Shown: positions 1 to 64,000 of the stretch, piece after piece
Position numbering within the stretch: position 1 is the first letter of the stretch
Layout: every line of letters starts with the position of its first letter
Assembly (NCBI GenBank): GCA_007695045.1
Contig: REEP01000044.1
Location: forward strand, 1-64,000
Length of the DNA stretch: 64,000 nucleotides
Reading direction: 5' to 3'
Source: Rhodospirillales bacterium
GTDB lineage: Bacteria; Pseudomonadota; Alphaproteobacteria; Rhodospirillales; Defluviicoccaceae
Notes under the pieces: generated by a model
Databases searched by the model: none
What the model was told of the DNA's origin: nothing
Seen by the model: the letters and a program-made list of their open reading frames with translations, nothing else
Made by a program: the position numbers and the translations under genes

Positions 1-1414
1 CGGCGATATCAAGGTGCGCCCAGGGCGTGTCCGCCACGAACCGCTTCAGGAACTGGGCCGCGGTGATGCTGCCACCATAGCGGTTGCCGATGTTCTTCAT
101 GTCGGCCGCGTCGGACTTGATCAGCTTATCGTAAGCCTCGCCCAACGGCATCCGCCACACCGGTTCGTTCACCTGATCGCCGGCGGCGATGAGCCGGCCT
201 GCCAGTTCCTCGTCGTTGGAAAACAGGCCTGCGCGTTCGCGCCCCAGCGCGATCAGGATGGCGCCGGTAAGCGTGGCCAGATTGACCATGAAGCGCGGGT
301 GGAACCGTTCCTTCGTGTACCACAACGCATCGGCAAGGACGAGACGCCCTTCCGCATCGGTATTCAGCACCTCGATGGTCTGGCCTGACATGGAGGTGAC
401 GATATCCCCAGGCCGTTGCGCTTTGCCCGAGGGCATGTTCTCGACCAGGCCGACGACGCCGACCACGTTGACCTTGGCCTTGCGCCCGGCCACCGCCGCC
501 ATCAGTCCGATCACCGTGCCGGCCCCGGCCATGTCGTATTTCATCTCTTCCATCCCGGCGGATGGCTTGATGGAGATGCCGCCCGTATCGAAGGTCACAC
601 CCTTACCGATGAAGGCCAACGGACCGGCATCGTCCGGCGCCTTTTCGCCCTTTTTTGGCTTGCCGGTGCCGTTCCACTGCATGATGACCAGCTGCGCTTC
701 CCGCTCGCTGCCCTGCCCCACGCCCAGCAGCGCATTCATGCCGAGCTTGCGCATCTGTGCTTCGCCCAGAACCTCCACCTTGACGCCGAGCTTGGTCAGG
801 GACTTGGCGGCTGCTGCCAGGGTCTCGGGATAGACCACGTTGCCGGGTTCCGACACCAGATCGCGGGTGAAGAAGACCCCCTCCACAACCTTCTCCCGGC
901 TGTCATAGCGGGCTCGCGCCTGGTCCGGCTCAGAACAGGCAAGCGTCACGTGACGCAGGCCGGGTTTGTCCTCCTCCTTCTCCCGGGTGAGATATTTGGC
1001 AAAGCGGTAGGATCGAAGCGTCAGCCCCTCGGCGATCTCGGTCGCCATGTCGGCCGCTGACAGGGAACAGCCCTCGACCGGATCCACCAGCACGGTGGCC
1101 GCATCCATGCCCTCTTTGGCCAGCGCCGCGTAGATCCGTCCGCCGGCACCTTGCAGGCTCAGTGCATCCATCTCGCCAGGCTTGCCGAGCCCCAGCAGCA
1201 GCACCCGGTCCAGCCGGCTCCCACCGGGTGCCAGGACCATCAAGCTCTGGTCCTTGCGCCCCTGAAACCGGCTCGCGTCGATAGCCCGGTTCAGGGTGCC
1301 GCCAAGCTGGTCGTCAACCGCGCGCGCGGACGGCAACAGGACGCGGCCATCCAGCACACCGACGACAAGGGAACCAGTTTCCGGCACACTGAGGGGAGCG
1401 AAGGCAACTTTCAT
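1..1414 (-). CDS. pepA: Leucyl aminopeptidase (M17), 3'-truncated by window edge
   Basis: Cytosolic leucyl aminopeptidase that removes N-terminal residues from peptides using two metal ions. The frame reads leftward from an ATG at 1414 and is still open at base 1, giving about 471 residues; M17 enzymes usually run near 490-500, so only a short C-terminal piece should be missing. Seen: the metal-binding stretch beginning FDTGG at about residue 275, and the M17 signature NTDAEGRL at residues 351-358. A purine-rich AGAGG lies before the ATG. It is divergent from the antiporter gene at 1780. Family assignment is secure. The incomplete end is the window edge, not a mutation. Confidence 0.96.
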   Translation of the reverse strand, partial: MKVAFAPLSVPETGSLVVGVLDGRVLLPSARAVDDQLGGTLNRAIDASRFQGRKDQSLMVLAPGGSRLDRVLLLGLGKPGEMDALSLQGAGGRIYAALAKEGMDAATVLVDPVEGCSLSAADMATEIAEGLTLRSYRFAKYLTREKEEDKPGLRHVTLACSEPDQARARYDSREKVVEGVFFTRDLVSEPGNVVYPETLAAAAKSLTKLGVKVEVLGEAQMRKLGMNALLGVGQGSEREAQLVIMQWNGTGKPKKGEKAPDDAGPLAFIGKGVTFDTGGISIKPSAGMEEMKYDMAGAGTVIGLMAAVAGRKAKVNVVGVVGLVENMPSGKAQRPGDIVTSMSGQTIEVLNTDAEGRLVLADALWYTKERFHPRFMVNLATLTGAILIALGRERAGLFSNDEELAGRLIAAGDQVNEPVWRMPLGEAYDKLIKSDAADMKNIGNRYGGSITAAQFLKRFVADTPWAHLDIA

Positions 1415-1779
1415 GGAGGGACCTCTCGGTTGGCGGCGATGACCGCAGGGTGACATCGACGAATGGTCCCCGATAATTAGCGGTTTGCCGCCAAATGTGA
1501 AGGCCGCGTTATGTCCGGGTGCGGCGGCGGGATGCTGGCTTGTAGCGAGGCCAACCACCCGACGGCACGTGCCCGGAGTTGATCGCTCCGGCCCGGGGCC
1601 GCGCGCCCCGCCGGTTAAAGCGCACAGCGCAATCCCGAGAGCATCGGCCTCGCCGGCGTTGCGGTGACGGCCTCAACCTTGCATCTTCGGAATCCCGTGG
1701 AGAGGCGGCGCTCCTGTGCCCTAAAAGGGTGGCCTGAAGCGACCGAGGCCGAAAGGAAAGGAGCGACCGGGCAAAGCCG
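1415..1779. other. Intergenic region between divergent pepA and the antiporter
   Basis: A 365-bp gap between two divergently transcribed genes, so it must hold both promoters. I see no gene, RNA or strong repeat in it. A good Shine-Dalgarno (AAAGGAG, about 1756-1762) lies upstream of the antiporter ATG, though rather far from it (17 nt). No convincing -35/-10 pair could be picked by eye. Confidence 0.5.
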
Positions 1780-3591
1780 ATGGACTTCATCCCGCTCGCC
1801 ATCCTGATCGGTGCCCTGCTGCTGATCGTCTGCGTGCTGTCCAGTCAGCTCGCCTTCCGCCTGGGCGCGCCTCTGCTTCTGGTGTTCCTGGGACTGGGGC
1901 TGCTTGTCGGCGAGGACGGCCTCGGCATCGTCTTCGACGATCTCCAGGCCGCCTACCTGATCGGCAGCGTGGCACTTGCCGTCATCCTGTTCGAAAGCGG
2001 GTTCGAGACCCCGATGCGAAGCTACCGCATCGCCGCGTGGCCGGCGATCACGGCCGCCACCTTGGGCGTGATCCTGACCGCGGCCGTGGTGGGGCTCGTG
2101 GCCCGGTGGTTGCTCGGTCTCAGCTGGCTGGAAGCATTGCTGATCGGGGCGGTGGTCAGCTCCACCGACGCCGCCGCCGTCTTCTTTTTGTTGCGCATTG
2201 GCGGGATCACGGTGCGCGAGCGGGTGCGATCGACCCTGGAGATCGAATCCGGCACCAACGATCCCATGGCGATCTTCTTGACCGTCGCCCTGGTGGAACT
2301 CATTGCCAGCGGCGCCAGCGACATTTCCTGGCCGATCTTGCTGACCTTCGCGCAGCAAATGGGCGTGGGTGCCGTCACCGGCATTATTGGCGGCCTTTTG
2401 ATTCCATTCGCTTCCAACCGCCTGAACCTGGAAGCGGGCCTCTATGCGGTCCTGTCTTTGTCCTCGGCGCTCCTCATCTTCGGCGCGGCAAGCGTGGTGG
2501 ACGGCAGTGGCTTCCTCGCGGTCTACATCGCCGGCCTGCTTGCCGGGAACTCCCGCATGCGGGGCACTGCGATGCTGAAGCGCTTTCATGACGGCATCAC
2601 CTGGCTTGCTCAGATCATCATGTTCCTGACCTTGGGGCTGCTGGCCACGCCGAGCCAGTTCCCCGCCGTCATTCTGCCGGCCCTTATCCTGGCCGCGGTA
2701 CTGATGTTCGTCGCCCGGCCGGTGGCGATCTGGTTGTGCCTGTTGCCGTACCGGTTCAGCGGCAACGAGATCACCTTCGTCGCCTGGGTGGGCTTGCGCG
2801 GCGCGGTGTCGATCCTGCTTGCCATCGTACCGGCGCTGGGGGGCCTCACGGTCGCCCAGAAGCTTTTCGACGTCGTGTTCCTGATCGTGCTGCTGTCACT
2901 TCTGGTCCAGGGCTGGACCATCCGTCCCACCGCCCGATGGCTCGGACTGATCGTGCCGCGCCGACCCGGACCGGACAACCGCATGGAGATCGAGTTGCCG
3001 GGCCAGGCGGTCTACGAACTGGTGGCCTACACCATTGCCGAGAACAGTCCGGTGAGTTCCGGCCGGCGCCTGCCGCGGTGGGCGCGTCCGGCCCTGATCG
3101 CCCGCGGCAACGAGATCCTGTCGGTGCATACCGCCCGCGGCCTCAGGGCCGGCGATCAGGTCTATTTGTTCACGACGCCGTCGCAGGTGCCGCTCTTGGA
3201 CAAATTGTTCGGCCCAACCCCCGAGATCACCCAGGATGACCGCGCGTTCTTTGGCGACCTGGTTCTCAATCCCGACGTGACCATCGGCACTCTGGCGGAG
3301 ACCTATGGCCTGCCGCTCTCGATCCGGCAGCGGGACATGACCCTTAAGGGATTGTTCGAACAGGAGTTCCCGCAGCCCGAGGTGGGCGACCGCCTGCGCC
3401 TCGGCTCGGTGGAAGTGGTGGTGCGCTCGGTGGCCGGCGCCGATATCCAGAGCGTCGGACTGTTTCTCGAGCCCACGGGCCTGACAGCCCCGCGGCTCAA
3501 GCTGTTCCAGTCGCCGGCAGACTTGTGGCGGGGCCTGCGCCGCGCCGGTGCCAAGCTGCGCCACCGGATCTGGACCCGCCTGCACCGATAG
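1780..3591 (+). CDS. cvrA: K+/H+ antiporter, CPA1 family with RCK-C and CorC-type domains
   Basis: Inner-membrane cation/proton antiporter of the CvrA/NhaP2 type, which exports K+ (or Na+) in exchange for protons and helps with volume and pH control. The first 385 or so residues form about 12-13 hydrophobic helices with the CPA1 core, including the conserved acidic stretch LEIESGTNDP near residues 150-160. A TrkA-C/RCK-C regulatory domain follows at about 405-480, then a CorC/HlyC-like transporter-associated domain at about 490-575. The 603-residue length and domain order match NhaP2. The next gene, DUF2270, ends two bases downstream on the opposite strand. The ion specificity cannot be read from sequence. 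Confidence 0.93.
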   Translation: MDFIPLAILIGALLLIVCVLSSQLAFRLGAPLLLVFLGLGLLVGEDGLGIVFDDLQAAYLIGSVALAVILFESGFETPMRSYRIAAWPAITAATLGVILTAAVVGLVARWLLGLSWLEALLIGAVVSSTDAAAVFFLLRIGGITVRERVRSTLEIESGTNDPMAIFLTVALVELIASGASDISWPILLTFAQQMGVGAVTGIIGGLLIPFASNRLNLEAGLYAVLSLSSALLIFGAASVVDGSGFLAVYIAGLLAGNSRMRGTAMLKRFHDGITWLAQIIMFLTLGLLATPSQFPAVILPALILAAVLMFVARPVAIWLCLLPYRFSGNEITFVAWVGLRGAVSILLAIVPALGGLTVAQKLFDVVFLIVLLSLLVQGWTIRPTARWLGLIVPRRPGPDNRMEIELPGQAVYELVAYTIAENSPVSSGRRLPRWARPALIARGNEILSVHTARGLRAGDQVYLFTTPSQVPLLDKLFGPTPEITQDDRAFFGDLVLNPDVTIGTLAETYGLPLSIRQRDMTLKGLFEQEFPQPEVGDRLRLGSVEVVVRSVAGADIQSVGLFLEPTGLTAPRLKLFQSPADLWRGLRRAGAKLRHRIWTRLHR

Positions 3592-3593
3592 GC

Positions 3594-4313
3594 TCACTCC
3601 TCCACCCCCATTCGGGCGCGTTCTGCCAGGGCCGGCAGCGGGTCGTGGCGGGGGCGGTACGCGCGGCCGATGGCCCGCTGACCGCGGACGGTGATCAGCG
3701 CCACCGCCATCCACGACAGATGGAATGCGGCCCCCATGGCCAGCGCCAGTTCTCCCGGCAGCGGCCCGATGGCGGCCCGCTGCCACAGATCATCCCAGGT
3801 GGTGAGCGGTTGCGGGTGGATCGCCAGTTTGCCCAGGTAGGTCACCAGCTGGATCAGGAAAATCCAGCTGTAGTTGCGCCGGAGGCGCCGGCCCACCGCC
3901 TCCCACAAGGAAATGTGGAAGCGGACCTCGGTGTAGTCGTCGGCCAGGATGTCGTTCCAGCGGTCGTCCACAATGACGCCCCGGCCTTCCAGCATCGGCC
4001 CGTAGAACCGGGTCTCCAGCACCCGGATCCGCACTCGCCAGATATCGAAGAAGCGGTAGCGCCGGGCCTCGAACAGGAGGAAGACACAGACCAGAAGGCT
4101 CACCAGCACGATCGGCAGAGGCGAGGCGTCCGGCGTGGCGAACGTCACCGACATGGCGATGCCGGTCGTCACCACCGCCCAGTTGGTGGTGGCGTCCAGG
4201 CGGGTGCGCCAGATCTTGCTGCGGTACATTTCGCCCCGATAGAGGTGGGCGAGCGCGCCGATCTCGGCGGCGCCGAACTTGGGCTCGAAAGGGCGGTCTT
4301 CCCGGCCGGTCAT
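3594..4313 (-). CDS. DUF2270 predicted integral membrane protein
   Basis: A 239-residue membrane protein matching the DUF2270 family. It has a conserved N-terminal LAHLYRGEMYR motif at about residues 20-30, a pair of hydrophobic helices around residues 48-80, and another pair near 170-215. Its biochemical role is unknown. The start follows the stop of the GlpV-like gene by 12 nt on the same strand, so the two are probably co-transcribed. No strong Shine-Dalgarno precedes the ATG, which fits translation coupled to the gene before it. The pairing of DUF2270 with a glycerol-binding protein is a genomic-context observation, not evidence of function. Confidence 0.85.
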   Translation of the reverse strand: MTGREDRPFEPKFGAAEIGALAHLYRGEMYRSKIWRTRLDATTNWAVVTTGIAMSVTFATPDASPLPIVLVSLLVCVFLLFEARRYRFFDIWRVRIRVLETRFYGPMLEGRGVIVDDRWNDILADDYTEVRFHISLWEAVGRRLRRNYSWIFLIQLVTYLGKLAIHPQPLTTWDDLWQRAAIGPLPGELALAMGAAFHLSWMAVALITVRGQRAIGRAYRPRHDPLPALAERARMGVEE

Positions 4314-4325
4314 GGCTTGGCGCGA

Positions 4326-6116
<1,791 letters not shown>

Positions 6117-6192
6117 CGGCGTCCTCCCTCAATCGTGACCCGATGGCTTGGCATCCCCGGGCCTTCGTGGTTGCAAACCGCGCGATTGCGAC

Positions 6193-6222
6193 TTACTTCG
6201 CGGGGCGTGTTTGGTCTATAAT
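6193..6222 (+). promoter_or_regulatory. Candidate sigma70-type promoter of glpK
   Basis: A perfect TATAAT (6217-6222) stands in the glpV-like/glpK divergent gap, with a weak -35 candidate TTACTT (6193-6198) 18 nt upstream. Transcription would start about 130 nt before the glpK ATG. The -10 match is striking in such G+C-rich DNA, but no operator for a GlpR-type repressor could be recognised. Confidence 0.45.
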
Positions 6223-6361
6223 AACCTTTGGAGCAAGGCAGGAAAAGGGAGCGTCATCGGCTCTCGGCGAAGTGAGAACAGACAGTGCGAATGCACGGCA
6301 AGCCAATCAATCAGGCGGCCAATTGCCAACAGAGAGCCGCCGGAACAGGGAGGGACTGTTC

Positions 6362-7885
6362 ATGGCTGATGAGTATGTGCTTTCGATCGATCAAGGAACC
6401 ACCGGGTCCACGGTGTTGATTTTTGACCGAAACGCCAATATCAAAGGCCGCGCCTATTCGGAGTTCAAGCAACACTACCCCAAGCCCGGCTGGGTCGAGC
6501 ACGATGCCGCCGAGATCTGGAACGTCAGCCTCGGCGTGATCGTCAGTGCGCTGGAAGCTTCGGGCATCAAGGGCAGCCAACTCACCGCCATCGGCATCAC
6601 CAACCAGCGGGAGACCACGGTGCTGTGGGACCGCAGCACCGGCAAACCGGTGGCCAACGCCATCGTCTGGCAGGACCGCCGCACCGCCGCGTACTGCGAC
6701 CAGATCAAGGAGCGCGGCCTGGAAGAGATGGTCCGGGCCAAGACCGGGCTGGTGATCGACCCCTACTTCTCCGGCACCAAGGTGAAGTGGCTGCTGGACA
6801 ACGTGCCCGGACTGCGCGGCCGCGCCAAGGCCGGGCAGATCGCCTTCGGTACCATCGATTCCTGGCTGGTGTGGCACCTCACGGGCGGCAAGGTGCACGT
6901 CACCGACTACTCCAACGCGTCGCGCACCCTGCTCTACAACATCCATGACCTCGCCTGGGACGACGACCTGCTGGAGCTGTTCGACATTCCCCGGGCCATT
7001 CTCCCGGAGGTGCGGCCGTCCTCCTGGGTGTATGGGCACACTGACCCCGACCTGTTCTTCGGCACCCACGGCATCCCGGTGAGCGGCATCGCCGGCGACC
7101 AGCAGGCGGCGTTGTTCGGCCAAGCGTGTTACGGCGAGGGCCGGGCCAAGAACACCTACGGCACCGGCTCGTTCGTGCTGATGAACACCGGCACCGAGGC
7201 GGTCACCAGCAAGGAGAAACTGCTGACCACCATCGCCTGGGGAATCGGCGAGGAGCCGGTGGAGTACGCGATGGAGGGAGCGATCTTCATCACCGGTGCG
7301 GCGGTGCAGTGGCTCAGGGACGGGCTCGGCATCATCAAGTCGGCAGCGGAGACGGAAGCGCTGGCGGAGAGCCTGAGCGGCAACGATGGGGTCTATTTCG
7401 TTCCAGCGCTGGTGGGGCTCGGCGCGCCGCACTGGGACCCTTATGCGCGCGGCCTGCTGATCGGGGTTACCCGCGGCACCACCCGGGCGCACATCGCCCG
7501 TGCCGTGCTGGAGAGCATGTGCTACCAGACCCGCGACGTGGTGGAGGCGATGCACCGCGATTCAGGCATCCCGCTCAAGGAACTGCGCGCCGACGGAGGG
7601 GCCTCGGCCAACCGCTTCCTGATGCGGTTCCAGTCCGACATCCTGGGCGTGCCGGTGGAAGTACCGGAGGTGGCGGAGACCACCGCCCTGGGGGCGGCGT
7701 ACCTGGCCGGTCTCGCCACCGGATACTGGTCCAGCCGGGAGGAGATCGACGCCAACTGGAAGCTGTCCCGGCGCTACGCCCCCAAGATGCTGGACAACCA
7801 GCGCAACCACCTGTTCGGCCAATGGCACCGGGCGGTGGATCGGGCCAAGGACTGGGCCCGGGACAACGGCAGCGGCGGGCTCTGA
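6362..7885 (+). CDS. glpK: Glycerol kinase
   Basis: Cytosolic FGGY-family kinase that phosphorylates glycerol to sn-glycerol-3-phosphate with ATP, trapping glycerol that enters through GlpF. The 507-residue product begins [16 protein letters not shown], the phosphate-binding N-terminus of FGGY kinases, and carries [18 protein letters not shown] in the C-terminal half. The start at 6362 is chosen because the family N-terminus begins there and AGGGAGGG precedes it; the frame is open further upstream to 6143 but that stretch shows no family similarity. It is followed 36 nt later by glpD and then glpF, an obvious glycerol-use operon. Confidence 0.97.
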
Positions 7886-7921
7886 GGCCCGTCGCAGGCG
7901 CCGGATGCGGAGATCGCAATC

Positions 7922-9577
7922 ATGCAACTGAGGCAGAGCAACATCAGCAAGCTGGGCCGGGTCGATTACGATGTCCTCGTCATCGGCGGCGGCATCAACG
8001 GTGCGGTCTCGGCCGCCGCCCTCTCCGGCAAGGGGGTCCGCACCGCCCTGATCGACCGCGGCGACTGGGCCGGGTTCACCAGCCAGGAATCCTCCAACCT
8101 CGCCTGGGGCGGCATCAAGTACATGGAGACGTTCGACTTCGCCCTGGTGCGGAAGCTGTGCCTGTCGCGCAACCACCTGATCCGCAACTTCCCGTCGATC
8201 GTCCAGGAGATCCGCTTCTTCACCAACATCCCGCAGGGATTCCGCCACAGCCGCCTGAAGTTGTGGGCAGGGACTTGGCTTTACTGGCTGATCGGCAACG
8301 GTTTCACCCGGACGCCCCGCCTTCTCTCAAAGGAACAGATAGCCCGGGAGGAGCCGATCGTCGACGTCAGCACCAGCAACGGCGGGTTCGAGTATTCCGA
8401 CGCCTACCTGTTCGACAACGACTCGCGGTTCGTGTTCGGCTTCGTGCGATCGGCCCTCAATAATGGCTGTATCGCCGCCAACTACGTCGAATCCCAGGGA
8501 TCATCCCGGGATGATCAAGGCATGTGGGTCACCCGCGCCCGCGACGTGATCGACGGCCAGGAATTCGAGATCCGGTCCCAGGTGCTGGTCAATGCCTGCG
8601 GCCCCTTCGTCGACCAGCACAATGCCCTCACCGGGCAAAAGACCGAGCATCGCCACGCGCTGTCCAAGGGCGTGCACCTTATCGTCCATCGTCTCACCCC
8701 CAACCGCCGGGTGCTGGCGTTCTTCGCCTCGGACGGACGGCTGTTCTTCGTCATCCCCATGGGGGCGCGCACCTGCATCGGCACCACCGACACCCGGGTG
8801 GACTCCCCGTTCACCCACGTCACCGACGAGGACCGGGAGTTCATCCTCGACAACATCAACAAGCGCCTGAAGCTGGCCAAGCCGCTCGGCAAGGAAGACA
8901 TCATCGCCGAGCGCTGGGGCGTACGCCCCCTCGCCGTGAAGGGCGGCAGCGGCGGCGAAGACCGGGATTTCCTGCAACTGTCCCGCAAGCACTCCGTCGA
9001 CATCAACCATCCCGAAAGGCACATCAGCATTTTCGGCGGCAAGCTCACCGACTGCGTCAACGTCGGCGACGAGGTTTCCGACGTGGTCGGGCACATGGGC
9101 ATCCCGATCCCCTACCCCGCCCATAAGTGGTATGGCGAGCCGCCCCACGCGCTCCGGCAGGAGTTCGAGCACCGTGCCCGGCTGATGAACCTGGACGGCT
9201 ACACCGACCCCACCTCCACCGAGAAGCTCAGCAGCCGCTACTGGCGGCGTTACGGAATGGAGGCGTTCGATCTGCTGGAGCACATCCGCGAGGACCCCAG
9301 CCAGGCGGAGGTGCTGATCAAGGCGACCGAGTACACAAGGTGCGAGCTGCATCACAAGTCACAGCACGAGATGATCGTCAAGCTGGAGGACTTCCTCCGC
9401 CGCCGCTCCAAGATCTCACTGGTGGTTCGGGAGGACGAGATCCGCTCCTCACCCGGCCTGCTGGAGGCCTGCCGGATCCTGTTCGGTAACGCCGCCGAGG
9501 CGCGCATGGACGAGTACTTCTCGCGACACCAAAGGGACGAACCGCAACCAAAGGAGATGCTGGCGCGCGCCTTGTGA
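7922..9577 (+). CDS. glpD: FAD-dependent glycerol-3-phosphate dehydrogenase
   Basis: Membrane-associated flavoprotein that oxidises glycerol-3-phosphate to dihydroxyacetone phosphate and passes electrons to quinone. The 551-residue product has an N-terminal dinucleotide-binding motif DVLVIGGGINGA at about residues 17-28, the family stretches SSNLAWGGIKYME and GTTDTRVDSPFTHV, and an alpha-helical C-terminal domain. The ATG at 7922 lies 36 nt after glpK. It would process the product of GlpK. Nothing appears truncated or altered. Confidence 0.96.
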   Translation: MQLRQSNISKLGRVDYDVLVIGGGINGAVSAAALSGKGVRTALIDRGDWAGFTSQESSNLAWGGIKYMETFDFALVRKLCLSRNHLIRNFPSIVQEIRFFTNIPQGFRHSRLKLWAGTWLYWLIGNGFTRTPRLLSKEQIAREEPIVDVSTSNGGFEYSDAYLFDNDSRFVFGFVRSALNNGCIAANYVESQGSSRDDQGMWVTRARDVIDGQEFEIRSQVLVNACGPFVDQHNALTGQKTEHRHALSKGVHLIVHRLTPNRRVLAFFASDGRLFFVIPMGARTCIGTTDTRVDSPFTHVTDEDREFILDNINKRLKLAKPLGKEDIIAERWGVRPLAVKGGSGGEDRDFLQLSRKHSVDINHPERHISIFGGKLTDCVNVGDEVSDVVGHMGIPIPYPAHKWYGEPPHALRQEFEHRARLMNLDGYTDPTSTEKLSSRYWRRYGMEAFDLLEHIREDPSQAEVLIKATEYTRCELHHKSQHEMIVKLEDFLRRRSKISLVVREDEIRSSPGLLEACRILFGNAAEARMDEYFSRHQRDEPQPKEMLARAL

Positions 9578-9673
9578 CCATGCCCGTCAAGGGGGGCCGT
9601 CCGGCCCCTCCCCTGGTCAACCAAGAACCCTCGTCAACCAAGAACAAAGTCAAGACAGGGAGGAAACGTCGAC

Positions 9674-10405
9674 ATGACGCCGTTTCTCGGGGAGGTGATC
9701 GGGACCGCCATCCTGATGCTGCTCGGCAGCGGGGTGGTTGCCAACGTCGTCCTGACCGGCACCAAGGGCCACAATTCGGGATGGATCGTCATCGCCTGGG
9801 GCTGGGCGATGGGGGTGTTCGTCGCCGTATTCACGGTGGCGGCGTTCAGCGGTGCCCACATCAACCCGGCGGTCAGCGTCGGCTTGGCAATCGCCGGCAA
9901 GTTCGAGTGGGCGCGGGTGCCGCTCTACATCGTGGCCCAGTTCACCGGAGCGGCAATCGGTTCCGGCCTGGTCTGGGTGTTCTACCGCAAGCATTTCGAG
10001 CAGACGGAGGATGCTGACCTCAAGCTCGCGGTGTTCTGCACCGGCCCGGCGATCCGCGATCCGGTCGGCAACCTGCTGTGCGAGATCATCGGAACGTTTT
10101 TACTGGTGTTTGCGGTGCTGTTCCTGGCCGTGTCGGTGTTCGGGCTGGGTGCCTTGGATGCCCTGCCGGTGGGCCTGCTGGTGCTGGCGATCGGCCTGAG
10201 CCTCGGCGGCACCACCGGATATGCGATCAACCCGGCGCGTGACCTGGCGCCGCGGATCATGCACGCGTTGCTGCCGATCCCCGGCAAGCGGGACAGCGAC
10301 TGGGGCTACGCCTGGGTCCCGGTGGTGGGGCCGCTGATCGGCGCCGCGTTGGCGGCGGGCCTGTACCTGCTGCTGGCGGACCCGACGGATATCCGGTTCC
10401 GCTGA
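9674..10405 (+). CDS. glpF: Glycerol facilitator (aquaglyceroporin, MIP family)
   Basis: Inner-membrane channel for passive glycerol entry. The 243-residue product has six hydrophobic helices and two half-helix motifs: HINPAVS near residue 60 and INPARDLAPR near residue 185. The Asp directly after the second NPAR is the residue that marks glycerol facilitators rather than water-only aquaporins. AGGGAGG stands before the ATG. It is the last gene of glpK-glpD-glpF. Having a facilitator while the glycerol ABC permease genes are absent suggests glycerol uptake here is by facilitated diffusion. Confidence 0.94.
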   Translation: MTPFLGEVIGTAILMLLGSGVVANVVLTGTKGHNSGWIVIAWGWAMGVFVAVFTVAAFSGAHINPAVSVGLAIAGKFEWARVPLYIVAQFTGAAIGSGLVWVFYRKHFEQTEDADLKLAVFCTGPAIRDPVGNLLCEIIGTFLLVFAVLFLAVSVFGLGALDALPVGLLVLAIGLSLGGTTGYAINPARDLAPRIMHALLPIPGKRDSDWGYAWVPVVGPLIGAALAAGLYLLLADPTDIRFR

Positions 10406-10457
10406 CCGACTGGGCGCGACAGGGGTGGCGGCCGTGCGGTCACAAGCCCCTGGTCGG
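10406..10457. terminator. Candidate bidirectional hairpin between glpF and glgX
   Basis: In the short gap between the convergent glpF and glgX, CAGGGG (10420-10425) pairs with CCCCTG (10447-10452), and flanking CCGAC (10406-10410) pairs with GTCGG (10453-10457) with a one-sided bulge. No clear U-tract follows on either side, so this could be a weak or Rho-assisted terminator. Confidence 0.35.
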
Positions 10458-10464
10458 CTTACAT

Positions 10465-12591
10465 TCAGCCCGGCTCGCGACGGACCAGCAGCACGAACGA
10501 GCGTGGCTCGACGGGATAGGCGCTGTCGTCGTCGTAATCGCCGTTGGCTGCGAACCCGTCGTCGTTGCTGGTGTCAAACACCAGCGACCAGCCATTGCCC
10601 ACCTCGATCGCCGGGAGGGTCCAGTCGAGGCCTTTGTGGTGGGCGTTGAGGATGATCAGGAAGGTCTGGTCCGGCTGCGGCTCGCCCTGCGCCGTCAGAA
10701 AGTATTCGCCGGCTTCGCCCCGCAGCAGACAGCCGAGGAACGAGCCTTCGGCGGCATCCCAGTCCTCGTCCTGCATCTCGCTGCCGTCGGGCTTCAGCCA
10801 CATGATGTCCTGGATTTCGGTGCCGGGGATGAAGCGGCGGTGGAAGAAGCGGTCGCGGTGGAACACGATGTGCTCGTAACAGAGGCGGATCAGGTCCCGG
10901 GTGAACTGGAGGAAGCCGGCGTCGCGTTCGACCTGGTCCCAGTCGATCCAACTGATCTCGTTGTCCTGGCAGTAGGGGTTGTTGTTACCCCCCTGGGTCT
11001 GCCCGAACTCGTCGCCAGCCAGGATCATCGGCAAGCCCTGGGACAGCAGCAGCATCGCCAGCATGTTGCGGCGCTGGCGGTCGCGCAGCTTGAGCACCTC
11101 AGGGTCATCGGTCGGCCCCTCGACGCCGCAGTTCCAGCTTTCGTTGCTGTCGGTGCCGTCGCGGTTGTCCTCGCCGTTGGCCTCGTTGTGCTTGTCGTTG
11201 TAGGCGACCAAGTCGGCCAGCGTGAAGCCGTCGTGGGCGGTAATGAAGTTCACGGAGGCCCACGGCCGGCGGCCGTGGGTATCGAACAGGTCGCTGGAGC
11301 CGGTGATGCGGGTGGCGAGGTCGCCCATTAAGCCGCCGTCGCCCTTCCAGAACCGGCGCACGGTATCGCGGTAGCGGTCGTTCCATTCGGCCCAGCCGGC
11401 CGGGAAGCCGCCGAGGCGGTAGCCGCCGTCGCCGACGTCCCACGGCTCCGCGATCAGCTTGACGCGGGACAACACCGGGTCCTGCCGGCATGCGTCAAGA
11501 AAGCCGCTGTGGTCGTCGAAGTGGCCGTCCGCCTCCCGGGCCAGGGTCGTCGCCAGGTCGAAACGGAACCCGTCCACGTGCATTTCCTCGACCCAGTAGC
11601 GCAACGAATCCATCGCCAGTTGCAGGACACGTGGATGGCGCAGGTCGAAGGCGTTGCCACAGCCGGTGAAATCCATGTAATAACGGCGATTATCGGGTAC
11701 GAGGTGGTAGTATGAGGCGTTATCTATCCCCCGAAAAGACAGGGTAGGCCCCATCTGATTCCCTTCGGCGGTGTGATTATAGACTACATCAAGAAGAACT
11801 TCGATCCCCGCTTGGTGCATAGCTTGTACAAACTTTTTAAAGTCATCGAGCCTGCCATTCGTAATATAGGCGGGATACGGTGCGAAAAATCCGAGGGTAT
11901 TGTAGCCCCAGTAATTGGCAAGACCCTTGTCCACCAGATGACGGTCTTGCAGGAAGGCGTGCACCGGCAAGAGTTCCACTGCGGTGATGCCGAGGTTTTT
12001 GAGATAGTCGACCACCGCCGGCACGGCGAGGCCGGCGAACGTGCCGCGCAGTTTCTCTGGCACCTCCGGGTGGCGCATGGTGAAACCGCGGACATGCATC
12101 TCGTAGATGATGCTTTCGTGCCATTCGGTGCGCGGCGGCGCGTCGCCGGCCCAGTCGAAGGTGCCCGGGTCGATCACTCGACATTTGGGCATCCAGCGGG
12201 CGTTGTTGCGGCGGTCGAAGCCGAGATCGGCCTGCTTCCCGCCGACCCGGTAGCCGAAATGGGCATCGTGCCAAGTCAGGTTGCCGGCGATGGACTTGGC
12301 ATAAGGGTCGAGCAGCAGTTTGTTGTGATTGAACCGATGGCCGCGGGCAGGATCGTATGGCCCATAGACCCGGTAGCCGTAAAGTTGACCAGGCTTGGCA
12401 TCGGGCAGGAAGGCGTGCCAGACCTCATCCGTGTACTCCGGCAGGCGAATACGATGGATCTCCCGCCGGCCGTTGCGGTCGAACAGGCACAGTTCGACCT
12501 TTTCCGCGTTCTGAGAAAAGAGTGCGAAGTTAACGCCTTCGCCGGTCCAGGTGGCGCCCAACGGATAGGGTCTTCCTGGCCATACGCGCAT
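10465..12591 (-). CDS. glgX: Glycogen debranching enzyme GlgX (GH13 isoamylase type)
   Basis: Hydrolyses alpha-1,6 branches of glycogen-like glucan. The 708-residue product has an N-terminal CBM48-like domain (about 1-130), then the GH13 barrel. The catalytic set is visible: nucleophile D345 in DGFRFDLA, acid E382 in IAEPWDVG, and D454 in TAHDGF, followed by the family stretch NEANGEDNRDGTDSNESWN. The ATG at 12591 is preferred over an adjacent upstream GTG because GGAGAG lies six bases before it. It is the last gene of the six-gene leftward glucan cluster. Part of it (about 11690-11880) is unusually A+T-rich for this DNA. Confidence 0.95.
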   Translation of the reverse strand: MRVWPGRPYPLGATWTGEGVNFALFSQNAEKVELCLFDRNGRREIHRIRLPEYTDEVWHAFLPDAKPGQLYGYRVYGPYDPARGHRFNHNKLLLDPYAKSIAGNLTWHDAHFGYRVGGKQADLGFDRRNNARWMPKCRVIDPGTFDWAGDAPPRTEWHESIIYEMHVRGFTMRHPEVPEKLRGTFAGLAVPAVVDYLKNLGITAVELLPVHAFLQDRHLVDKGLANYWGYNTLGFFAPYPAYITNGRLDDFKKFVQAMHQAGIEVLLDVVYNHTAEGNQMGPTLSFRGIDNASYYHLVPDNRRYYMDFTGCGNAFDLRHPRVLQLAMDSLRYWVEEMHVDGFRFDLATTLAREADGHFDDHSGFLDACRQDPVLSRVKLIAEPWDVGDGGYRLGGFPAGWAEWNDRYRDTVRRFWKGDGGLMGDLATRITGSSDLFDTHGRRPWASVNFITAHDGFTLADLVAYNDKHNEANGEDNRDGTDSNESWNCGVEGPTDDPEVLKLRDRQRRNMLAMLLLSQGLPMILAGDEFGQTQGGNNNPYCQDNEISWIDWDQVERDAGFLQFTRDLIRLCYEHIVFHRDRFFHRRFIPGTEIQDIMWLKPDGSEMQDEDWDAAEGSFLGCLLRGEAGEYFLTAQGEPQPDQTFLIILNAHHKGLDWTLPAIEVGNGWSLVFDTSNDDGFAANGDYDDDSAYPVEPRSFVLLVRREPG

Positions 12592-12740
12592 CACGAACTC
12601 TCCAATGAATACCTAATGAATAGACGTGGATGATGGGCTGCGAACAGGGCGACACGGGAAGGCGCGGCGGCGTCGCTCCGAGGCCATCGGGGAGTCGGTG
12701 CACCAGAAACGCTCAGCCTGTCAATGAATCCTTCGGATCC

Positions 12741-14942
12741 CTACTCGGGCAGAAGTACCACGGCCGCCAACGGCGGCAATACCAAATCGATGGAGTTTTC
12801 CCGACCGTGGCAGGCAATCGGCTTGCTCATCACCGCGCCGGCATTGCCCACGTCGCTGCCGCCATAGAGAGCGGAATCGGTATTCAGCCGTTCGATGTAA
12901 CGCCCGGCCCGGGGTACGCCGATGCGATAACTGTCACGCACCACCGGGGTAAAGTTGCACACCACAACGGCGAAATCCGTGGGATCCTTGCCCTTGCGCA
13001 GGTAGGAGATCACGCTGGCTTCCACATCCGTGCAGTCGATCCATTCGAAGCCTTCGGGTTCGCAGTCATGTTCGTGAAGGGACCGTTCGCCGCGATACAA
13101 GGTGTTGAGATCTCGAACCAGGCGCTGAATGCCCTGATGGCTGGGATCGTCCAGCAGGTGCCAGTCCAGGCTTGAATTGTGATCCCATTCCCGCTCCTGG
13201 GCAAACTCGCAGCCCATGAACAGGAGTTTCTTGCCGGGATGGGTGTACATGTAGGCATAGTACACGCGCAAGTTGGTGAAGCGCTGCCAGCGATCGCCCG
13301 GCATCTTGCGGATCAACGAACCCTTTCCGTGCACCACCTCGTCATGGGACAGCGGCAGAACGAAGTTCTCGCTGAAGGCATAAAGAATAGCGAATGTCAG
13401 CCGATCATGCACGTATTTGCGGAAGACAGGATCGCGGCTCATGTAGGCCAGCGTATCGTTCATCCAACCCATGTTCCACTTGTACCCGAACCCGAGCCCA
13501 CCGAGATAGGTCGGGCGGGATACCATCGGCCATGATGTGGATTCTTCAGCGATCGTTGCCGTGTCCGGCTGGTGCTCGTACAGGACCTCGTTCATCCGCC
13601 GGAGGAATGCGATGGCCTCCAGGTTTTCGTTGCCGCCGTAGGCGTTGGGGACCCACTCGCCCGCAGGCCGGCTGTAGTCCAGGTACAGCATCGAGGCGAC
13701 CGCATCCACGCGGAGCGCATCCACGTGGTACTCCTCCAACCAGAACAGCGCGTTGTTTAGGAGGTAATCGGCCACTTCATAGCGTCCGTAGTTGTAGATC
13801 AGGGTACCCCAGTCCTTGTGCCGGCCCTGGCGGGGATCGGCATGCTCGTACAGATTGGTCCCATCGAAGTTGCCAAGCCCATGGGCATCCGTCGGGAAAT
13901 GCCCTGGCACCCAGTCGGCAATGACCCCAATGCCGGCGAGATGGCAGCGGTCGACGAATTCGCGGAACTCATCCGGACGGCCGAAGCGGCTGGTGGGCGC
14001 GAACAGACCGATCGGCTGATAGCCCCAGGACCCGTCGAACGGATGCTCGCTGATCGGCAGCAGCTCGATATGGGTGAACCCCATTTCTTTTACGTAAGGG
14101 ACCAAGGTGTCGGCCAGTTCCCGATAAGTGAGATACCTGTTGCCAGCATCCACATCACGGCGCCAGGAGCCGAGATGCACCTCGTAGATCGACACCGGCG
14201 CGTCGCGGTCGATGGCCGCCCCCCGCTGCTTCATCCATTTGTTGTCATGCCAGCGGAAGCGGCCGAGATCTGTGACGATGCCGGCCGTGCCCGGCGCCTG
14301 TTCGCAGAAGAAGGCAAAAGGGTCGAGTTTGAGCGGCAGAAGATCGCCTTTCTTGCTCATGATCGAATATTTGTAGAGGGTCCCTTCCTGAACACCGGGT
14401 ACGAACAACTCCCACACCCCGCATTCGACGCGGAAACGCATGGGGTGACGGCGCTCATCCCAGTTATTGAAGTCGCCGACGACACTGACCCGCCCGGCCC
14501 CGGGCGCCCACACCGCAAAACCGGCTCCGGCAACGCCGTCCATGGTCATGGCATGCGCCCCCAGCTTCTCGTCCAGTCGAAGGTGCTTGCCCTCGGCGAT
14601 CAGGTACACATCCAGTTCGCCCAGGAACGGCGGGAACCGATACGGGTCTTCCAGCTCTTGCTCGCCCGCCGCGGTTTCGATGCGAAAGCGGTAAGGAAAG
14701 CGCTGCGGCGACCGGCTTACCGGCCCGCCGAAGAGGCCGGCATCATGAAGTTTGGGCAGTTCGGCGATCACTTTGCCGTTACGCAGATCGATCACGTGAA
14801 CCCGCTGGGCGAGCGGCAGGTACGCGCGGATCACCAAGCCCTGACCCTTTTCCGCCAGGTGCGGCCCCAGAAATGAGAACGGATCCGGGTGACGCGCGGA
14901 AACGATCCTGTCGATGTTTTGGGCTAGCTGCGCGATGGCCAT
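12741..14942 (-). CDS. glgB: 1,4-alpha-glucan branching enzyme
   Basis: Transfers alpha-1,4 chain ends to alpha-1,6 positions, making branches in the glucan built by GlgE. The 733-residue product starts [14 protein letters not shown]; this ATG (14942) has AGGAAAG just upstream and matches the usual GlgB start, so the open stretch to 15050 is left out. The N-terminal CBM48 region is followed by the GH13 barrel with nucleophile D413 (RVDAVAS), acid E466 (TIAEES) and D534 (LSHDEVVHG). It lies between treS-mak and glgX in the cluster, with a 227-bp gap upstream that contains a strong GC hairpin. Confidence 0.97.
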
Positions 14943-15010
14943 GGGCTTTCTTTCCTGGCTTGAGGCGGCCGTGAGCCGGATGACTCGTCCCGACTGATGA
15001 GACCCTTGTA

Positions 15011-15028
15011 CCGGCGCGTGCGCGCCGG
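15011..15028. repeat. Perfect GC palindrome upstream of glgB
   Basis: CCGGCGCG, a 2-nt spacer TG, then CGCGCCGG, in the 227-bp gap between treS-mak and glgB. In the leftward transcript this would fold into a very stable hairpin about 70 nt before the glgB start. It could be an attenuator, an RNA-processing point that sets different levels for the two halves of the cluster, or simply a terminator without a U-tract. Confidence 0.5.
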
Positions 15029-15169
15029 CGGCCCGGTACTTTAGGCGCAACGACGCCCCAGCGCCAGAAGGGGATTGCGCTGGCGGCGGAACCGAGCCGA
15101 ATTCGCCCTCCGAAGCGGTTCCGTAGAACTGGGGTCGGCGCCGGTCCGCTTTCGAGGGTACCCGTCAGA

Positions 15170-18445
<3,276 letters not shown>

Positions 18446-18474
18446 ACCGCGCTCCCTGTCTTTTTTTGACGATT

Positions 18475-20952
18475 TTACCAGCCAATGTCTCCCATTCGCG
18501 TAATACGGAAGATTTCGCATGGGTTGACATACGGGTCGAGCCGGATCCAGTGGCTGCTGCCTTGCCATTCCAGCCGTCGGAATGAGAACAGTTCCTCGGC
18601 GATGAAGCGATCCTTCTCCCCCAGCCCCATGTCTGCCAGCGGAAACTCGACAAAGCCATCGTTGGCGACGAAGGGATCCAGATTAACCGCAACAAAGACC
18701 ATGTTCCGTCGGTCCGGCGTCATCTTACCATAAAACAGCACATTATCGTTGGTTGACGGATAGAATCGGAGATTATCCAATTCGTGCAAAGCCGGATTAT
18801 CGCGTCGGATCTGGTTGACCCTGGACACATACTCCTTGATGTTGCCCGGCCGATCCCAATCCCATACTTTGTATTCGTATTTCTCAGAGTTGAGATATTC
18901 CTCCTTGCCGGGCACCGGTGTCGCCTCGCACAACTCGAAGCCGTTGTAAATCCCGTACACGCTGGATAACGTCGCTGCCAATACCAGCCGGATCTGGTGG
19001 GCAGGCCGGCCGCCCGTCTGCAGATAAGGCGGGTTGATGTCCGGCGTACTGGCGAAGAAATTCGGCCGCAGGTATTCTTTCACGTCAGTCTGGGTCAATT
19101 CGGTCAGATACTCGGTGAGTTCCTCCTTGCCATGACGCCAAGTGAAATATGTGTAGGACTGCGTGAAACCGATCTTGGCCATCATCTTCAGCATCGGCGG
19201 CCTGGTGAAGGCTTCGGCGAGAAAAATTACATCAGGATGCTTTTCCTGAACTTCGCGAATCAGCCACTCCCAGAACGGCACCGGCTTAGTGTGCGGGTTG
19301 TCCACCCGAAATATCTTTACGCCCTGGTCAATCCAGAAATTGACCACAAAGAGAAGTTCTTCCCACAGAGACTGCCATTCCGCGCAATAGAAGTTAACGT
19401 TGACGATGTCCTGATATTTCTTCGGTGGATTTTCCGCGTATTTGATCGAGCCGTCGGCCCGGAACAGGAACCATTCCGGGTGCTCCTTGATCCAGGGGTG
19501 GTCGGGAGAACACTGCACCGCGAAATCGAGGGCCACTTCCATACCTTGCGCGTGGCAGGCGGCGACAAACTTGCGGAAATCTTCCAGTGTGCCGAGTTCG
19601 GGGTGAATGGCCGTGTGTCCGCCTTCGGGCCCACCGATGGCGTAGGGACTACCGGGATCGTCCGGGCCCGCGTTGAGGGTGTTGTTGCGGCCTTTGCGGA
19701 AGGTGCGCCCGATGGGATGGATCGGCACGAAGTAAACCACGTCGAAGCCCAACCGCCGCACCTCCGGCAGACGCGCCTCGCAGTCGGCAAAGGTGGCGCT
19801 GCGTCCGGCTTCGCGGCCCTGCGAGCGCGGAAACATCTCGTACCAGGCCGCATATCGGGCCTGGAGGCGGTCCACCATCACCTCCAGTTCGTGGTCATAG
19901 CGAATCGCCGTGGACCGATCGGGCCAGCGTGCCATCATCGCCCGGACGTCCTGGCCCAGAAGCAGCGAGGCGCGGGCCCCGTCGTCGAGCCCCTTGAACG
20001 CATCCAGAACCGCCTGCAGCCGCTTGGCGTCGTCACCTTGCGCCCGCGCTGCGGCTTCCTCCACCAGTTCTCGACCTTCCACCAGCTCCAGGTGCACGTT
20101 TTGTCCTGCGCCAAGCTTCTTTTCCATCTCGTCGCACCAGGAGGCGAACAGGTCCGTCCAGGCCTCGACGGTGAAAAGGTAGCGCGCGTTCTCGTAAAGG
20201 ACGATGCTGCCGCTCCATTCCGCCAGGCCGAAATTGACCTCCTGCATCGGGGCTTCACGCCACTCAGCCTCGTTGCCGCGGCGATAGAGGACGACCGCCG
20301 ACAGCTTGTCGTGCCCTTCGCGGAAGATCTCGGCGGTGACGGTGAGGGTGTCGCCCACTTCCCGCTTGACGGGATAGCGGCCGCAATCCACCTGCGGCTG
20401 CACATTCTGGATGACGATGGAGCGGCTTCGCGCCCGCTCCGCCAGCGGCAGGAACAGGCGGTGCGCCTGCCCCCGGGCCGATTCATCCTTATGGTGGCGA
20501 TGCGGCGCCGCATCGTCGGCGATATCGGCCTTGGGCGGCGCAGCAGGCGCGGGCGATACGGGCTCATCCCGATTGATCGTTGCGGGGCCGGGCGCCGCCG
20601 GTTGCGACGGCATCTCCGGCTGGTCAGACGAACCGCCCGCACGGAGAGGAGGCGTTTCTGTGCCGGGGGATTTTGATGGGGGGTTGGTGGCGGGGCTGGC
20701 CGGCCCCGTGCTGGCCGGCCCCGTGTCGGCCGAAGGCACCGGGCTCTCGGGCGCCGATGGCGCGGCTGCCGATGCCTTCGGGCTCGCCGCCGGGGACGGC
20801 GGTGCCGTCCCGGTCGATGGCTTGGCACCAGCGCCGCCGGTCGCCGCTGGCGGGCTTGCGTCCCCTGCCTCGGCTTTCGCCGGGGTGACTGGCCCCGGGT
20901 TGCCCTTGCTGGTTCCCGTCCCCGAATCCTTCCCCGAATCCTTTGCCGTCAT
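18475..20952 (-). CDS. glgE: Alpha-1,4-glucan:maltose-1-phosphate maltosyltransferase with long Pro/Ala-rich N-terminal extension
   Basis: Transfers maltosyl units from maltose-1-phosphate to the end of alpha-1,4-glucan (GH13_3), the elongation step of the GlgE route. The recognisable enzyme begins near residue 165 (HRLFLPLAERARSRSIVIQ) and carries nucleophile D551 in RVDNPHTKP, acid E580 in LAEAFTRP, and PSTNDNVLFYGKM near the C-terminus. Before it lie about 160 residues of low-complexity Pro, Ala, Ser, Thr and Gly sequence that typical GlgE proteins lack. The ATG at 20952 has GGGAGGGG just upstream and the extension keeps an open frame in high-GC codons, so I include it; no in-frame ATG nearer the enzyme domain has comparable ribosome-binding support that I could see. 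It lies between the GH13 gene and treS-mak. Confidence 0.94.
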   Translation of the reverse strand: MTAKDSGKDSGTGTSKGNPGPVTPAKAEAGDASPPAATGGAGAKPSTGTAPPSPAASPKASAAAPSAPESPVPSADTGPASTGPASPATNPPSKSPGTETPPLRAGGSSDQPEMPSQPAAPGPATINRDEPVSPAPAAPPKADIADDAAPHRHHKDESARGQAHRLFLPLAERARSRSIVIQNVQPQVDCGRYPVKREVGDTLTVTAEIFREGHDKLSAVVLYRRGNEAEWREAPMQEVNFGLAEWSGSIVLYENARYLFTVEAWTDLFASWCDEMEKKLGAGQNVHLELVEGRELVEEAAARAQGDDAKRLQAVLDAFKGLDDGARASLLLGQDVRAMMARWPDRSTAIRYDHELEVMVDRLQARYAAWYEMFPRSQGREAGRSATFADCEARLPEVRRLGFDVVYFVPIHPIGRTFRKGRNNTLNAGPDDPGSPYAIGGPEGGHTAIHPELGTLEDFRKFVAACHAQGMEVALDFAVQCSPDHPWIKEHPEWFLFRADGSIKYAENPPKKYQDIVNVNFYCAEWQSLWEELLFVVNFWIDQGVKIFRVDNPHTKPVPFWEWLIREVQEKHPDVIFLAEAFTRPPMLKMMAKIGFTQSYTYFTWRHGKEELTEYLTELTQTDVKEYLRPNFFASTPDINPPYLQTGGRPAHQIRLVLAATLSSVYGIYNGFELCEATPVPGKEEYLNSEKYEYKVWDWDRPGNIKEYVSRVNQIRRDNPALHELDNLRFYPSTNDNVLFYGKMTPDRRNMVFVAVNLDPFVANDGFVEFPLADMGLGEKDRFIAEELFSFRRLEWQGSSHWIRLDPYVNPCEIFRITRMGDIGW
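20696..20725. repeat. 15-bp tandem duplication in the glgE extension
   Basis: Two exact tandem copies of a 15-bp unit (20696-20710 and 20711-20725) inside the low-complexity N-terminal coding region of glgE. They encode TGPAS twice in a row. The repeat keeps the frame, which suggests the extension grew or varies by in-frame slippage. Confidence 0.75.
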
Positions 20953-20996
20953 CAGCCCCTCCCGTTTTCTTGTCAGGCGCGCCGTCCCGAGGCGCG

Positions 20997-22304
20997 TCAG
21001 CGTGCGAACACTCTTACCTCTCCGGGCGCCAATGTCACCTCCTTACCGGCCGGAACCGGTTCCCCCTTCGCCCCCGGGGTCAACTCCCGCCCTCCGGTGA
21101 TGTCACCGTCGAGACCGTGGACGTGCACGGTCACCTCGTTCCACCGATCGGGGTTGATCAAGGTCACGGCCCAGTCGCCGCCGGTATCGCTGCGCCGAAG
21201 CAAGCAAACGGCGCGGTCGCCGTCGAGGCGGATGTGACGCTGCGGCCCCTCCTCGTTCAGGACCGGCACCGCGGCCTTCAGACTATTCACTTCGGCGATG
21301 AACCGGGTCAGGTCGAACGCCGGAGTCTCCCAGTCGTCCGGGGTGGTCTTCACCACGTGCAGCTTCTTGCGGAAACCGTATTCGAAGCCCATCGGCACCA
21401 TCACCCCGGTGGAGAATGCGGCGGCGAAGACGTAGGCTTGGCGATACGCGCGCTCGACCACCTTGGGGTCTTTGAGTCCGTGCTCAGCCAGTTCTGTCGC
21501 CAGACGCTCCGTATCGTGGGTTTCCGGGAATGACACGGACGGAGCAATGGAGCGGAATTTCTCGTACTGCTCCAGCAGCCAGTCGGACCGGAAGTCCCAC
21601 CACTTGGAGCTGTTCATCAGGTAGTCGAACCCAGCCGAGCGCAGCTGCTCCACCTGCTCCAGCAATGCGCCCAGGCTCTCGGCCATGAACACAGTGTCGG
21701 CAAAGTCCTTGCGCGTGGCCTCGAATAGCGCCCGCCAGACGACGTTGGGCACCTTGTAAGCGGCGTCACAGCGGAAGCCTCTTACGCCGAGACCGGCGTA
21801 GTAGCGCACCACCTTGACGAAGTAATCCATGATCTCCTGGCGCTCCGGGCGGTCGCTGAAATCGATTTCCGCCAGATCGTACCAGACCGTCTTCTTTGAT
21901 GTGTCTGCGGGATCGATGGCATACGGGTTGGCTACAGATCCGTCGGGGTTGCGCACGAACCATGCCGCGTGATGTTCGGTCATCGGCGAATCGATAGCCG
22001 TGTGGTTGATGACCAGATCCATCATCACCATCAGGTCGCGCTCGTCGCAGGCCTTGACGAAACGCTTGATCAACTCATCGGTGGAGCGTCGGGACTTGCC
22101 GCGAAAGGTGGAATTGAGGCGATAGTAGTCCTTGACGGCATACAGGCTGCCCGATTCCCCCACGGCATGGAAAGGATTGACGAAGACAGTGTTGAAGCCC
22201 ATGCCCTGAATGCGATCGAGGTGCTTCTGCCAGTCGTCCATGCTGCCGGCCAGAAGCGGAAACAGGTTGTAAATGCGAAGCCCCTCCGCGGGTGACGTGC
22301 TCAT
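20997..22304 (-). CDS. GH13 alpha-amylase-family protein of unknown exact activity
   Basis: A 435-residue GH13-type protein lying between glgM and glgE. The barrel begins at once (IYNLFPLLAGSMDDWQKHL) with no N-terminal carbohydrate-binding domain. Family elements are present: DLVINHTA, a nucleophile region GFRCDAAYKV near residue 180, an acid region FMAESLG near 210, and PETHDTERLA near 265. A short beta-rich domain ends in LAPGEVRVFAR. These keep the catalytic Asp, Glu and Asp, so it should be active, perhaps as a maltogenic amylase or a glucanotransferase on the GlgE product; which one cannot be read from sequence. AGGGGAAG precedes the ATG; glgE begins 44 nt downstream, so it is very probably in the same operon. 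Confidence 0.85.
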   Translation of the reverse strand: MSTSPAEGLRIYNLFPLLAGSMDDWQKHLDRIQGMGFNTVFVNPFHAVGESGSLYAVKDYYRLNSTFRGKSRRSTDELIKRFVKACDERDLMVMMDLVINHTAIDSPMTEHHAAWFVRNPDGSVANPYAIDPADTSKKTVWYDLAEIDFSDRPERQEIMDYFVKVVRYYAGLGVRGFRCDAAYKVPNVVWRALFEATRKDFADTVFMAESLGALLEQVEQLRSAGFDYLMNSSKWWDFRSDWLLEQYEKFRSIAPSVSFPETHDTERLATELAEHGLKDPKVVERAYRQAYVFAAAFSTGVMVPMGFEYGFRKKLHVVKTTPDDWETPAFDLTRFIAEVNSLKAAVPVLNEEGPQRHIRLDGDRAVCLLRRSDTGGDWAVTLINPDRWNEVTVHVHGLDGDITGGRELTPGAKGEPVPAGKEVTLAPGEVRVFAR

Positions 22305-22394
22305 GTTGTTCTTCCCCTTTCAATCGTTCCCCTGAAGCTTTGATCAGACAGCGGGATGCTGACACTGGGCACGCTGGCTTGGCGGTGCCACCGC

Positions 22395-23612
22395 TCAATC
22401 GACGGCCGCCGGTAACAGCGTACGATACAGGTCTAACGTCTGTTTGGCGATTTTGTCCCAGCCGAACCGCGCCAGGACGCGCCTGCGCCCGGCCTCGCCC
22501 ATACGCCGGCACAGATCGGCATGGCCCCCCAGTCGATTGATCGCGGCGGCGAGATCGGCGGCCAACCCCTCCGGATCGGTGGGATCGTGAGGCGGGGCGG
22601 ACGCCAGCCTGGCGTCCACCAGGAAGCCGGTCTCACCGTCGGCCACCACCTCGGGGATGCCGCCCACGGCCGTCGCCACCACCGGCGTGCCGCAGGCCAT
22701 GGCCTCCAGGTTGATGATCCCGAACGGCTCGTAGATCGACGGGCAGCAGAACACGGCGGCATGCGAGTACAGCGCAACCGTGGTGCGCCGGCTGACCATC
22801 TCCGGAATCCAGATGACCCCGGGCCGGCGGGCGCGCAGGTCATCGACCATGTTCTCCAGTTCCGTCTGCAGCGACGGCGTGTCGGATTCACCCGCGCACA
22901 GCACGATCTGAATGGCGGGGTCGATGTGCTCAGCGGCGCGCAGGAGAAAGTAAAGGCCTTTCTGACGGGTCATCCGCCCGACGAACAGCACGAACGGCCG
23001 GTCCGGGTCGATGCCGAGCGAGCGCAGCACGTCGGGGCGATTGACCGGCTTGTATTCCTCGGTGTCGATGCCGTTGAAAATCATGTGTACCCGTTCGGCC
23101 GGAATATCGAACAGGCGCAGGACGTCGTCGCGAGTCGCGGAAGACACTGCGATCACGGCATCGGCCATCTGGATCGCCGTTCGCTCCATCCAGGTGGAGA
23201 GGTCGTAGCCGCGGCCGATCTGCTCCCGCTTCCAGGGCCGGAGCGGTTCCAGGGAGTGGGTGGTGAGCACCAGCGGCGTGCCATAGAGCTGCTTGGCCAG
23301 AATGCCGCCGAATTGCGCATACCAAGTGTGGCAGTGCACCACATCCGCTTCGATGCCCTGGCCGTTGAAGGCCAGGCAGGTCGCCAACGCCCGGAGCGGC
23401 GAGACGAACGGGACCGGACAGCCGGCGAACTGCGAGGCCTCGATCTTGGTGCCGCGCACCGTGATGCCGCCCTCGACCGAGGCTTGGTCGTGAAAACTCC
23501 GCACCTCCACCGCAGCGATCTTGGCGAGTTCCCGTGACAGGTACTCCACATGCACCCCCGCGCCACCGTAGATGTGCGGCGGATACTCGTTCGTCATCAA
23601 CAGGACTCGCAT
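22395..23612 (-). CDS. glgM: GT4 glycosyltransferase, maltose-1-phosphate synthase GlgM type
   Basis: A 405-residue retaining GT4 enzyme of the group long annotated as actinobacterial glycogen synthase (Rv1212c type), now known in mycobacteria as GlgM, which joins ADP-glucose and glucose-1-phosphate into maltose-1-phosphate. Seen: the N-terminal MTNEYPPHIYGGAGVHVEYL with the glycine-rich acceptor loop, HCHTWYAQFGG, VLFVGRMTRQKG and the GT4 donor motif EPFGIINLEAMACGTPVVA. It differs from the E. coli GT5 GlgA. The ATG at 23612 is taken because GGGAG lies seven bases before it. It is the first gene of the cluster ending in glgX. Neither glgC nor a GT5 glgA occurs in the window. Glycogen-synthase activity is the alternative reading. 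Confidence 0.9.
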   Translation of the reverse strand: MRVLLMTNEYPPHIYGGAGVHVEYLSRELAKIAAVEVRSFHDQASVEGGITVRGTKIEASQFAGCPVPFVSPLRALATCLAFNGQGIEADVVHCHTWYAQFGGILAKQLYGTPLVLTTHSLEPLRPWKREQIGRGYDLSTWMERTAIQMADAVIAVSSATRDDVLRLFDIPAERVHMIFNGIDTEEYKPVNRPDVLRSLGIDPDRPFVLFVGRMTRQKGLYFLLRAAEHIDPAIQIVLCAGESDTPSLQTELENMVDDLRARRPGVIWIPEMVSRRTTVALYSHAAVFCCPSIYEPFGIINLEAMACGTPVVATAVGGIPEVVADGETGFLVDARLASAPPHDPTDPEGLAADLAAAINRLGGHADLCRRMGEAGRRRVLARFGWDKIAKQTLDLYRTLLPAAVD

Positions 23613-23907
23613 CACAGGGCTCCCAAGCGAAGTTTGGCCGTGTTCTTACAACCTGTCGCGCGTTCGTCAATCCGTAACGCCCGGCCACGACGCTCGGGGG
23701 CCGACGGACGGTTGCCGTCGACTGCGATCGACGGGCCGCGTTACGCGCTTGGACGGCCCGGCGGTCCTGCGGCGGTGGTCGGCCCGCATTGAGAGCGGGA
23801 TATGGCCGAACGACGCCGCATCGGTTAACGTTTCCACAAGATCGCCATCCGACACTGACCTCTGCGAGAAGCGGGCTTGGGAACATCGACCGAGGAGAGC
23901 CTTCGCC

Positions 23908-24288
23908 GTGATCCGACGGTTTCGTACAGTTGCCCTTGTGACCGCAGTCGTGGCGATGGCGGCTGTGCTGGTTCACGATACCCGAGTGATCGCCGCCGAT
24001 ACCGCGCAGCCGGTCAACTGTACCCGGCAAACCCTCGGGATCAGCGCCTGCTTCGGCCCGAAACTGTGCCTGTGCATCTATGATCGGGGAGGCGTCGGCA
24101 GCGGCGTCCCGGCCGGTTTCCGCTGGGACTGTGGCGTTCTCCGCCCGCGCTGCGACCCTTCAGGCCCGCCGGCGACGCTGGACCCCTTCCGCGGCCCCTT
24201 CCCGCACGCGGTCGGGATCGATCGCTCCGACCGCCGCATCACGGTCGACCAGGAGACGCAAATCATCGTACCCGGCGAGCACGACTAG
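23908..24288 (+). CDS. Small secreted Cys-rich protein, unknown
   Basis: A 126-residue protein from a GTG at 23908, chosen because GAGGAGAG sits just upstream and a typical Sec signal peptide follows (two Arg, a hydrophobic stretch to residue 22, then a likely cut after about residue 30). The mature part has six cysteines at 38, 48, 54, 56, 75 and 82, all within 45 residues, which suggests three disulphides in the periplasm or outside the cell. The rest is Pro- and Asp-rich with no motif I recognise. It lies alone between glgM, on the other strand, and the membrane glycosyltransferase-like gene. I do not recognise the family. Confidence 0.65.
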   Translation: MIRRFRTVALVTAVVAMAAVLVHDTRVIAADTAQPVNCTRQTLGISACFGPKLCLCIYDRGGVGSGVPAGFRWDCGVLRPRCDPSGPPATLDPFRGPFPHAVGIDRSDRRITVDQETQIIVPGEHD

Positions 24289-24401
24289 CATTGGTCTGAC
24301 CGCTTGACCTAAACACTTGCGGTGCGCCCTGACCATGTAAAAGATTTACTCCGAAACAAACCACCGATCCCGACCGGCGCAACTATACAGTGCATTTTAT
24401 C

Positions 24402-26105
24402 ATGTTTTTCAATAAGAAGAATGTTCATAAAGAGGCCTGCAATCGAATCCGGGGAGACTTTCCTGAGGGCAAGACACCAATTTCATTAACCATTCTATTC
24501 GCAGCTCTCACCTTGCTTGTCGGTGCATCGACTGTTGCGATGTTTCTGACTGGCAGCCTCCATCATGATGAGCAGACGTATATAGCGGCGAGCGTTATTT
24601 TTGACCAATACAGAATATATACCGAATTTACGTACAATCACTTACCGAACTTACCCATTCTATATAATTTCATCTACAAACTTACAGGAACCGATCAATA
24701 CTTTTTAACGGGCCGAATTATTCAAATTATTTTCGGAACATTATCAGTTTTTACAATTTGGCTGATTGCACAAAAGTATGCCAATAGTAGTTGTGTCGGC
24801 TGGCTGTCCGCAATATTATTCCTAACCAGCCCAACAATTATTTTTCTATCGACATATGTAAATAGCACACAAATCATTCCTATTGGCGTTTGCCTTCTTG
24901 GTGTTTATTTTTTACTATTCGCGAATGAAGCTCATCGTTGGCGTCCGGCTTTATACTTTGTTTCAGGGTCTCTTATTTCCTTAGCCGCAGGTTTTCGCGT
25001 CAGCTATATTTTCATTGTGATTGCCACATCACTCATTGTGATGATTCTTGCTTTTCGACGTCCGCTCGCAAACAACCTGATGAACATATTGTTACCTTTT
25101 GCCGCTGGCGGGCTGATCGCCGGCTTCCCGACCCTTTTTTACGTCGTTCGCGATTTTGAGTCATTCATGTTCAACAACTTATACTATTTCGAATCACAGA
25201 TTGAATTCAGAAGATCTGCCGAAGGGTCGGTTGGCGTCTATGCCATGACGCTCAAAGAAAAACTTGCATATGCTCAAAGAATTTGGGCCCAAGGACCGAA
25301 CGTCATTATCATGGTGTGTACCTCGGCAGCCGTGATCGCTGCGGCAATGACGCCCGGATTTCGCGATAGACAGGTCCAATTGCGTCGCCCGGCATTCGGA
25401 CTCGCGATCCTCGCCTTCATAGGAGCGACCGTGATGTCATTCCAGGTCACGCCGATGTGGCCACAGTATCTTATTCCGCAGATGGTGATGGCAATCGTCC
25501 TGGGGGCTGCCGCGTTCGGTACGCTTGATGCCTCGGCTCGTCGATATGCGACATCGACGCTTGTTGCGACAGCCCTGGTCGCCGTGCTCACGATGCCCAC
25601 CGCGCGTCTGACGGTACATCTCCCCAAGATGTTCGATCGTGATCAATGGACCGGGGTTGCCGTGCATCGCGGTGCGGCGGAACTGCGCCGACAGATGCGG
25701 ATAGCCGGGTTCGATGACCCGGCAACGCGGATCGCAACCCTGGCGCCAATCCTGCCCCTCGAGGCGGGCTTCTCCATCTTCAACGAACTCGCATCGGGCC
25801 CGTTCTTCTATCGCTCGGGCAATTTCATGACGGCGGAGCAGCGCGCGCAATTCAATGTCGTATCCATGGACACCATCGAGGATTTCCTGACCGAACACCG
25901 TCCTGCTGCCGTTCTGGTCGGCGCATACGAGCCCACGCGCCCGGAATACTTCACTGAAGTTCCCCTGATCCGGTTTGCCGAAGAGGCCGGCTACCGCCGT
26001 GTCGACCTTGGTCCGTTCCCGGGCGGCAACATCCTGTACCTGCGGCCCGCCGCGGCCATCGATGCCCACGGCCAAACCGACGTCGACCGGTCCCCGGGGG
26101 CTTGA
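24402..26105 (+). CDS. GT39/PMT-like polytopic membrane glycosyltransferase, chimeric base composition
   Basis: A 567-residue membrane protein with about 10-12 hydrophobic helices up to residue 405, then a soluble C-terminal domain. The short loop after the first helix holds HHDEQTY, resembling the acidic DE motif of lipid-phosphosugar-dependent GT-C enzymes such as ArnT and the mannosyltransferases, so transfer of a sugar from a polyprenyl carrier at the outer face of the inner membrane is likely; donor and acceptor are unknown. The first 900 or so bases are A+T-rich (21 G+C of 60 at 24601-24660) and the rest typical (39 of 60 at 25741-25800), yet the frame is unbroken. The start is uncertain: ATG 24402 or GTG 24390, neither with a good ribosome site. 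Confidence 0.75.
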   Translation: MFFNKKNVHKEACNRIRGDFPEGKTPISLTILFAALTLLVGASTVAMFLTGSLHHDEQTYIAASVIFDQYRIYTEFTYNHLPNLPILYNFIYKLTGTDQYFLTGRIIQIIFGTLSVFTIWLIAQKYANSSCVGWLSAILFLTSPTIIFLSTYVNSTQIIPIGVCLLGVYFLLFANEAHRWRPALYFVSGSLISLAAGFRVSYIFIVIATSLIVMILAFRRPLANNLMNILLPFAAGGLIAGFPTLFYVVRDFESFMFNNLYYFESQIEFRRSAEGSVGVYAMTLKEKLAYAQRIWAQGPNVIIMVCTSAAVIAAAMTPGFRDRQVQLRRPAFGLAILAFIGATVMSFQVTPMWPQYLIPQMVMAIVLGAAAFGTLDASARRYATSTLVATALVAVLTMPTARLTVHLPKMFDRDQWTGVAVHRGAAELRRQMRIAGFDDPATRIATLAPILPLEAGFSIFNELASGPFFYRSGNFMTAEQRAQFNVVSMDTIEDFLTEHRPAAVLVGAYEPTRPEYFTEVPLIRFAEEAGYRRVDLGPFPGGNILYLRPAAAIDAHGQTDVDRSPGA

Positions 26106-26136
26106 TTTCGGCCCGGCGAATGGCTGAACTGTTGGA

Positions 26137-26814
26137 ATGTGCGGACGCTACGATCTTTATGAGACGCCGCGCGACGTCGCGGCTTGGTTTCGCGCCGCCG
26201 ACTCCGTGCCCGATTTCCCGCCTCGCTACAACATCGCGCCGAGCCAGGATGCGCCGGTGCTCCGGCTCGACCCCGACGGCGACCGGGAACTGGCGATGCT
26301 GCGCTGGGGCTTGGTCCCGTTCTGGGCAGAGGACGTCAAGATCGGCTATCGCACCATCAACGCCCGGGCCGAAACGGTGCACCGGAAGCCGGCATTCCGT
26401 TCCGCGTTTCGCCGTCGTCGCTGCCTCGTCCCTGCAACCGGATACTATGAGTGGCAGACCACCCACGCCGGCAAACAGCCCTGGCGGTTCGTCTCCGCCG
26501 AAGGCCCCCTGTTCGCCTTTGCCGGGTTGTGGGAGCGGTGGGAAAAAACAGATGAGGCGGTCGAGAGTTTCACCATCATCGTCACGGATGCGAACGACCG
26601 TGCCCGTCCGATCCACGACCGCATGCCGGTGATCCTCGAGCCCGCCGACCATGACATCTGGCTGGGCAGTGACGATGTCGACACCCTGCGCAGCCTGCTC
26701 CGTCCCCTCCCGGCGGATCGGATGACATGCTATCCGGTGTCCACGCGCGTCGGCGATCCGCGCAATGACGACGCCGGCCTGATCGAGCCTGTCAATGCCA
26801 AAGGTCAAAGCTGA
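26137..26814 (+). CDS. SOS response-associated peptidase, HMCES/YedK family
   Basis: A 225-residue protein of the HMCES/YedK (SRAP) family, which forms a covalent thiazolidine link with abasic sites in single-stranded DNA and so shields them. All marks are visible: Cys2 directly after the initiator Met (MCGRYDLYET), RYNIAPSQ, INARAETV, the glutamate in GYYEW and the His in PIHDRMPVIL. It starts 31 nt after the preceding gene on the same strand. The true catalytic role needs Cys2 exposed, which confirms the chosen start. No LexA box could be recognised upstream. Confidence 0.94.
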   Translation: MCGRYDLYETPRDVAAWFRAADSVPDFPPRYNIAPSQDAPVLRLDPDGDRELAMLRWGLVPFWAEDVKIGYRTINARAETVHRKPAFRSAFRRRRCLVPATGYYEWQTTHAGKQPWRFVSAEGPLFAFAGLWERWEKTDEAVESFTIIVTDANDRARPIHDRMPVILEPADHDIWLGSDDVDTLRSLLRPLPADRMTCYPVSTRVGDPRNDDAGLIEPVNAKGQS

Positions 26815-26838
26815 CAAACCGACCCCTCGGCGCCGGCT

Positions 26839-26914
26839 TGGCGACCCCAACGGGACTCGAACCCGTGTTTTCACCTTGAAAGGGTGACGTCCTAGGCCTC
26901 TAGACGATGGGGTC
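26839..26914 (-). tRNA. tRNA-Glu (anticodon TTC)
   Basis: Reading leftward, the 76-nt sequence folds as a full cloverleaf. The acceptor stem GACCCCA pairs with TGGGGTC and is followed by discriminator G and an encoded CCA (26839-26841). The anticodon stem TCACC/GGTGA encloses the loop CTTTCAA with anticodon TTC, and the T arm ACGGGTTCGAGTCCCGT is canonical. It decodes GAA and GAG. In an alphaproteobacterium using the C4 pathway the charged tRNA is needed for translation only, not for haem synthesis. Confidence 0.97.
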
Positions 26915-27218
26915 TGCACTGCGTCAACTAACGGTCGGCGGTGGCAAAATCAACCCTCCTGCCGCACCCTGCGTGGTCGGCGCCGGCCGTACCGGACCGG
27001 CAGCAAACGGGCCGTCGCGGCGCCATGCCATTGCTGCTTGGATCGTGCCGTAACACACCCAAATCTCTAGCCTGAGACCAACCGTGAGGCTACAGTCGTG
27101 TGACTGGTGAGAGGGGACGCGAGCGGTTGTCGTGCCGCATCGCCAACAGGCAACAGGGCCGGTCATGCCCTATGTTAGGTAAGGGTGTCCGACGAAGACC
27201 CGAAAGATAAGGACCCTG
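26915..27218. other. Intergenic region between tRNA-Glu and hemA
   Basis: A 304-bp gap holding the tRNA-Glu promoter (leftward) and the hemA promoter (rightward). AAGGA sits just before the hemA ATG. I see no convincing gene, hairpin or known operator such as an Irr or FNR box in it. Confidence 0.5.
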
Positions 27219-28430
27219 ATGAACTACGAGAGCTTTTTTGCCGAGCGCATCGGCGCACTCAAGCGCGAGGGCCGCTACCGCATCTTTGCCGACCTTGAAC
27301 GCCAGGCCGGCCGCTTCCCAAAGGCGGTGAACCACGGCCCCCTGGGACCGCGCGAGATCACGGTTTGGTGTTCCAACGATTACCTGGGCATGGGTCAGCA
27401 TCCGGCGGTGCTGGCGGCGATGCACTGCGCCATTGATGAATGCGGCGCCGGAGCCGGCGGTACCCGTAACATCTCCGGCACCAATCACTACCATGTGCTG
27501 CTGGAACGGGAGCTGTCCGAGTTGCACGGCACCGAGGCGGCACTGCTGTTCGGCTCCGGATGGATCGCCAATATGACGGCGCTCAACACCATTTGCCGGC
27601 AAATACCGGACATCCTGGTGCTCTCGGACTCCGAGAACCACAATTCGATGATCGAGGGGATCATCCACTCCCGGGCGGAGAAACGGGTGTTCCGCCACAA
27701 CGACGTGAACCACCTCGAGCAGATCCTGGCGGCTGAGCCGCTTGCGCGCCCCAAGCTGATCGCATTTGAATCCGTTTATTCCATGGGTGGCGACATTGCC
27801 CCGATCGAAGCCTTCTGCGACATTGCCGACCGCTACAACGCCATGACCTTCCTGGACGAGGTGCACGCCGTGGGCCTCTATGGAGAACGTGGCGGCGGCG
27901 TCGCCGAACGGGACGGCGTCATGCACCGCCTCACCGTGATCCAGGGCACGCTGGCCAAGGCCTTCGGCGTGGTCGGCGGCTACATCGCCGGCTCGGCGGC
28001 GATGTGCGATTTCGTGCGGTCCTATGGCACCGGCTTCATCTTCTCCTCGGCGATGCCGCCGGCGGTGGCCGCGGGGGCCCTTGCCAGCGTGCGCTACCTC
28101 AAAGGCCACCACGAGGTACGGGTCCGCCATCAGGAACGGGCGGCCACGCTGAAGCGGCGCTTCGCCGATGCCGGCTTGCCGGTGCTGCCGTCGCAGTCCC
28201 ACATTGTGCCGGTGCTGGTGGGCGACCCGGTGCTGTGCAAGCAGGCCAGTGATCTGCTGATGCGCGACCACGCCATTTATGTTCAGCCGATCAACTACCC
28301 CACCGTGGCACGCGGGTCCGAACGCCTCCGGTTCACACCGACCCCGCTGCACGACGACGACGCCATGGACCGTCTGCTGATCGCCATGCAGGACGTCTGG
28401 CAGCAGCTGCGTCTCAAGCTCGCTGCCTGA
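27219..28430 (+). CDS. hemA: 5-aminolevulinate synthase
   Basis: PLP enzyme that condenses glycine with succinyl-CoA to 5-aminolevulinate, the first committed step of haem synthesis in alphaproteobacteria (C4 pathway). The 403-residue product matches family length. Seen: WCSNDYLGMGQHP, the glycine-rich GAGAGGTRNISGTNHYH, DEVHAVGLYG with the PLP-binding Asp, and GTLAKAFGVVGGY with the Schiff-base Lys at residue 247. The later haem genes hemE-hemH-hemJ lie 24 kb away near the putative origin, so it is not in an operon with them. Confidence 0.97.
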   Translation: MNYESFFAERIGALKREGRYRIFADLERQAGRFPKAVNHGPLGPREITVWCSNDYLGMGQHPAVLAAMHCAIDECGAGAGGTRNISGTNHYHVLLERELSELHGTEAALLFGSGWIANMTALNTICRQIPDILVLSDSENHNSMIEGIIHSRAEKRVFRHNDVNHLEQILAAEPLARPKLIAFESVYSMGGDIAPIEAFCDIADRYNAMTFLDEVHAVGLYGERGGGVAERDGVMHRLTVIQGTLAKAFGVVGGYIAGSAAMCDFVRSYGTGFIFSSAMPPAVAAGALASVRYLKGHHEVRVRHQERAATLKRRFADAGLPVLPSQSHIVPVLVGDPVLCKQASDLLMRDHAIYVQPINYPTVARGSERLRFTPTPLHDDDAMDRLLIAMQDVWQQLRLKLAA

Positions 28431-28488
28431 GGCTGTCGGACAAATCCGGCCGGGCGCAACCCACGCGCGCCGATGGCTCCGCTGCCCA

Positions 28489-29487
28489 TCAGAGCGTTCC
28501 GCGCGGCGGTGCCGGTTCGCCGGCGCCGGCACTTGGCGCATTAAGGTTTGCTGGGGGCGCATCCCCCGGTGCATCGAGATTTCCGCCGATGGCGTCCGGG
28601 CGGACCGGCGGCAGGTGCAGCAACAGTGCCCCCGCCACGTACACGGACGAAAATGTGCCGATGACGATGCCGAAGACCATCGTTAACGAAAACGTCGTGA
28701 GTGCCGGCCCACCCATGAGCGCCAGCGGCAGCAAGGCGGCCAAGGTCATCCCACTGGTCAGGACCGTGCGTTTGAGCGTGGCATTGACGCTGACGTTGAC
28801 AACGTCAGCCATCGGCATCCGCTTGTAGCGGCGCAGTGTCTCGCGGATGCGGTCGAACACGACGATGGTGTCGTTGATGGAATAGCCGGCAAGCGTGAGC
28901 AGCGCCGCCACCGCCGTCAGGTCGAAATCGAGGCGCAGGATCGATAGCAGCCCCACAGTGGCCAACACGTCGTGGAAGGTGGCCATGAGGGCGGCCACGC
29001 CGAACTGCCATTCGAAGCGAAGCACGACGTACACCGTGATCGACATGACGGCAGCCAGGGTGGCAGTGATACCGGCGATAAAGAACTCTCGCCCGACGCT
29101 GGGCCCGACCACATCGACACGGCGCACCTCGAATCCTGTACCCAAGGCCTGACGAACCTGGGCAACCGTGGCGCTATAGGCGCTCTCGCCACCCTTGGGG
29201 CGTTCAATCCGGATCAGGACGTCGCCCGCGGCATCCAGGTCCTGGATCGCGACCTCACCGAGGTCGAGCGGCGCGATCCGGCTCCGAACCGTGGCGACGT
29301 CCACCGGCGGCACGCTCCGAACCTCCATCAGCACCCCGCCATCGAAATCGATGCCAAGATTGAGGCCCTGCAGCCCCAGGGAAAGCGCGCCGACGGCCAG
29401 GACCAACAGTGAGAGGCCATAGGCAATGAGCCGCTTGCCGACGAAATCGACTGACGGGGTATCCGAAAACAGGTGGCGCGTACGCAT
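28489..29487 (-). CDS. secF: Protein translocase subunit SecF, without adjacent secD
   Basis: Inner-membrane subunit of the SecDF complex, which uses the proton gradient to help pull proteins across after SecYEG. The 332-residue product has a first helix after residue 15, the periplasmic domain with LGIDFDGGVLMEV, and the C-terminal helices with AGYSINDTIVVFDRIRETLR, the hallmark of SecF. The C-terminus is extended by a Pro/Ala/Gly-rich tail. Upstream are 159 bp without a gene and then an unrelated enzyme, so the usual secD-secF linkage is absent. Confidence 0.94.
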   Translation of the reverse strand: MRTRHLFSDTPSVDFVGKRLIAYGLSLLVLAVGALSLGLQGLNLGIDFDGGVLMEVRSVPPVDVATVRSRIAPLDLGEVAIQDLDAAGDVLIRIERPKGGESAYSATVAQVRQALGTGFEVRRVDVVGPSVGREFFIAGITATLAAVMSITVYVVLRFEWQFGVAALMATFHDVLATVGLLSILRLDFDLTAVAALLTLAGYSINDTIVVFDRIRETLRRYKRMPMADVVNVSVNATLKRTVLTSGMTLAALLPLALMGGPALTTFSLTMVFGIVIGTFSSVYVAGALLLHLPPVRPDAIGGNLDAPGDAPPANLNAPSAGAGEPAPPRGTL

Positions 29488-29646
29488 TTCACACGGATCC
29501 GGCCGGAGAAAGGCTGGAGCCGGTCGGCTCTCACGGCAGGCGCGGCCGGTGATCGGATATCGGCGAAGCCCCGGCCGGATGCAAGGCCCCGCAACCGGGT
29601 CGGACCTGCCACGCCTGTACGTGCAAGGGCGCCAGAGCGGTGGGCG

Positions 29647-30918
29647 TCACTGCTTCAGGCTGGTCTCGATCCACACCTCCGAATGCAGTGTCCGGTGGAC
29701 CGGGCAGCGATCGGCAATTTCCAACAGGCGGGCGCGGGTGGCCTCGTCGAGGTCGCCCTGGAGCGTGATCTCCCGGTGGATGTGGTCCACCTTGCCGTCC
29801 CGGGTCTCGCAGTCGGCGCAGTCGCTCGCATGAATTTTCTGGTGAGTCAGGGTTACCGCCACCCGTTCCAGCGGGAGGCTTTTATGCTCGGCATACATCC
29901 GGATGGTCATGGTGGTGCAGGCCCCAAGCCCCGCCACCAGAAGGTCATAGGGCGACGGTCCCGTGTCGGTACCGCCGAACGCCGCCGGCTCGTCGGCGAA
30001 CAGGCGATGGTGGTCGCCCACGATAATCATCTGCTGGAACCGCCCCTGGCCCGTCTCCGCTACCGTCACCGGTAGCGGCCCCCCGGACTTGGCCGCCGCT
30101 CCGGCCTTGGGCGACATCTGAGCCGTGGTCTCGGGGATCGGCTCCACGGCGCCCACGTAGCGCCCGGCCCACGCGGCGATCACGTTGGCAACGTAAATCG
30201 CATCCTCCCGCCGGGCCAGCAAATGGTCGGCGTCATCCAGGGAAACGAAGCTCTTGGGATGTTTGGCCGCAATGAAGATGCGGCTCGCGTTATCGATGCT
30301 GACGATCTTGTCGTTGGGTGCGTGAAACACCAGCAAGGCCCGCCCGAGGCCGCCGATCGCCGTTTCCAGCCGGTGGCTCGCAATGTCATCGAGGAACGTC
30401 TTGCGGATGCGAAACGGCCGCCCGGCCAGCCGCACCTCGGCCTCGCCGGTGCTCTGGATCACCTCCAGGGACCCGGAGAACAGGTGTTGCACGTGGCCGG
30501 GGTCCGCCGGTGCCGCGATCGTCGCCACGGCCACCGCCTCCGGGATGCGCTCGGCCGCCGCCAATACCGCCGCCCCACCGAGGCTATGGCCGATCAGAAT
30601 CTTGGGGGCCTCTATGGTCTCTCGCATCCAGTCCGCGGCTGCCACGAGGTCGCCCAGGTTGGACGAGAAGTTGGTGTTGGCAAACTCCCCCTCGCTCGCG
30701 CCAAGGCCGGTGAAATCGAACCGGAGAACCGCGATGCCGTGGCGGGTCAGCCCCGCCGCGATCCGGGAAGCGGCGAAGATGTCCTTGCCGCAGGTGAAGC
30801 AGTGAGCGAACAGGGCGCATGCGATCGGCGGCCCCTGCGGCCGGTCGAGGCGAGCGGCGAGCTGGCTTGTCCCGTCGGCGCCGGTAAATGTGATCCGATT
30901 GCGTGTTGCGTCGTCCAT
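29647..30918 (-). CDS. Alpha/beta-hydrolase fused to OsmC-type peroxide-reactive domain
   Basis: A 423-residue two-domain protein. Residues 1-255 form an alpha/beta hydrolase with nucleophile elbow GHSLGGAA near residue 110, DFTGLGASEGEF, and a His in DADHLL near 226. Residues about 285-420 form an OsmC/Ohr-like domain with GPSPYDLLVAGLGACTTMTIRMYAEHK, holding the first OsmC cysteine, and a second Cys in RCPVHRTL near 408. OsmC domains reduce organic hydroperoxides with two cysteines; the hydrolase may free the peroxide or a thioester, but no substrate is known. AGGGAG precedes the ATG. This fusion recurs in proteobacteria. It is divergent from egtB. Confidence 0.92.
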   Translation of the reverse strand: MDDATRNRITFTGADGTSQLAARLDRPQGPPIACALFAHCFTCGKDIFAASRIAAGLTRHGIAVLRFDFTGLGASEGEFANTNFSSNLGDLVAAADWMRETIEAPKILIGHSLGGAAVLAAAERIPEAVAVATIAAPADPGHVQHLFSGSLEVIQSTGEAEVRLAGRPFRIRKTFLDDIASHRLETAIGGLGRALLVFHAPNDKIVSIDNASRIFIAAKHPKSFVSLDDADHLLARREDAIYVANVIAAWAGRYVGAVEPIPETTAQMSPKAGAAAKSGGPLPVTVAETGQGRFQQMIIVGDHHRLFADEPAAFGGTDTGPSPYDLLVAGLGACTTMTIRMYAEHKSLPLERVAVTLTHQKIHASDCADCETRDGKVDHIHREITLQGDLDEATRARLLEIADRCPVHRTLHSEVWIETSLKQ

Positions 30919-31182
30919 GCCGTTCGCTCCCTGCCGATTGCGTCCCGTGCCGCGATGATGATGGCCGGTGCCATCCGGATCAAGCGCGCCACCGCCAGAG
31001 CAACATTCTGATCCGCCGCAAACCGTGAGCCCGTACCGTCGGGACGAGGGGTTGATCCAGATTCACGGCAGACTATGGTGCGGCCCGGGAACGGTTGCAG
31101 CTTAAGGGGTGTTGATCGCCCTTGGGGGGGACCCCATTCCATCCCACCGCATCCGTTGGCCGCTGAGCCAGAGGAGAATGCG

Positions 31183-32484
31183 ATGACCAGGCTCGCCACC
31201 AGGCCACAACAACAGCCGACAACCGATCGCACCGAGCTCGCCGATCGCTTCAGCGCGACACGGCGGCAAACCGAGGTCCTGGCCGCAGCGCTGGCGCCTG
31301 AGGACCAAGTGGTCCAGTCCATGCCGGACTGCAGCCCGGCCAAGTGGCATCTGGCCCACGTTAGCTGGTTCTTCGAGACCTTCCTGCTAGGCCCTCACCT
31401 GCCCGGCTATACCTCCTACCATCCTGCCTTCGCCTACCTGTTCAATTCCTATTATGAGGCGGCCGGTTCCCGGCATCCCCGCCCCGAACGCGGCCTGATC
31501 ACCCGGCCCACGGTGGCGGAGGTGGCCGCTTACCGCACGCATGTGACCGAGGCCATGGTGCGGCTGCTGAACGGTGCCGATGAGCGTACCGCGACAGCGG
31601 TCGCGCCGCTGGTGGAACTGGGGATCCACCATGAGCAGCAGCACCAGGAACTGCTGCTGATGGACATCCTGAACCTGTTCTCCTGTAACCCGCTGGAGCC
31701 GGCCTACCAGGCCTTCAAGCCTTACCCGGCGGCCGGTGCCCAAGATCGCGCTTGGTTCGACCATCCAGGCGGCATTTTCGCCATCGGCGACGACGGCACC
31801 GGCTTCGCCTTCGACAACGAAGGACCACGCCACGAAGTACTGCTCCGGCCGTTCCGTCTGGCCTTGCACGCCGTCACCAACGGCCAGTGGCAGGCCTTCA
31901 TCGACGACGGCGGTTACCGCCGCGCCGAGTTCTGGCTCTCCGACGGCTGGGCCACGGTGCAGCAGCAGGGCTGGCAGGCGCCGCTCTACTGGGACCGGTC
32001 GGCGGACGGTTGGACCGCGATGACCCTGGCCGGACGCCGGCGGCTGCACCCGGCTGCGCCCGTCTGCCACGTCAGCTACTACGAGGCCGATGCGTTCGCC
32101 CGATGGGCCGGCAAGCGCCTGCCCTCGGAAGCGGAATGGGAGGTTGCCGCCGACGGCCTCGCCCCGGCCGGCAACACCTTGGGCAGCGGCCTTCTGCGTC
32201 CGGCTCCTGCCGATCCGGATAGCAGCCGAGAAACCGGCCGACCCTCACAGATGTTCGGCGACGTCTGGGAATGGACTGCCAGCGCCTACGCCCCGTATCC
32301 CGGTTTCCGACCCGCTCCCGGCGCGGTCGGGGAATACAATGGCAAGTTCATGTGCAACCAGATGGTACTGCGCGGCGGGGCCTGTGTCACCCCGGACGGC
32401 CACATCCGCGCAACCTACCGCAATTTCTTCTATCCGCATCAACGCTGGGCATTTGCTGGCGTGCGCCTGGCCGAGGACGCTTGA
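31183..32484 (+). CDS. egtB: Ergothioneine biosynthesis sulfoxide synthase EgtB
   Basis: Non-haem iron enzyme that joins hercynine to a thiol donor (gamma-glutamylcysteine or cysteine) with oxygen, giving the sulfoxide intermediate of ergothioneine. The 433-residue product has an N-terminal DinB-type helical domain with the iron-site motif HHEQQHQELL near residue 150 and HLAHVSWFFE near 55, then a C-terminal formylglycine-generating-enzyme fold from about 195 ending VLRGGACVTPDGHIRATYRNFF. The ATG at 31183 has AGAGGAG just before it. egtD follows after 3 nt, so the two are co-transcribed. egtA, egtC and egtE are not in the window. Confidence 0.95.
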   Translation: MTRLATRPQQQPTTDRTELADRFSATRRQTEVLAAALAPEDQVVQSMPDCSPAKWHLAHVSWFFETFLLGPHLPGYTSYHPAFAYLFNSYYEAAGSRHPRPERGLITRPTVAEVAAYRTHVTEAMVRLLNGADERTATAVAPLVELGIHHEQQHQELLLMDILNLFSCNPLEPAYQAFKPYPAAGAQDRAWFDHPGGIFAIGDDGTGFAFDNEGPRHEVLLRPFRLALHAVTNGQWQAFIDDGGYRRAEFWLSDGWATVQQQGWQAPLYWDRSADGWTAMTLAGRRRLHPAAPVCHVSYYEADAFARWAGKRLPSEAEWEVAADGLAPAGNTLGSGLLRPAPADPDSSRETGRPSQMFGDVWEWTASAYAPYPGFRPAPGAVGEYNGKFMCNQMVLRGGACVTPDGHIRATYRNFFYPHQRWAFAGVRLAEDA

Positions 32485-32487
32485 GCC

Positions 32488-33468
32488 ATGGACACGACAG
32501 CGAATCAAGCCCTCGCCCTGTCTGCCGTGCGCCGGCCTTCCGATGCCCCTGCCGCTTTTCTCAACGACGTACTGGCGGGTCTCGCCGCGGTGCCCAAGGC
32601 GATCCCCGCCAAATACTTTTACGACCAGGAGGGGTCTCGGCTATTCGATCGGATTTGCGATCTGGACGAATACTATCCAACTCGAACCGAGGTCGCCATC
32701 CTGGCTGAAAACCGCGCCGCCATCGCCGCTACGCTTTCGGATAGCCCGATCCTGATCGAACTGGGGGCCGGGTCTACCACCAAGGTGCGTCACCTGCTCG
32801 ACGCCGCCCCGGGGCTCGCCGCCTTCGTTGCCGTGGACATCTCAGGCGAACACCTGATCGCCGCGTGCGCGGCACTGGCCCAGGATTATCCCGCCGTTCC
32901 CGTCATTCCCCTCGTGGCGGATTTCTGCGATCCGCTGCGGCTTGACGGTCTGGTGCCGGAAGGGCGTCGGGTCGCGTTCTTTCCCGGATCCACCATCGGC
33001 AACCTGACGCCGGGTCAGGCGGAAACGTTTCTGCGCCGGCTGGCGGCGGCGCTTGGGCCCGGCGCCGGGCTTATCATCGGTGTCGACCTGGAAAAGCCGG
33101 CCGCCATCCTTGAAGCCGCTTACGATGACGCGAGTGGGGTCACCGCCGCGTTCAACCTCAACCTGCTTCGCCGGATCAACCGGGAGCTCGGGGGCGACTT
33201 CGCCGTCGATGCCTTTCACCACCGGGCCTTTTACAATGCCCCTGAAAAACGAGTGGAGATGCACCTGGCCAGCCGGCGGGCACAGCGGGTCCGCATCAAT
33301 GGCCGCACCTTCCTCTTCGAAGCCGGCGAGACCATCCACACGGAAAACTCATACAAGTACGGCCTGGACTGCTTCGCCGCCCTGGCTGCCCGCGCCGGCT
33401 GGACCGTCACTGAGGTCTGGACGGATCCCGCCCGCCTGTTCAGCGTGCAACACCTGACCGCCGCCTGA
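32488..33468 (+). CDS. egtD: L-histidine N-alpha-methyltransferase EgtD
   Basis: SAM-dependent enzyme that trimethylates histidine to hercynine, the first step of ergothioneine synthesis and the substrate maker for EgtB. The 326-residue length is typical. Seen: KYFYDQEGSRLFDRICDLDEYYPTRTE near residues 41-68, the SAM loop LIELGAGSTTKVRHLL near 87-102, FFPGSTIGN near 169, and the C-terminal ENSYKYG region. Its start lies 3 nt after the egtB stop. The pair would give the cell hercynine and the sulfoxide; a C-S lyase must come from elsewhere. Confidence 0.95.
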   Translation: MDTTANQALALSAVRRPSDAPAAFLNDVLAGLAAVPKAIPAKYFYDQEGSRLFDRICDLDEYYPTRTEVAILAENRAAIAATLSDSPILIELGAGSTTKVRHLLDAAPGLAAFVAVDISGEHLIAACAALAQDYPAVPVIPLVADFCDPLRLDGLVPEGRRVAFFPGSTIGNLTPGQAETFLRRLAAALGPGAGLIIGVDLEKPAAILEAAYDDASGVTAAFNLNLLRRINRELGGDFAVDAFHHRAFYNAPEKRVEMHLASRRAQRVRINGRTFLFEAGETIHTENSYKYGLDCFAALAARAGWTVTEVWTDPARLFSVQHLTAA

Positions 33469-33539
33469 CCGCACCTCGCCTTGACACCGGCGCAACTGCT
33501 GGGAGAGGGACCGCCGACAGTGGCGTCATCAGCCAGGCC

Positions 33540-34046
33540 TCACCACCAGCACGGCCCGGGGCGTTCCGGCCTGTCGCCCGTGCCGCGCCGCATGCCGCCA
33601 CGGAAGCCGCCACGCGTCTGCGCCCAGCTGGGTCGGAGGCCGTCATCGCGCAAGTGAATGGTCTTGTCATCGAGGGTCAGCGTCTTGGCGACGTAAGCAT
33701 TCTCGGGCATGGCGTCGGTCCTGAAAGCTTCGAAACCGATGGTCTCGCCGATCTCGACCTGCTCGATCACGTGCGCCAACACGTCGGCTGGGCCAAGATG
33801 CAGGTCGAGCCGCTCGATCTCCGGTGTTTCGACCAGAAGATGCAGGCCTGTGTCGGCCCGCCCCGTTGTGGCCATACAGCGGCCGATCTTCATGTCGGTG
33901 ACCGTCCCGGACATCGCCTCGACCGGCGGCCGTTCCGCCATGCGCGCGACGCCTTCGGGATCGCCCACGCCGCGCTGACCCTGGGCGGCCGTGCTCATCA
34001 GGGTGACGCCAGCAACAGCCGCGCATAACATGACCGATTTCCTCAT
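33540..34046 (-). CDS. Secreted protein of unknown function
   Basis: A 168-residue protein with a clear signal peptide (MRKSVMLCAAVAGVTLMS, likely cut after about residue 23). The mature part has a central block resembling a metal- or nickel-homeostasis type beta-sandwich only in general look (LHLLVETPEIERLDLHLGPADVLAH), and a C-terminal Gly/Arg-rich tail ending PGPCWW. I do not recognise a family. The ATG at 34046 is chosen over an upstream in-frame start because GGAGG precedes it and the signal peptide begins there. It is convergent with egtD, ending 71 bp from it, and divergent from the MOSC gene across 294 bp in which no firm promoter was seen. Confidence 0.75.
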   Translation of the reverse strand: MRKSVMLCAAVAGVTLMSTAAQGQRGVGDPEGVARMAERPPVEAMSGTVTDMKIGRCMATTGRADTGLHLLVETPEIERLDLHLGPADVLAHVIEQVEIGETIGFEAFRTDAMPENAYVAKTLTLDDKTIHLRDDGLRPSWAQTRGGFRGGMRRGTGDRPERPGPCWW

Positions 34047-34340
34047 CGCAACCTCCGCCTGGAGCCCTGTAATTTTATCGTAACTGTATGAAGGCCCGGA
34101 TCGCCGCACTTCATCGTGGGTCGGACCCTATCTAACGCGTCCGACACGTCCAGGTCATTCGCCCAGGTTAAGGCCCACCGGTATCTGCCCTTGCCCGCGA
34201 TGGCGTGACTGCCTTGGACAAGCGCATTGGCCGCCACGCACCCTCCTGCGCCAGGCGATCCGGTCGCTTGGCTGATGCCCTTTGCGCCCAGGGTCTGCTA
34301 GTTTCGCTCCCGTGGATCACCGGCAGGGAGGGCATAAAGC

Positions 34341-34841
34341 ATGCATCAGACGGACTTTCCGGCATCGGCGCCGGAGAATGAAGCGCGCTCGGCGGGCGCG
34401 GTCGAACAGATCTTCTGTGCTCAGGCGAGTGGCACAGCCATGCATGCTGTCGACACGGCAACAGCCGTCGCAGAGCGCGGTCTCGACCGGGATCGCTACG
34501 GCCGCGGCACCGGCAGCTTCCACGATGACTGCCAGGTCACCCTGATTGCGGGCGAGCACCTGGATCGGATTACGGCCGAGTTCGGGGTCAGGGTTCTGCA
34601 CGGCGAGCATCGCCGCAACATCGTCACCCGCGGCCTCGACCATGCCCTGCTCGTGAATCGGCGCTTCCGCGTGGGTGAAGCCCTGCTGGAATATCAGCAG
34701 CAGCGCCTGCCCTGCGCCTACCTGGTGGAAATCACCGAGCCGCGCATGGGAGAAGCCCTGGGGGAACAGGCCGGGATTTGCGCCCGCGTGATCGAGGGCG
34801 GAGCCATCCACGTCGGCGACACCGTTATCCTGGTCGACTGA
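34341..34841 (+). CDS. MOSC-domain protein
   Basis: A 166-residue protein consisting of a single MOSC domain, the fold at the C-terminus of molybdenum cofactor sulfurases and in YiiM-type molybdoenzymes. Seen: GLDRDRYGRGTGSF, the segment HGEHRRNIVTRGLD, and a Cys in QRLPCAYLVEI near residue 125, at the place where MOSC proteins keep a conserved cysteine for sulfur or molybdenum ligation. GGGAGGG lies before the ATG. It probably handles sulfur or molybdenum cofactor chemistry; the partner is unknown. No molybdenum gene is nearby. Confidence 0.88.
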   Translation: MHQTDFPASAPENEARSAGAVEQIFCAQASGTAMHAVDTATAVAERGLDRDRYGRGTGSFHDDCQVTLIAGEHLDRITAEFGVRVLHGEHRRNIVTRGLDHALLVNRRFRVGEALLEYQQQRLPCAYLVEITEPRMGEALGEQAGICARVIEGGAIHVGDTVILVD

Positions 34842-34945
34842 CCGCGCTCATCCGTAACCGGTTCGGCGCCCGAAACAGGGGTGGCCCGCGCCGCCACTGC
34901 GGCGTAAACTCGCGCATGAAGCGAACCGGAGCGGGGTGCGGTTGC

Positions 34946-36487
34946 ATGGTGGCGCGTGTGGGCACGGTGGCGTTCCAGGGCATCGATGTCCTGGATGTGG
35001 ACGTGCAGGTACAGATGACGGGCGGCTTGCCCGCTTTCGTCGTCGTCGGCTTGGCCGACAAGGCGGTGGGCGAAAGCCGCGAGCGGGTGCGGGGCGCGCT
35101 CGGTGCCATGGGCCTTGCCTTGCCGCCCAAACGCATCATTGTCAACCTCGCCCCGGCCGACGTGATCAAGGAGGGCAGCCACTTCGACCTGCCCATCGGC
35201 CTCGCCCTGCTGGCCGCCATGGGTGTTCTGCCGGGGGAGGAGATCGGGGAGATGGTGGCGCTGGGCGAACTCGGCCTGGACGGAGCGCTCCGCCGGGTGG
35301 CCGGGGTGCTGCCGGCCGCCCTCCACGCCAGCGCCAAGGAGCAAGGGCTGGTCTGTCCGGCCGAGCAGGGCGGGGAGGCGGCCTGGGCCGCCGGCATTCC
35401 CATCGTGGCGGCGCCAACGCTGCTGGCCGTCGTCAACCACTTCAAGGGTACCCAGGTGCTGAGCCCGCCCGAACCGCGGCTGGTGGCCGACGCAGGCGCT
35501 CATCCCGACCTGTCGGACATCAAGGGGCAGGAGACCGCCAAGCGCACGCTGGAGATCGCGGCGGCAGGATCACATAACATGCTCATGGTGGGCCCGCCCG
35601 GGTCGGGCAAGTCGATGCTGGCGCAGCGCCTGCCAGGGCTTTTGCCGCCGCTGGAGCCGGCCGAGGCGCTGGAGGTCAGCATGATCCACAGCCTCGCCGG
35701 CAGCCTCAGGGACGGCGGTATCACCCGCCGTCGTCCGTTCCGGGATCCGCACCATTCGGCCTCGGTCGCCTCCCTGGTCGGCGGCGGCCTGCGCGCGCGG
35801 CCCGGTGAAGTGTCACTGGCCCACCTCGGTGTGCTGTTCCTGGACGAACTGCCGGAATTCCACCGCGCCGCCCTGGAAGCCTTGCGTCAGCCGCTGGAGA
35901 CCGGACACACCACCGTCGCCCGGGCCAACGCCCACGTTACTTATCCCGCCCGGGTGCAGCTGGTGGCGGCGATGAACCCGTGCCGCTGTGGCTATCTGGA
36001 TGATCCTTCACGGGCCTGCGGTCGGGCACCGCGCTGCGCCCAGGAATACCAGTCCCGGCTGTCCGGTCCGCTGCTGGACCGCATCGATCTGAATGTGGAC
36101 GTGCCGGCGGTGAGTCCCGCCGACCTCGCCCTGCCGCCGCCGGCGGAACGTTCGGCCGACGTGGCGGCCCGGATCGCCGCCGCCCGGGCGATCCAGCGCG
36201 AACGCTACCGCGACGGGAGCGCCGGGACACCGATCCGCACCAATGCCGAGGCCGACGGTGAACTGCTGGAACGGGTGGCGGCACCCGACGCGGGCGGGCG
36301 GGCCTTGCTGTCCAAGGCCGTCGAGCGGATGGGTCTCACCGCCCGCGGGTATCACCGGGTGCTCCGGGTCGCCCGCACCCTGGCCGATCTTGAAGGCGGG
36401 CCCGGGGTCACCCGGGTGCATGTGGCGGAGGCCCTGTCCTACCGCCGCGTCGCCCCCGGCAAGGGCGCCGTCCCCGCCGGGGCTTGA
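34946..36487 (+). CDS. comM: YifB/ComM-type Mg-chelatase-like AAA+ ATPase
   Basis: A 513-residue AAA+ protein of the YifB/ComM family; ComM of Vibrio is a hexameric helicase that promotes branch migration during natural transformation. Seen: the N-terminal Lon-protease-like domain beginning VARVGTVAFQGIDVLDVDVQVQM, the Walker A GPPGSGKSM near residue 220, Walker B LFLDELPEF, and a zinc-like NPCRCGY...CGRAPRC segment near 350-370. The ATG at 34946 is preferred because the family N-terminus begins there, with a purine-rich stretch upstream; an upstream ATG at 34916 is possible. No competence genes lie nearby. Confidence 0.92.
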   Translation: MVARVGTVAFQGIDVLDVDVQVQMTGGLPAFVVVGLADKAVGESRERVRGALGAMGLALPPKRIIVNLAPADVIKEGSHFDLPIGLALLAAMGVLPGEEIGEMVALGELGLDGALRRVAGVLPAALHASAKEQGLVCPAEQGGEAAWAAGIPIVAAPTLLAVVNHFKGTQVLSPPEPRLVADAGAHPDLSDIKGQETAKRTLEIAAAGSHNMLMVGPPGSGKSMLAQRLPGLLPPLEPAEALEVSMIHSLAGSLRDGGITRRRPFRDPHHSASVASLVGGGLRARPGEVSLAHLGVLFLDELPEFHRAALEALRQPLETGHTTVARANAHVTYPARVQLVAAMNPCRCGYLDDPSRACGRAPRCAQEYQSRLSGPLLDRIDLNVDVPAVSPADLALPPPAERSADVAARIAAARAIQRERYRDGSAGTPIRTNAEADGELLERVAAPDAGGRALLSKAVERMGLTARGYHRVLRVARTLADLEGGPGVTRVHVAEALSYRRVAPGKGAVPAGA

Positions 36488-36509
36488 GCCCGCTCGATCG
36501 TTGAAGACA

Positions 36510-36533
36510 CCCGCGAACCCGAGGGTCCGCGGG
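36510..36533. terminator. Candidate hairpin between comM and the DUF4168 gene
   Basis: CCCGCG (36510-36515) pairs with CGCGGG (36528-36533), and ACC/GGT inside extends the stem, in the 76-bp gap between convergent genes. Stem strength is good but there is no U-tract on either side, so termination may rely on Rho. Confidence 0.4.
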
Positions 36534-36563
36534 CGGGTGACGACAGGGATCAGACAGTGCCGG

Positions 36564-36935
36564 TCATTGCATCTCCTGAACGTACCGGGAAATCTGCTCC
36601 GCCACCTCGGGATCGGCCTGCGCCGCCTGGAAAATCTGGTTGTAGCGGTCGACGCTGAGACCTTCGTCCTCAACCGCTTCGACCATCTGGCCGGTTGCCT
36701 GCTCGCGTACCGCCTGGACTTCCTCAGGGGTCTCGGCCGCCTGGAGCTGCGGCTGAAACGTCTCGTTAATGCGTTGCACCTCGATGGCGGCAGCCGCATA
36801 GGAACGCAGTTCCTCCTCGGAGTAATTGGCCTCGACCGAGGCACCGTAGTCCTGCGCCATGGCCGGCACGGTACCGAGGCCGAGGGCGACCACAAGGGCC
36901 AGGATCGCGAGCATGATGTTACGGGGATAGGTCAT
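36564..36935 (-). CDS. DUF4168 exported protein
   Basis: A 123-residue protein with an N-terminal Sec signal (MTYPRNIMLAILALVVALGLG, cut after AMA at residue 26) followed by a small alpha-helical DUF4168 domain rich in Glu, Gln and Ala (YSEEELRSYAAAAIEVQRIN near residues 38-57, and the end VAEQISRYVQEM). The function is unknown. It is divergent from the sigma-factor gene across 283 bp, and 110 nt upstream of its ATG is a GGAACC-N17-GTCC element that could be read by the neighbouring ECF sigma factor. The domain call rests on pattern recognition and was not searched. Confidence 0.8.
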   Translation of the reverse strand: MTYPRNIMLAILALVVALGLGTVPAMAQDYGASVEANYSEEELRSYAAAAIEVQRINETFQPQLQAAETPEEVQAVREQATGQMVEAVEDEGLSVDRYNQIFQAAQADPEVAEQISRYVQEMQ

Positions 36936-37044
36936 GAAGGCTCCATCGGTTTGGTTTGCGGGGCACCGCGCGGCTGCACCGGCTGGGCTGGGGCGGCCTG
37001 CGGAGGATCGGTCGCTGGCGTGGGCGGCAACCGATTGACCCATG

Positions 37045-37071
37045 GGACAGGACGAGCGCCAAGTCGGTTCC
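37045..37071 (-). promoter_or_regulatory. Candidate ECF sigma promoter facing the DUF4168 gene
   Basis: On the minus strand GGAACC (37071-37066) is followed by 17 bases and GTCC (37048-37045). The layout repeats that of the forward element at 37162-37188, and such GGAACC-spacer-GTC elements are typical of ECF-dependent promoters. It lies 110 nt upstream of the DUF4168 ATG. Confidence 0.5.
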
Positions 37072-37161
37072 ATTGCCGCACCCGGTTTTTCCAGTGTGTG
37101 GCGAAACCACCTCGAAATCGGCACATTGTCGCCGTATTTCCCAGGCCGGTTCGCTTTATTG

Positions 37162-37188
37162 GGAACCCGCAGCGGTCGAACGGTGTCT
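37162..37188 (+). promoter_or_regulatory. Candidate autoregulatory ECF sigma promoter
   Basis: GGAACC (37162-37167), 17 bases, then GTCT (37185-37188), ending 30 nt before the sigma-factor GTG. Many ECF sigma factors transcribe their own operon from such an element. The same motif with identical spacing faces the opposite way on the other side of the intergenic region. Confidence 0.55.
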
Positions 37189-37218
37189 GTAGCCGAAAGC
37201 AGCCCAGGGAGGGGCAAC

Positions 37219-37731
37219 GTGGACGACGTGAAGTGGTTGATGGCGCGGGAGATTCCGAGACTCAGGCGCTATGCCCTGGCTCTGATCAACGATCCGGAGC
37301 AGGCTGATGATCTGGTCCAGGACTGCCTGGAACGAGCGATCCGCAAGCGTCATCAATGGCGTCGTCACGGCAGCATCCGAAGCTGGCTTTATCGCATCCT
37401 CTATTCTGTGTTCGTGAATCAGAGCGCACGACGAAACCGCGACCGGCGCACTCTCACTCTGGAGCAGTCGCCCGCACTGCCGAGCGCTCCCGCCGCGCAG
37501 GAGCATCGGCTCGCCTGTCACGACATCGCCGAAGCGATGGCACGGCTGCCGGCGGAGCAGCGGGCTGCACTGGCGCTGACGGCCATCGAGGGTCTGGCTT
37601 ATGACGAAGCCGCCGGCGTGCTCGGCATCCCCATCGGCACCTTGCGCTCGCGGCTGGCGCGGGCGCGCGACACCTTGAGGACCCTGCATGAACCGCTTCC
37701 GCAATCCGCGGTGCTGCGGCGGGTGAAATGA
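37219..37731 (+). CDS. ECF-family RNA polymerase sigma factor
   Basis: A 170-residue sigma-70 family, extracytoplasmic-function type factor. Region 2 is at about residues 10-48 (RRYALALINDPEQADDLVQDCLERA), which contacts the -10, and region 4 near 110-155 (LPAEQRAALALTAIEGLAYDEAA then GTLRSRLARARDTLR), which contacts the -35. The GTG at 37219 is chosen because GGGAGGGG is just before it and the family N-terminus begins there. The anti-sigma gene starts one base after its stop, so the pair is coupled. Phyletic EcfG partners PhyR and NepR are not here. Confidence 0.92.
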   Translation: MDDVKWLMAREIPRLRRYALALINDPEQADDLVQDCLERAIRKRHQWRRHGSIRSWLYRILYSVFVNQSARRNRDRRTLTLEQSPALPSAPAAQEHRLACHDIAEAMARLPAEQRAALALTAIEGLAYDEAAGVLGIPIGTLRSRLARARDTLRTLHEPLPQSAVLRRVK

Positions 37732-37732
37732 C

Positions 37733-38731
37733 ATGCGCCATCCGACGCCAACCGACTCATCTGATGCGCTTGAGATCCTGGCTTATGCCGACGGACAGTT
37801 GGACAACGATCCGGCGGCCCGGGCCCGGATGGAGGCACTCCTGGCGGCCGATCCGGCGCTGGCCGCGCGGGCCCACGCCTACCGGGCGCAGACCGATGCC
37901 TTGCGTGAGGCGTACGCACATCGGACCGCGGAGCCGCTTCCCTCGCGTCTGACGGGAGCCCTGGAGACACGGCCGCGATCGCCGTCGTCAACGCGGTCAA
38001 TCGGACGGGTTGCCGCGGCGCTGACGCTTGTGCTGGCGGGAATGGCCGGCGGCTGGGTGCTGGGCCGTGCGTGGGACGCTCCCCTTCCGCAGGCGGCGTG
38101 GAGCGCCGACGGGCTTTGGGACCAAGTCGATGGCTTGGTCGCCGCAACGCCCACGGGCACCCCGGGGAATGCGACGGAGCAACCTCTGGAATGGCTGTCG
38201 AGGCAGCTCTCTCTGATGCTCCGGGCTCCCGATCTGTCCGGCCTCGGCTACACACTGAAGGACGTCCGGGCCGTCCGGCAAAACGGCGTGGCCATGGTGC
38301 GGCTGAGCTACCAGGCCGCCGATGGGGCCGGTCTCAGGCTGTTCCTGCGCCCCCGCTGGCAGCAGGACGAAGCGCCGCTGCAGGTGGCGGAGAACGGCGA
38401 TGTGGCGTTGGCGTATTGGCTGGACGGGCCGCTCGCGGCCGCGGTCGTCGCCAGTCGGTCGGGACCCGAGATCCGCTCCCTGGCGCAAGCCGTGCGGCGC
38501 GCAATGAGCGGGTCGGCGCTGCTACCGGCAGGCGTGCAGGAGCCGATCCCGTTCCCGGCCCCAGGCCCGACCCCAAGCCCGACGCCAGGCCCAGCCCCCG
38601 TGCCGGCCGACCTCGCCGACGGCGGCGGCCACCACGGCGATACACCGGCAAACGGTTTGTCCACACCTGGCAACGCCCTGAACCCGTTCGGCACAACCGG
38701 GTCGGAACCGGGCGTGGTCACTCCCAACTGA
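37733..38731 (+). CDS. Membrane anti-sigma factor with Pro-rich periplasmic tail
   Basis: A 332-residue protein. Residues 1-65 look like an anti-sigma domain (ILAYADGQLDNDPAARARMEALLAADPALAARA) but lack the His-Cys-Cys zinc motif of ZAS proteins. A single membrane helix lies at about 92-111. A periplasmic domain of about 160 residues follows and then a Pro-rich stretch near 275-292 (APGPTPSPTPGPAPVP) and a Gly/Asn-rich end. It presumably holds the sigma factor at the membrane and releases it on an envelope signal. It starts one base after the sigma stop. The periplasmic domain has no family I recognise. Confidence 0.85.
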   Translation: MRHPTPTDSSDALEILAYADGQLDNDPAARARMEALLAADPALAARAHAYRAQTDALREAYAHRTAEPLPSRLTGALETRPRSPSSTRSIGRVAAALTLVLAGMAGGWVLGRAWDAPLPQAAWSADGLWDQVDGLVAATPTGTPGNATEQPLEWLSRQLSLMLRAPDLSGLGYTLKDVRAVRQNGVAMVRLSYQAADGAGLRLFLRPRWQQDEAPLQVAENGDVALAYWLDGPLAAAVVASRSGPEIRSLAQAVRRAMSGSALLPAGVQEPIPFPAPGPTPSPTPGPAPVPADLADGGGHHGDTPANGLSTPGNALNPFGTTGSEPGVVTPN

Positions 38732-38918
38732 GTGGTTGTACCGTGGCAGGTGCGTGCTTCCCGCCCTCCGCTGTGTGGTTGGCGGCGCTCACGGTCTTGC
38801 CGGGAACCGCCGCTGGTATTGGCCGTGGCCTGCCACCATGTCATCGAAGTCAGGGAAGGCAGGCTGTTCCCTGGGGCACGCTTGGTGAAGGACGGCCAGA
38901 CGGGAAAGGTAGACCCTC

Positions 38919-39848
38919 ATGACGCAAGCACCGGATGCCACCTTGCCGAAGCGGGTGACCATTTTCGGCGGTTCAGGCTTCATCGGCCGGCGCTTGGTGC
39001 AGCGTCTGGTGGAAGCGGGGACCACCGTCCGCATCGCCGACCGCCAGCCTGAACGCGTCCGGGATCGTCTGCCGCCGCACGTCGCCGATGGTCTGGAGAC
39101 GGCCGTGGCCGATGTGCGCGACCAGATCACCGTCGATGCCGCGGTCAGCGGCGCCGACGCAGTCATCAACCTCGTCGGTATCCTGTATGAAAAAGGAGAG
39201 CAGACATTCCAGGGCGTGCATGAGGAAGGTGCGGGCCGGGTGGCTGATGCCGCCGTGCGGGCGGGTGCCGGGCGCCTTCTTCACATGTCGGCCATCGGTG
39301 CCGATCCCGACTCCGCCGCCGCCTACGGTCGCAGCAAGGCCGCCGGGGAGGCCGCAGTGAAGCGAGCCTTGCCCACCGCCAGCATCGTCCGCCCGAGCAT
39401 CGTGTTCGGCCGGGAGGACGACTTCTTCAACAAATTCGCCAGTATGGCCTCGATCTCCCCGGCCCTGCCGCTGATCGGCGGCGGCCGTACCCGGTTCCAG
39501 CCGGTCTTTGTCGATGATGTGGCCGAAGCCTACGTCCGTATTCTCTCCGACCCATTGACGGCGGGAGAAACCTATGAGCTGGGTGGCCCCCAGGTATATA
39601 CGTTCCGCGAGTTGCTCGAACTCCTGCTTGCGCAGATGCGTGTCCGCCGCCTGCTCCTGCCGCTGCCGTTCGCCATTGCCGAGGTCGAAGCGTTCTTCTT
39701 CGAGAAGCTGCCTAAACCGCCCCTGACCCGGGACCAGGTGGCCTTGCTCCGCAGCGATAACGTGGTCAGCGGCCGCCACCCGACCCTGCAGACCCTCGGC
39801 ATCACCCCCACGCCGCTGGAAACCGTTCTTCCGACCTACATCCGCTGA
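38919..39848 (+). CDS. NDUFA9-like NAD(P)-binding SDR protein (complex I accessory type)
   Basis: A 309-residue atypical short-chain dehydrogenase/reductase, like the NDUFA9 accessory subunit of mitochondrial complex I, which many alphaproteobacteria share. Seen: the nucleotide-binding GGSGFIGRRLVQRL near residues 17-30, LVGILYEKG near 87, MSAIGADPDSAAAYGRSKAAGE with the Tyr-x-x-x-Lys near 127-148, and RPSIVFGREDDFFNKFA. It lies 147 bp before hslV on the same strand. A role in binding NADPH at complex I is by analogy; the nuo genes are not in the window. Confidence 0.92.
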   Translation: MTQAPDATLPKRVTIFGGSGFIGRRLVQRLVEAGTTVRIADRQPERVRDRLPPHVADGLETAVADVRDQITVDAAVSGADAVINLVGILYEKGEQTFQGVHEEGAGRVADAAVRAGAGRLLHMSAIGADPDSAAAYGRSKAAGEAAVKRALPTASIVRPSIVFGREDDFFNKFASMASISPALPLIGGGRTRFQPVFVDDVAEAYVRILSDPLTAGETYELGGPQVYTFRELLELLLAQMRVRRLLLPLPFAIAEVEAFFFEKLPKPPLTRDQVALLRSDNVVSGRHPTLQTLGITPTPLETVLPTYIR

Positions 39849-39995
39849 CGAAGCTGCAGGCGGGCCGCGTTCCGGGGCCGCACCGCGCTCGGCCGCTGGG
39901 CTCCGGGGTTGACCGAACCCGCACCACAGCCTAAATCGCCAACGGTTCACAGGAACGCCGCCGGCGCGTTCCGTCGCAAAATCGAGTACAAGCCC

Positions 39996-40541
39996 TTGGA
40001 ACAGCAACATCCCACTTGGCATGGCACCACCGTGCTGGCCGTGCGCAAGCAGGGTCGCGTTGTCATCGCCGGCGACGGGCAGGTGAGTCTGGGTCAGACC
40101 ATCGTCAAGGCCAATGCCCGCAAGGTGCGCCGGCTTGTGGATGGATCGGTGATCGCCGGGTTTGCCGGCGCCACCGCGGATGCGCTCACCCTGTTCGAGC
40201 GCCTGGAAGGTAAGCTCGAACAGTACCCGCAGCAGCTTCCCCGCGCCTGCGTCGAACTCGCCAAGGACTGGCGCACGGACCGCTACCTGCGCCGGCTGGA
40301 AGCCATGATGGCCGTGGCCGACAAGGACGTGACCCTTGTCCTGACCGGCACCGGCGACGTGCTGGAGCCTGAGGGCGGCTTGATCGGCATAGGCTCCGGC
40401 GGCAACTACGCCCTGGCGGCCGCGCGCGCCCTGATCGACCGCGACGACATCGATGCCGAGGCAATTGCGCGGAAGGCCATGACCATCGCGTCGGACATCT
40501 GCATCTACACCAACGCCAACATTGTCATCGAGAGCTTATGA
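39996..40541 (+). CDS. hslV: ATP-dependent protease proteolytic subunit HslV (ClpQ)
   Basis: Threonine protease that forms the central double ring of the HslUV (ClpYQ) complex. The catalytic Thr follows WHG ([25 protein letters not shown]); in alphaproteobacteria a short propeptide precedes it. The TTG at 39996 gives a 10-residue propeptide and 181 residues, the usual family size; a frame-open TTG at 39909 would add 29 unmatched residues and cannot be excluded. The stop overlaps the hslU start as ATGA, so HslV and HslU are translationally coupled. The rest of the core ([15 protein letters not shown]) is normal. Confidence 0.95.
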
Positions 40542-41857
40542 GCAGTTTCACCCCCCGGGAAATCGTCTCCGAACTGGATCGCTATATCATCGGCCAGCAC
40601 GAGGCCAAGCGCGCGGTGGCCATTGCGCTGCGCAACCGCTGGCGGCGCCAGCAGCTGGAAGACGGTATGCGGCAGGAGGTGCTGCCCAAGAACATCCTGA
40701 TGATCGGCCCCACCGGCGTCGGCAAGACCGAGATTGCCCGGCGGCTGGCCAACCTGGCGCAGGCGCCGTTCCTGAAAGTGGAGGCGACGAAGTTCACGGA
40801 GGTGGGATACGTCGGCCGGGATGTGGAACAGATCATCCGCGATCTCCTCGAGAACGCCGTTCACATGGTGCGCGAACGCCAGCGCAAGGAGGTGACCGCC
40901 CAGGCCGAGCTGGCGGCGGAAGAACGGGTCATCACCGCCCTGGTGGGGGACGGCGCGGCGCGGGAGACACGGGAGAAATTCCGCAGGTTGCTGCGTGCGG
41001 GCGAGTTGGACGACAAGGAGATCGAGATCCAGGTCACCGATGCCGGCGCCATGAACCTGCCCACCTTCGACATCCCCGGCATGCCGGGGGCTCAGATGGG
41101 TATGCTCAACCTCAGCGAGATGCTGGGGAAGGCGTTCGGTGGCGCCCCGAAAAAACGCAAGAAGATGACCGTCGCGGATTCGCACGGCATTCTGATTGCG
41201 GAAGAAGCGGACAAGCTTCTCGATGAAGATCGGGTGGTCAAGGAAGCCATCGACACGGTCGAGAACAACGGTATCGTCTTCCTGGACGAGATCGACAAGA
41301 TCACCGGCCGATCCGAACAGCGCGCAGGGACCGCCGATGTCAGCCGGGAAGGTGTGCAACGCGACCTTCTGCCGCTGATCGAAGGCACCATCGTCCCCAC
41401 CAAACGGGGATCGGTCAAGACCGATCACATCCTGTTTATCGCGTCCGGCGCGTTCCACATCGCCAAACCCTCTGACATGCTGCCGGAGTTGCAGGGGCGA
41501 CTGCCGATCCGCGTGGAACTCCGGGCGCTCAATCGCGATGACTTCGTCCGTATCCTGACCGAGCCCGAGGCGAGCCTGTTGAAGCAGTACAAGGCTCTTA
41601 TGGGCGTGGAAGACCTTACTCTGGAGATTACCGAGGAGGCGGTCCACGCGATCGCCGATCTTGCCGCCGAGATCAATGCCGGGGTCGAAAACATCGGCGC
41701 CCGTCGGCTGCAGACGGTGATGGAAAAGCTTATGGAAGAGGTCAGCTTCACCGCATCGGAACGGAGCGGCGAGACGGTGGTCATCGACGCCGACGAGGTT
41801 CGCACACGCGTGGGTGAACTCGCCAAGAAAGCGGATCTGGCCAAGTTCATCCTGTAG
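40538..41857 (+). CDS. hslU: ATP-dependent protease ATPase subunit HslU (ClpY)
   Basis: AAA+ unfoldase that feeds proteins into HslV. The 439-residue product has the N-domain start [26 protein letters not shown], Walker [14 protein letters not shown] near residues 57-69, the variable I domain near 110-240, Walker [10 protein letters not shown] near 255, the sensor region [16 protein letters not shown], and the C-terminal tail ending LAKFIL that docks into HslV. It overlaps hslV by 4 nt at its start, and its 3' end overlaps the convergent xre gene by 11 nt. Confidence 0.97.
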
Positions 41858-42257
41858 CGGCCGGCGCTGTCGGCGCCTCGCTTTCGCCGCTGCGGCCGCC
41901 GGACGCCTCAGGATCGATCAACGCCAACGCCCGGCTGAGCGTGGCGGGATCCCGCTGGCCGATCCGATCCCGCAGCAGGTTGGCCAGTTCCGTGGCCTCG
42001 GGGCCGAGGTTGGATGTGTCGATGACGACCCGAGGATGGGAGAGCCGGGCCAGGCGTTTGAGCGCCTCCGCATCATCCCAGATCAGGTCGAAATACCCGC
42101 AAACCTGCATCACCAGACCGGCGGTGGGCCGGCCGCGGCGGCCGTGCTCCAGTGCCGAGAGGTACGCTGCGGAAACGCCCAGGTCCCCTGCCATGCGGGT
42201 GAGCGGGATGCCACGCGCCCGGCGCAGCGCCCGTACCCTGACCCAGAACGGCGTCAC
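41847..42257 (-). CDS. XRE-family helix-turn-helix regulator
   Basis: A 136-residue protein with an N-terminal Cro/C1-type helix-turn-helix ([35 protein letters not shown] near residues 7-41) and a C-terminal half of about 75 residues without a recognised ligand domain. It would be a small DNA-binding regulator; its targets are unknown. Its ATG overlaps the smr stop as ATGA, so it is coupled to smr, and its end overlaps the convergent hslU. XRE-smr next to hslUV is a layout shared by other alphaproteobacteria, as I recall. Confidence 0.9.
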
Positions 42258-42865
42258 GCTTTCTTGCGGAGCCGGCGCAGCAGCACGTAGACGGCTCCCT
42301 GTCCGCCGTGCGCCGGAGTTGCGTAGGCGAACGCCAGGACGCGGTCGCGGTTGGCCGGCTCGTTGAGCCAGCGCGGGACCGCGGTGCGCAGCACCCCTGC
42401 TGCCTCCTCCGACCGCGTTCCCTTGCCGGTGATTACCAGGACGCAGCGGCGTCCCTGCATCTGCGCCGAGGCAAGAAACTGATTCAGATGGCGGTGGGCT
42501 TTTTCCTGGGTGTGGCCATGCAGGTCAATCTCCCCCTCCACCGGCATCTGGCCCTTGCGCAGCCGTACCAGGGTGCGGCGATCCAGGTCGCCGGCAAGTC
42601 CGTGGGTGAGTTCGCCTTTCGGGGTCGGCAACACCTTGGACGGGGCGGCACCATGCAGCGACGTCGGTGCCTGGGATCGAGACAAATCGTCCTTCGCCGG
42701 TTGTTCGGATGGGTCCACTGCCGCCGGCGGCGCTTCCGCCGCCTCAGACGGGAACGGCGCGGCGCGGCGCGGCAATGGTCGGACCGTCTGCGCGACCCGC
42801 CGCCAAAGATCATGGTCGGCCGGGATGGGCAGCCCGTCCGGATCAAGCGGCCGACGTCGCGCCAT
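42254..42865 (-). CDS. Smr-domain protein (MutS2/Smr endonuclease type)
   Basis: A 203-residue protein with an unstructured Pro/Ala-rich first half and a C-terminal Smr domain: EGEIDLHGHTQEKAHRHLNQFL near residues 110-131, with the LDLHG-like motif, and VITGKGTRSEEAAGVLR near 145-161, then a HGGQGAVYVLL end. Smr domains nick DNA or RNA; those in MutS2 act on branched DNA. The ATG at 42865 is chosen as the first start in a family-like stretch, and overlaps the lutC end by 23 bp; ATGs at 42880 and 42898 are alternatives. It couples to xre at its 3' end. Confidence 0.9.
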   Translation of the reverse strand: MARRRPLDPDGLPIPADHDLWRRVAQTVRPLPRRAAPFPSEAAEAPPAAVDPSEQPAKDDLSRSQAPTSLHGAAPSKVLPTPKGELTHGLAGDLDRRTLVRLRKGQMPVEGEIDLHGHTQEKAHRHLNQFLASAQMQGRRCVLVITGKGTRSEEAAGVLRTAVPRWLNEPANRDRVLAFAYATPAHGGQGAVYVLLRRLRKKA

Positions 42866-43541
42866 CGACCAGAAGGACATGCAGACGCCGGGGACCATGT
42901 GCGCCCAGCAGCAGCGTCTGCTCGATATCTGCGGTGCGCGAGGGGCCGGTGATCCAGGTGATTACGCGGGGCATGGCAATGCCAGTGCCGACTTCCGCAC
43001 GCAGGCGGTGCCACGCATCCTCGTAGGTGCCGACCACCGATCCTTCGGGCAGCACGATGATGTGATTGGGCGGCAGGAAGTTGAGCAACGTCGGGGAATC
43101 CGGCCCCGACAGCAGCATCAGCGTGCCGGTTTCCGCGATCCCGGCGTAGGCGCCGGTGACACTGGCGCTGTCGTCCGCCGCGGCCGGCCCGGCCTCGGCC
43201 TCGAGGCCGCCGGCATCGGACCAGCGCACGTCCTTGAAGACCGCGTCACCGGCAACACGAACCCGCTGGGGCAGGTTATGGGCACGCAGGAAATCAGCCA
43301 CCGCGGGTGCGATATCGTCCCCGCTGCAGAGCCGCTCGACAGTGGCGTTGACGCGCTCGGCCTCGGCAATGAACGTGGCGACCAGCCCTTCGCGGCTGTC
43401 GCACTGGCCGCGGGCCGGCACGACGTTGGCCCGGGGATAGCGCAACCGCCGTTCCAGCTTCGCCTTCTCGTCCGGGCCCAGCGCGCCACGGCCAAGGGCG
43501 TCGCGGATCGCTGAAAGGGTGCGCTCGCGCCCGCTGATCAT
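42843..43541 (-). CDS. lutC: Lactate utilisation protein C (LUD domain)
   Basis: Third component of the LutABC L-lactate oxidase, which oxidises L-lactate to pyruvate with electrons passed to quinone; LutC alone is a LUD-domain protein without Fe-S motifs. The 232-residue product has GVAETGTL-like (IAETGTLMLLSGPDSP) and HIIVLPEGSVVGTYEDAW near residues 160-190. Its ATG overlaps the lutB stop as ATGA. LutABC, smr and xre form one run of overlapping leftward genes, so they are probably one transcript. Confidence 0.92.
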   Translation of the reverse strand: MISGRERTLSAIRDALGRGALGPDEKAKLERRLRYPRANVVPARGQCDSREGLVATFIAEAERVNATVERLCSGDDIAPAVADFLRAHNLPQRVRVAGDAVFKDVRWSDAGGLEAEAGPAAADDSASVTGAYAGIAETGTLMLLSGPDSPTLLNFLPPNHIIVLPEGSVVGTYEDAWHRLRAEVGTGIAMPRVITWITGPSRTADIEQTLLLGAHGPRRLHVLLVDGATSAA

Positions 43542-44962
43542 TGCCGCACGCCCTTCTCGGCCGACCACCACTGCTGGAACGTCCGACCTTGCGGTGCAGG
43601 CAGGTCCCGCGCGTTGGTCCAGCCTCCGGCAAATGGCATCTTGCGGAAGCGCCCCTTGCGCCGGCCCAGGCGGCCGAGCGTGGCCACGCCCGCACCCGTC
43701 GCCAAACGATACAGAGCCGGCCATCGGGCCAATCGCGCCCACCAGCGGAGCCCGTAGCGGAACAACGGCGGCACCTGACCCGCTTCGAATTGCTGATCGC
43801 GCAGCTTTCGGAGCAGTCGCGGCAGCGGGATCCGCATCGGGCAGACCTCTTCGCAGCGCCCGCACAGGGTCGATGCGTTGGGCAGGTCCTTGGCCTCGTC
43901 GACGCCGATCAAGTTGGGGATCAGCACGGCCCCCATGGGTCCGGAATAGACCCAACCATAGGCATGACCCCCGATCGCACCGTAGACCGGGCAATGGTTG
44001 ATGCAGGCGCCGCAGCGGATGCAGCGCAGCATCTCGCGGAATTCGCCACCGAGCATCCGGGTTCGCCCATTGTCCAGCAGAATGACATGAAAGTGCTGCG
44101 GCCCATCCAGATCGCCAGACCGGCGCGGCCCGGTGGTGAATGTCGTATAGACCGAGAGGTCCTGTCCGGTGGCCGAGCGTGCCAGCACCCGCAGCACCGT
44201 GGCAGCGTCCTCGAGCGTGGGCACAATCTTCTCGATACTGGCGATGACGATCTGGACCGGCGGAATGGTCTGGGTAAGGTCTGCGTTGCCCTCGTTGGTC
44301 ACGAGGACGATGGATCCGGTCTCGGCCACCAGCATGTTCGCGCCGGTGATGCCGACCGAGGACGACAGAAAGGCTCTGCGGAGAACTGCCCGCGCCTCGT
44401 CCAGCATTTCCTGGGGCTCATTCAGAGGCCGGTCGTCCGGCAGGTCCTTGTGCGCCGCCCTAAATGCCTCGGCCACCTGGTCCTTGGACAAATGCACCGC
44501 CGGCGCGATGATATGACTGGGCGGTTCGTGGCGGAGCTGGATGATGTACTCGCCCAGATCGGTCTCCACCGGCTTGAATCCGGCTTCTTCAAGGCAGTCG
44601 TTGACGCCGATCTCCTCCCCGATCATCGACTTGGCTTTGGTGATGGTGGTGGCGCCGGCATCCCGGCACAACTTTACCAACAGCGTTCGGGCCTCTTCCG
44701 CATCCGAACACCAGTGCACCTGACCGCCGCGTTCGGCAACCTTGGCCTCGAACCGCTCGAGGTAGTAGTCGAGATGGGCCAGGACGTGATCCTTGATTTC
44801 CTTCGCGTCGTCGCGCAGCGCCTCGAATTCCGGCAGGCGCTCCACCGCCAGGCGTCGCTTCACTGGAAAGCCTTCGGGGAAACGGGCAAGTGCGACCTGG
44901 AGCTTGGCGTCATCCAGCGCTTGGCGGGCATTCGCGGTGAAGGCACGGGCTGTGGACTGCAT
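43538..44962 (-). CDS. lutB: Lactate utilisation iron-sulfur protein LutB
   Basis: Iron-sulfur component of the LutABC lactate oxidase. The 474-residue product has an N-terminal LUD-type domain and two 4Fe-4S cluster motifs near the C-terminus: CIRCGACINHCPVYGAIGGH near residue 320 and CGRCEEVCPMRIPLPRLL near 370. The ATG at 44962 is chosen because GGGAGG precedes it and the family N-terminus begins MQSTARAFTANARQAL. It lies 46 nt after lutA and overlaps lutC. No lactate permease lldP is nearby. Confidence 0.94.
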   Translation of the reverse strand: MQSTARAFTANARQALDDAKLQVALARFPEGFPVKRRLAVERLPEFEALRDDAKEIKDHVLAHLDYYLERFEAKVAERGGQVHWCSDAEEARTLLVKLCRDAGATTITKAKSMIGEEIGVNDCLEEAGFKPVETDLGEYIIQLRHEPPSHIIAPAVHLSKDQVAEAFRAAHKDLPDDRPLNEPQEMLDEARAVLRRAFLSSSVGITGANMLVAETGSIVLVTNEGNADLTQTIPPVQIVIASIEKIVPTLEDAATVLRVLARSATGQDLSVYTTFTTGPRRSGDLDGPQHFHVILLDNGRTRMLGGEFREMLRCIRCGACINHCPVYGAIGGHAYGWVYSGPMGAVLIPNLIGVDEAKDLPNASTLCGRCEEVCPMRIPLPRLLRKLRDQQFEAGQVPPLFRYGLRWWARLARWPALYRLATGAGVATLGRLGRRKGRFRKMPFAGGWTNARDLPAPQGRTFQQWWSAEKGVRQ

Positions 44963-45008
44963 GGTCAACGCCTCCCGATTAGTGTTATTGGCCGGCGCCG
45001 CCGCGTCG

Positions 45009-45776
45009 TCAGGCCGAGCCGCGCGCCTCGCGGCCACCCACCGGCGGTACATCGGCTGTCATATCCGCCAGCACTTCGGCCACGTGACGGACATTCATCG
45101 GCACACCGCGGCGTGACAGTCGTCCGGCGATGTTCATCAGGCATCCCAGATCGCCGCCCAGCACGGCATCGGCGCCGGAGGCCAAAATATCATCCACCTT
45201 GGCGTCGACCATTTTCTCGGAGATATCCGGATACTTGACGCAGAACAGGCCTCCGAAGCCACAACAGGTTGCCGCGCCCTTGAGTTCTTGGAGTTCCAGG
45301 CCTGCAATGCCGGCAAGCAGGGCACGCGGCTGCTCCCGAATGCCGAGTTCCCGCAGGCCGGAACAGGAATCGTGATAGGCCGCCTCGGCATCGAAGCGCC
45401 CGGCGATGGCGCCGACTTTGAGGACGTCGGCAAGGAAAGTGGTGAGTTCAAACGTCCGATCGGCCAAGTCCCGCGCCCGACGCGCCATCACCGGATCATC
45501 CTGGAACAACTCGGGATAGTGCACCTTGATCGTGCCAGCGCATGAGCCGGACGGCACAACCACATGGGAAAACGATGAGAATGCGTCGATGACGCGCTTG
45601 GCGATGGCAACCGCATCGGCCCGATCGCCGGAGTTGACTGCCGGTTGCCCGCAGCATGTCTGCGCCGCCGGTACCACCACCTCGCACCCGGCATCCCGCA
45701 ACAGCTTCACGGCTGCCATGCCGACCGACGGCCGTATCAAGTCGACGAGGCAGGTGACGAACAAAGCGACTTTCAT
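45009..45776 (-). CDS. lutA: Lactate utilisation protein LutA (CCG domain)
   Basis: First component of the LutABC lactate oxidase, a cysteine-rich CCG-domain protein related to the heterodisulfide reductase family. The 255-residue product has two CCG regions: CCGQPAVNSGD near residue 43 and ATCCGFGGLFCVKYPDIS near 190, with SCSGLRELG between. The ATG at 45776 gives MKVALFVTCLVD, the usual family start; an in-frame ATG at 45791 would add five residues. It begins 73 nt from the end of mltA on the same strand. Confidence 0.93.
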   Translation of the reverse strand: MKVALFVTCLVDLIRPSVGMAAVKLLRDAGCEVVVPAAQTCCGQPAVNSGDRADAVAIAKRVIDAFSSFSHVVVPSGSCAGTIKVHYPELFQDDPVMARRARDLADRTFELTTFLADVLKVGAIAGRFDAEAAYHDSCSGLRELGIREQPRALLAGIAGLELQELKGAATCCGFGGLFCVKYPDISEKMVDAKVDDILASGADAVLGGDLGCLMNIAGRLSRRGVPMNVRHVAEVLADMTADVPPVGGREARGSA

Positions 45777-45849
45777 TTGCGGCTCAGCCATTAGCAGACA
45801 ATGGCCATCCGGGAGAGCGAAGGCAAGGACCGGATGGAGACCCGGCCTC

Positions 45850-47049
45850 TCAAGTGCTCGGCGCTGCCGCGCGCGGCACCAGCAACACCATGCGGCCCCG
45901 CGCGCGCATCCGCCCGGCGCGCTCGGCGGCAAGCGCGCCCGAACCCCAGAAGACGTCGCCGCGGCCGGGTCCTTTGATGGCGGTGCCGGTATCCTGGGCC
46001 ACCATCAACCGGTGCCACGGTGTCACCTCATCCAGCGGGTCCACCGTCTCGACCCACACCGGCGCTCCGAGCGGGACGATTGAGGGATCGACGGCAAGGC
46101 TGCGCTCCGCAGTCAGCGCCACTCCCAGCGCACCGCGCGGACCGTCTCCCGCGCCGGCTTCGTTGACGATGGCAAAAAATATGTATGACGGGTTCGCGGC
46201 CATCACCGCCTCCGCCTGATCCGGATTCGCCTTCAGCCAGGCCCGGATGGACTGCATGGAAACCAGGTCACGGGGCAAGTCGCCACGATCCACGAGGACC
46301 CGGCCAATGGGCACATAGGGGTGGCCGTTGCGCCCGGCGAAGCCTACGCGCAGCACGGTGCCATCCTCCAGAACCACCCGACCGGAACCCTGAATGTGCA
46401 GAAAAAAGGCATCGACGGGATCGTCCACCCACACCAACTCGAGCCCCCGGCCATCGAGTGCGCCCCGTTGGATGGCTGCGCGGTCATGGTATGGGACAAA
46501 GGATCCCTGGTGCACCCGCCCGATCGTCCGAGCCTGAGCGTTGGCTGTCGCTGACCCGTCGCCCAGCTCCAAGGTCACCAGGTCATCCGGGACACCGTAC
46601 AGCGGATAGCGATAGCGGCCCACCGAACGCCTTGATCCTTGCAGTTCCGGTTCGTAGTACCCGGTGAACAGCCCGCCTTCCGCACTCTCCGTCGCCACCA
46701 CGACAGGCTGGAACGTGGTTTCGAAGAAATCGCGTGCGGCCCGCCGGTCCGGTCCCCCAAGCTTCTGCCCTGCCGAACACGCCGCCTGCCAGTCGCCCAT
46801 GCGCCCGCCCGGTCCGGCGAGCGGCGTGGGCCTTTCGGCGGGCATACGCATCAGCCGCTCGCACGAAATCAGGAAGGTATCCAGAGCTGCCCGGTGGTCC
46901 TCTTCCGACCAGCTGGCCAGGCTTGCAAAGCTCACCCGCCCATCCGACGACACGTCGGTCCTTGTGGAATCGCTGGTACAGGCGGCAACCAGAGCGGCGC
47001 CGACCACGACCATGACCGAACACACCAACCGTAAGGCTGGACGGCGCAC
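45850..47049 (-). CDS. mltA: Membrane-bound lytic murein transglycosylase A (lipoprotein)
   Basis: Outer-membrane lipoprotein that cleaves murein glycan strands, leaving 1,6-anhydro ends. The 399-residue product has a signal peptide with lipobox LVAAC (Cys24), the MltA barrel domain with GLFTGYYEPELQGS near residues 130-143, and a C-terminal 3D domain holding the catalytic Asp region HRLMVAQDTGTAIKGPGRGDVFWGSG, which ends the family pattern. It lies four bases after timA on the same strand. Near-identical neighbour order is common in alphaproteobacteria. Confidence 0.95.
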   Translation of the reverse strand: MRRPALRLVCSVMVVVGAALVAACTSDSTRTDVSSDGRVSFASLASWSEEDHRAALDTFLISCERLMRMPAERPTPLAGPGGRMGDWQAACSAGQKLGGPDRRAARDFFETTFQPVVVATESAEGGLFTGYYEPELQGSRRSVGRYRYPLYGVPDDLVTLELGDGSATANAQARTIGRVHQGSFVPYHDRAAIQRGALDGRGLELVWVDDPVDAFFLHIQGSGRVVLEDGTVLRVGFAGRNGHPYVPIGRVLVDRGDLPRDLVSMQSIRAWLKANPDQAEAVMAANPSYIFFAIVNEAGAGDGPRGALGVALTAERSLAVDPSIVPLGAPVWVETVDPLDEVTPWHRLMVAQDTGTAIKGPGRGDVFWGSGALAAERAGRMRARGRMVLLVPRAAAPST

Positions 47050-47053
47050 TGAA

Positions 47054-47749
47054 TTATTCGGGGGAACCGGTGGCGACGAGGATCCAGTTGGGATCGCGGC
47101 TGCGCGTATCGCGTGCGAACGTCCACGTGTCGGTGACCTCAGTCACCTGTTCCGGATCACCCTCCACCACCTCATCGTTCTGATCGCGGACCACGCTGAT
47201 CTGTTCGCTCACGAATTTGACGGTCACGTGAGCGGTCCGACCGGCCATGTACGCTTCAACGATTTCCGCCGAACGGATGCCAACGAGGTTGGTTTCCATG
47301 GTCTCCCCGGCGCGTTCGCGCTCGTGAATGGTTTCGGCGAAATTCTGGAACACCTCCTGGCTCAGCAATGGCCTAAGCGATTGCGAATCCCCGGCGGCGA
47401 ATGCGCTCAAGATCATCTCGAATGCGATCCGGGAACCGGACAGGAACTCATCCGGTTCGAAGCTTGGGTCAGCGACCCGGATTTGGGTGAGTCCGGACTC
47501 CAAGGGTGAAGCCTCCTCGAAAGCCGGCTCCGCATCGGAATCGCGCCGATCGGAAGGGCGATCACTTCGATCCGGCAGCCGGACCACCTTCTCGTCATCG
47601 GACGCGCGTTCGCGCGTCGGCTTGAACGGATCGTGGGTCTGAGGCTGATGTCCGTCACGTCGGCCCAGCACGCTGCGCAAACGCAGGACCAAAAACGCGG
47701 CCACCAGCGCGAAAAGGATTATATCGAGAAACTGGAGTTCACCACCCAT
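47054..47749 (-). CDS. Tim44/TimA-domain membrane protein
   Basis: A 231-residue protein with a single N-terminal membrane helix (LQFLDIILFALVAAFLVLRL near residues 5-24), a charged linker, and a C-terminal Tim44-like domain from about residue 90 (FEMILSAFAAGDSQSLRPLLS, then VKFVSEQISVVRDQNDEVVEGD). Alphaproteobacterial TimA proteins share this form and are related to mitochondrial Tim44; the bacterial role is not settled. The ATG at 47749 gives MGGELQFLDIILF, the family start. It is divergent from fxsA and precedes mltA, a standard arrangement in this class. Confidence 0.92.
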   Translation of the reverse strand: MGGELQFLDIILFALVAAFLVLRLRSVLGRRDGHQPQTHDPFKPTRERASDDEKVVRLPDRSDRPSDRRDSDAEPAFEEASPLESGLTQIRVADPSFEPDEFLSGSRIAFEMILSAFAAGDSQSLRPLLSQEVFQNFAETIHERERAGETMETNLVGIRSAEIVEAYMAGRTAHVTVKFVSEQISVVRDQNDEVVEGDPEQVTEVTDTWTFARDTRSRDPNWILVATGSPE

Positions 47750-47918
47750 CACAAACCGTCTGCATGGCCGGGACGGCTCGACCCGGCGCCGTCGCTCGGT
47801 TAGATCATCAAAGTAGCACCGTACCGGGTCAACCTTATCAGGTCCAGCCACGGTTCAGTGTGATGGCACGCGCGCCCCACCAATCGTGAGATAGTCCGCC
47901 GCATTCCGGGGAGCAACC

Positions 47919-48530
47919 ATGGCAATCATGCTCATCGTCGTGTTCATACTCGTCCCCATCGCCGAACTGGTGGTTCTGATCCGCATCGGGGAAACCATCG
48001 GCGCCTGGCCGACCGTGGGCTTCGTCGTTTTGACTGCGGTCGTGGGGGTCTCCCTGGTGCGTCTGCAAGGCGTTGCCATTCTGATCAGCGCCCAGCGCGA
48101 GCTGGAAGCCAATCGCTTCCCGATGGCGGCGATGTTCGATGGCGCTTGCCTGGTTTTGGCCGGGGCCTGTCTGATCGTGCCGGGCTTCATCACCGACGCG
48201 GTCGGTTTTCTGCTTCTGGTGCCGGTGCTGCGACGCTGGCTGCGAAACACCATGGAAAGCCGGCTGAATGCAACGGGCCGCATCAAGCGATGGCCGTCGC
48301 AAGACAGACCATCCGACGGCGCGGGCGCCGACCGATCGCGGCGGCGAGGCAGCGGTATCATCATCGAGGGCGAGTATGCCGAAATCAGCCCCGACGAAGA
48401 CCGGGAGGGCGGCTCGGAGCACGCCAAATCGGAGCCCGACCGGCCGCCGCGGCCACCAGCGTCGTCGCAAGCGGCTTCCGACGATGACCCCTCACCATGG
48501 CGCAAGGACCGGCCTGAACGAGGGCAGTAG
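47919..48530 (+). CDS. fxsA: FxsA family membrane protein
   Basis: A 203-residue inner-membrane protein; FxsA of E. coli relieves exclusion of phage T7 by the F plasmid when overproduced, and its native role is unknown. Four hydrophobic helices fill the first 110 residues (IVVFILVPIAELVVLIRIGE, then TVGFVVLTAVVGVSLVRLQG), as the family expects. The last 90 residues are a charged, probably disordered tail rich in Asp, Glu, Arg and Pro, longer than in E. coli. It is divergent from timA and lies 123 bp before secB. Confidence 0.92.
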   Translation: MAIMLIVVFILVPIAELVVLIRIGETIGAWPTVGFVVLTAVVGVSLVRLQGVAILISAQRELEANRFPMAAMFDGACLVLAGACLIVPGFITDAVGFLLLVPVLRRWLRNTMESRLNATGRIKRWPSQDRPSDGAGADRSRRRGSGIIIEGEYAEISPDEDREGGSEHAKSEPDRPPRPPASSQAASDDDPSPWRKDRPERGQ

Positions 48531-48557
48531 GCCTGCGGGTCCGGGGCCCGCGTCTTC

Positions 48558-48577
48558 ACGACCCGTGAACGGGTTGT
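48558..48577 (+). terminator. Candidate hairpin downstream of fxsA
   Basis: ACGACCCG (48558-48565) pairs with CGGGTTGT (48570-48577) around a 4-nt TGAA loop, with one G-U pair. It begins 27 nt after the fxsA stop and stands before secB. No U-run follows, so termination would be partial. Confidence 0.4.
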
Positions 48578-48653
48578 GCCCCAAACTGATCCATGATAGC
48601 GACAGGCATCAGTTTCCGAACCCTAAGCAATCAAGTCAGAATTGGGATTCATC

Positions 48654-49202
48654 ATGGCCAACACCCCTGAGACGACCTCCGGCAACGGTGAAGGCGCCGC
48701 CGCCGCGCCCGGCACCGGTGATGGAGCCCCGGCACAGCCGCCATTGACTATAAACGCGCAATATATAAAAGATCTTTCCTTCGAGGCCCCAAGTGCCCCC
48801 GGTATATTTAAGGAAATGCAAAACCGGCAGCCTGATATAAACGTCAATGTCAATGTTCAGGCAACCCCGCTTGGGGATAATGCTTATGAAGTCGTCTTGG
48901 TGACCCGGGCTGAATGCAAATTAGCTGAATCCACGGCCTTTCTCACTGAATTATCCTACGGTGGTGTCTTTACGTTGAACGTGCCGCAGGAGCATCTGCG
49001 CCCTGTTTTGCTGATCGAATGTCCGCGTATCCTGTTTCCGTTCGCCCGACATATCCTTGCCAATACCACTCGGGAAGGCGGATTCCTGCCGCTGATGCTG
49101 GGGCCGATTGATTTCGTGGCCATGTACCAGCGTCATGCCCAGCAACAACAGGACCAACAGCAGGCGGCGGCAGGCGGTGACCAAGGCGGCAGCGTTGCCT
49201 GA
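48654..49202 (+). CDS. secB: Protein-export chaperone SecB
   Basis: Cytosolic tetrameric chaperone that keeps preproteins unfolded and hands them to SecA. The 182-residue product has the SecB core with LTINAQYIKDLSFEAP near residues 31-46 and YGGVFTLNVPQEHLRPVLLIECPRILFP near 102-128, then PLMLGPIDFVAMY. The N-terminal Gly/Ala-rich and C-terminal Gln-rich ends are disordered. The ATG at 48654 fits. The piece 48745-48840 has four rare ATA codons and is locally A+T-rich, unlike its neighbours. Confidence 0.95.
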   Translation: MANTPETTSGNGEGAAAAPGTGDGAPAQPPLTINAQYIKDLSFEAPSAPGIFKEMQNRQPDINVNVNVQATPLGDNAYEVVLVTRAECKLAESTAFLTELSYGGVFTLNVPQEHLRPVLLIECPRILFPFARHILANTTREGGFLPLMLGPIDFVAMYQRHAQQQQDQQQAAAGGDQGGSVA

Positions 49203-49248
49203 GCGGGCGCTGTGGTGGCGCCTCGCCGGTTGACGTGGCTGGCGTTAC

Positions 49249-49923
49249 TCACGAGAGCGTCTGCCGCCACAGCGGATCGGTCAGTTTGTCGATGCAGGCG
49301 TCGTGCGCCCTGGATTCGTCCTCGTTGGCTGGGATCACCACCGGTGTCCGGACAACCTTAACGCCGGCCGTGCGCCTTGTGGCTGCGGCTCGAACGAGCC
49401 GCAGGTCCGGTTGGCGACCGCCCCGGAGCTGCAGGTAAACCTCTGCCAGCAGTTGCGCATCCTTGAGCGCCCCATGCAGGTCGCGCCCCGAGAGATCGAT
49501 GCCGAACCGTCGGCACAGAGCGTCGAGACTGGCACCGGCGCCAAAGAACTTCTGTCGGGCCATGGTCACCGTGTCGACGGCCCGATCGCGCGCCAGAGGC
49601 GGCCGTTCGAGCCGGGCGAGTTCCGCATTCAGGAACCGGAGATCGAACTCGGCATTGTGAATGACCAGCGGTGAGTCCGACAGGAAGCCGAGAAAACTCT
49701 CCACAATATCGCTAAACAACGGTTTGTCGGCCAGCATGGCGTCGTCGATGCCATGCACCCGTCGTGCCTCTTCAGGGACACTCCGTTCCGGGTTGATGTA
49801 GGTCTGGAAGACCGCCCCGGTGGCCACGTGGTTGTACAACTCGACGCAACCAATCTCGATGATGCGGTGGCCGTCCGCGGGGCTGAGGCCGGTGGTTTCG
49901 GTATCCAGAACGATTTCTCGCAT
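49249..49923 (-). CDS. dnaQ: DNA polymerase III epsilon subunit (proofreading 3'-5' exonuclease)
   Basis: Proofreading subunit of the replicase. The 224-residue product has the DEDDh exonuclease motifs in order: DTETTG near residue 7 (Exo I), HNAEFDLRFL near 89 (Exo II) and HGALKDAQLLAEVYL near 149 (Exo III with the His). The C-terminal 50 residues are Arg-rich and bind the alpha subunit in the family. It is the last gene of the maf-aroE-coaE-dnaQ run, an order conserved beside the alphaproteobacterial origin. Confidence 0.96.
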   Translation of the reverse strand: MREIVLDTETTGLSPADGHRIIEIGCVELYNHVATGAVFQTYINPERSVPEEARRVHGIDDAMLADKPLFSDIVESFLGFLSDSPLVIHNAEFDLRFLNAELARLERPPLARDRAVDTVTMARQKFFGAGASLDALCRRFGIDLSGRDLHGALKDAQLLAEVYLQLRGGRQPDLRLVRAAATRRTAGVKVVRTPVVIPANEDESRAHDACIDKLTDPLWRQTLS

Positions 49924-49956
49924 GACGTGATCCTTCTGACAGGTCCGGTCCTGATG

Positions 49957-50580
49957 TCAATGCGCAGCGAAGCTTGGCCGCCGGCGGCCAGGCTTCACCC
50001 GGCACCGGTCCACGATGGCACGGATGCAGCGCATGGTTTCGGCCTTGCCGAGGCCGGTCGGAATGACAAAGTCCGCTCGGCGCCGTTTCTCCCCATCGGG
50101 CATCTGGCGCGCCAACGTGGCGCGCAGACGCCGGCGATCCATACCCGGTCTCGCCAGAATCCGCTGTTCCTGGACGAACCACGGAGCGGATACCACCGCC
50201 ACCGCATCGCAGCTTTTCTCGCCGCCGGTTTCGAATAACAGCGGGATATCCAGCACGACCAACGGCACGCGTCGGCGGGCCATGATGTTCAGGAACCGGC
50301 ACTGGTGACCTCGGACCCGCGGATGCAGGAGCCGCTCCAGTCGCCGCAACGCGGCGGGATCATTGAAGACATGCCGTCCGATCGCCGCCCGGTCCAAACG
50401 ACCGCCGACGACCGCGTCCGGAAAGGCGGCAGCGACAGCCTCGTGAGCTTCGCCATTGGGGCCGAGCAAGTCATGCACCGTCCGGTCGGCATCGAACACG
50501 GGAACGCCAAGCCGGCGGAACATGGCGGCGGCCGTGGACTTGCCCATGGCGATGGAGCCCGTTAGCCCGAGAATGAACAT
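49957..50580 (-). CDS. coaE: Dephospho-CoA kinase
   Basis: Last enzyme of coenzyme A synthesis: it phosphorylates the 3'-hydroxyl of dephospho-CoA with ATP. The 207-residue product has a P-loop GLTGSIAMGKSTAAAMF at the N-terminus, then GVPVFDADRTVHDLL and the family stretch VLDIPLLFETGGEKSCDAV near residues 107-125. Its ATG shares one base with the aroE stop. It lies 33 nt before dnaQ on the same strand. Confidence 0.96.
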   Translation of the reverse strand: MFILGLTGSIAMGKSTAAAMFRRLGVPVFDADRTVHDLLGPNGEAHEAVAAAFPDAVVGGRLDRAAIGRHVFNDPAALRRLERLLHPRVRGHQCRFLNIMARRRVPLVVLDIPLLFETGGEKSCDAVAVVSAPWFVQEQRILARPGMDRRRLRATLARQMPDGEKRRRADFVIPTGLGKAETMRCIRAIVDRCRVKPGRRRPSFAAH

Positions 50581-51428
50581 CAGGCGCGCATCTCAGCCAG
50601 CACGAAGGCGCGAAGCGCCGGGGTGACCGCCGGGTCGACGCCGAACCATGCGGCGAAACCAGGGCGAGCCTGATGCAGCAGCATGCCGAGACCATCCACC
50701 GTGACATGGCCGCGGCCTTGCGCCGCCTTGAGCAGCGGCGTCTCCAGCGGCCGGTAGACAATATCCACGACCACGGCAGACGAATTCAGCGCCTCCAGGG
50801 GCATGTCCAGCGGTGGCTGTCCGGTCATGCCGAGACTTGTCGCATTGACCAGAACGGCCACATCCCCGGCCGCACCGGCGCGGGTGGCCCAATCCACCGT
50901 CTGGATCGCACCGCCGATATCGGCGGCCAGCCGGTCGGCCCGGGCGCGGTCACGGTTGGCCACACGGACCAGCGGCATGCCGCCGGTCAACAGGGCATGC
51001 GCCACGGCGCGCGCGGCCCCGCCGGCGCCCAGCACCAAGGCCGGGCCTGCCGTGGCGTGCCAGTGCGGTGCACCCTGCCGCAACGCTTCCATGAAGCCGT
51101 AAGCATCGGTGTTGGTCCCGTATAACCGCCCGTCGTCCTGGACCACCACCGTATTGACGGCACCGATGGCGCGCGCAGTGTCCGACACGGCGTCCAGGCC
51201 GGGGATCACGACTTCCTTGTAGGGGATCGTCACGTTGGCGCCACGAAAGCCCAGCGTCACCAGGGCGGCGAGAGCCGATGCGACGCGGTCCGGGCGAACC
51301 GGCAGTGGAACGTAAACACCGTCCACATCGTATTGTGCCAGCCAATAGCCGTGGATGCGCGGTGACAGGCTGTGACCGATCGGCCAGCCCATGACCCCGG
51401 CAACCCGGCCGCTGCCCGTCGGTATCAT
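50580..51428 (-). CDS. aroE: Shikimate dehydrogenase
   Basis: NADP-dependent reduction of 3-dehydroshikimate to shikimate in aromatic amino acid synthesis. The 282-residue product has GVMGWPIGHSLSPRIHGYWL at the N-terminus, the catalytic Lys in VTIPYKEVV near residue 76, NTDAYGFMEAL near 100, and the NADP-binding VLGAGGAARAVAHAL near 137. The ATG at 51428 overlaps the maf stop as ATGA; further upstream open frame shows no family similarity. The next gene is coaE. Confidence 0.96.
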   Translation of the reverse strand: MIPTGSGRVAGVMGWPIGHSLSPRIHGYWLAQYDVDGVYVPLPVRPDRVASALAALVTLGFRGANVTIPYKEVVIPGLDAVSDTARAIGAVNTVVVQDDGRLYGTNTDAYGFMEALRQGAPHWHATAGPALVLGAGGAARAVAHALLTGGMPLVRVANRDRARADRLAADIGGAIQTVDWATRAGAAGDVAVLVNATSLGMTGQPPLDMPLEALNSSAVVVDIVYRPLETPLLKAAQGRGHVTVDGLGMLLHQARPGFAAWFGVDPAVTPALRAFVLAEMRA

Positions 51429-52024
51429 GCCTCGGCCAGACCAAGGCGGCGGAGTTGGGCCAGCAGAGGCAGCAACGGCAAACCCAGGATCGTAAAATGG
51501 TCGCCATCGATGCGGGCCATCAACTGCAGGCCCCGTGCCTCCACGGCATAGGCGCCGACGGTATCGGTCACCGCCGATCCTTCGGCGTCGAGGTAACGCT
51601 GCAGAACGCTGTCCGAAAACGCGCGCATGGTAAGACGTGCGACCTCCGCGTAGTGCCACACCACAGCAGCCTCCCGGACAAGCGCCACGGCGCTGACAAG
51701 GCGATGCGACCGTCCGCGCAACAGCGCCAAGGTGCCGGCCGCCGTATCCCGGTCCACCGGCTTGTCCAGGAGCCGATCACCGCACACCAACACTTGATCC
51801 GCACCGATCACCATGGCACCGGGATGCCGTGCTGACACAACCATCGCCTTGGCTTCCGCGAGGGCAATGGCAACACTGGCCGGACCCATGCCAGAGGCGA
51901 GCAGACGCGTCTTGATCGCGCCCTCGTCGATCGCCGCCGGGTCGGCACAAAAGGCCACGCCAGCTTGCTGGAGCATGCGCTGGCGCGCGCTGCTGGCGGA
52001 AGCCAGGATCAACGGCGTCGACAT
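51425..52024 (-). CDS. Maf-family nucleoside triphosphate pyrophosphatase
   Basis: House-cleaning enzyme that hydrolyses non-canonical nucleoside triphosphates (dTTP, UTP or modified forms) to the monophosphates. The 199-residue product has SASSARQRMLQQAGV near residues 9-23 and GADQVLVCGD near 74-83, the family marks. Which Maf class (YhdE or YceF) applies cannot be read surely. It stands directly on the left of the 447-bp candidate origin gap, the first gene leftward from it. Confidence 0.94.
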   Translation of the reverse strand: MSTPLILASASSARQRMLQQAGVAFCADPAAIDEGAIKTRLLASGMGPASVAIALAEAKAMVVSARHPGAMVIGADQVLVCGDRLLDKPVDRDTAAGTLALLRGRSHRLVSAVALVREAAVVWHYAEVARLTMRAFSDSVLQRYLDAEGSAVTDTVGAYAVEARGLQLMARIDGDHFTILGLPLLPLLAQLRRLGLAEA

Positions 52025-52471
52025 TCCGTGCTCACCCTGCCGTGTCGGTCGACCCGATCATGCGCCCCGGCGATCCAAGGCCCGATGCGGGTCGTAACAT
52101 ATTTTTGGCCACGCCGCGTTGTGGACCGATTGTGGGCAACTGGTGCCGCTTTCAAATCTCATTTTATTCGCCTCCCAATGCTGCAAGCCGTCCACAGGGT
52201 CGTGCGTCTGTGGGGCTCGCTCGGGAAACCTGGGCAAAGCGGGGACCATAGCTCGCTCGCGCAAAGTTTTCCCCGGTTTTGGCGTTCCCGGCATAGACTG
52301 TCGAGCCCCTTCTGCCATGGATTTGGTGACGTTGCTCCCGTATCGTCCCCAGCGCGCTGTTTCGGCTTGGTGCGGCTCCGAAATGCCGAGGACGACATTC
52401 GGATAACCGTTAATCCCCACGATTCAGCCGACCAACTACTGTTACCACCTAAAAGAGAGTCTTAAGGGTTG
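52025..52471. other. Candidate chromosomal replication origin (maf/hemE gap)
   Basis: A 447-bp gap with no gene, between leftward maf-aroE-coaE-dnaQ and rightward hemE-hemH-hemJ-rho. In Caulobacter and Rickettsia oriC lies beside hemE, with the maf-aroE-coaE-dnaQ-secB order on the other side, so the position matches. Inside are several TGTGG/CCACA cores (52120-52128, 52131-52139, 52188-52196, 52209-52217), none better than two mismatches to a DnaA box, and A+T-rich patches such as 52098-52106 and 52151-52169. No perfect DnaA box and no spaced CtrA pair is seen; TTAA occurs at 52410 and 52462. The gene between them elsewhere (ppsR/DUF299) is absent here. It is a position-based proposal. Confidence 0.5.
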
Positions 52472-53581
52472 ATGGGTAGAGATGTGGATCGCTTGCCCGA
52501 GGGCAACGCATCGTCGATACAACCGAGCCAACCGAGCATGAGCGGCGTGCGGGACGCGTTCGCCGGAGTGTCTCAGCCACGGCCACCGTTCTGGCTGATG
52601 CGCCAGGCGGGACGGTACCTGCCCGAATACCGGGCGCTTCGCGCGGAGGCGCCGGACTTCCTGACTTTTTGCTACACACCATCGCTGACCACGGAGGCCG
52701 CATTGCAGCCAATCCGGCGGTTCGGAATGGATGCAGCGATCGTGTTCAGCGATATCCTGGTGGTGCCGCATGCGTTGGGCATGGAAGTACGATTCCTGGA
52801 GGGCGTGGGACCGCGCCTCACGCCTGTCGGTACGCCTCACGACGTGATAGGCCTGGAGAGTGCCCGCCTGGAAGAGCGGCTGGAGCCGGTCTACACTGGA
52901 ATCGCAGGTTTGCGCCGGGCGCTGGCCTCGGAGCGATCGCTGATCGGGTTTGCGGGAGCACCTTGGACCCTGGCCTGCTACATGGTCGAGGGTCAGGGGG
53001 GAAGCGAAGCGCGGACCGCGCGTCGGTGGGCTTATGCGGACCCGGAGGGGTTCGGTGGCCTCATGGCTTTGCTGGAGGATGCGGTTGTCCGGCACCTGGG
53101 TGCCCAAATCAAGGCCGGCGCGGACGTGGTCCAACTGTTCGACAGCTGGGCCGGGCTGTTGTCCGAACAGCAGCTGCGACGATGGGTGATCGAACCGACC
53201 GCACGGATCGTGCGCCGTCTCAAAGAGGCTTGGCCGGAAGTGCCCATCATCGGTTTTCCCCGGGGCGGCGGCCTCCTTTACCACGCTTACGCGATCGAGA
53301 CCGGCGTGGACGGCGTGAGCCTGGATGCGGGTGTACCGGCACGGTGGGCCGCTGAAACCCTGCAAGCGGTGGTACTGGTGCAGGGGTGCTTGGATAATCA
53401 ACTGCTTGTGGTGGGCGGCACCGCGATGGATCGGGAGATCGATCGGCTGCTGTCGACCTTGGGGCAGGGACGCTACGTGTTCAACCTGGGTCACGGGGTC
53501 CTGCCGGAAACTCCGCCGGAGCATGTGGCCCGGCTGGCGGAGCGGGTTCGCACCTGGTCGGGCTCGGCAGGAGTCGGCTGA
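52472..53581 (+). CDS. hemE: Uroporphyrinogen decarboxylase
   Basis: Removes four carboxyls from uroporphyrinogen III to give coproporphyrinogen III in haem synthesis. The 369-residue product has the family RQAGRYLPEYRA near residues 43-54, FSDILVVPHALGM near 90, and FAGAPWTLACYMVEG near 158. The start is uncertain: ATG 52472 has AAGGG very close, ATG 52538 would give the usual 347 residues but has a poor ribosome site. The stop overlaps hemH as TGATG, so hemE-hemH are coupled. It is the first gene rightward of the candidate origin. Confidence 0.95.
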   Translation: MGRDVDRLPEGNASSIQPSQPSMSGVRDAFAGVSQPRPPFWLMRQAGRYLPEYRALRAEAPDFLTFCYTPSLTTEAALQPIRRFGMDAAIVFSDILVVPHALGMEVRFLEGVGPRLTPVGTPHDVIGLESARLEERLEPVYTGIAGLRRALASERSLIGFAGAPWTLACYMVEGQGGSEARTARRWAYADPEGFGGLMALLEDAVVRHLGAQIKAGADVVQLFDSWAGLLSEQQLRRWVIEPTARIVRRLKEAWPEVPIIGFPRGGGLLYHAYAIETGVDGVSLDAGVPARWAAETLQAVVLVQGCLDNQLLVVGGTAMDREIDRLLSTLGQGRYVFNLGHGVLPETPPEHVARLAERVRTWSGSAGVG

Positions 53582-54630
53582 TGCGACTTGCGGTGGTTCT
53601 CTTCAACCTTGGTGGCCCCGATCGACCCGATGCGGTGCGGCCGTTTCTGTTCAACCTGTTCAAGGATCCGGCCATCATCGGCTTGCCGGCGCCGTTGCGG
53701 TTACCGTTGGCTTGGCTGATTGCGCGGCGCCGCACTCCCGAGGCGCAGGAGATTTATGCGGAGTTGGGCGGAGGCTCACCCCTGAAGCGGCTGACGGAGG
53801 CGCAGGGTGAGGCCCTGACGGCGGTGCTAGCGGCACGCGGTCACGAGGCGCGGGTGTTCGTCTGCATGCGCTACTGGCATCCGATGAGTGGAGAGACGGC
53901 GGCGCTGGTGAAGGACTGGCAGCCGGAGCACGTGGTTCTGTTGCCATTGTATCCTCAGTTTTCGACCACGACTTCGGGTTCATCACTGGGCGATTGGGCC
54001 CGGTCAAAGCGGGCGGTAGGGCTGGACGCGCCTGAACACACGGTCTGCTGCTACCCCGAAGAGGCGGGACTGATTGCAGCGCAGGCGAGGTTGATCGGGG
54101 AGGCGCTGTCCAACGCGAGCGCGGCGGGCCATCCGCGCGTGCTGTTCTCGGCGCATGGTCTGCCGAAACGGGTTATCGCGAGCGGCGATCCGTATCAATG
54201 GCAGGTGGAACGAACGGTTGCGGCCGTGGTGCGGCAGCTGGACAGGGCGGACCTGGATTATACGATCTGTTACCAGAGCCGGGTGGGACCGCTGGAATGG
54301 ATCGGCCCTGATACCGAGGGGGAAGTGCGGCGGGCCGGCAGTGACGGGGTTCCGGTGGTGATGGTGCCGATCGCGTTCGTGTCAGAACATTCGGAAACTC
54401 TGGTGGAACTCGACCTTACGTATGCCAAGGTGGCGGAAGCGAGCGGTGTTCCCGCCTATGTCCGGGTCCCGGCCGTGGGCACCGCAACGGAGTTTATTGA
54501 CGGGCTTGCCGGCTTGGTTGAGAATGCTGTGAAAAGGGACGCTGAGCCGGCCTCCAATCTGGGTGGCCGGCTCTGTCCCAAGTCTGCAACGCGCTGCATC
54601 TGCGCGGCTTCCCCCGTTGACCGCTGTTGA
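53581..54630 (+). CDS. hemH: Ferrochelatase
   Basis: Inserts Fe2+ into protoporphyrin IX, the last step of protohaem synthesis. The 349-residue product has the N-terminal AVVLFNLGGPDRPDAVRPFL, the metal-site FSAHGLPKRVIASGDPY near residues 190-206, and IAFVSEHSETLVELD near 262. Several cysteines occur near the C-terminus, including SATRCICAASPVDRC, which in some ferrochelatases hold a 2Fe-2S cluster, but spacing here is not shown to match. It starts at the hemE stop and hemJ follows after 22 nt. Confidence 0.95.
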   Translation: MRLAVVLFNLGGPDRPDAVRPFLFNLFKDPAIIGLPAPLRLPLAWLIARRRTPEAQEIYAELGGGSPLKRLTEAQGEALTAVLAARGHEARVFVCMRYWHPMSGETAALVKDWQPEHVVLLPLYPQFSTTTSGSSLGDWARSKRAVGLDAPEHTVCCYPEEAGLIAAQARLIGEALSNASAAGHPRVLFSAHGLPKRVIASGDPYQWQVERTVAAVVRQLDRADLDYTICYQSRVGPLEWIGPDTEGEVRRAGSDGVPVVMVPIAFVSEHSETLVELDLTYAKVAEASGVPAYVRVPAVGTATEFIDGLAGLVENAVKRDAEPASNLGGRLCPKSATRCICAASPVDRC

Positions 54631-54652
54631 ACTGCCAGTGGCGAGGGTTCCT

Positions 54653-55081
54653 GTGGATAGCTATCTCTGGCTCAAGGTGCTGCATATCGTGGCGTTCACC
54701 GCGTGGATGGCGGGCCTGTTCTACCTGCCACGTCTCTATGTGTACCACACGCAGCAGGCGCCCGCCTCGGATGCCGCCAGCACTTTCAAGGTCATGGAGC
54801 GGAAGCTTCTCCGCATCATCATGAACCCGGCGATGCTGGTGACAGTCGCCAGCGGGGCGATTTTGATCTGGCAGATCGATGCACTGTTATTCGGCTGGAT
54901 GCATGCCAAGCTTCTTCTGGTTGGCTTGTTGCTGGCATTTCACATGATGTTGGCGCGCTGGCGTCGGGAGTTCGATGCCGATGCCAACCGGCATTCGGAA
55001 CGGTTCTATCGCGTGATGAACGAAGTGCCGACCGTGCTGTTGATCTTGATCGTGGTGCTTGCAGTTGTGAAGCCGTTTTGA
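54653..55081 (+). CDS. hemJ: Protoporphyrinogen oxidase HemJ
   Basis: Membrane enzyme that oxidises protoporphyrinogen IX to protoporphyrin IX in bacteria lacking HemG and HemY. The 142-residue product has about four membrane helices with the conserved LKVLHIVAFTAWMAGLFYLPRLYVYH near residues 6-31, including the haem-ligand His, and MERKLLRIIMNPAM near 50. The GTG at 54653 is picked because AGGG lies five bases before it; a GTG at 54638 is possible. It is the third gene of hemE-hemH-hemJ and supplies the step just before HemH. Confidence 0.92.
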   Translation: MDSYLWLKVLHIVAFTAWMAGLFYLPRLYVYHTQQAPASDAASTFKVMERKLLRIIMNPAMLVTVASGAILIWQIDALLFGWMHAKLLLVGLLLAFHMMLARWRREFDADANRHSERFYRVMNEVPTVLLILIVVLAVVKPF

Positions 55082-55106
55082 CGGCAGGGATCCTGTCGGT
55101 TTTGGT

Positions 55107-55135
55107 TTGACATTTTTGGTGACGTCGCATCAATT
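55107..55135 (+). promoter_or_regulatory. Candidate rho promoter
   Basis: A perfect TTGACA (55107-55112), 17 bases, then a weak -10 TCAATT (55130-55135). It would give a leader of about 185 nt before rho, typical of a gene whose leader lets Rho terminate its own transcript. The -10 match is poor, so this is a guess based on the -35. Confidence 0.4.
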
Positions 55136-55323
55136 CGAGTGTTCGCAAGGTTTGCGCAATTCTTTCCGGTCAATCTAGGCGTTCCATGCACGTTAAACGG
55201 GATCCGATGTTTGTCGACGGGTCCCACGTCTCTCCTTGTGGGCATGTGTGTTCTTCGGGCACAAAATCGTGATGCGTCGGCGCGGTTCGGGCGGGTGATG
55301 CGTGAGCGCCGTAGGAAACGAAG

Positions 55324-56580
55324 ATGAATCTCAAGGAACTTAAAGAGAAACCGCCGGCTGACCTTCTGTCCTATGCAGAAGATCTGAAAATCGAGAATGC
55401 GAGCTCCCTGCGTAAGCAGGAGATGATGTTCGCTATTCTCAAACAGCTCGCGGAGAACGATGTCCCGATTTTTGGCGATGGTGTTCTGGAGGTGTTGCAG
55501 GACGGCTTCGGCTTCTTGCGGTCTCCGGAAGCGAACTATCTGCCGGGGCCGGATGACATCTACGTGTCCCCGAGTCAAATCCGGCGCTTCGGTCTGAGAA
55601 CAGGGGATACGGTGGAGGGGGAAATCCGCTCGCCGAAGGACGGAGAGCGGTATTTCGCCTTGCTGAAGGTCAATGCCATCAACTTCGCCAATCCGGTGGA
55701 GGTGCGTCATCGCATCAACTTTGACAATCTGACGCCGCTTTATCCCGAGAAGCGGTTCGTCATGGAACTGCCGTCTGCGGTCACAAAGGACCTCACCTCT
55801 CGGGTTATCGACTTGATTACCCCGATCGGCAAAGGGCAGCGCGCCCTGGTCGTGGCGCCACCGAGGACCGGTAAGACGGTCATGTTGCAGAATGTGGCGC
55901 AGTCGATCGCAGCGAACCATCCGGACTGTTACCTGATCGTTCTGCTGATCGATGAACGCCCGGAGGAGGTGACCGACATGGCGCGCTCGGTCAAGGGAGA
56001 GGTGGTGAGTTCCACCTTCGACGAACCGGCCGCGCGCCACGTACAGGTGGCGGAAATGGTGATCGAAAAGGCCAAACGACTGGTAGAGCACAAGCGGGAC
56101 GTGGTGATCCTGCTCGATTCCATCACTCGGTTGGCACGGGCCTACAACACCGTGGTGCCGTCATCCGGGAAAGTACTGACCGGCGGTGTGGATGCCAACG
56201 CGTTGCAACGTCCGAAACGATTTTTCGGGGCGGCCCGCAATATCGAGGAAGGTGGCTCGCTGACCATCATTTCCACGGCACTGATCGACACGGGCTCGCG
56301 GATGGATGAAGTGATCTTCGAGGAGTTCAAGGGTACCGGGAACTGCGAAATCATCCTGGATCGGAAGCTGGCCGACAAGCGCACCTGGCCCAGCATCGAC
56401 ATCACGCGATCCGGCACACGGAAAGAGGAACTCCTGGTGGACAAGCCGACCCTGTCCAAGATGTGGGTGCTGCGACGGGTTCTGATGCCGATGGGGATCG
56501 TCGACTCGATGGAGTTCCTGCTGGAGAAGCTTCGTCAGTCGAAGAACAACGCCGAATTCTTCGACTCTATGAACGCCTGA
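55324..56580 (+). CDS. rho: Transcription termination factor Rho
   Basis: Hexameric ATP-driven RNA helicase that ends transcription at Rho-dependent sites. The 418-residue product starts [19 protein letters not shown] (N-terminal Rho domain), has the cold-shock-like RNA-binding domain with [23 protein letters not shown] near residues 60-82, Walker [12 protein letters not shown] near 180, and the Q/R-loop region [22 protein letters not shown] near 285-306. It stands 243 bp after hemJ in the conserved hem-rho layout near the origin. Confidence 0.97.
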
Positions 56581-56628
56581 GGCTCTGTGGCTGCGGTAGG
56601 GTGCGGCCGGAAGCTGGGGCCCCGGGCA

Positions 56629-57603
56629 TCAGGGCAGCAGAACCGTTGATCCGGTCGTGAGACGGTTTTCCAGATCGCGATGGGCCTGGGGCGTTTCCGC
56701 TAACCGATAGGTCGCGCCGACGAGGATACGGACGTGGCCCGTGGTGACGACGTCGAGCAGTTCGCGCGCCGTGGCCTGGAGGTCGCTTGGCTTGGCGATG
56801 TAGGTCATCAGTGTCGGCCGGGTCAGGAACAGGGAGCCCTTGGCGGACAAGCGGGCGGGCTCGACGGGCGGCACTGGGCCGGAAGCGTTGCCGAAGGTGA
56901 CCATCATGCCTAGGGGTCGCAGGCAGTCCAGGGACTCATCGAACGTATCCTTGCCCACGGAGTCGTAGACCACGGCCACCCCCTCGCCGCCGGTGAGGTC
57001 ACGCACCCGGTCCACGAACGATTCCCGTGTGTAGACGATGGGATGATGGCAACCGTTGGCGCGGGCGAGGTCCGCCTTGGCTTCGGTACCGACCGTTCCG
57101 ATGACGGTGGCGCCGAGGTGGCGGGCCCACTGGCAGAGAAGAAGGCCGACCCCGCCGGCGGCGGCGTGAACAAGGATGGGATCGCCGGCCTGGACCCGGT
57201 AGGTACGGCGCAGGAGGTATTGCGCCGTCATCCCCTTCAGCATCATGGCCGCTGCGACCTCATCAGAGATCGAGGGCGAGAGATGTACCAGGCGATCGGC
57301 GGCGATGACCCGGTGTCGGGTGTAGGCGCCGAGAATGCCCGCGTAGGCAACCCGGTCCCCTGGGGCCAGTCCGCTCACATCGGGACCGACGGCCTCCACC
57401 ACACCGGCCGCCTCCATCCCGAGAATGGCCGGCAACGCGGGTACGGGATAGAGGCCGGTGCGGTGGTAAACGTCGATGAAGTTGAGGCCGATGGCGGTTT
57501 GTCTGAGTCGAACCTGCCCGGACATGGGTTCGGGAACGGTGACGGCCTCGAACACGAGTTCCTCAGGTCCCCCATGGGCATGAATGCGGACGGCCTCCGT
57601 CAT
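56629..57603 (-). CDS. NADPH:quinone oxidoreductase family protein (zinc-independent MDR)
   Basis: A 324-residue zinc-independent medium-chain dehydrogenase/reductase that reduces quinones with NADPH. Seen: the family N-terminus with LNFIDVYHRTGLYP near residues 40-53, the nucleotide-binding VHAAAGGVGLLLCQWARHLGA near 140-160, and no structural-zinc Cys cluster, so it is the QOR type. The ATG at 57603 overlaps the ogt stop as ATGA, so they form one transcript. It is convergent with rho. Confidence 0.93.
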   Translation of the reverse strand: MTEAVRIHAHGGPEELVFEAVTVPEPMSGQVRLRQTAIGLNFIDVYHRTGLYPVPALPAILGMEAAGVVEAVGPDVSGLAPGDRVAYAGILGAYTRHRVIAADRLVHLSPSISDEVAAAMMLKGMTAQYLLRRTYRVQAGDPILVHAAAGGVGLLLCQWARHLGATVIGTVGTEAKADLARANGCHHPIVYTRESFVDRVRDLTGGEGVAVVYDSVGKDTFDESLDCLRPLGMMVTFGNASGPVPPVEPARLSAKGSLFLTRPTLMTYIAKPSDLQATARELLDVVTTGHVRILVGATYRLAETPQAHRDLENRLTTGSTVLLP

Positions 57604-58130
57604 GGCACGGGGGTCCACGCGGCAGGGTCACCCTGTGCGGCCGTGGCCGGAATTGGAACCGGGTGGCGTGGTGCCTGCTCCAGGTTCAGAAGGAATCGTT
57701 TGGTGGCAATGCCGTCACCGCCGGAATAGCCGGCAAGGGCACCGGAGGCCGCGATGACACGGTGGCATGGAATCACGATGGGGATGGGGTTGGCCGCACA
57801 GGCGGCCGCGGCGGCGCGAGGAGCGGTATCGGCGCGGGCGGCAAGGGCGGCATAGGAGAGGGTGGTCCCGAACGGGATCGTGCGCAGCAAGGCCCAGATG
57901 CGGTGCTGGAACGGGCTGCCGCGCGGTCGCAAGGCGAAGCGAAAGTCGGTCAACTGCCCCGCAAAGTAGGCCTGAAGTTGCGCCGACACTGCGGCGATCA
58001 GGGGATCGGAGGGAGGATCCTCGGCAGCGGGGGCGGATGGGCCGCGTATCCAGGATAGGCCGACAAGGGCACCCTCCGAAGCGTCGAGACGGAGGGGCCC
58101 AATCGGCGTGTGGATGGTTGACGTGATCAT
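57600..58130 (-). CDS. ogt: Methylated-DNA-[protein]-cysteine S-methyltransferase
   Basis: Suicide repair protein that transfers methyl groups from O6-methylguanine to its own Cys. The 176-residue product has the catalytic IPCHRVI with Cys122, RGSPFQHRIWALLRTIPFGTTLSYA with the helix-turn-helix near residues 69-93, and AGYSGGDGIATKRFLL after it. No Ada-type N-terminal metal-binding domain is present, so it is Ogt-type. It overlaps qor by ATGA and follows yyaL after 9 nt. Confidence 0.94.
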   Translation of the reverse strand: MITSTIHTPIGPLRLDASEGALVGLSWIRGPSAPAAEDPPSDPLIAAVSAQLQAYFAGQLTDFRFALRPRGSPFQHRIWALLRTIPFGTTLSYAALAARADTAPRAAAAACAANPIPIVIPCHRVIAASGALAGYSGGDGIATKRFLLNLEQAPRHPVPIPATAAQGDPAAWTPVP

Positions 58131-58139
58131 GGGTGCAGT

Positions 58140-60170
<2,031 letters not shown>

Positions 60171-60369
60171 GGCGGCCTCGCGGCTGGGGTTGCGGGCAGA
60201 TGGGGTGACAACAGGGTCGTTGCGCCGCTGTCGCCTGTCGCTTAGTTTGGGCCGCCGCGGTCAGGCAACAAGCCCCGAAGCCCCACCCGGCAGGCGGGGC
60301 CGAGCGGAGGGCTGTTGGAAACCGGGCCGGCATCAACGTCAGCAGGGTAGCAGGGACAAGGCGAAAACG

Positions 60370-60633
60370 ATGAAGATTCATGTGGATGTGGACTGCACCC
60401 CCGAAGAGGCGCGGACGTTGCTGGGGCTTCCCGACGTCAAGCCGATGCAGAAAGCCCTGATGGATGAGATCGAAGGTCGCATGAAGAAGGCGCTGTCGGC
60501 GATGGAGCCGGACGCGCTGGTCCGGATGTGGCTGCCGGCGAGCATGCAGAGCCTTGAGCAGTGGCAAAAGTTCATCTGGTCGCGCATGACCGGAGCGCAG
60601 GGCGAGGATGAGCCGGTAGACAAGGGGAGCTGA
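60370..60633 (+). CDS. DUF6489 family small protein
   Basis: An 87-residue protein starting MKIHVDVDCTPEEARTLLGL, followed by MQKALMDEIEGRMKKALSAM and a Trp-rich WLPASMQSLEQWQKFIWS. It matches the small alphaproteobacterial DUF6489 family by memory of its look; the role is unknown. The ATG at 60370 fits the family start. It is divergent from yyaL over 199 bp, in which nothing else was seen, and is followed 26 nt later by the ferredoxin-like gene. Confidence 0.8.
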   Translation: MKIHVDVDCTPEEARTLLGLPDVKPMQKALMDEIEGRMKKALSAMEPDALVRMWLPASMQSLEQWQKFIWSRMTGAQGEDEPVDKGS

Positions 60634-60659
60634 CAGCCACCGGCGGGACGAGGTTGGCA

Positions 60660-60995
60660 GTGTACTATCGATGCCACGTGTTCTGCTGCGTGAACGAGCG
60701 GCCGGCAGGGCACCCGCGAGGGTCCTGCGCTGCGCGCGGATCGGTCAAGCTGAGAGACTATATGAAAGCGCGGGCGAAAGCGCTCGGGCTGACGGAGGTG
60801 CGGATCAATGCCGCCGGCTGCCTGGATCGGTGCGAGTTGGGCCCGACCGTGGTTATTTACCCGGAGGGAGTCTGGTATCGGGTGGACAGCCGGGCAGATG
60901 TGGATGAAGTGCTGTCGAGACATGTGCTCGGGGGAGAACGGGTGGCTCGGTTGTTGTTGCCGCAGTCGCGGGATGAGGACGGGCCAAGGGACTGA
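60660..60995 (+). CDS. 2Fe-2S thioredoxin-like ferredoxin protein
   Basis: A 111-residue protein of the thioredoxin-like [2Fe-2S] ferredoxin family. Seen: RCHVFCCVNERPAGHPRGSC near residues 4-23 and AAGCLDRCELGPTVVIYPEG near 49-68, four-cysteine spacing typical of the family. The GTG at 60660 is chosen because GAGG lies six bases before it; the frame stays open to a TTG at 60654. It would be a small electron carrier of unknown partner. It follows the DUF6489 gene and precedes mnmE. Confidence 0.85.
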   Translation: MYYRCHVFCCVNERPAGHPRGSCAARGSVKLRDYMKARAKALGLTEVRINAAGCLDRCELGPTVVIYPEGVWYRVDSRADVDEVLSRHVLGGERVARLLLPQSRDEDGPRD

Positions 60996-61034
60996 TGCGG
61001 GCTTCACCCGCGATGGTCCTTGCTGGGGGTGTCG

Positions 61035-62396
61035 GTGACCGGCCTCGGCGACGGGCTTCAGACGGTTTTTCCTGATACGATCTTTGCCCTGGCCTCGGGC
61101 CAGGGGCGGGCCAGTGTCGCTGTAATTCGGGTATCGGGTGTCGGCGCCGGACTGTGTCTGGAGCGTCTGACCGGGCGGACCTCGCTGGTTCCGCGACGCG
61201 CGACACGGGTGGCGGTGCGGGCGGCGGACGGGGAGCTGCTGGACCGGGGGTTGGCGATCTGGTTCCCGGGTCCGGGCAGCTTCACCGGAGAGGACGTGCT
61301 GGAACTCCAACTGCACGGCGGGCGCGCGATCCTGCAGGAGGTCATGAACGCGTTGTCGGCAGTGACCGGCGTACGGACGGCGGAGGCGGGGGAATTCTCC
61401 CGCCGGGCGTTCGAGAACGGCAAGTTCGATCTGACCGCGGCGGAAGGTCTTGCCGACCTGATTGCGGCGGAGACTCCGGAACAGCGCCGCCAGGCCCTGC
61501 GGCAGGCGGATGGGCGCTTGGCCAAGCTGTGCGAGGGGTGGCGGGACAGCCTGATCAGCGGGATGGCCGACCTGGAGGCGGCGATTGACTTCAGTGAGGA
61601 GGAAATCCCGAGCGGGCTTCTGACGCGAGCGCAGGAGGCGGCGGGCCAGCTTGCGGGTGAGATCTCAAGGCATCTGGGGGAGGCGCAGCGGGGAGAGCGG
61701 GTGCGGGAGGGGATCCGGGTGGCGATCCTGGGCGCGCCTAACGCCGGGAAATCGTCTCTTCTCAACGGGCTTGCGGGGCGGGATGCGGCGATTGTGGCGG
61801 CGGCGCCGGGGACGACGCGAGATGTGGTCGAGGTGCGGGTGGAAATGGCCGGGTGTCCGGTGATTCTGCGCGATACAGCCGGAATTCGCGAAACCGTGGA
61901 GGCGGTGGAGCGGGAGGGAGTGCGGCGGAGCGAGGAGGCGGCACGGGAGGCGGACATTCGGCTGCTGGTGTTCGATGGAGCGCGATGGCCCGTGGTGGAT
62001 GCGCGGACGGCGGGATTGTGGGATGCGAATGCCCTGGGGGTGCTGAGCAAAGTTGACCGGGTAGCAGGAAGCGGCCCCTGGAGGTTGGGAGAGCGGACCC
62101 TGGTGGCGGCGTCCGTGGTGACGGATCAGGGCCTGGAAGCGCTGAGGCAGATGCTGGAGGTGGCGGTGCGGGAGCGCTACGCCGGCGGGGCGGATGTGGC
62201 GTTGACCCGCGCGCGGCATCGCGAGGCGCTGCAGGCCTGTCGCGAGGGTTTGCTGCGGGCAGGGGCGGGCCAGGCCGAGGAACTGGTGGTGGAAGATCTA
62301 CGGCTGGCGGCGCGGGCGCTGGGGCGGCTCACCGGGGCGGTGGATGTTGAAGACGTGCTCGACGCCGTGTTTCGGGAGTTCTGCATTGGGAAGTGA
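61035..62396 (+). CDS. mnmE: tRNA uridine-5-carboxymethylaminomethyl synthesis GTPase MnmE
   Basis: With MnmG it makes the cmnm5 modification on the wobble uridine of several tRNAs. The 453-residue product has the N-terminal tetrahydrofolate-binding domain ([22 protein letters not shown]), the G domain with G1 [10 protein letters not shown] near residue 235 and DTAGIRET near 281, and the C-terminal motif FCIGK whose Cys is catalytic. The GTG at 61035 has GGGGG five bases upstream; TTG 61020 and GTG 61029 are alternatives. Its stop lies directly beside the parS site. Confidence 0.96.
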
Positions 62397-62412
62397 TGTT
62401 TCACGTGAAACA
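62397..62412. other. Perfect parS site (ParB binding palindrome)
   Basis: TGTTTCACGTGAAACA, a complete 16-bp palindrome identical to the ParB parS consensus TGTTNCACGTGAAACA. It lies at the mnmE/mnmG junction, directly after the mnmE stop. In bacteria such sites seed ParB spreading and chromosome segregation and cluster near the origin. It lies about 10 kb from the candidate oriC, and parAB commonly follow mnmG-rsmG, just beyond this window. Confidence 0.93.
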
Positions 62413-62418
62413 GCGGCG

Positions 62419-64000
62419 GTGCCGGTGGGGCCGCGCGAAAGCCGGTTCTGGGACGTGGTGGTCATCGGGGGTGGGCACGCAGGATGCGAAGCGGCCGCTG
62501 CGGCGACGCGTTTGGGCGCGCGCACGCTTCTGGTGACGCAACAGGCCACCGATATCGGCGCGATGTCGTGCAATCCGGCCATCGGAGGCTTGGCCAAGGG
62601 CCAGATGGTGCGAGAAATCGACGCCCTTGACGGTCTGATGGCGCGTGCCATCGATCAGGCCGGGATCCAGTTCCGCGTTCTGAATCGGAGCAAGGGGCCC
62701 GCGGTTCGGGGCCCGCGGGCCCAGGCCGACCGCACGCGTTATCGAGCCGCCATGCGGCTGCTCCTTGAGAGCGAAGCCGGCGTGACTGTCCGCTTTGGCT
62801 CAGTGTGGAGGATCGATCGGGCCGCCGATGGCAAGGTCTCAGGAGTGGGGCTGGCGGATGGAAGCACCCTGAACGCCGGTGCCGTGGTGCTGGCCACAGG
62901 GACATTCCTCGGCGGGGTGATCCACATCGGTGAGCGGCGAATGGCGGCCGGCCGCTATGGAGAGGCGCCGGCGCAGCACTTGAGCACATGGCTCCGGGGA
63001 ACAGGGCTGCCCATAGGACGGCTGAAGACCGGGACGCCGCCACGACTGGATGGGCGGACGATCCGTTGGGACGAACTTGAGGCGCAGCACGGAGACGATC
63101 CACCGCAGCCGTTCTCGTTCCTGACCGAGGTGATCCGGGGCCCCCGGGTCGCCTGTGCGATCACCGGGACCACATCGGGGAGCCACGCGCTCATCCGCAA
63201 CAATCTGCATCGGGCACCGATGTACTCAGGCCAGATCACGAGTCGCGGTCCTCGGTACTGTCCGTCGATCGAAGACAAGGTCGTGCGCTTCGCCGACCGG
63301 AACCGCCACCAGATCTTTCTGGAACCGGAGGGTCTGGAGACGCATGTGGTTTATCCCAACGGGATCTCCACGTCGCTGCCGGAGGATGTCCAACGGGCCC
63401 TGGTCGCAACGATTCCCGGGCTGGAGACGGCGCGGCTGACTAGGCCGGGCTACGCCGTGGAATACGACTACGTGGATCCAAGGGCGCTGCGCCCAACCCT
63501 GGAGGTTCGTGACATTCCGGGGTTGTTTCTGGCGGGACAGATCACGGGCACCACCGGGTACGAGGAAGCCGCGGGCCAGGGCCTGGTTGCGGGCGCGAAC
63601 GCCGGTCGGCGGGCCGGAGGCGGGTCGGCGTTCGTGCTCGGCCGGGATGAGGCATACATCGGCGTGATGGTGGACGATCTCGTGACCCGGGGCACGGTGG
63701 AACCGTACCGCATGTTTACGTCGCGGGCGGAATATCGCCTGATGCTGCGGGCGGACAATGCGGACCGGCGGTTGACACCGAAAGGGATCGAGGCGGGTCT
63801 GGTGGGGTCCCGGCGAGAGCGGGCATTCGCGGCATCGGAGGCTGCGATTGCCGGAGCTGCGGCGGCATTGGTTCAGGCGAAGGCGTCCGCGGGAGAGCTG
63901 ATGACGGCGGGTATAACAGTATCGGGTGACCGGGGTCGCTGGTCGGCGCTGGATCTTCTGGTGCGGGGGGTGGCGGCGCTGGAAACGCTGCGTCGGGTGT
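62419..64000 (+). CDS. mnmG: tRNA uridine-5-carboxymethylaminomethyl enzyme MnmG, 3'-truncated by window edge
   Basis: FAD enzyme that works with MnmE on tRNA wobble uridine. The frame runs off the right edge after about 527 residues of an expected 620 or so. Seen: the FAD-binding [49 protein letters not shown], and [16 protein letters not shown]. The start is uncertain: GTG 62419 is used, GTG 62425 is possible, and TTG 62386 has the best ribosome site (GGGAG, 7-nt spacing) but would put parS inside the gene. The ATG at 62396, the place where mnmG starts in relatives, is out of frame. Confidence 0.93.

Follow-up and report, generated by a model that had tools for sequence, protein, structure and literature searches.

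The window, meaning the entire 64,000-nt stretch of DNA analysed here (genome G000), contains a DUF4168 gene that diverges from an ECF26-like sigma factor gene, with two promoter elements in the 283-bp region between them. Downstream of the sigma gene lie a gene for a putative membrane anti-sigma factor and a gene which we take to be NDUFA9-like. The features are as follows.

36564..36935, minus strand: DUF4168 gene, 123 aa
37046..37071, minus strand: ECF-type promoter element toward DUF4168, -35 GGAACC, -10 region TGTC, with the DUF4168 ATG (36935) 136 nt on
37162..37187, plus strand: ECF-type promoter element toward the sigma operon, -35 GGAACC, -10 region TGTC, with the sigma GTG (37219) 57 nt on
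37219..37731, plus strand: ECF26-like sigma factor gene, 170 aa
37733..38731, plus strand: putative membrane anti-sigma factor gene, 332 aa, beginning 1 nt past the sigma stop
38919..39848, plus strand: NAD-dependent epimerase gene, presumably NDUFA9-like (open reading frame; synteny and 80 % blastn identity with the congener G001)

The DUF4168 protein matched the entire PF13767 profile at 66.9 bits (cut-off 25.8), with a signal peptide recognized by eye and a helical mature part. A structural model built from two sequences, in which residues 1–35 had a pLDDT <50, showed four helices in the mature part at moderate confidence. Fold searches with the model returned nothing usable (best Foldseek E 0.67, best VIA-align Z 5.8), which does not imply a new fold, and the single PDB match by sequence (E 0.6) was not usable. 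The sigma factor was assigned to the ECF type in general on the basis of matches to regions 2 and 4 above the Pfam cut-offs (Sigma70_r2, 47.3 bits; Sigma70_r4_2, 55.5 bits), a length of 170 aa and no match to region 3; its GTG start is preceded by AGGGAGGGG. The putative anti-sigma factor has one hydrophobic segment (by eye) and a proline-rich C-terminal part. A Pfam profile search gave no match for this protein, and NCBIfam gave a weak one to a putative anti-sigmaE family (E 3.1e-8, under the cut-off); its homologues adjoin the sigma factors of other modules.

The first-pass annotation had described two GGAACC-N17-GTC elements on opposite strands, reading GTCT on the plus and GTCC on the minus strand, and both the positions and the letters were confirmed: the minus-strand element runs from 37071 to 37046 and is followed by C, and the plus-strand element runs from 37162 to 37187 and is followed by T. 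These are the only two exact matches in the window. A lone motif is not rare, since shuffled windows held a mean of 0.82 exact matches and at least two in 19 of 100. When the intergenic region was dinucleotide-shuffled 4000 times, the looser pattern GGAAC-N18-GT[CT] appeared on both strands in 7 cases, and the unusual feature is the outward-facing layout, not the motif itself. In both elements the -10 contains GT, as in ECF26 promoters, and the -35 is GGAACC rather than the ECF26 GGAATA; compared with the GGAAC and GTT of EcfG (ECF15) promoters, both have GGAAC and GTC. A further GGAACC, followed at promoter-like spacing by CGTG and by no GTC or GTT (by eye), lies at 38802–38827, 5′ of the NDUFA9-like gene.

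Recurrence of the arrangement and matched promoter variants

Searches of 317 genomes of the order and 385 of the class recovered DUF4168 in 24 and 34 of them, respectively. Among 54 DUF4168 loci, most of them viewed within ±1.5 kb, nine hold a sigma factor of the window's kind and 45 had no detected neighbouring sigma. In wider regions two of the 45 (G631 and G450, family f165) gained such a sigma, and there was a further locus, G519:C4, which was picked deliberately from the 12 places without loci in the class-wide search. In total, such a sigma accompanies DUF4168 at 12 loci: eight divergent, three on the same strand with the sigma upstream, and one with DUF4168 directly upstream of the sigma. 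Two of the three same-strand loci with the sigma upstream also contain a recognizable relative of the window's anti-sigma.

Outward-facing GGAAC-N18-GT[C/T] was present on both strands in all eight divergent loci (G000, G270, G271, G291, G149, G331, G474 and G519), which represent six families (f1, f30, f23, f46, f59 and f125); the genomes are few, and the three from f30 are near copies that were counted once. The pair thus recurs at the same place in other genera, among them distantly related alphaproteobacteria. In these loci GTC or GTT begins 23 nt from the first base of GGAAC, with identical spacing on both strands (offset 23). Shuffling of seven of the divergent intergenic regions, G519 being left aside, gave the outward pair in 0–7 of 4000 shuffles each. 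Comparison of 18 elements showed a variable spacer, T (14) or C (4) before GT, C after GT in 15 and T three bases further on in 15; the fixed letters belonged to the search pattern and hence prove nothing alone. The DUF4168 element of G149 lies approximately 76 nt from the next-upstream ATG (145 nt from a later start). In G519 an exported PRC-barrel gene (L308, 3250–3640) is located between the plus-strand promoter and the sigma gene, and elsewhere in G000 a GGAACC element accompanies a PRC-barrel gene (L090).

A tree of 85 sigma factors, from which 20 near-duplicates had been removed and to which four sequences had been added beforehand, placed the window-type sigmas in one nine-row clade with support 99/97, consisting of seven sigmas divergent to DUF4168 plus those of G126 and G034. 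A quick tree of 101 rows also recovered a nine-row clade (support 98); of the loci that a sigma search of 60 genomes returned, part went into the trees, with 15 in the quick tree. In G126 the sigma follows DUF4168, and no element matching the pattern was found before either gene. In G034 the sigma is not adjacent to DUF4168, which retains an offset-23 element, and no element was found within the contig upstream of the sigma. The rule that the clade goes with the element has one exception (G126) and one partial exception (G034).

In a further quick tree, which included Sinorhizobium meliloti RpoE6, that protein and the window sigma fall in different branches of one set. RpoE6 was taken from pSymA by profile, and its name rests on its location on pSymA according to PMC6180224 and on its being the only match in the 30 kb. 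The window sigma resembles ECF26 and is called here an ECF26-like variant; it was not filed as a canonical member because its -35 differs from GGAATA. Divergent GGAATA...CGTC pairs were also seen upstream of related sigmas, mostly from Pseudomonas, in L196, L199, L200, L207, L214, L215, L217, L220, L226, L228 and L229.

In all three genomes of family f165 (L304, L305 and L306 from G550, G631 and G450, respectively), where the sigma and DUF4168 genes lie on one strand, each of the two genes has a GGAATA-type element ahead of it, at offset 22. The sigmas of this family belong to a branch separate from the window clade in the 85-sigma tree, and GGAATA is the cross-species -35 consensus for ECF26 (PMC6180224). 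Two of the three f165 loci also have a GGAAC offset-23 match near the sigma start. G149 has GGAACTTT...CGTC at three places (L235, L247): ahead of the sigma gene, ahead of the divergent DUF4168 gene and ahead of a second, distant DUF4168 gene. The sigma and DUF4168 promoters thus vary together, the variants in f165 and G149 matching on both genes, and such joint variation is as would be expected if one sigma reads both.

Predicted circuit and role of DUF4168

With the elements, the genes, their conserved arrangement and the matched promoter variants as observed, it is very likely that the two elements are outward ECF-type promoters, with -35 GGAAC(C) and -10 (T/C)GT(C/T), both read by the adjacent ECF26-like sigma, and that DUF4168 is an envelope output. 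The membrane anti-sigma would hold the sigma until an envelope signal releases it, and the released sigma would amplify its own operon and concurrently turn on DUF4168, whose small exported helical product would act in the envelope as part of the response. The proposal in the first-pass annotation that an ECF sigma drives both its own operon and DUF4168 is for the most part backed at the level of comparative genomics, by the eight divergent loci in six families, the sigma clade and the matched promoter variants. The shuffling results, the conserved core positions of the elements in G001 and the anti-sigma homologues next to other sigmas also speak for it. Counted against this explanation are the small number of genomes, the near identity of the three from f30, the absence of genome-wide motif enrichment described below, G126, G034, the GGAAC offset-23 matches in f165 and, from the congener G001, the persistence of both elements independently of this sigma.

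In G001 the order of DUF4168 followed by the NDUFA9-like gene is as in the window, with only approximately 430 bp between them; the sigma and anti-sigma genes are missing from the locus, and DUF4168 and both elements are kept (C82:16227–16366, L070). The blastn match to the window covers 37046–37186, spanning both elements and the intervening DNA. Here the two genomes agree at 19 of the 20 core positions of the elements, compared with 65 of the 120 remaining positions between the elements (Fisher p = 2.4e-4). The element toward DUF4168 is GGAACC with offset 22, and that on the other strand is GGAACC...TGTT with offset 23. Loss of the sigma and anti-sigma genes in G001 is the simpler interpretation, because the divergent arrangement is common to other families. 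The retained elements are either read by another sigma, for which the one on contig C36 is the candidate, or recent relics.

The first-pass annotation had left DUF4168 as either an output or a sensor of the circuit. Of these the output role appears likelier, since DUF4168 mostly occurs without a detected neighbouring sigma and persists in G001, where its retention together with the elements in the absence of the sigma favours an output over a dedicated sensor. A feedback or sensing role would nevertheless be compatible with the explanation preferred here: DUF4168 could bind the periplasmic part of the anti-sigma and tune release of the sigma. CpxP and RseB are comparable partners in other systems. 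The conservation of the DUF4168 neighbourhood with sigma and anti-sigma in three arrangements is in keeping with such a role, as is an exported, helical protein. We regard it as rather unlikely, however, given the 45 of 54 loci without such a sigma nearby, the survival of DUF4168 without the pair in G001 and a protein model that matched no known partner fold usefully.

Other possible readers and the wider motif

The elements could also be real ECF promoters that are read here mainly by another GGAAC-reading sigma, either the paralogue on contig C91 of G000 or an EcfG-type general stress sigma. G001 keeps the pair of elements without a window-type sigma and has, on C36, the orthologue of C91 by gene order. 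Besides this orthologue, the searches of G001 turned up a single ECF sigma, on C78, which is the counterpart of C63 in G000 and adjoins a ChrR-type anti-sigma gene (read by eye). The EcfG motif, GGAAC-N17-20-GTT (PMC6599016), is also compatible with another reader. In a scan of 50 DUF4168 loci (L273–L276 set aside), 18 had GGAAC in the right orientation at offset 22 or 23, amounting to 19 elements versus two in the reversed control, and 11 of the 18 were among the 43 DUF4168 loci that have no divergent sigma. DUF4168 may thus be a target of other GGAAC-reading sigmas too, for example EcfG. For the window itself, a different main reader is improbable: the sigma and DUF4168 promoters vary jointly, the exact offset of 23 tracks the sigma clade, searches of G000 and G001 detected neither PhyR nor NepR, and the region upstream of the C91/C36 paralogue, which aligns poorly, yielded no facing element.

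NepR was found in none of five genomes including G000, the Caulobacter control being positive, and a PhyR sigma-like domain above the cut-off was present in G009 but in neither G000 nor G001. With NepR and PhyR not found, the window's genome was rejected as a candidate for a classical general stress system.

The genome-wide search for the spaced element that the first-pass annotation had proposed revealed no excess, with 29 exact matches versus 41 in the reversed control. The regulon is probably small, because the exact motif is not enriched. Related forms gave 33 versus 23 (G000) and 29 versus 17 (G001) for GGAACC-N15-16-TGTY, 79 versus 58 over six genomes for the offset-23 form, and 74 versus 46 (G000), 60 versus 44 (G001) and 54 versus 37 (G009, in which PhyR is present) for GGAAC-N16-17-CGTT. 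Enrichment was discarded as proof of a regulon, as no form of the motif separates a large regulon from background. When GGAACC-N15-16-TGTY and the exact pattern were pooled, 57 of 83 distinct sites lay inside genes, as called by a home-made codon score.

Some intergenic sites hint at a possible wider GGAACC regulon, as a suggestion only. GGAACC...TGTT elements before a WrbA-like and an MBL-fold gene are conserved between G000 and G001 (L078/L111, L122/L079) with diverged flanks. Elements present in one species only precede genes whose translations were read by eye as PRC-barrel, Hsp20-like, trehalose/glycogen-type enzyme and LigD proteins. It is conceivable, and in our judgement quite doubtful, that ECF26-like sigmas (that of the window and the C91 paralogue) took over a GGAAC-type general stress regulon in a genus in which PhyR and NepR were not found. 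The regulon would then take in the DUF4168, WrbA-like, MBL-fold, PRC-barrel, Hsp20 and trehalose-type genes, and the window pair would be its self-amplifying core, lost in one species where the promoters persist.

That the two matches arose by chance or serve a role other than as promoters is extremely improbable: at least two single matches occurred in 19 of 100 shuffled windows and the exact motif lacks a genome-wide excess, but the pair recurs in the same place in eight of eight divergent loci, arose in at most 7 of 4000 shuffles of any of the seven regions and shows selective conservation of its core positions in G001.

Significance and relation to known systems

In the 5.39 million papers searched, DUF4168 and PF13767 are not mentioned, and searches on ECF26, EcfG and PRC-barrel proteins turned up no link between DUF4168 and ECF sigmas; the link is added by the present analysis and was not found in print. 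A family absent from the searched literature thereby gains a candidate regulator and a testable proposal for its role, as an output of the envelope stress response, in an exported protein that matches the entire profile of Pfam family DUF4168 (PF13767) above its cut-off. The analysis also marks an ECF26-like clade whose promoters depart from the group consensus in -35 and spacing. Its matched pairs occur naturally (GGAACC at offset 23, GGAATA at offset 22); they may shed light on the evolution of ECF specificity and might find use as orthogonal switches.

EcfG (ECF15) resembles the present system in its -35 GGAAC, in a similar spacing (GGAAC-N17-20-GTT; PMC6599016) and in the types of some possible targets (PRC-barrel, GlgX-type). 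It differs in its -10 GTT, both window elements having GTC, and in its use of PhyR/NepR, which were not found here; the window sigma is accompanied by a putative membrane anti-sigma instead of NepR.

The ECF26 examples in PMC6180224 and PMC3511301 are S. meliloti RpoE1, E3, E4 and E6. In that group the sigma gene is followed by an anti-sigma with an N-terminal domain, a membrane segment and a periplasmic part, whereas the window has at this place a putative anti-sigma gene with a membrane segment seen by eye and a weak family match under the cut-off. The group further has autoregulation and, in some members, a divergent target, both of which are predicted for the window, and a -10 with GT, as in the window. 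It differs in its -35 GGAATA, the window having GGAACC with GT 23 nt from its start, and RpoE6 on pSymA lies on another branch than the window sigma. By analogy, the arrangement in the window would work in the manner of those ECF26 circuits that regulate themselves together with a divergent target.

Follow-up and report, generated by a model that had tools for sequence, protein, structure and literature searches.

A probable hemE-type chromosomal origin with an eroded unwinding module and a rearranged flank in a Rhodospirillales bacterium

Chromosomal origins of the hemE type are known from Caulobacter (Cori) and Rickettsia (PMC1914354, PMC4468827), where the flank opposite hemE is usually, but not universally, occupied by ppsR (COG1806), COG1253 being found there in Wolbachia and others (PMC1914354). 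CtrA and IHF sites have been reported for the Caulobacter and Rickettsia origins, although CtrA sites are not general (PMC1914354, PMC4468827), and Cori uses weak DnaA boxes (PMC4468827). A basal unwinding system (BUS), described in B. subtilis and also tested in other bacteria, H. pylori among them, comprises a DnaA box, a spacer whose length peaks at 10-13 and DnaA-trios of consensus 3'-GAT-5' (PMC8287927). The published search rule asks for a DnaA box with at most two mismatches, a spacer of at most 16 bp and at least three NAN trios, and the same paper suspected the existence of deviant trios without the central A (PMC8287927).

The window analysed here comprises bases 1-64000 of contig G000:C118 (118,044 bp) from a draft genome of 3.35 Mb in 138 contigs; in the nearest named relative found, Rhodospirillales bacterium PLM2.Bin51 (L054), hemE is 74% identical. 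Like Cori and the Rickettsia origin (PMC1914354, PMC4468827), the gap between maf and hemE (Table 1) is an intergenic region next to hemE and roughly 400 bp long (444 bp with TTG 52469 as the start of this gene, 447 bp with ATG 52472), with an A+T content above average (41.2% against 35.3% in the window), a skew minimum, par genes nearby and DnaA sites that are weak, as in Cori. To its left, on the minus strand, lie dnaQ, coaE, aroE and maf; to its right, on the plus strand, hemE, hemH, rho and, farther on, mnmE, after which gidB-parA-parB follow past the window end, so that the par cluster and two parS sites fall within 12 kb. An earlier note on this DNA had drawn attention to the neighbouring genes, to transcription diverging from the gap and to a parS 10 kb away, and all three hold: maf is read leftwards and hemE rightwards, and the copy of TGTTTCACGTGAAACA at 62397 is perfect, where 0.43 would be expected by chance even allowing three mismatches. 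Candidate starts of hemE within 52469-52540 also include a later ATG near 52538; since relatives mostly align only from about residue 29, the N-terminal stretch of the predicted gene may be partly non-coding.

Table 1. Features of the candidate origin and its surroundings (window positions unless stated).
Feature	Position	Strand	Remark
maf, left flank	51425-52024	-	
Candidate oriC, intergenic maf/hemE	52025-52468	.	58.8% G+C against 64.7% in the window
DnaA box TTGCCCACA, degenerate, 2 mismatches	52131-52139	-	weak alone
Inverted DnaA box TTATCCGAA, degenerate, 2 mismatches	52398-52406	-	site where relatives have CTGTGGATAA
Full match to module model R1	52400-52450	+	best in genome, E=1.3e-5
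Box A TAATCCCCA, 2 mismatches to TTATCCACA	52411-52419	+	TAATCCCC near-invariant in order
Triplet run CAA CTA CTG TTA CCA	52433-52447	+	lower strand 3'-GTT GAT GAC AAT GGT-5', candidate DnaA-trios
GAGTC, GANTC (CcrM-type) site	52457-52461	.	stretch with GANTC in 20/38 modules
hemE, right flank	52469-53581	+	alternative start ATG 52472
mnmE, first gene of mnmE-gidA-gidB-parA-parB cluster	61020-62396	+	
parS 1, perfect TGTTTCACGTGAAACA	62397-62412	.	
parS 2	64335 (contig position)		outside window

Three differences set this locus apart from Cori and the Rickettsia origin: maf rather than ppsR occupies the other flank, neither a full CtrA site nor an IHF consensus site was found in the gap, and the DnaA boxes are weaker still. 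With the Wolbachia, Ehrlichia and Anaplasma origins (hemE and COG1253; PMC1914354) it shares the retention of hemE and replacement of the other flank, but here the replacing neighbour is maf, following the removal of ppsR. That the DnaA boxes are only degenerate, as previously remarked, is borne out by a search of the gap, in which none lies within one mismatch of TTATNCACA, while TTATCCACA is matched three times with up to two mismatches, a weak enrichment, this number being reached by 4.5% of 444-bp windows. By the two-mismatch count, this origin (three boxes) and that of the sister genome (one) are among the poorest compared, most having 4-10, and this erosion is the only feature that sets the window's genus apart; domain IV of the genome's DnaA carries the canonical GRDHTTV motif. 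We consider it very probable that the gap is the single chromosomal oriC, of the hemE type, of a Rhodospirillales-like alphaproteobacterium, at which DnaA bound to weak boxes would open the DNA at adjacent triplets. The earlier proposal of a candidate origin is upheld by the skew around the gap itself, by that of two complete relatives and by a module conserved across order and class, with its best copy in the genome here; the locus is ordinary in kind, a hemE-type alphaproteobacterial oriC whose BUS is eroded and whose flank is rearranged.

Comparison of some 50 hemE-upstream gaps of the order (about 10, mis-anchored by the regular expression used, were excluded from the alignment) identified a module that is conserved in most of them. 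Its order-wide layout consists of an inverted box CTGTGGATAA, 4-5 nt, TAATCCCC(A/G), about 9 nt, a short spacer, triplet-phased CTACAACAACTACTACC, and a T-rich and A+T-rich stretch. TAATCCCC is near-invariant within the order, and the 9 or so nucleotides after TAATCCCC(A/G) form a perfect TTATCCACA in several genomes; in several relatives, e.g. L035 and L044, this second box directly follows CCCC. The hemE-proximal part can be summarised as the TAATCCCC box, a spacer of 13-16 nt, CTA/CAA triplets and an AT-rich end with GANTC, this last motif being present in 20 of 38 modules within the 45 bp that begin at the triplets, whereas shuffling yields 4.3 +/- 1.9 (a comparison uncorrected for relatedness among modules). 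Within the triplet zone, autocorrelation at lag 3 is 0.55, whereas lags not divisible by three give approximately 0.21-0.29. Counted over the 32 loci of alignment A1, the upper strand has 74 CTA and 63 CAA triplets, whose lower-strand counterparts in the 3' to 5' direction are GAT and GTT, so that about half of the order's hemE-origin triplets are 3'-GTT-5' rather than 3'-GAT-5'.

On the arrangement of its parts, this putative unwinding module fits a BUS. It shares with the systems of B. subtilis and H. pylori (PMC6669920, PMC8287927) a box, a spacer (here of 13-16 nt) and adjacent triplets in the same phase and on the same strand as in the published rule, and the relatives resemble these systems further in the T-rich or A+T-rich stretch after the triplets. 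It differs from them in that the box is TAATCCCC, that about half of the triplets across the order are 3'-GTT-5' instead of 3'-GAT-5', and that a second box is recognisable in some relatives only and not in the window. No paper that we found in the open-access library searched names TAATCCCC, or DnaA-trios, at hemE origins.

Judged by its sequence, the hemE-proximal 60 bp of the gap hold a degenerate, much-eroded copy of the order-wide module, in which TAATCCCCA is followed by 13 nt, the triplet run of Table 1, a few bases and AAAAGAGAGTCTTAAGG. The second, trio-proximal tandem box, which is the commonest arrangement but is not required for a BUS, is unrecognisable in this copy. The gap nevertheless contains what the published search rule describes, namely a box with two mismatches, a spacer of 16 and three NAN trios (GAT-GAC-AAT), a combination with a chance rate of approximately 0.07 per 444 bp. 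A sequence-only model (R1), built from 32 modules with the window's genus excluded, finds its best match in the 3.35 Mb genome in this copy, the runner-up having E=0.29. Across the class, 153 of 289 genomes match R1 at E<=0.01, and of the 70 strong matches (E<=5.1e-5) in genomes whose hemE was listed, 68 are upstream of that gene and on the same strand, two of these 68 at a distance of about 1.2 kb.

Whilst these results associate the module with hemE, they also bear on the alternative that the origin does lie here but that the module is a leader or promoter element of hemE, melting taking place at another site of the gap through some other arrangement. Such a reading, which we regard as improbable, would suit both the near-constant position of the module, almost always 19-190 bp upstream of the hemE match and on the same strand, and the erosion of the present copy. 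However, the module stands about 1.2 kb from hemE in G222 and G301, and in G068 and G263 its best match is on a contig other than that of hemE, indicating that it is not tied to this gene; moreover, box, spacer and triplet phase agree with the BUS rule, and the skew minimum falls inside the module.

The absence of the usual ppsR gene from the flank, correctly observed in the earlier note, had led there, together with the degenerate boxes, to the suggestion that this origin might not be of the known type. This flank, together with a set of recognisable boxes that is among the smallest of the origins compared, is what speaks for an origin of a different type, which we nonetheless judge very unlikely. 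In this genome maf adjoins the gap and ppsR is on another contig (G000:C113:8374-9141); in most other families of the order ppsR flanks the origin, whereas in the window's family the neighbour of the gap is maf. In each of the 11 genomes of this family ppsR lies elsewhere, and these copies form one clade with 100/100 support, the mislabelled row L196_ORI of the tree being the genome's own relocated gene. One of the family, G008, also retains, in truncated form, a ppsR that separates maf from the gap (G008:C9:14674-15027), a relict that could be placed in neither ppsR clade. Family members lacking ppsR at the flank still have the module, and the core module here does not differ from that of relatives with the gene still at the flank. 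On this evidence the 'missing' ppsR is a family-wide relocation, i.e. a rearrangement of the flank and not a different type of origin, so that the suggestion is not sustained; the relocated gene may have been either moved or replaced from outside.

The hemE-type reading also agrees with the distribution of GC skew. The cumulative minimum falls at 52449, whether the window or the full contig of 118,044 bp is taken, and CUSUM analysis places the shift at 52500 (p=0.002, permutation of 500-bp bins); the change of skew that had been suspected between left and right is therefore real, and every one of the hand-counted G and C numbers behind that suspicion proved exact on recount. Minus-strand genes just right of the gap (qor, ogt and a DsbH-like gene) have plus-strand third-position skews of +0.29 to +0.38, whereas those to its left average approximately zero, so that gene direction does not explain the step. 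The DsbH-like gene (58140-60170) encodes an N-terminal DsbH-like thioredoxin domain (PF03190) and falls within the tract from the origin to parS 2 described below.

The skew of a complete chromosome, proposed earlier as a check, was sampled in two complete relatives, the host genome being treated at contig scale. In G010 (same family, 4.35 Mb) fine mapping places the minimum at 3781884, within hemE (3781096-3782085, minus strand) and in its 5' part, and sampled 20-kb blocks are mostly positive to one side of the gene and negative to the other. The minimum of G055 (same order, 3.89 Mb) is at 432996, 23 bp from the start of the hemE match at 432973. Neither minimum is more than about 200 bp from the start of hemE, and in both chromosomes the sampled skew changes sign at hemE and once more far around the chromosome. 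We also judge it very unlikely that the gap is merely a divergent promoter region with the origin elsewhere, e.g. near dnaA: dnaA is indeed on a contig other than C118, the boxes in the gap are degenerate and divergent transcription alone yields some local skew change, but against this stand the third-position skews, the minima at hemE in the complete relatives and the module, whose best copy in the genome is the one here, no other being significant.

From the module to parS 2 the skew is exceptional in size, being +0.166 over 11.85 kb (52449-64303) where the largest absolute value elsewhere in the genome is 0.059 (152 windows of up to 11.85 kb, 485 kb sampled). The change point that ends this tract lies 11850 bp past the hemE start, with parS 2 at 11866; the corresponding values are 11800 and 11822 in the sister genome G001, and 13500 (with a wider interval, 11750-14676) and 13576 in G010, where the tract is weaker. 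The right edge at parS 2 is sharp in the window's own genus and in G010, and in other genomes of the order the tract is weaker, broad, ends earlier or is absent. Its skew is independent of gene direction, and AT skew in it is near zero, which does not accord with simple cytosine deamination; because parS 2 coincides with the gidA/gidB boundary, these two are indistinguishable as the cause of the right edge. A speculative and rather unlikely possibility is that in this genus the stretch from the module to parS 2 (52449 to about 64335) is replicated or repaired with a strand asymmetry not shared by the remaining chromosome, for example through delayed lagging-strand synthesis or through repeated abortive rightward initiation ending at the ParB-parS complex, which would leave behind the skewed tract and its sharp right edge.

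In the mechanism that we propose for the hemE-type origin, DnaA would be recruited at the weak boxes, of which TAATCCCCA (52411-52419) is the proximal one, and would then be passed to the single-stranded triplets of the lower strand (3'-GTT-GAT-GAC-AAT-GGT-5', 52433-52447), where binding is predicted to melt the DNA at the triplets and toward the hemE start; helicase would be loaded and forks would depart in both directions. Regulation of the gap by GANTC methylation may be added to this scheme: the genome encodes a GcrA homologue and a RAMA-domain protein (among the control genomes the RAMA domain was found only in Caulobacter), and methylation-timed control of the origin is therefore possible in the host lineage.

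These results narrow the probable origin of an uncultured lineage down to about 60 bp, and indicate that hemE-type alphaproteobacterial origins have a common, recognisable unwinding module, of which the copy in the window is among the most eroded. About half of the order's triplets, having T for A in the middle, are of the deviant kind of trio that was suspected in PMC8287927, and model R1 can serve as a practical origin finder for draft alphaproteobacterial genomes. The parts that merit specialist attention are the class-wide module with its GTT trios and the oriC-to-parS skew tract; should the tract reflect replication, it would tie the behaviour of forks to the partition complex.
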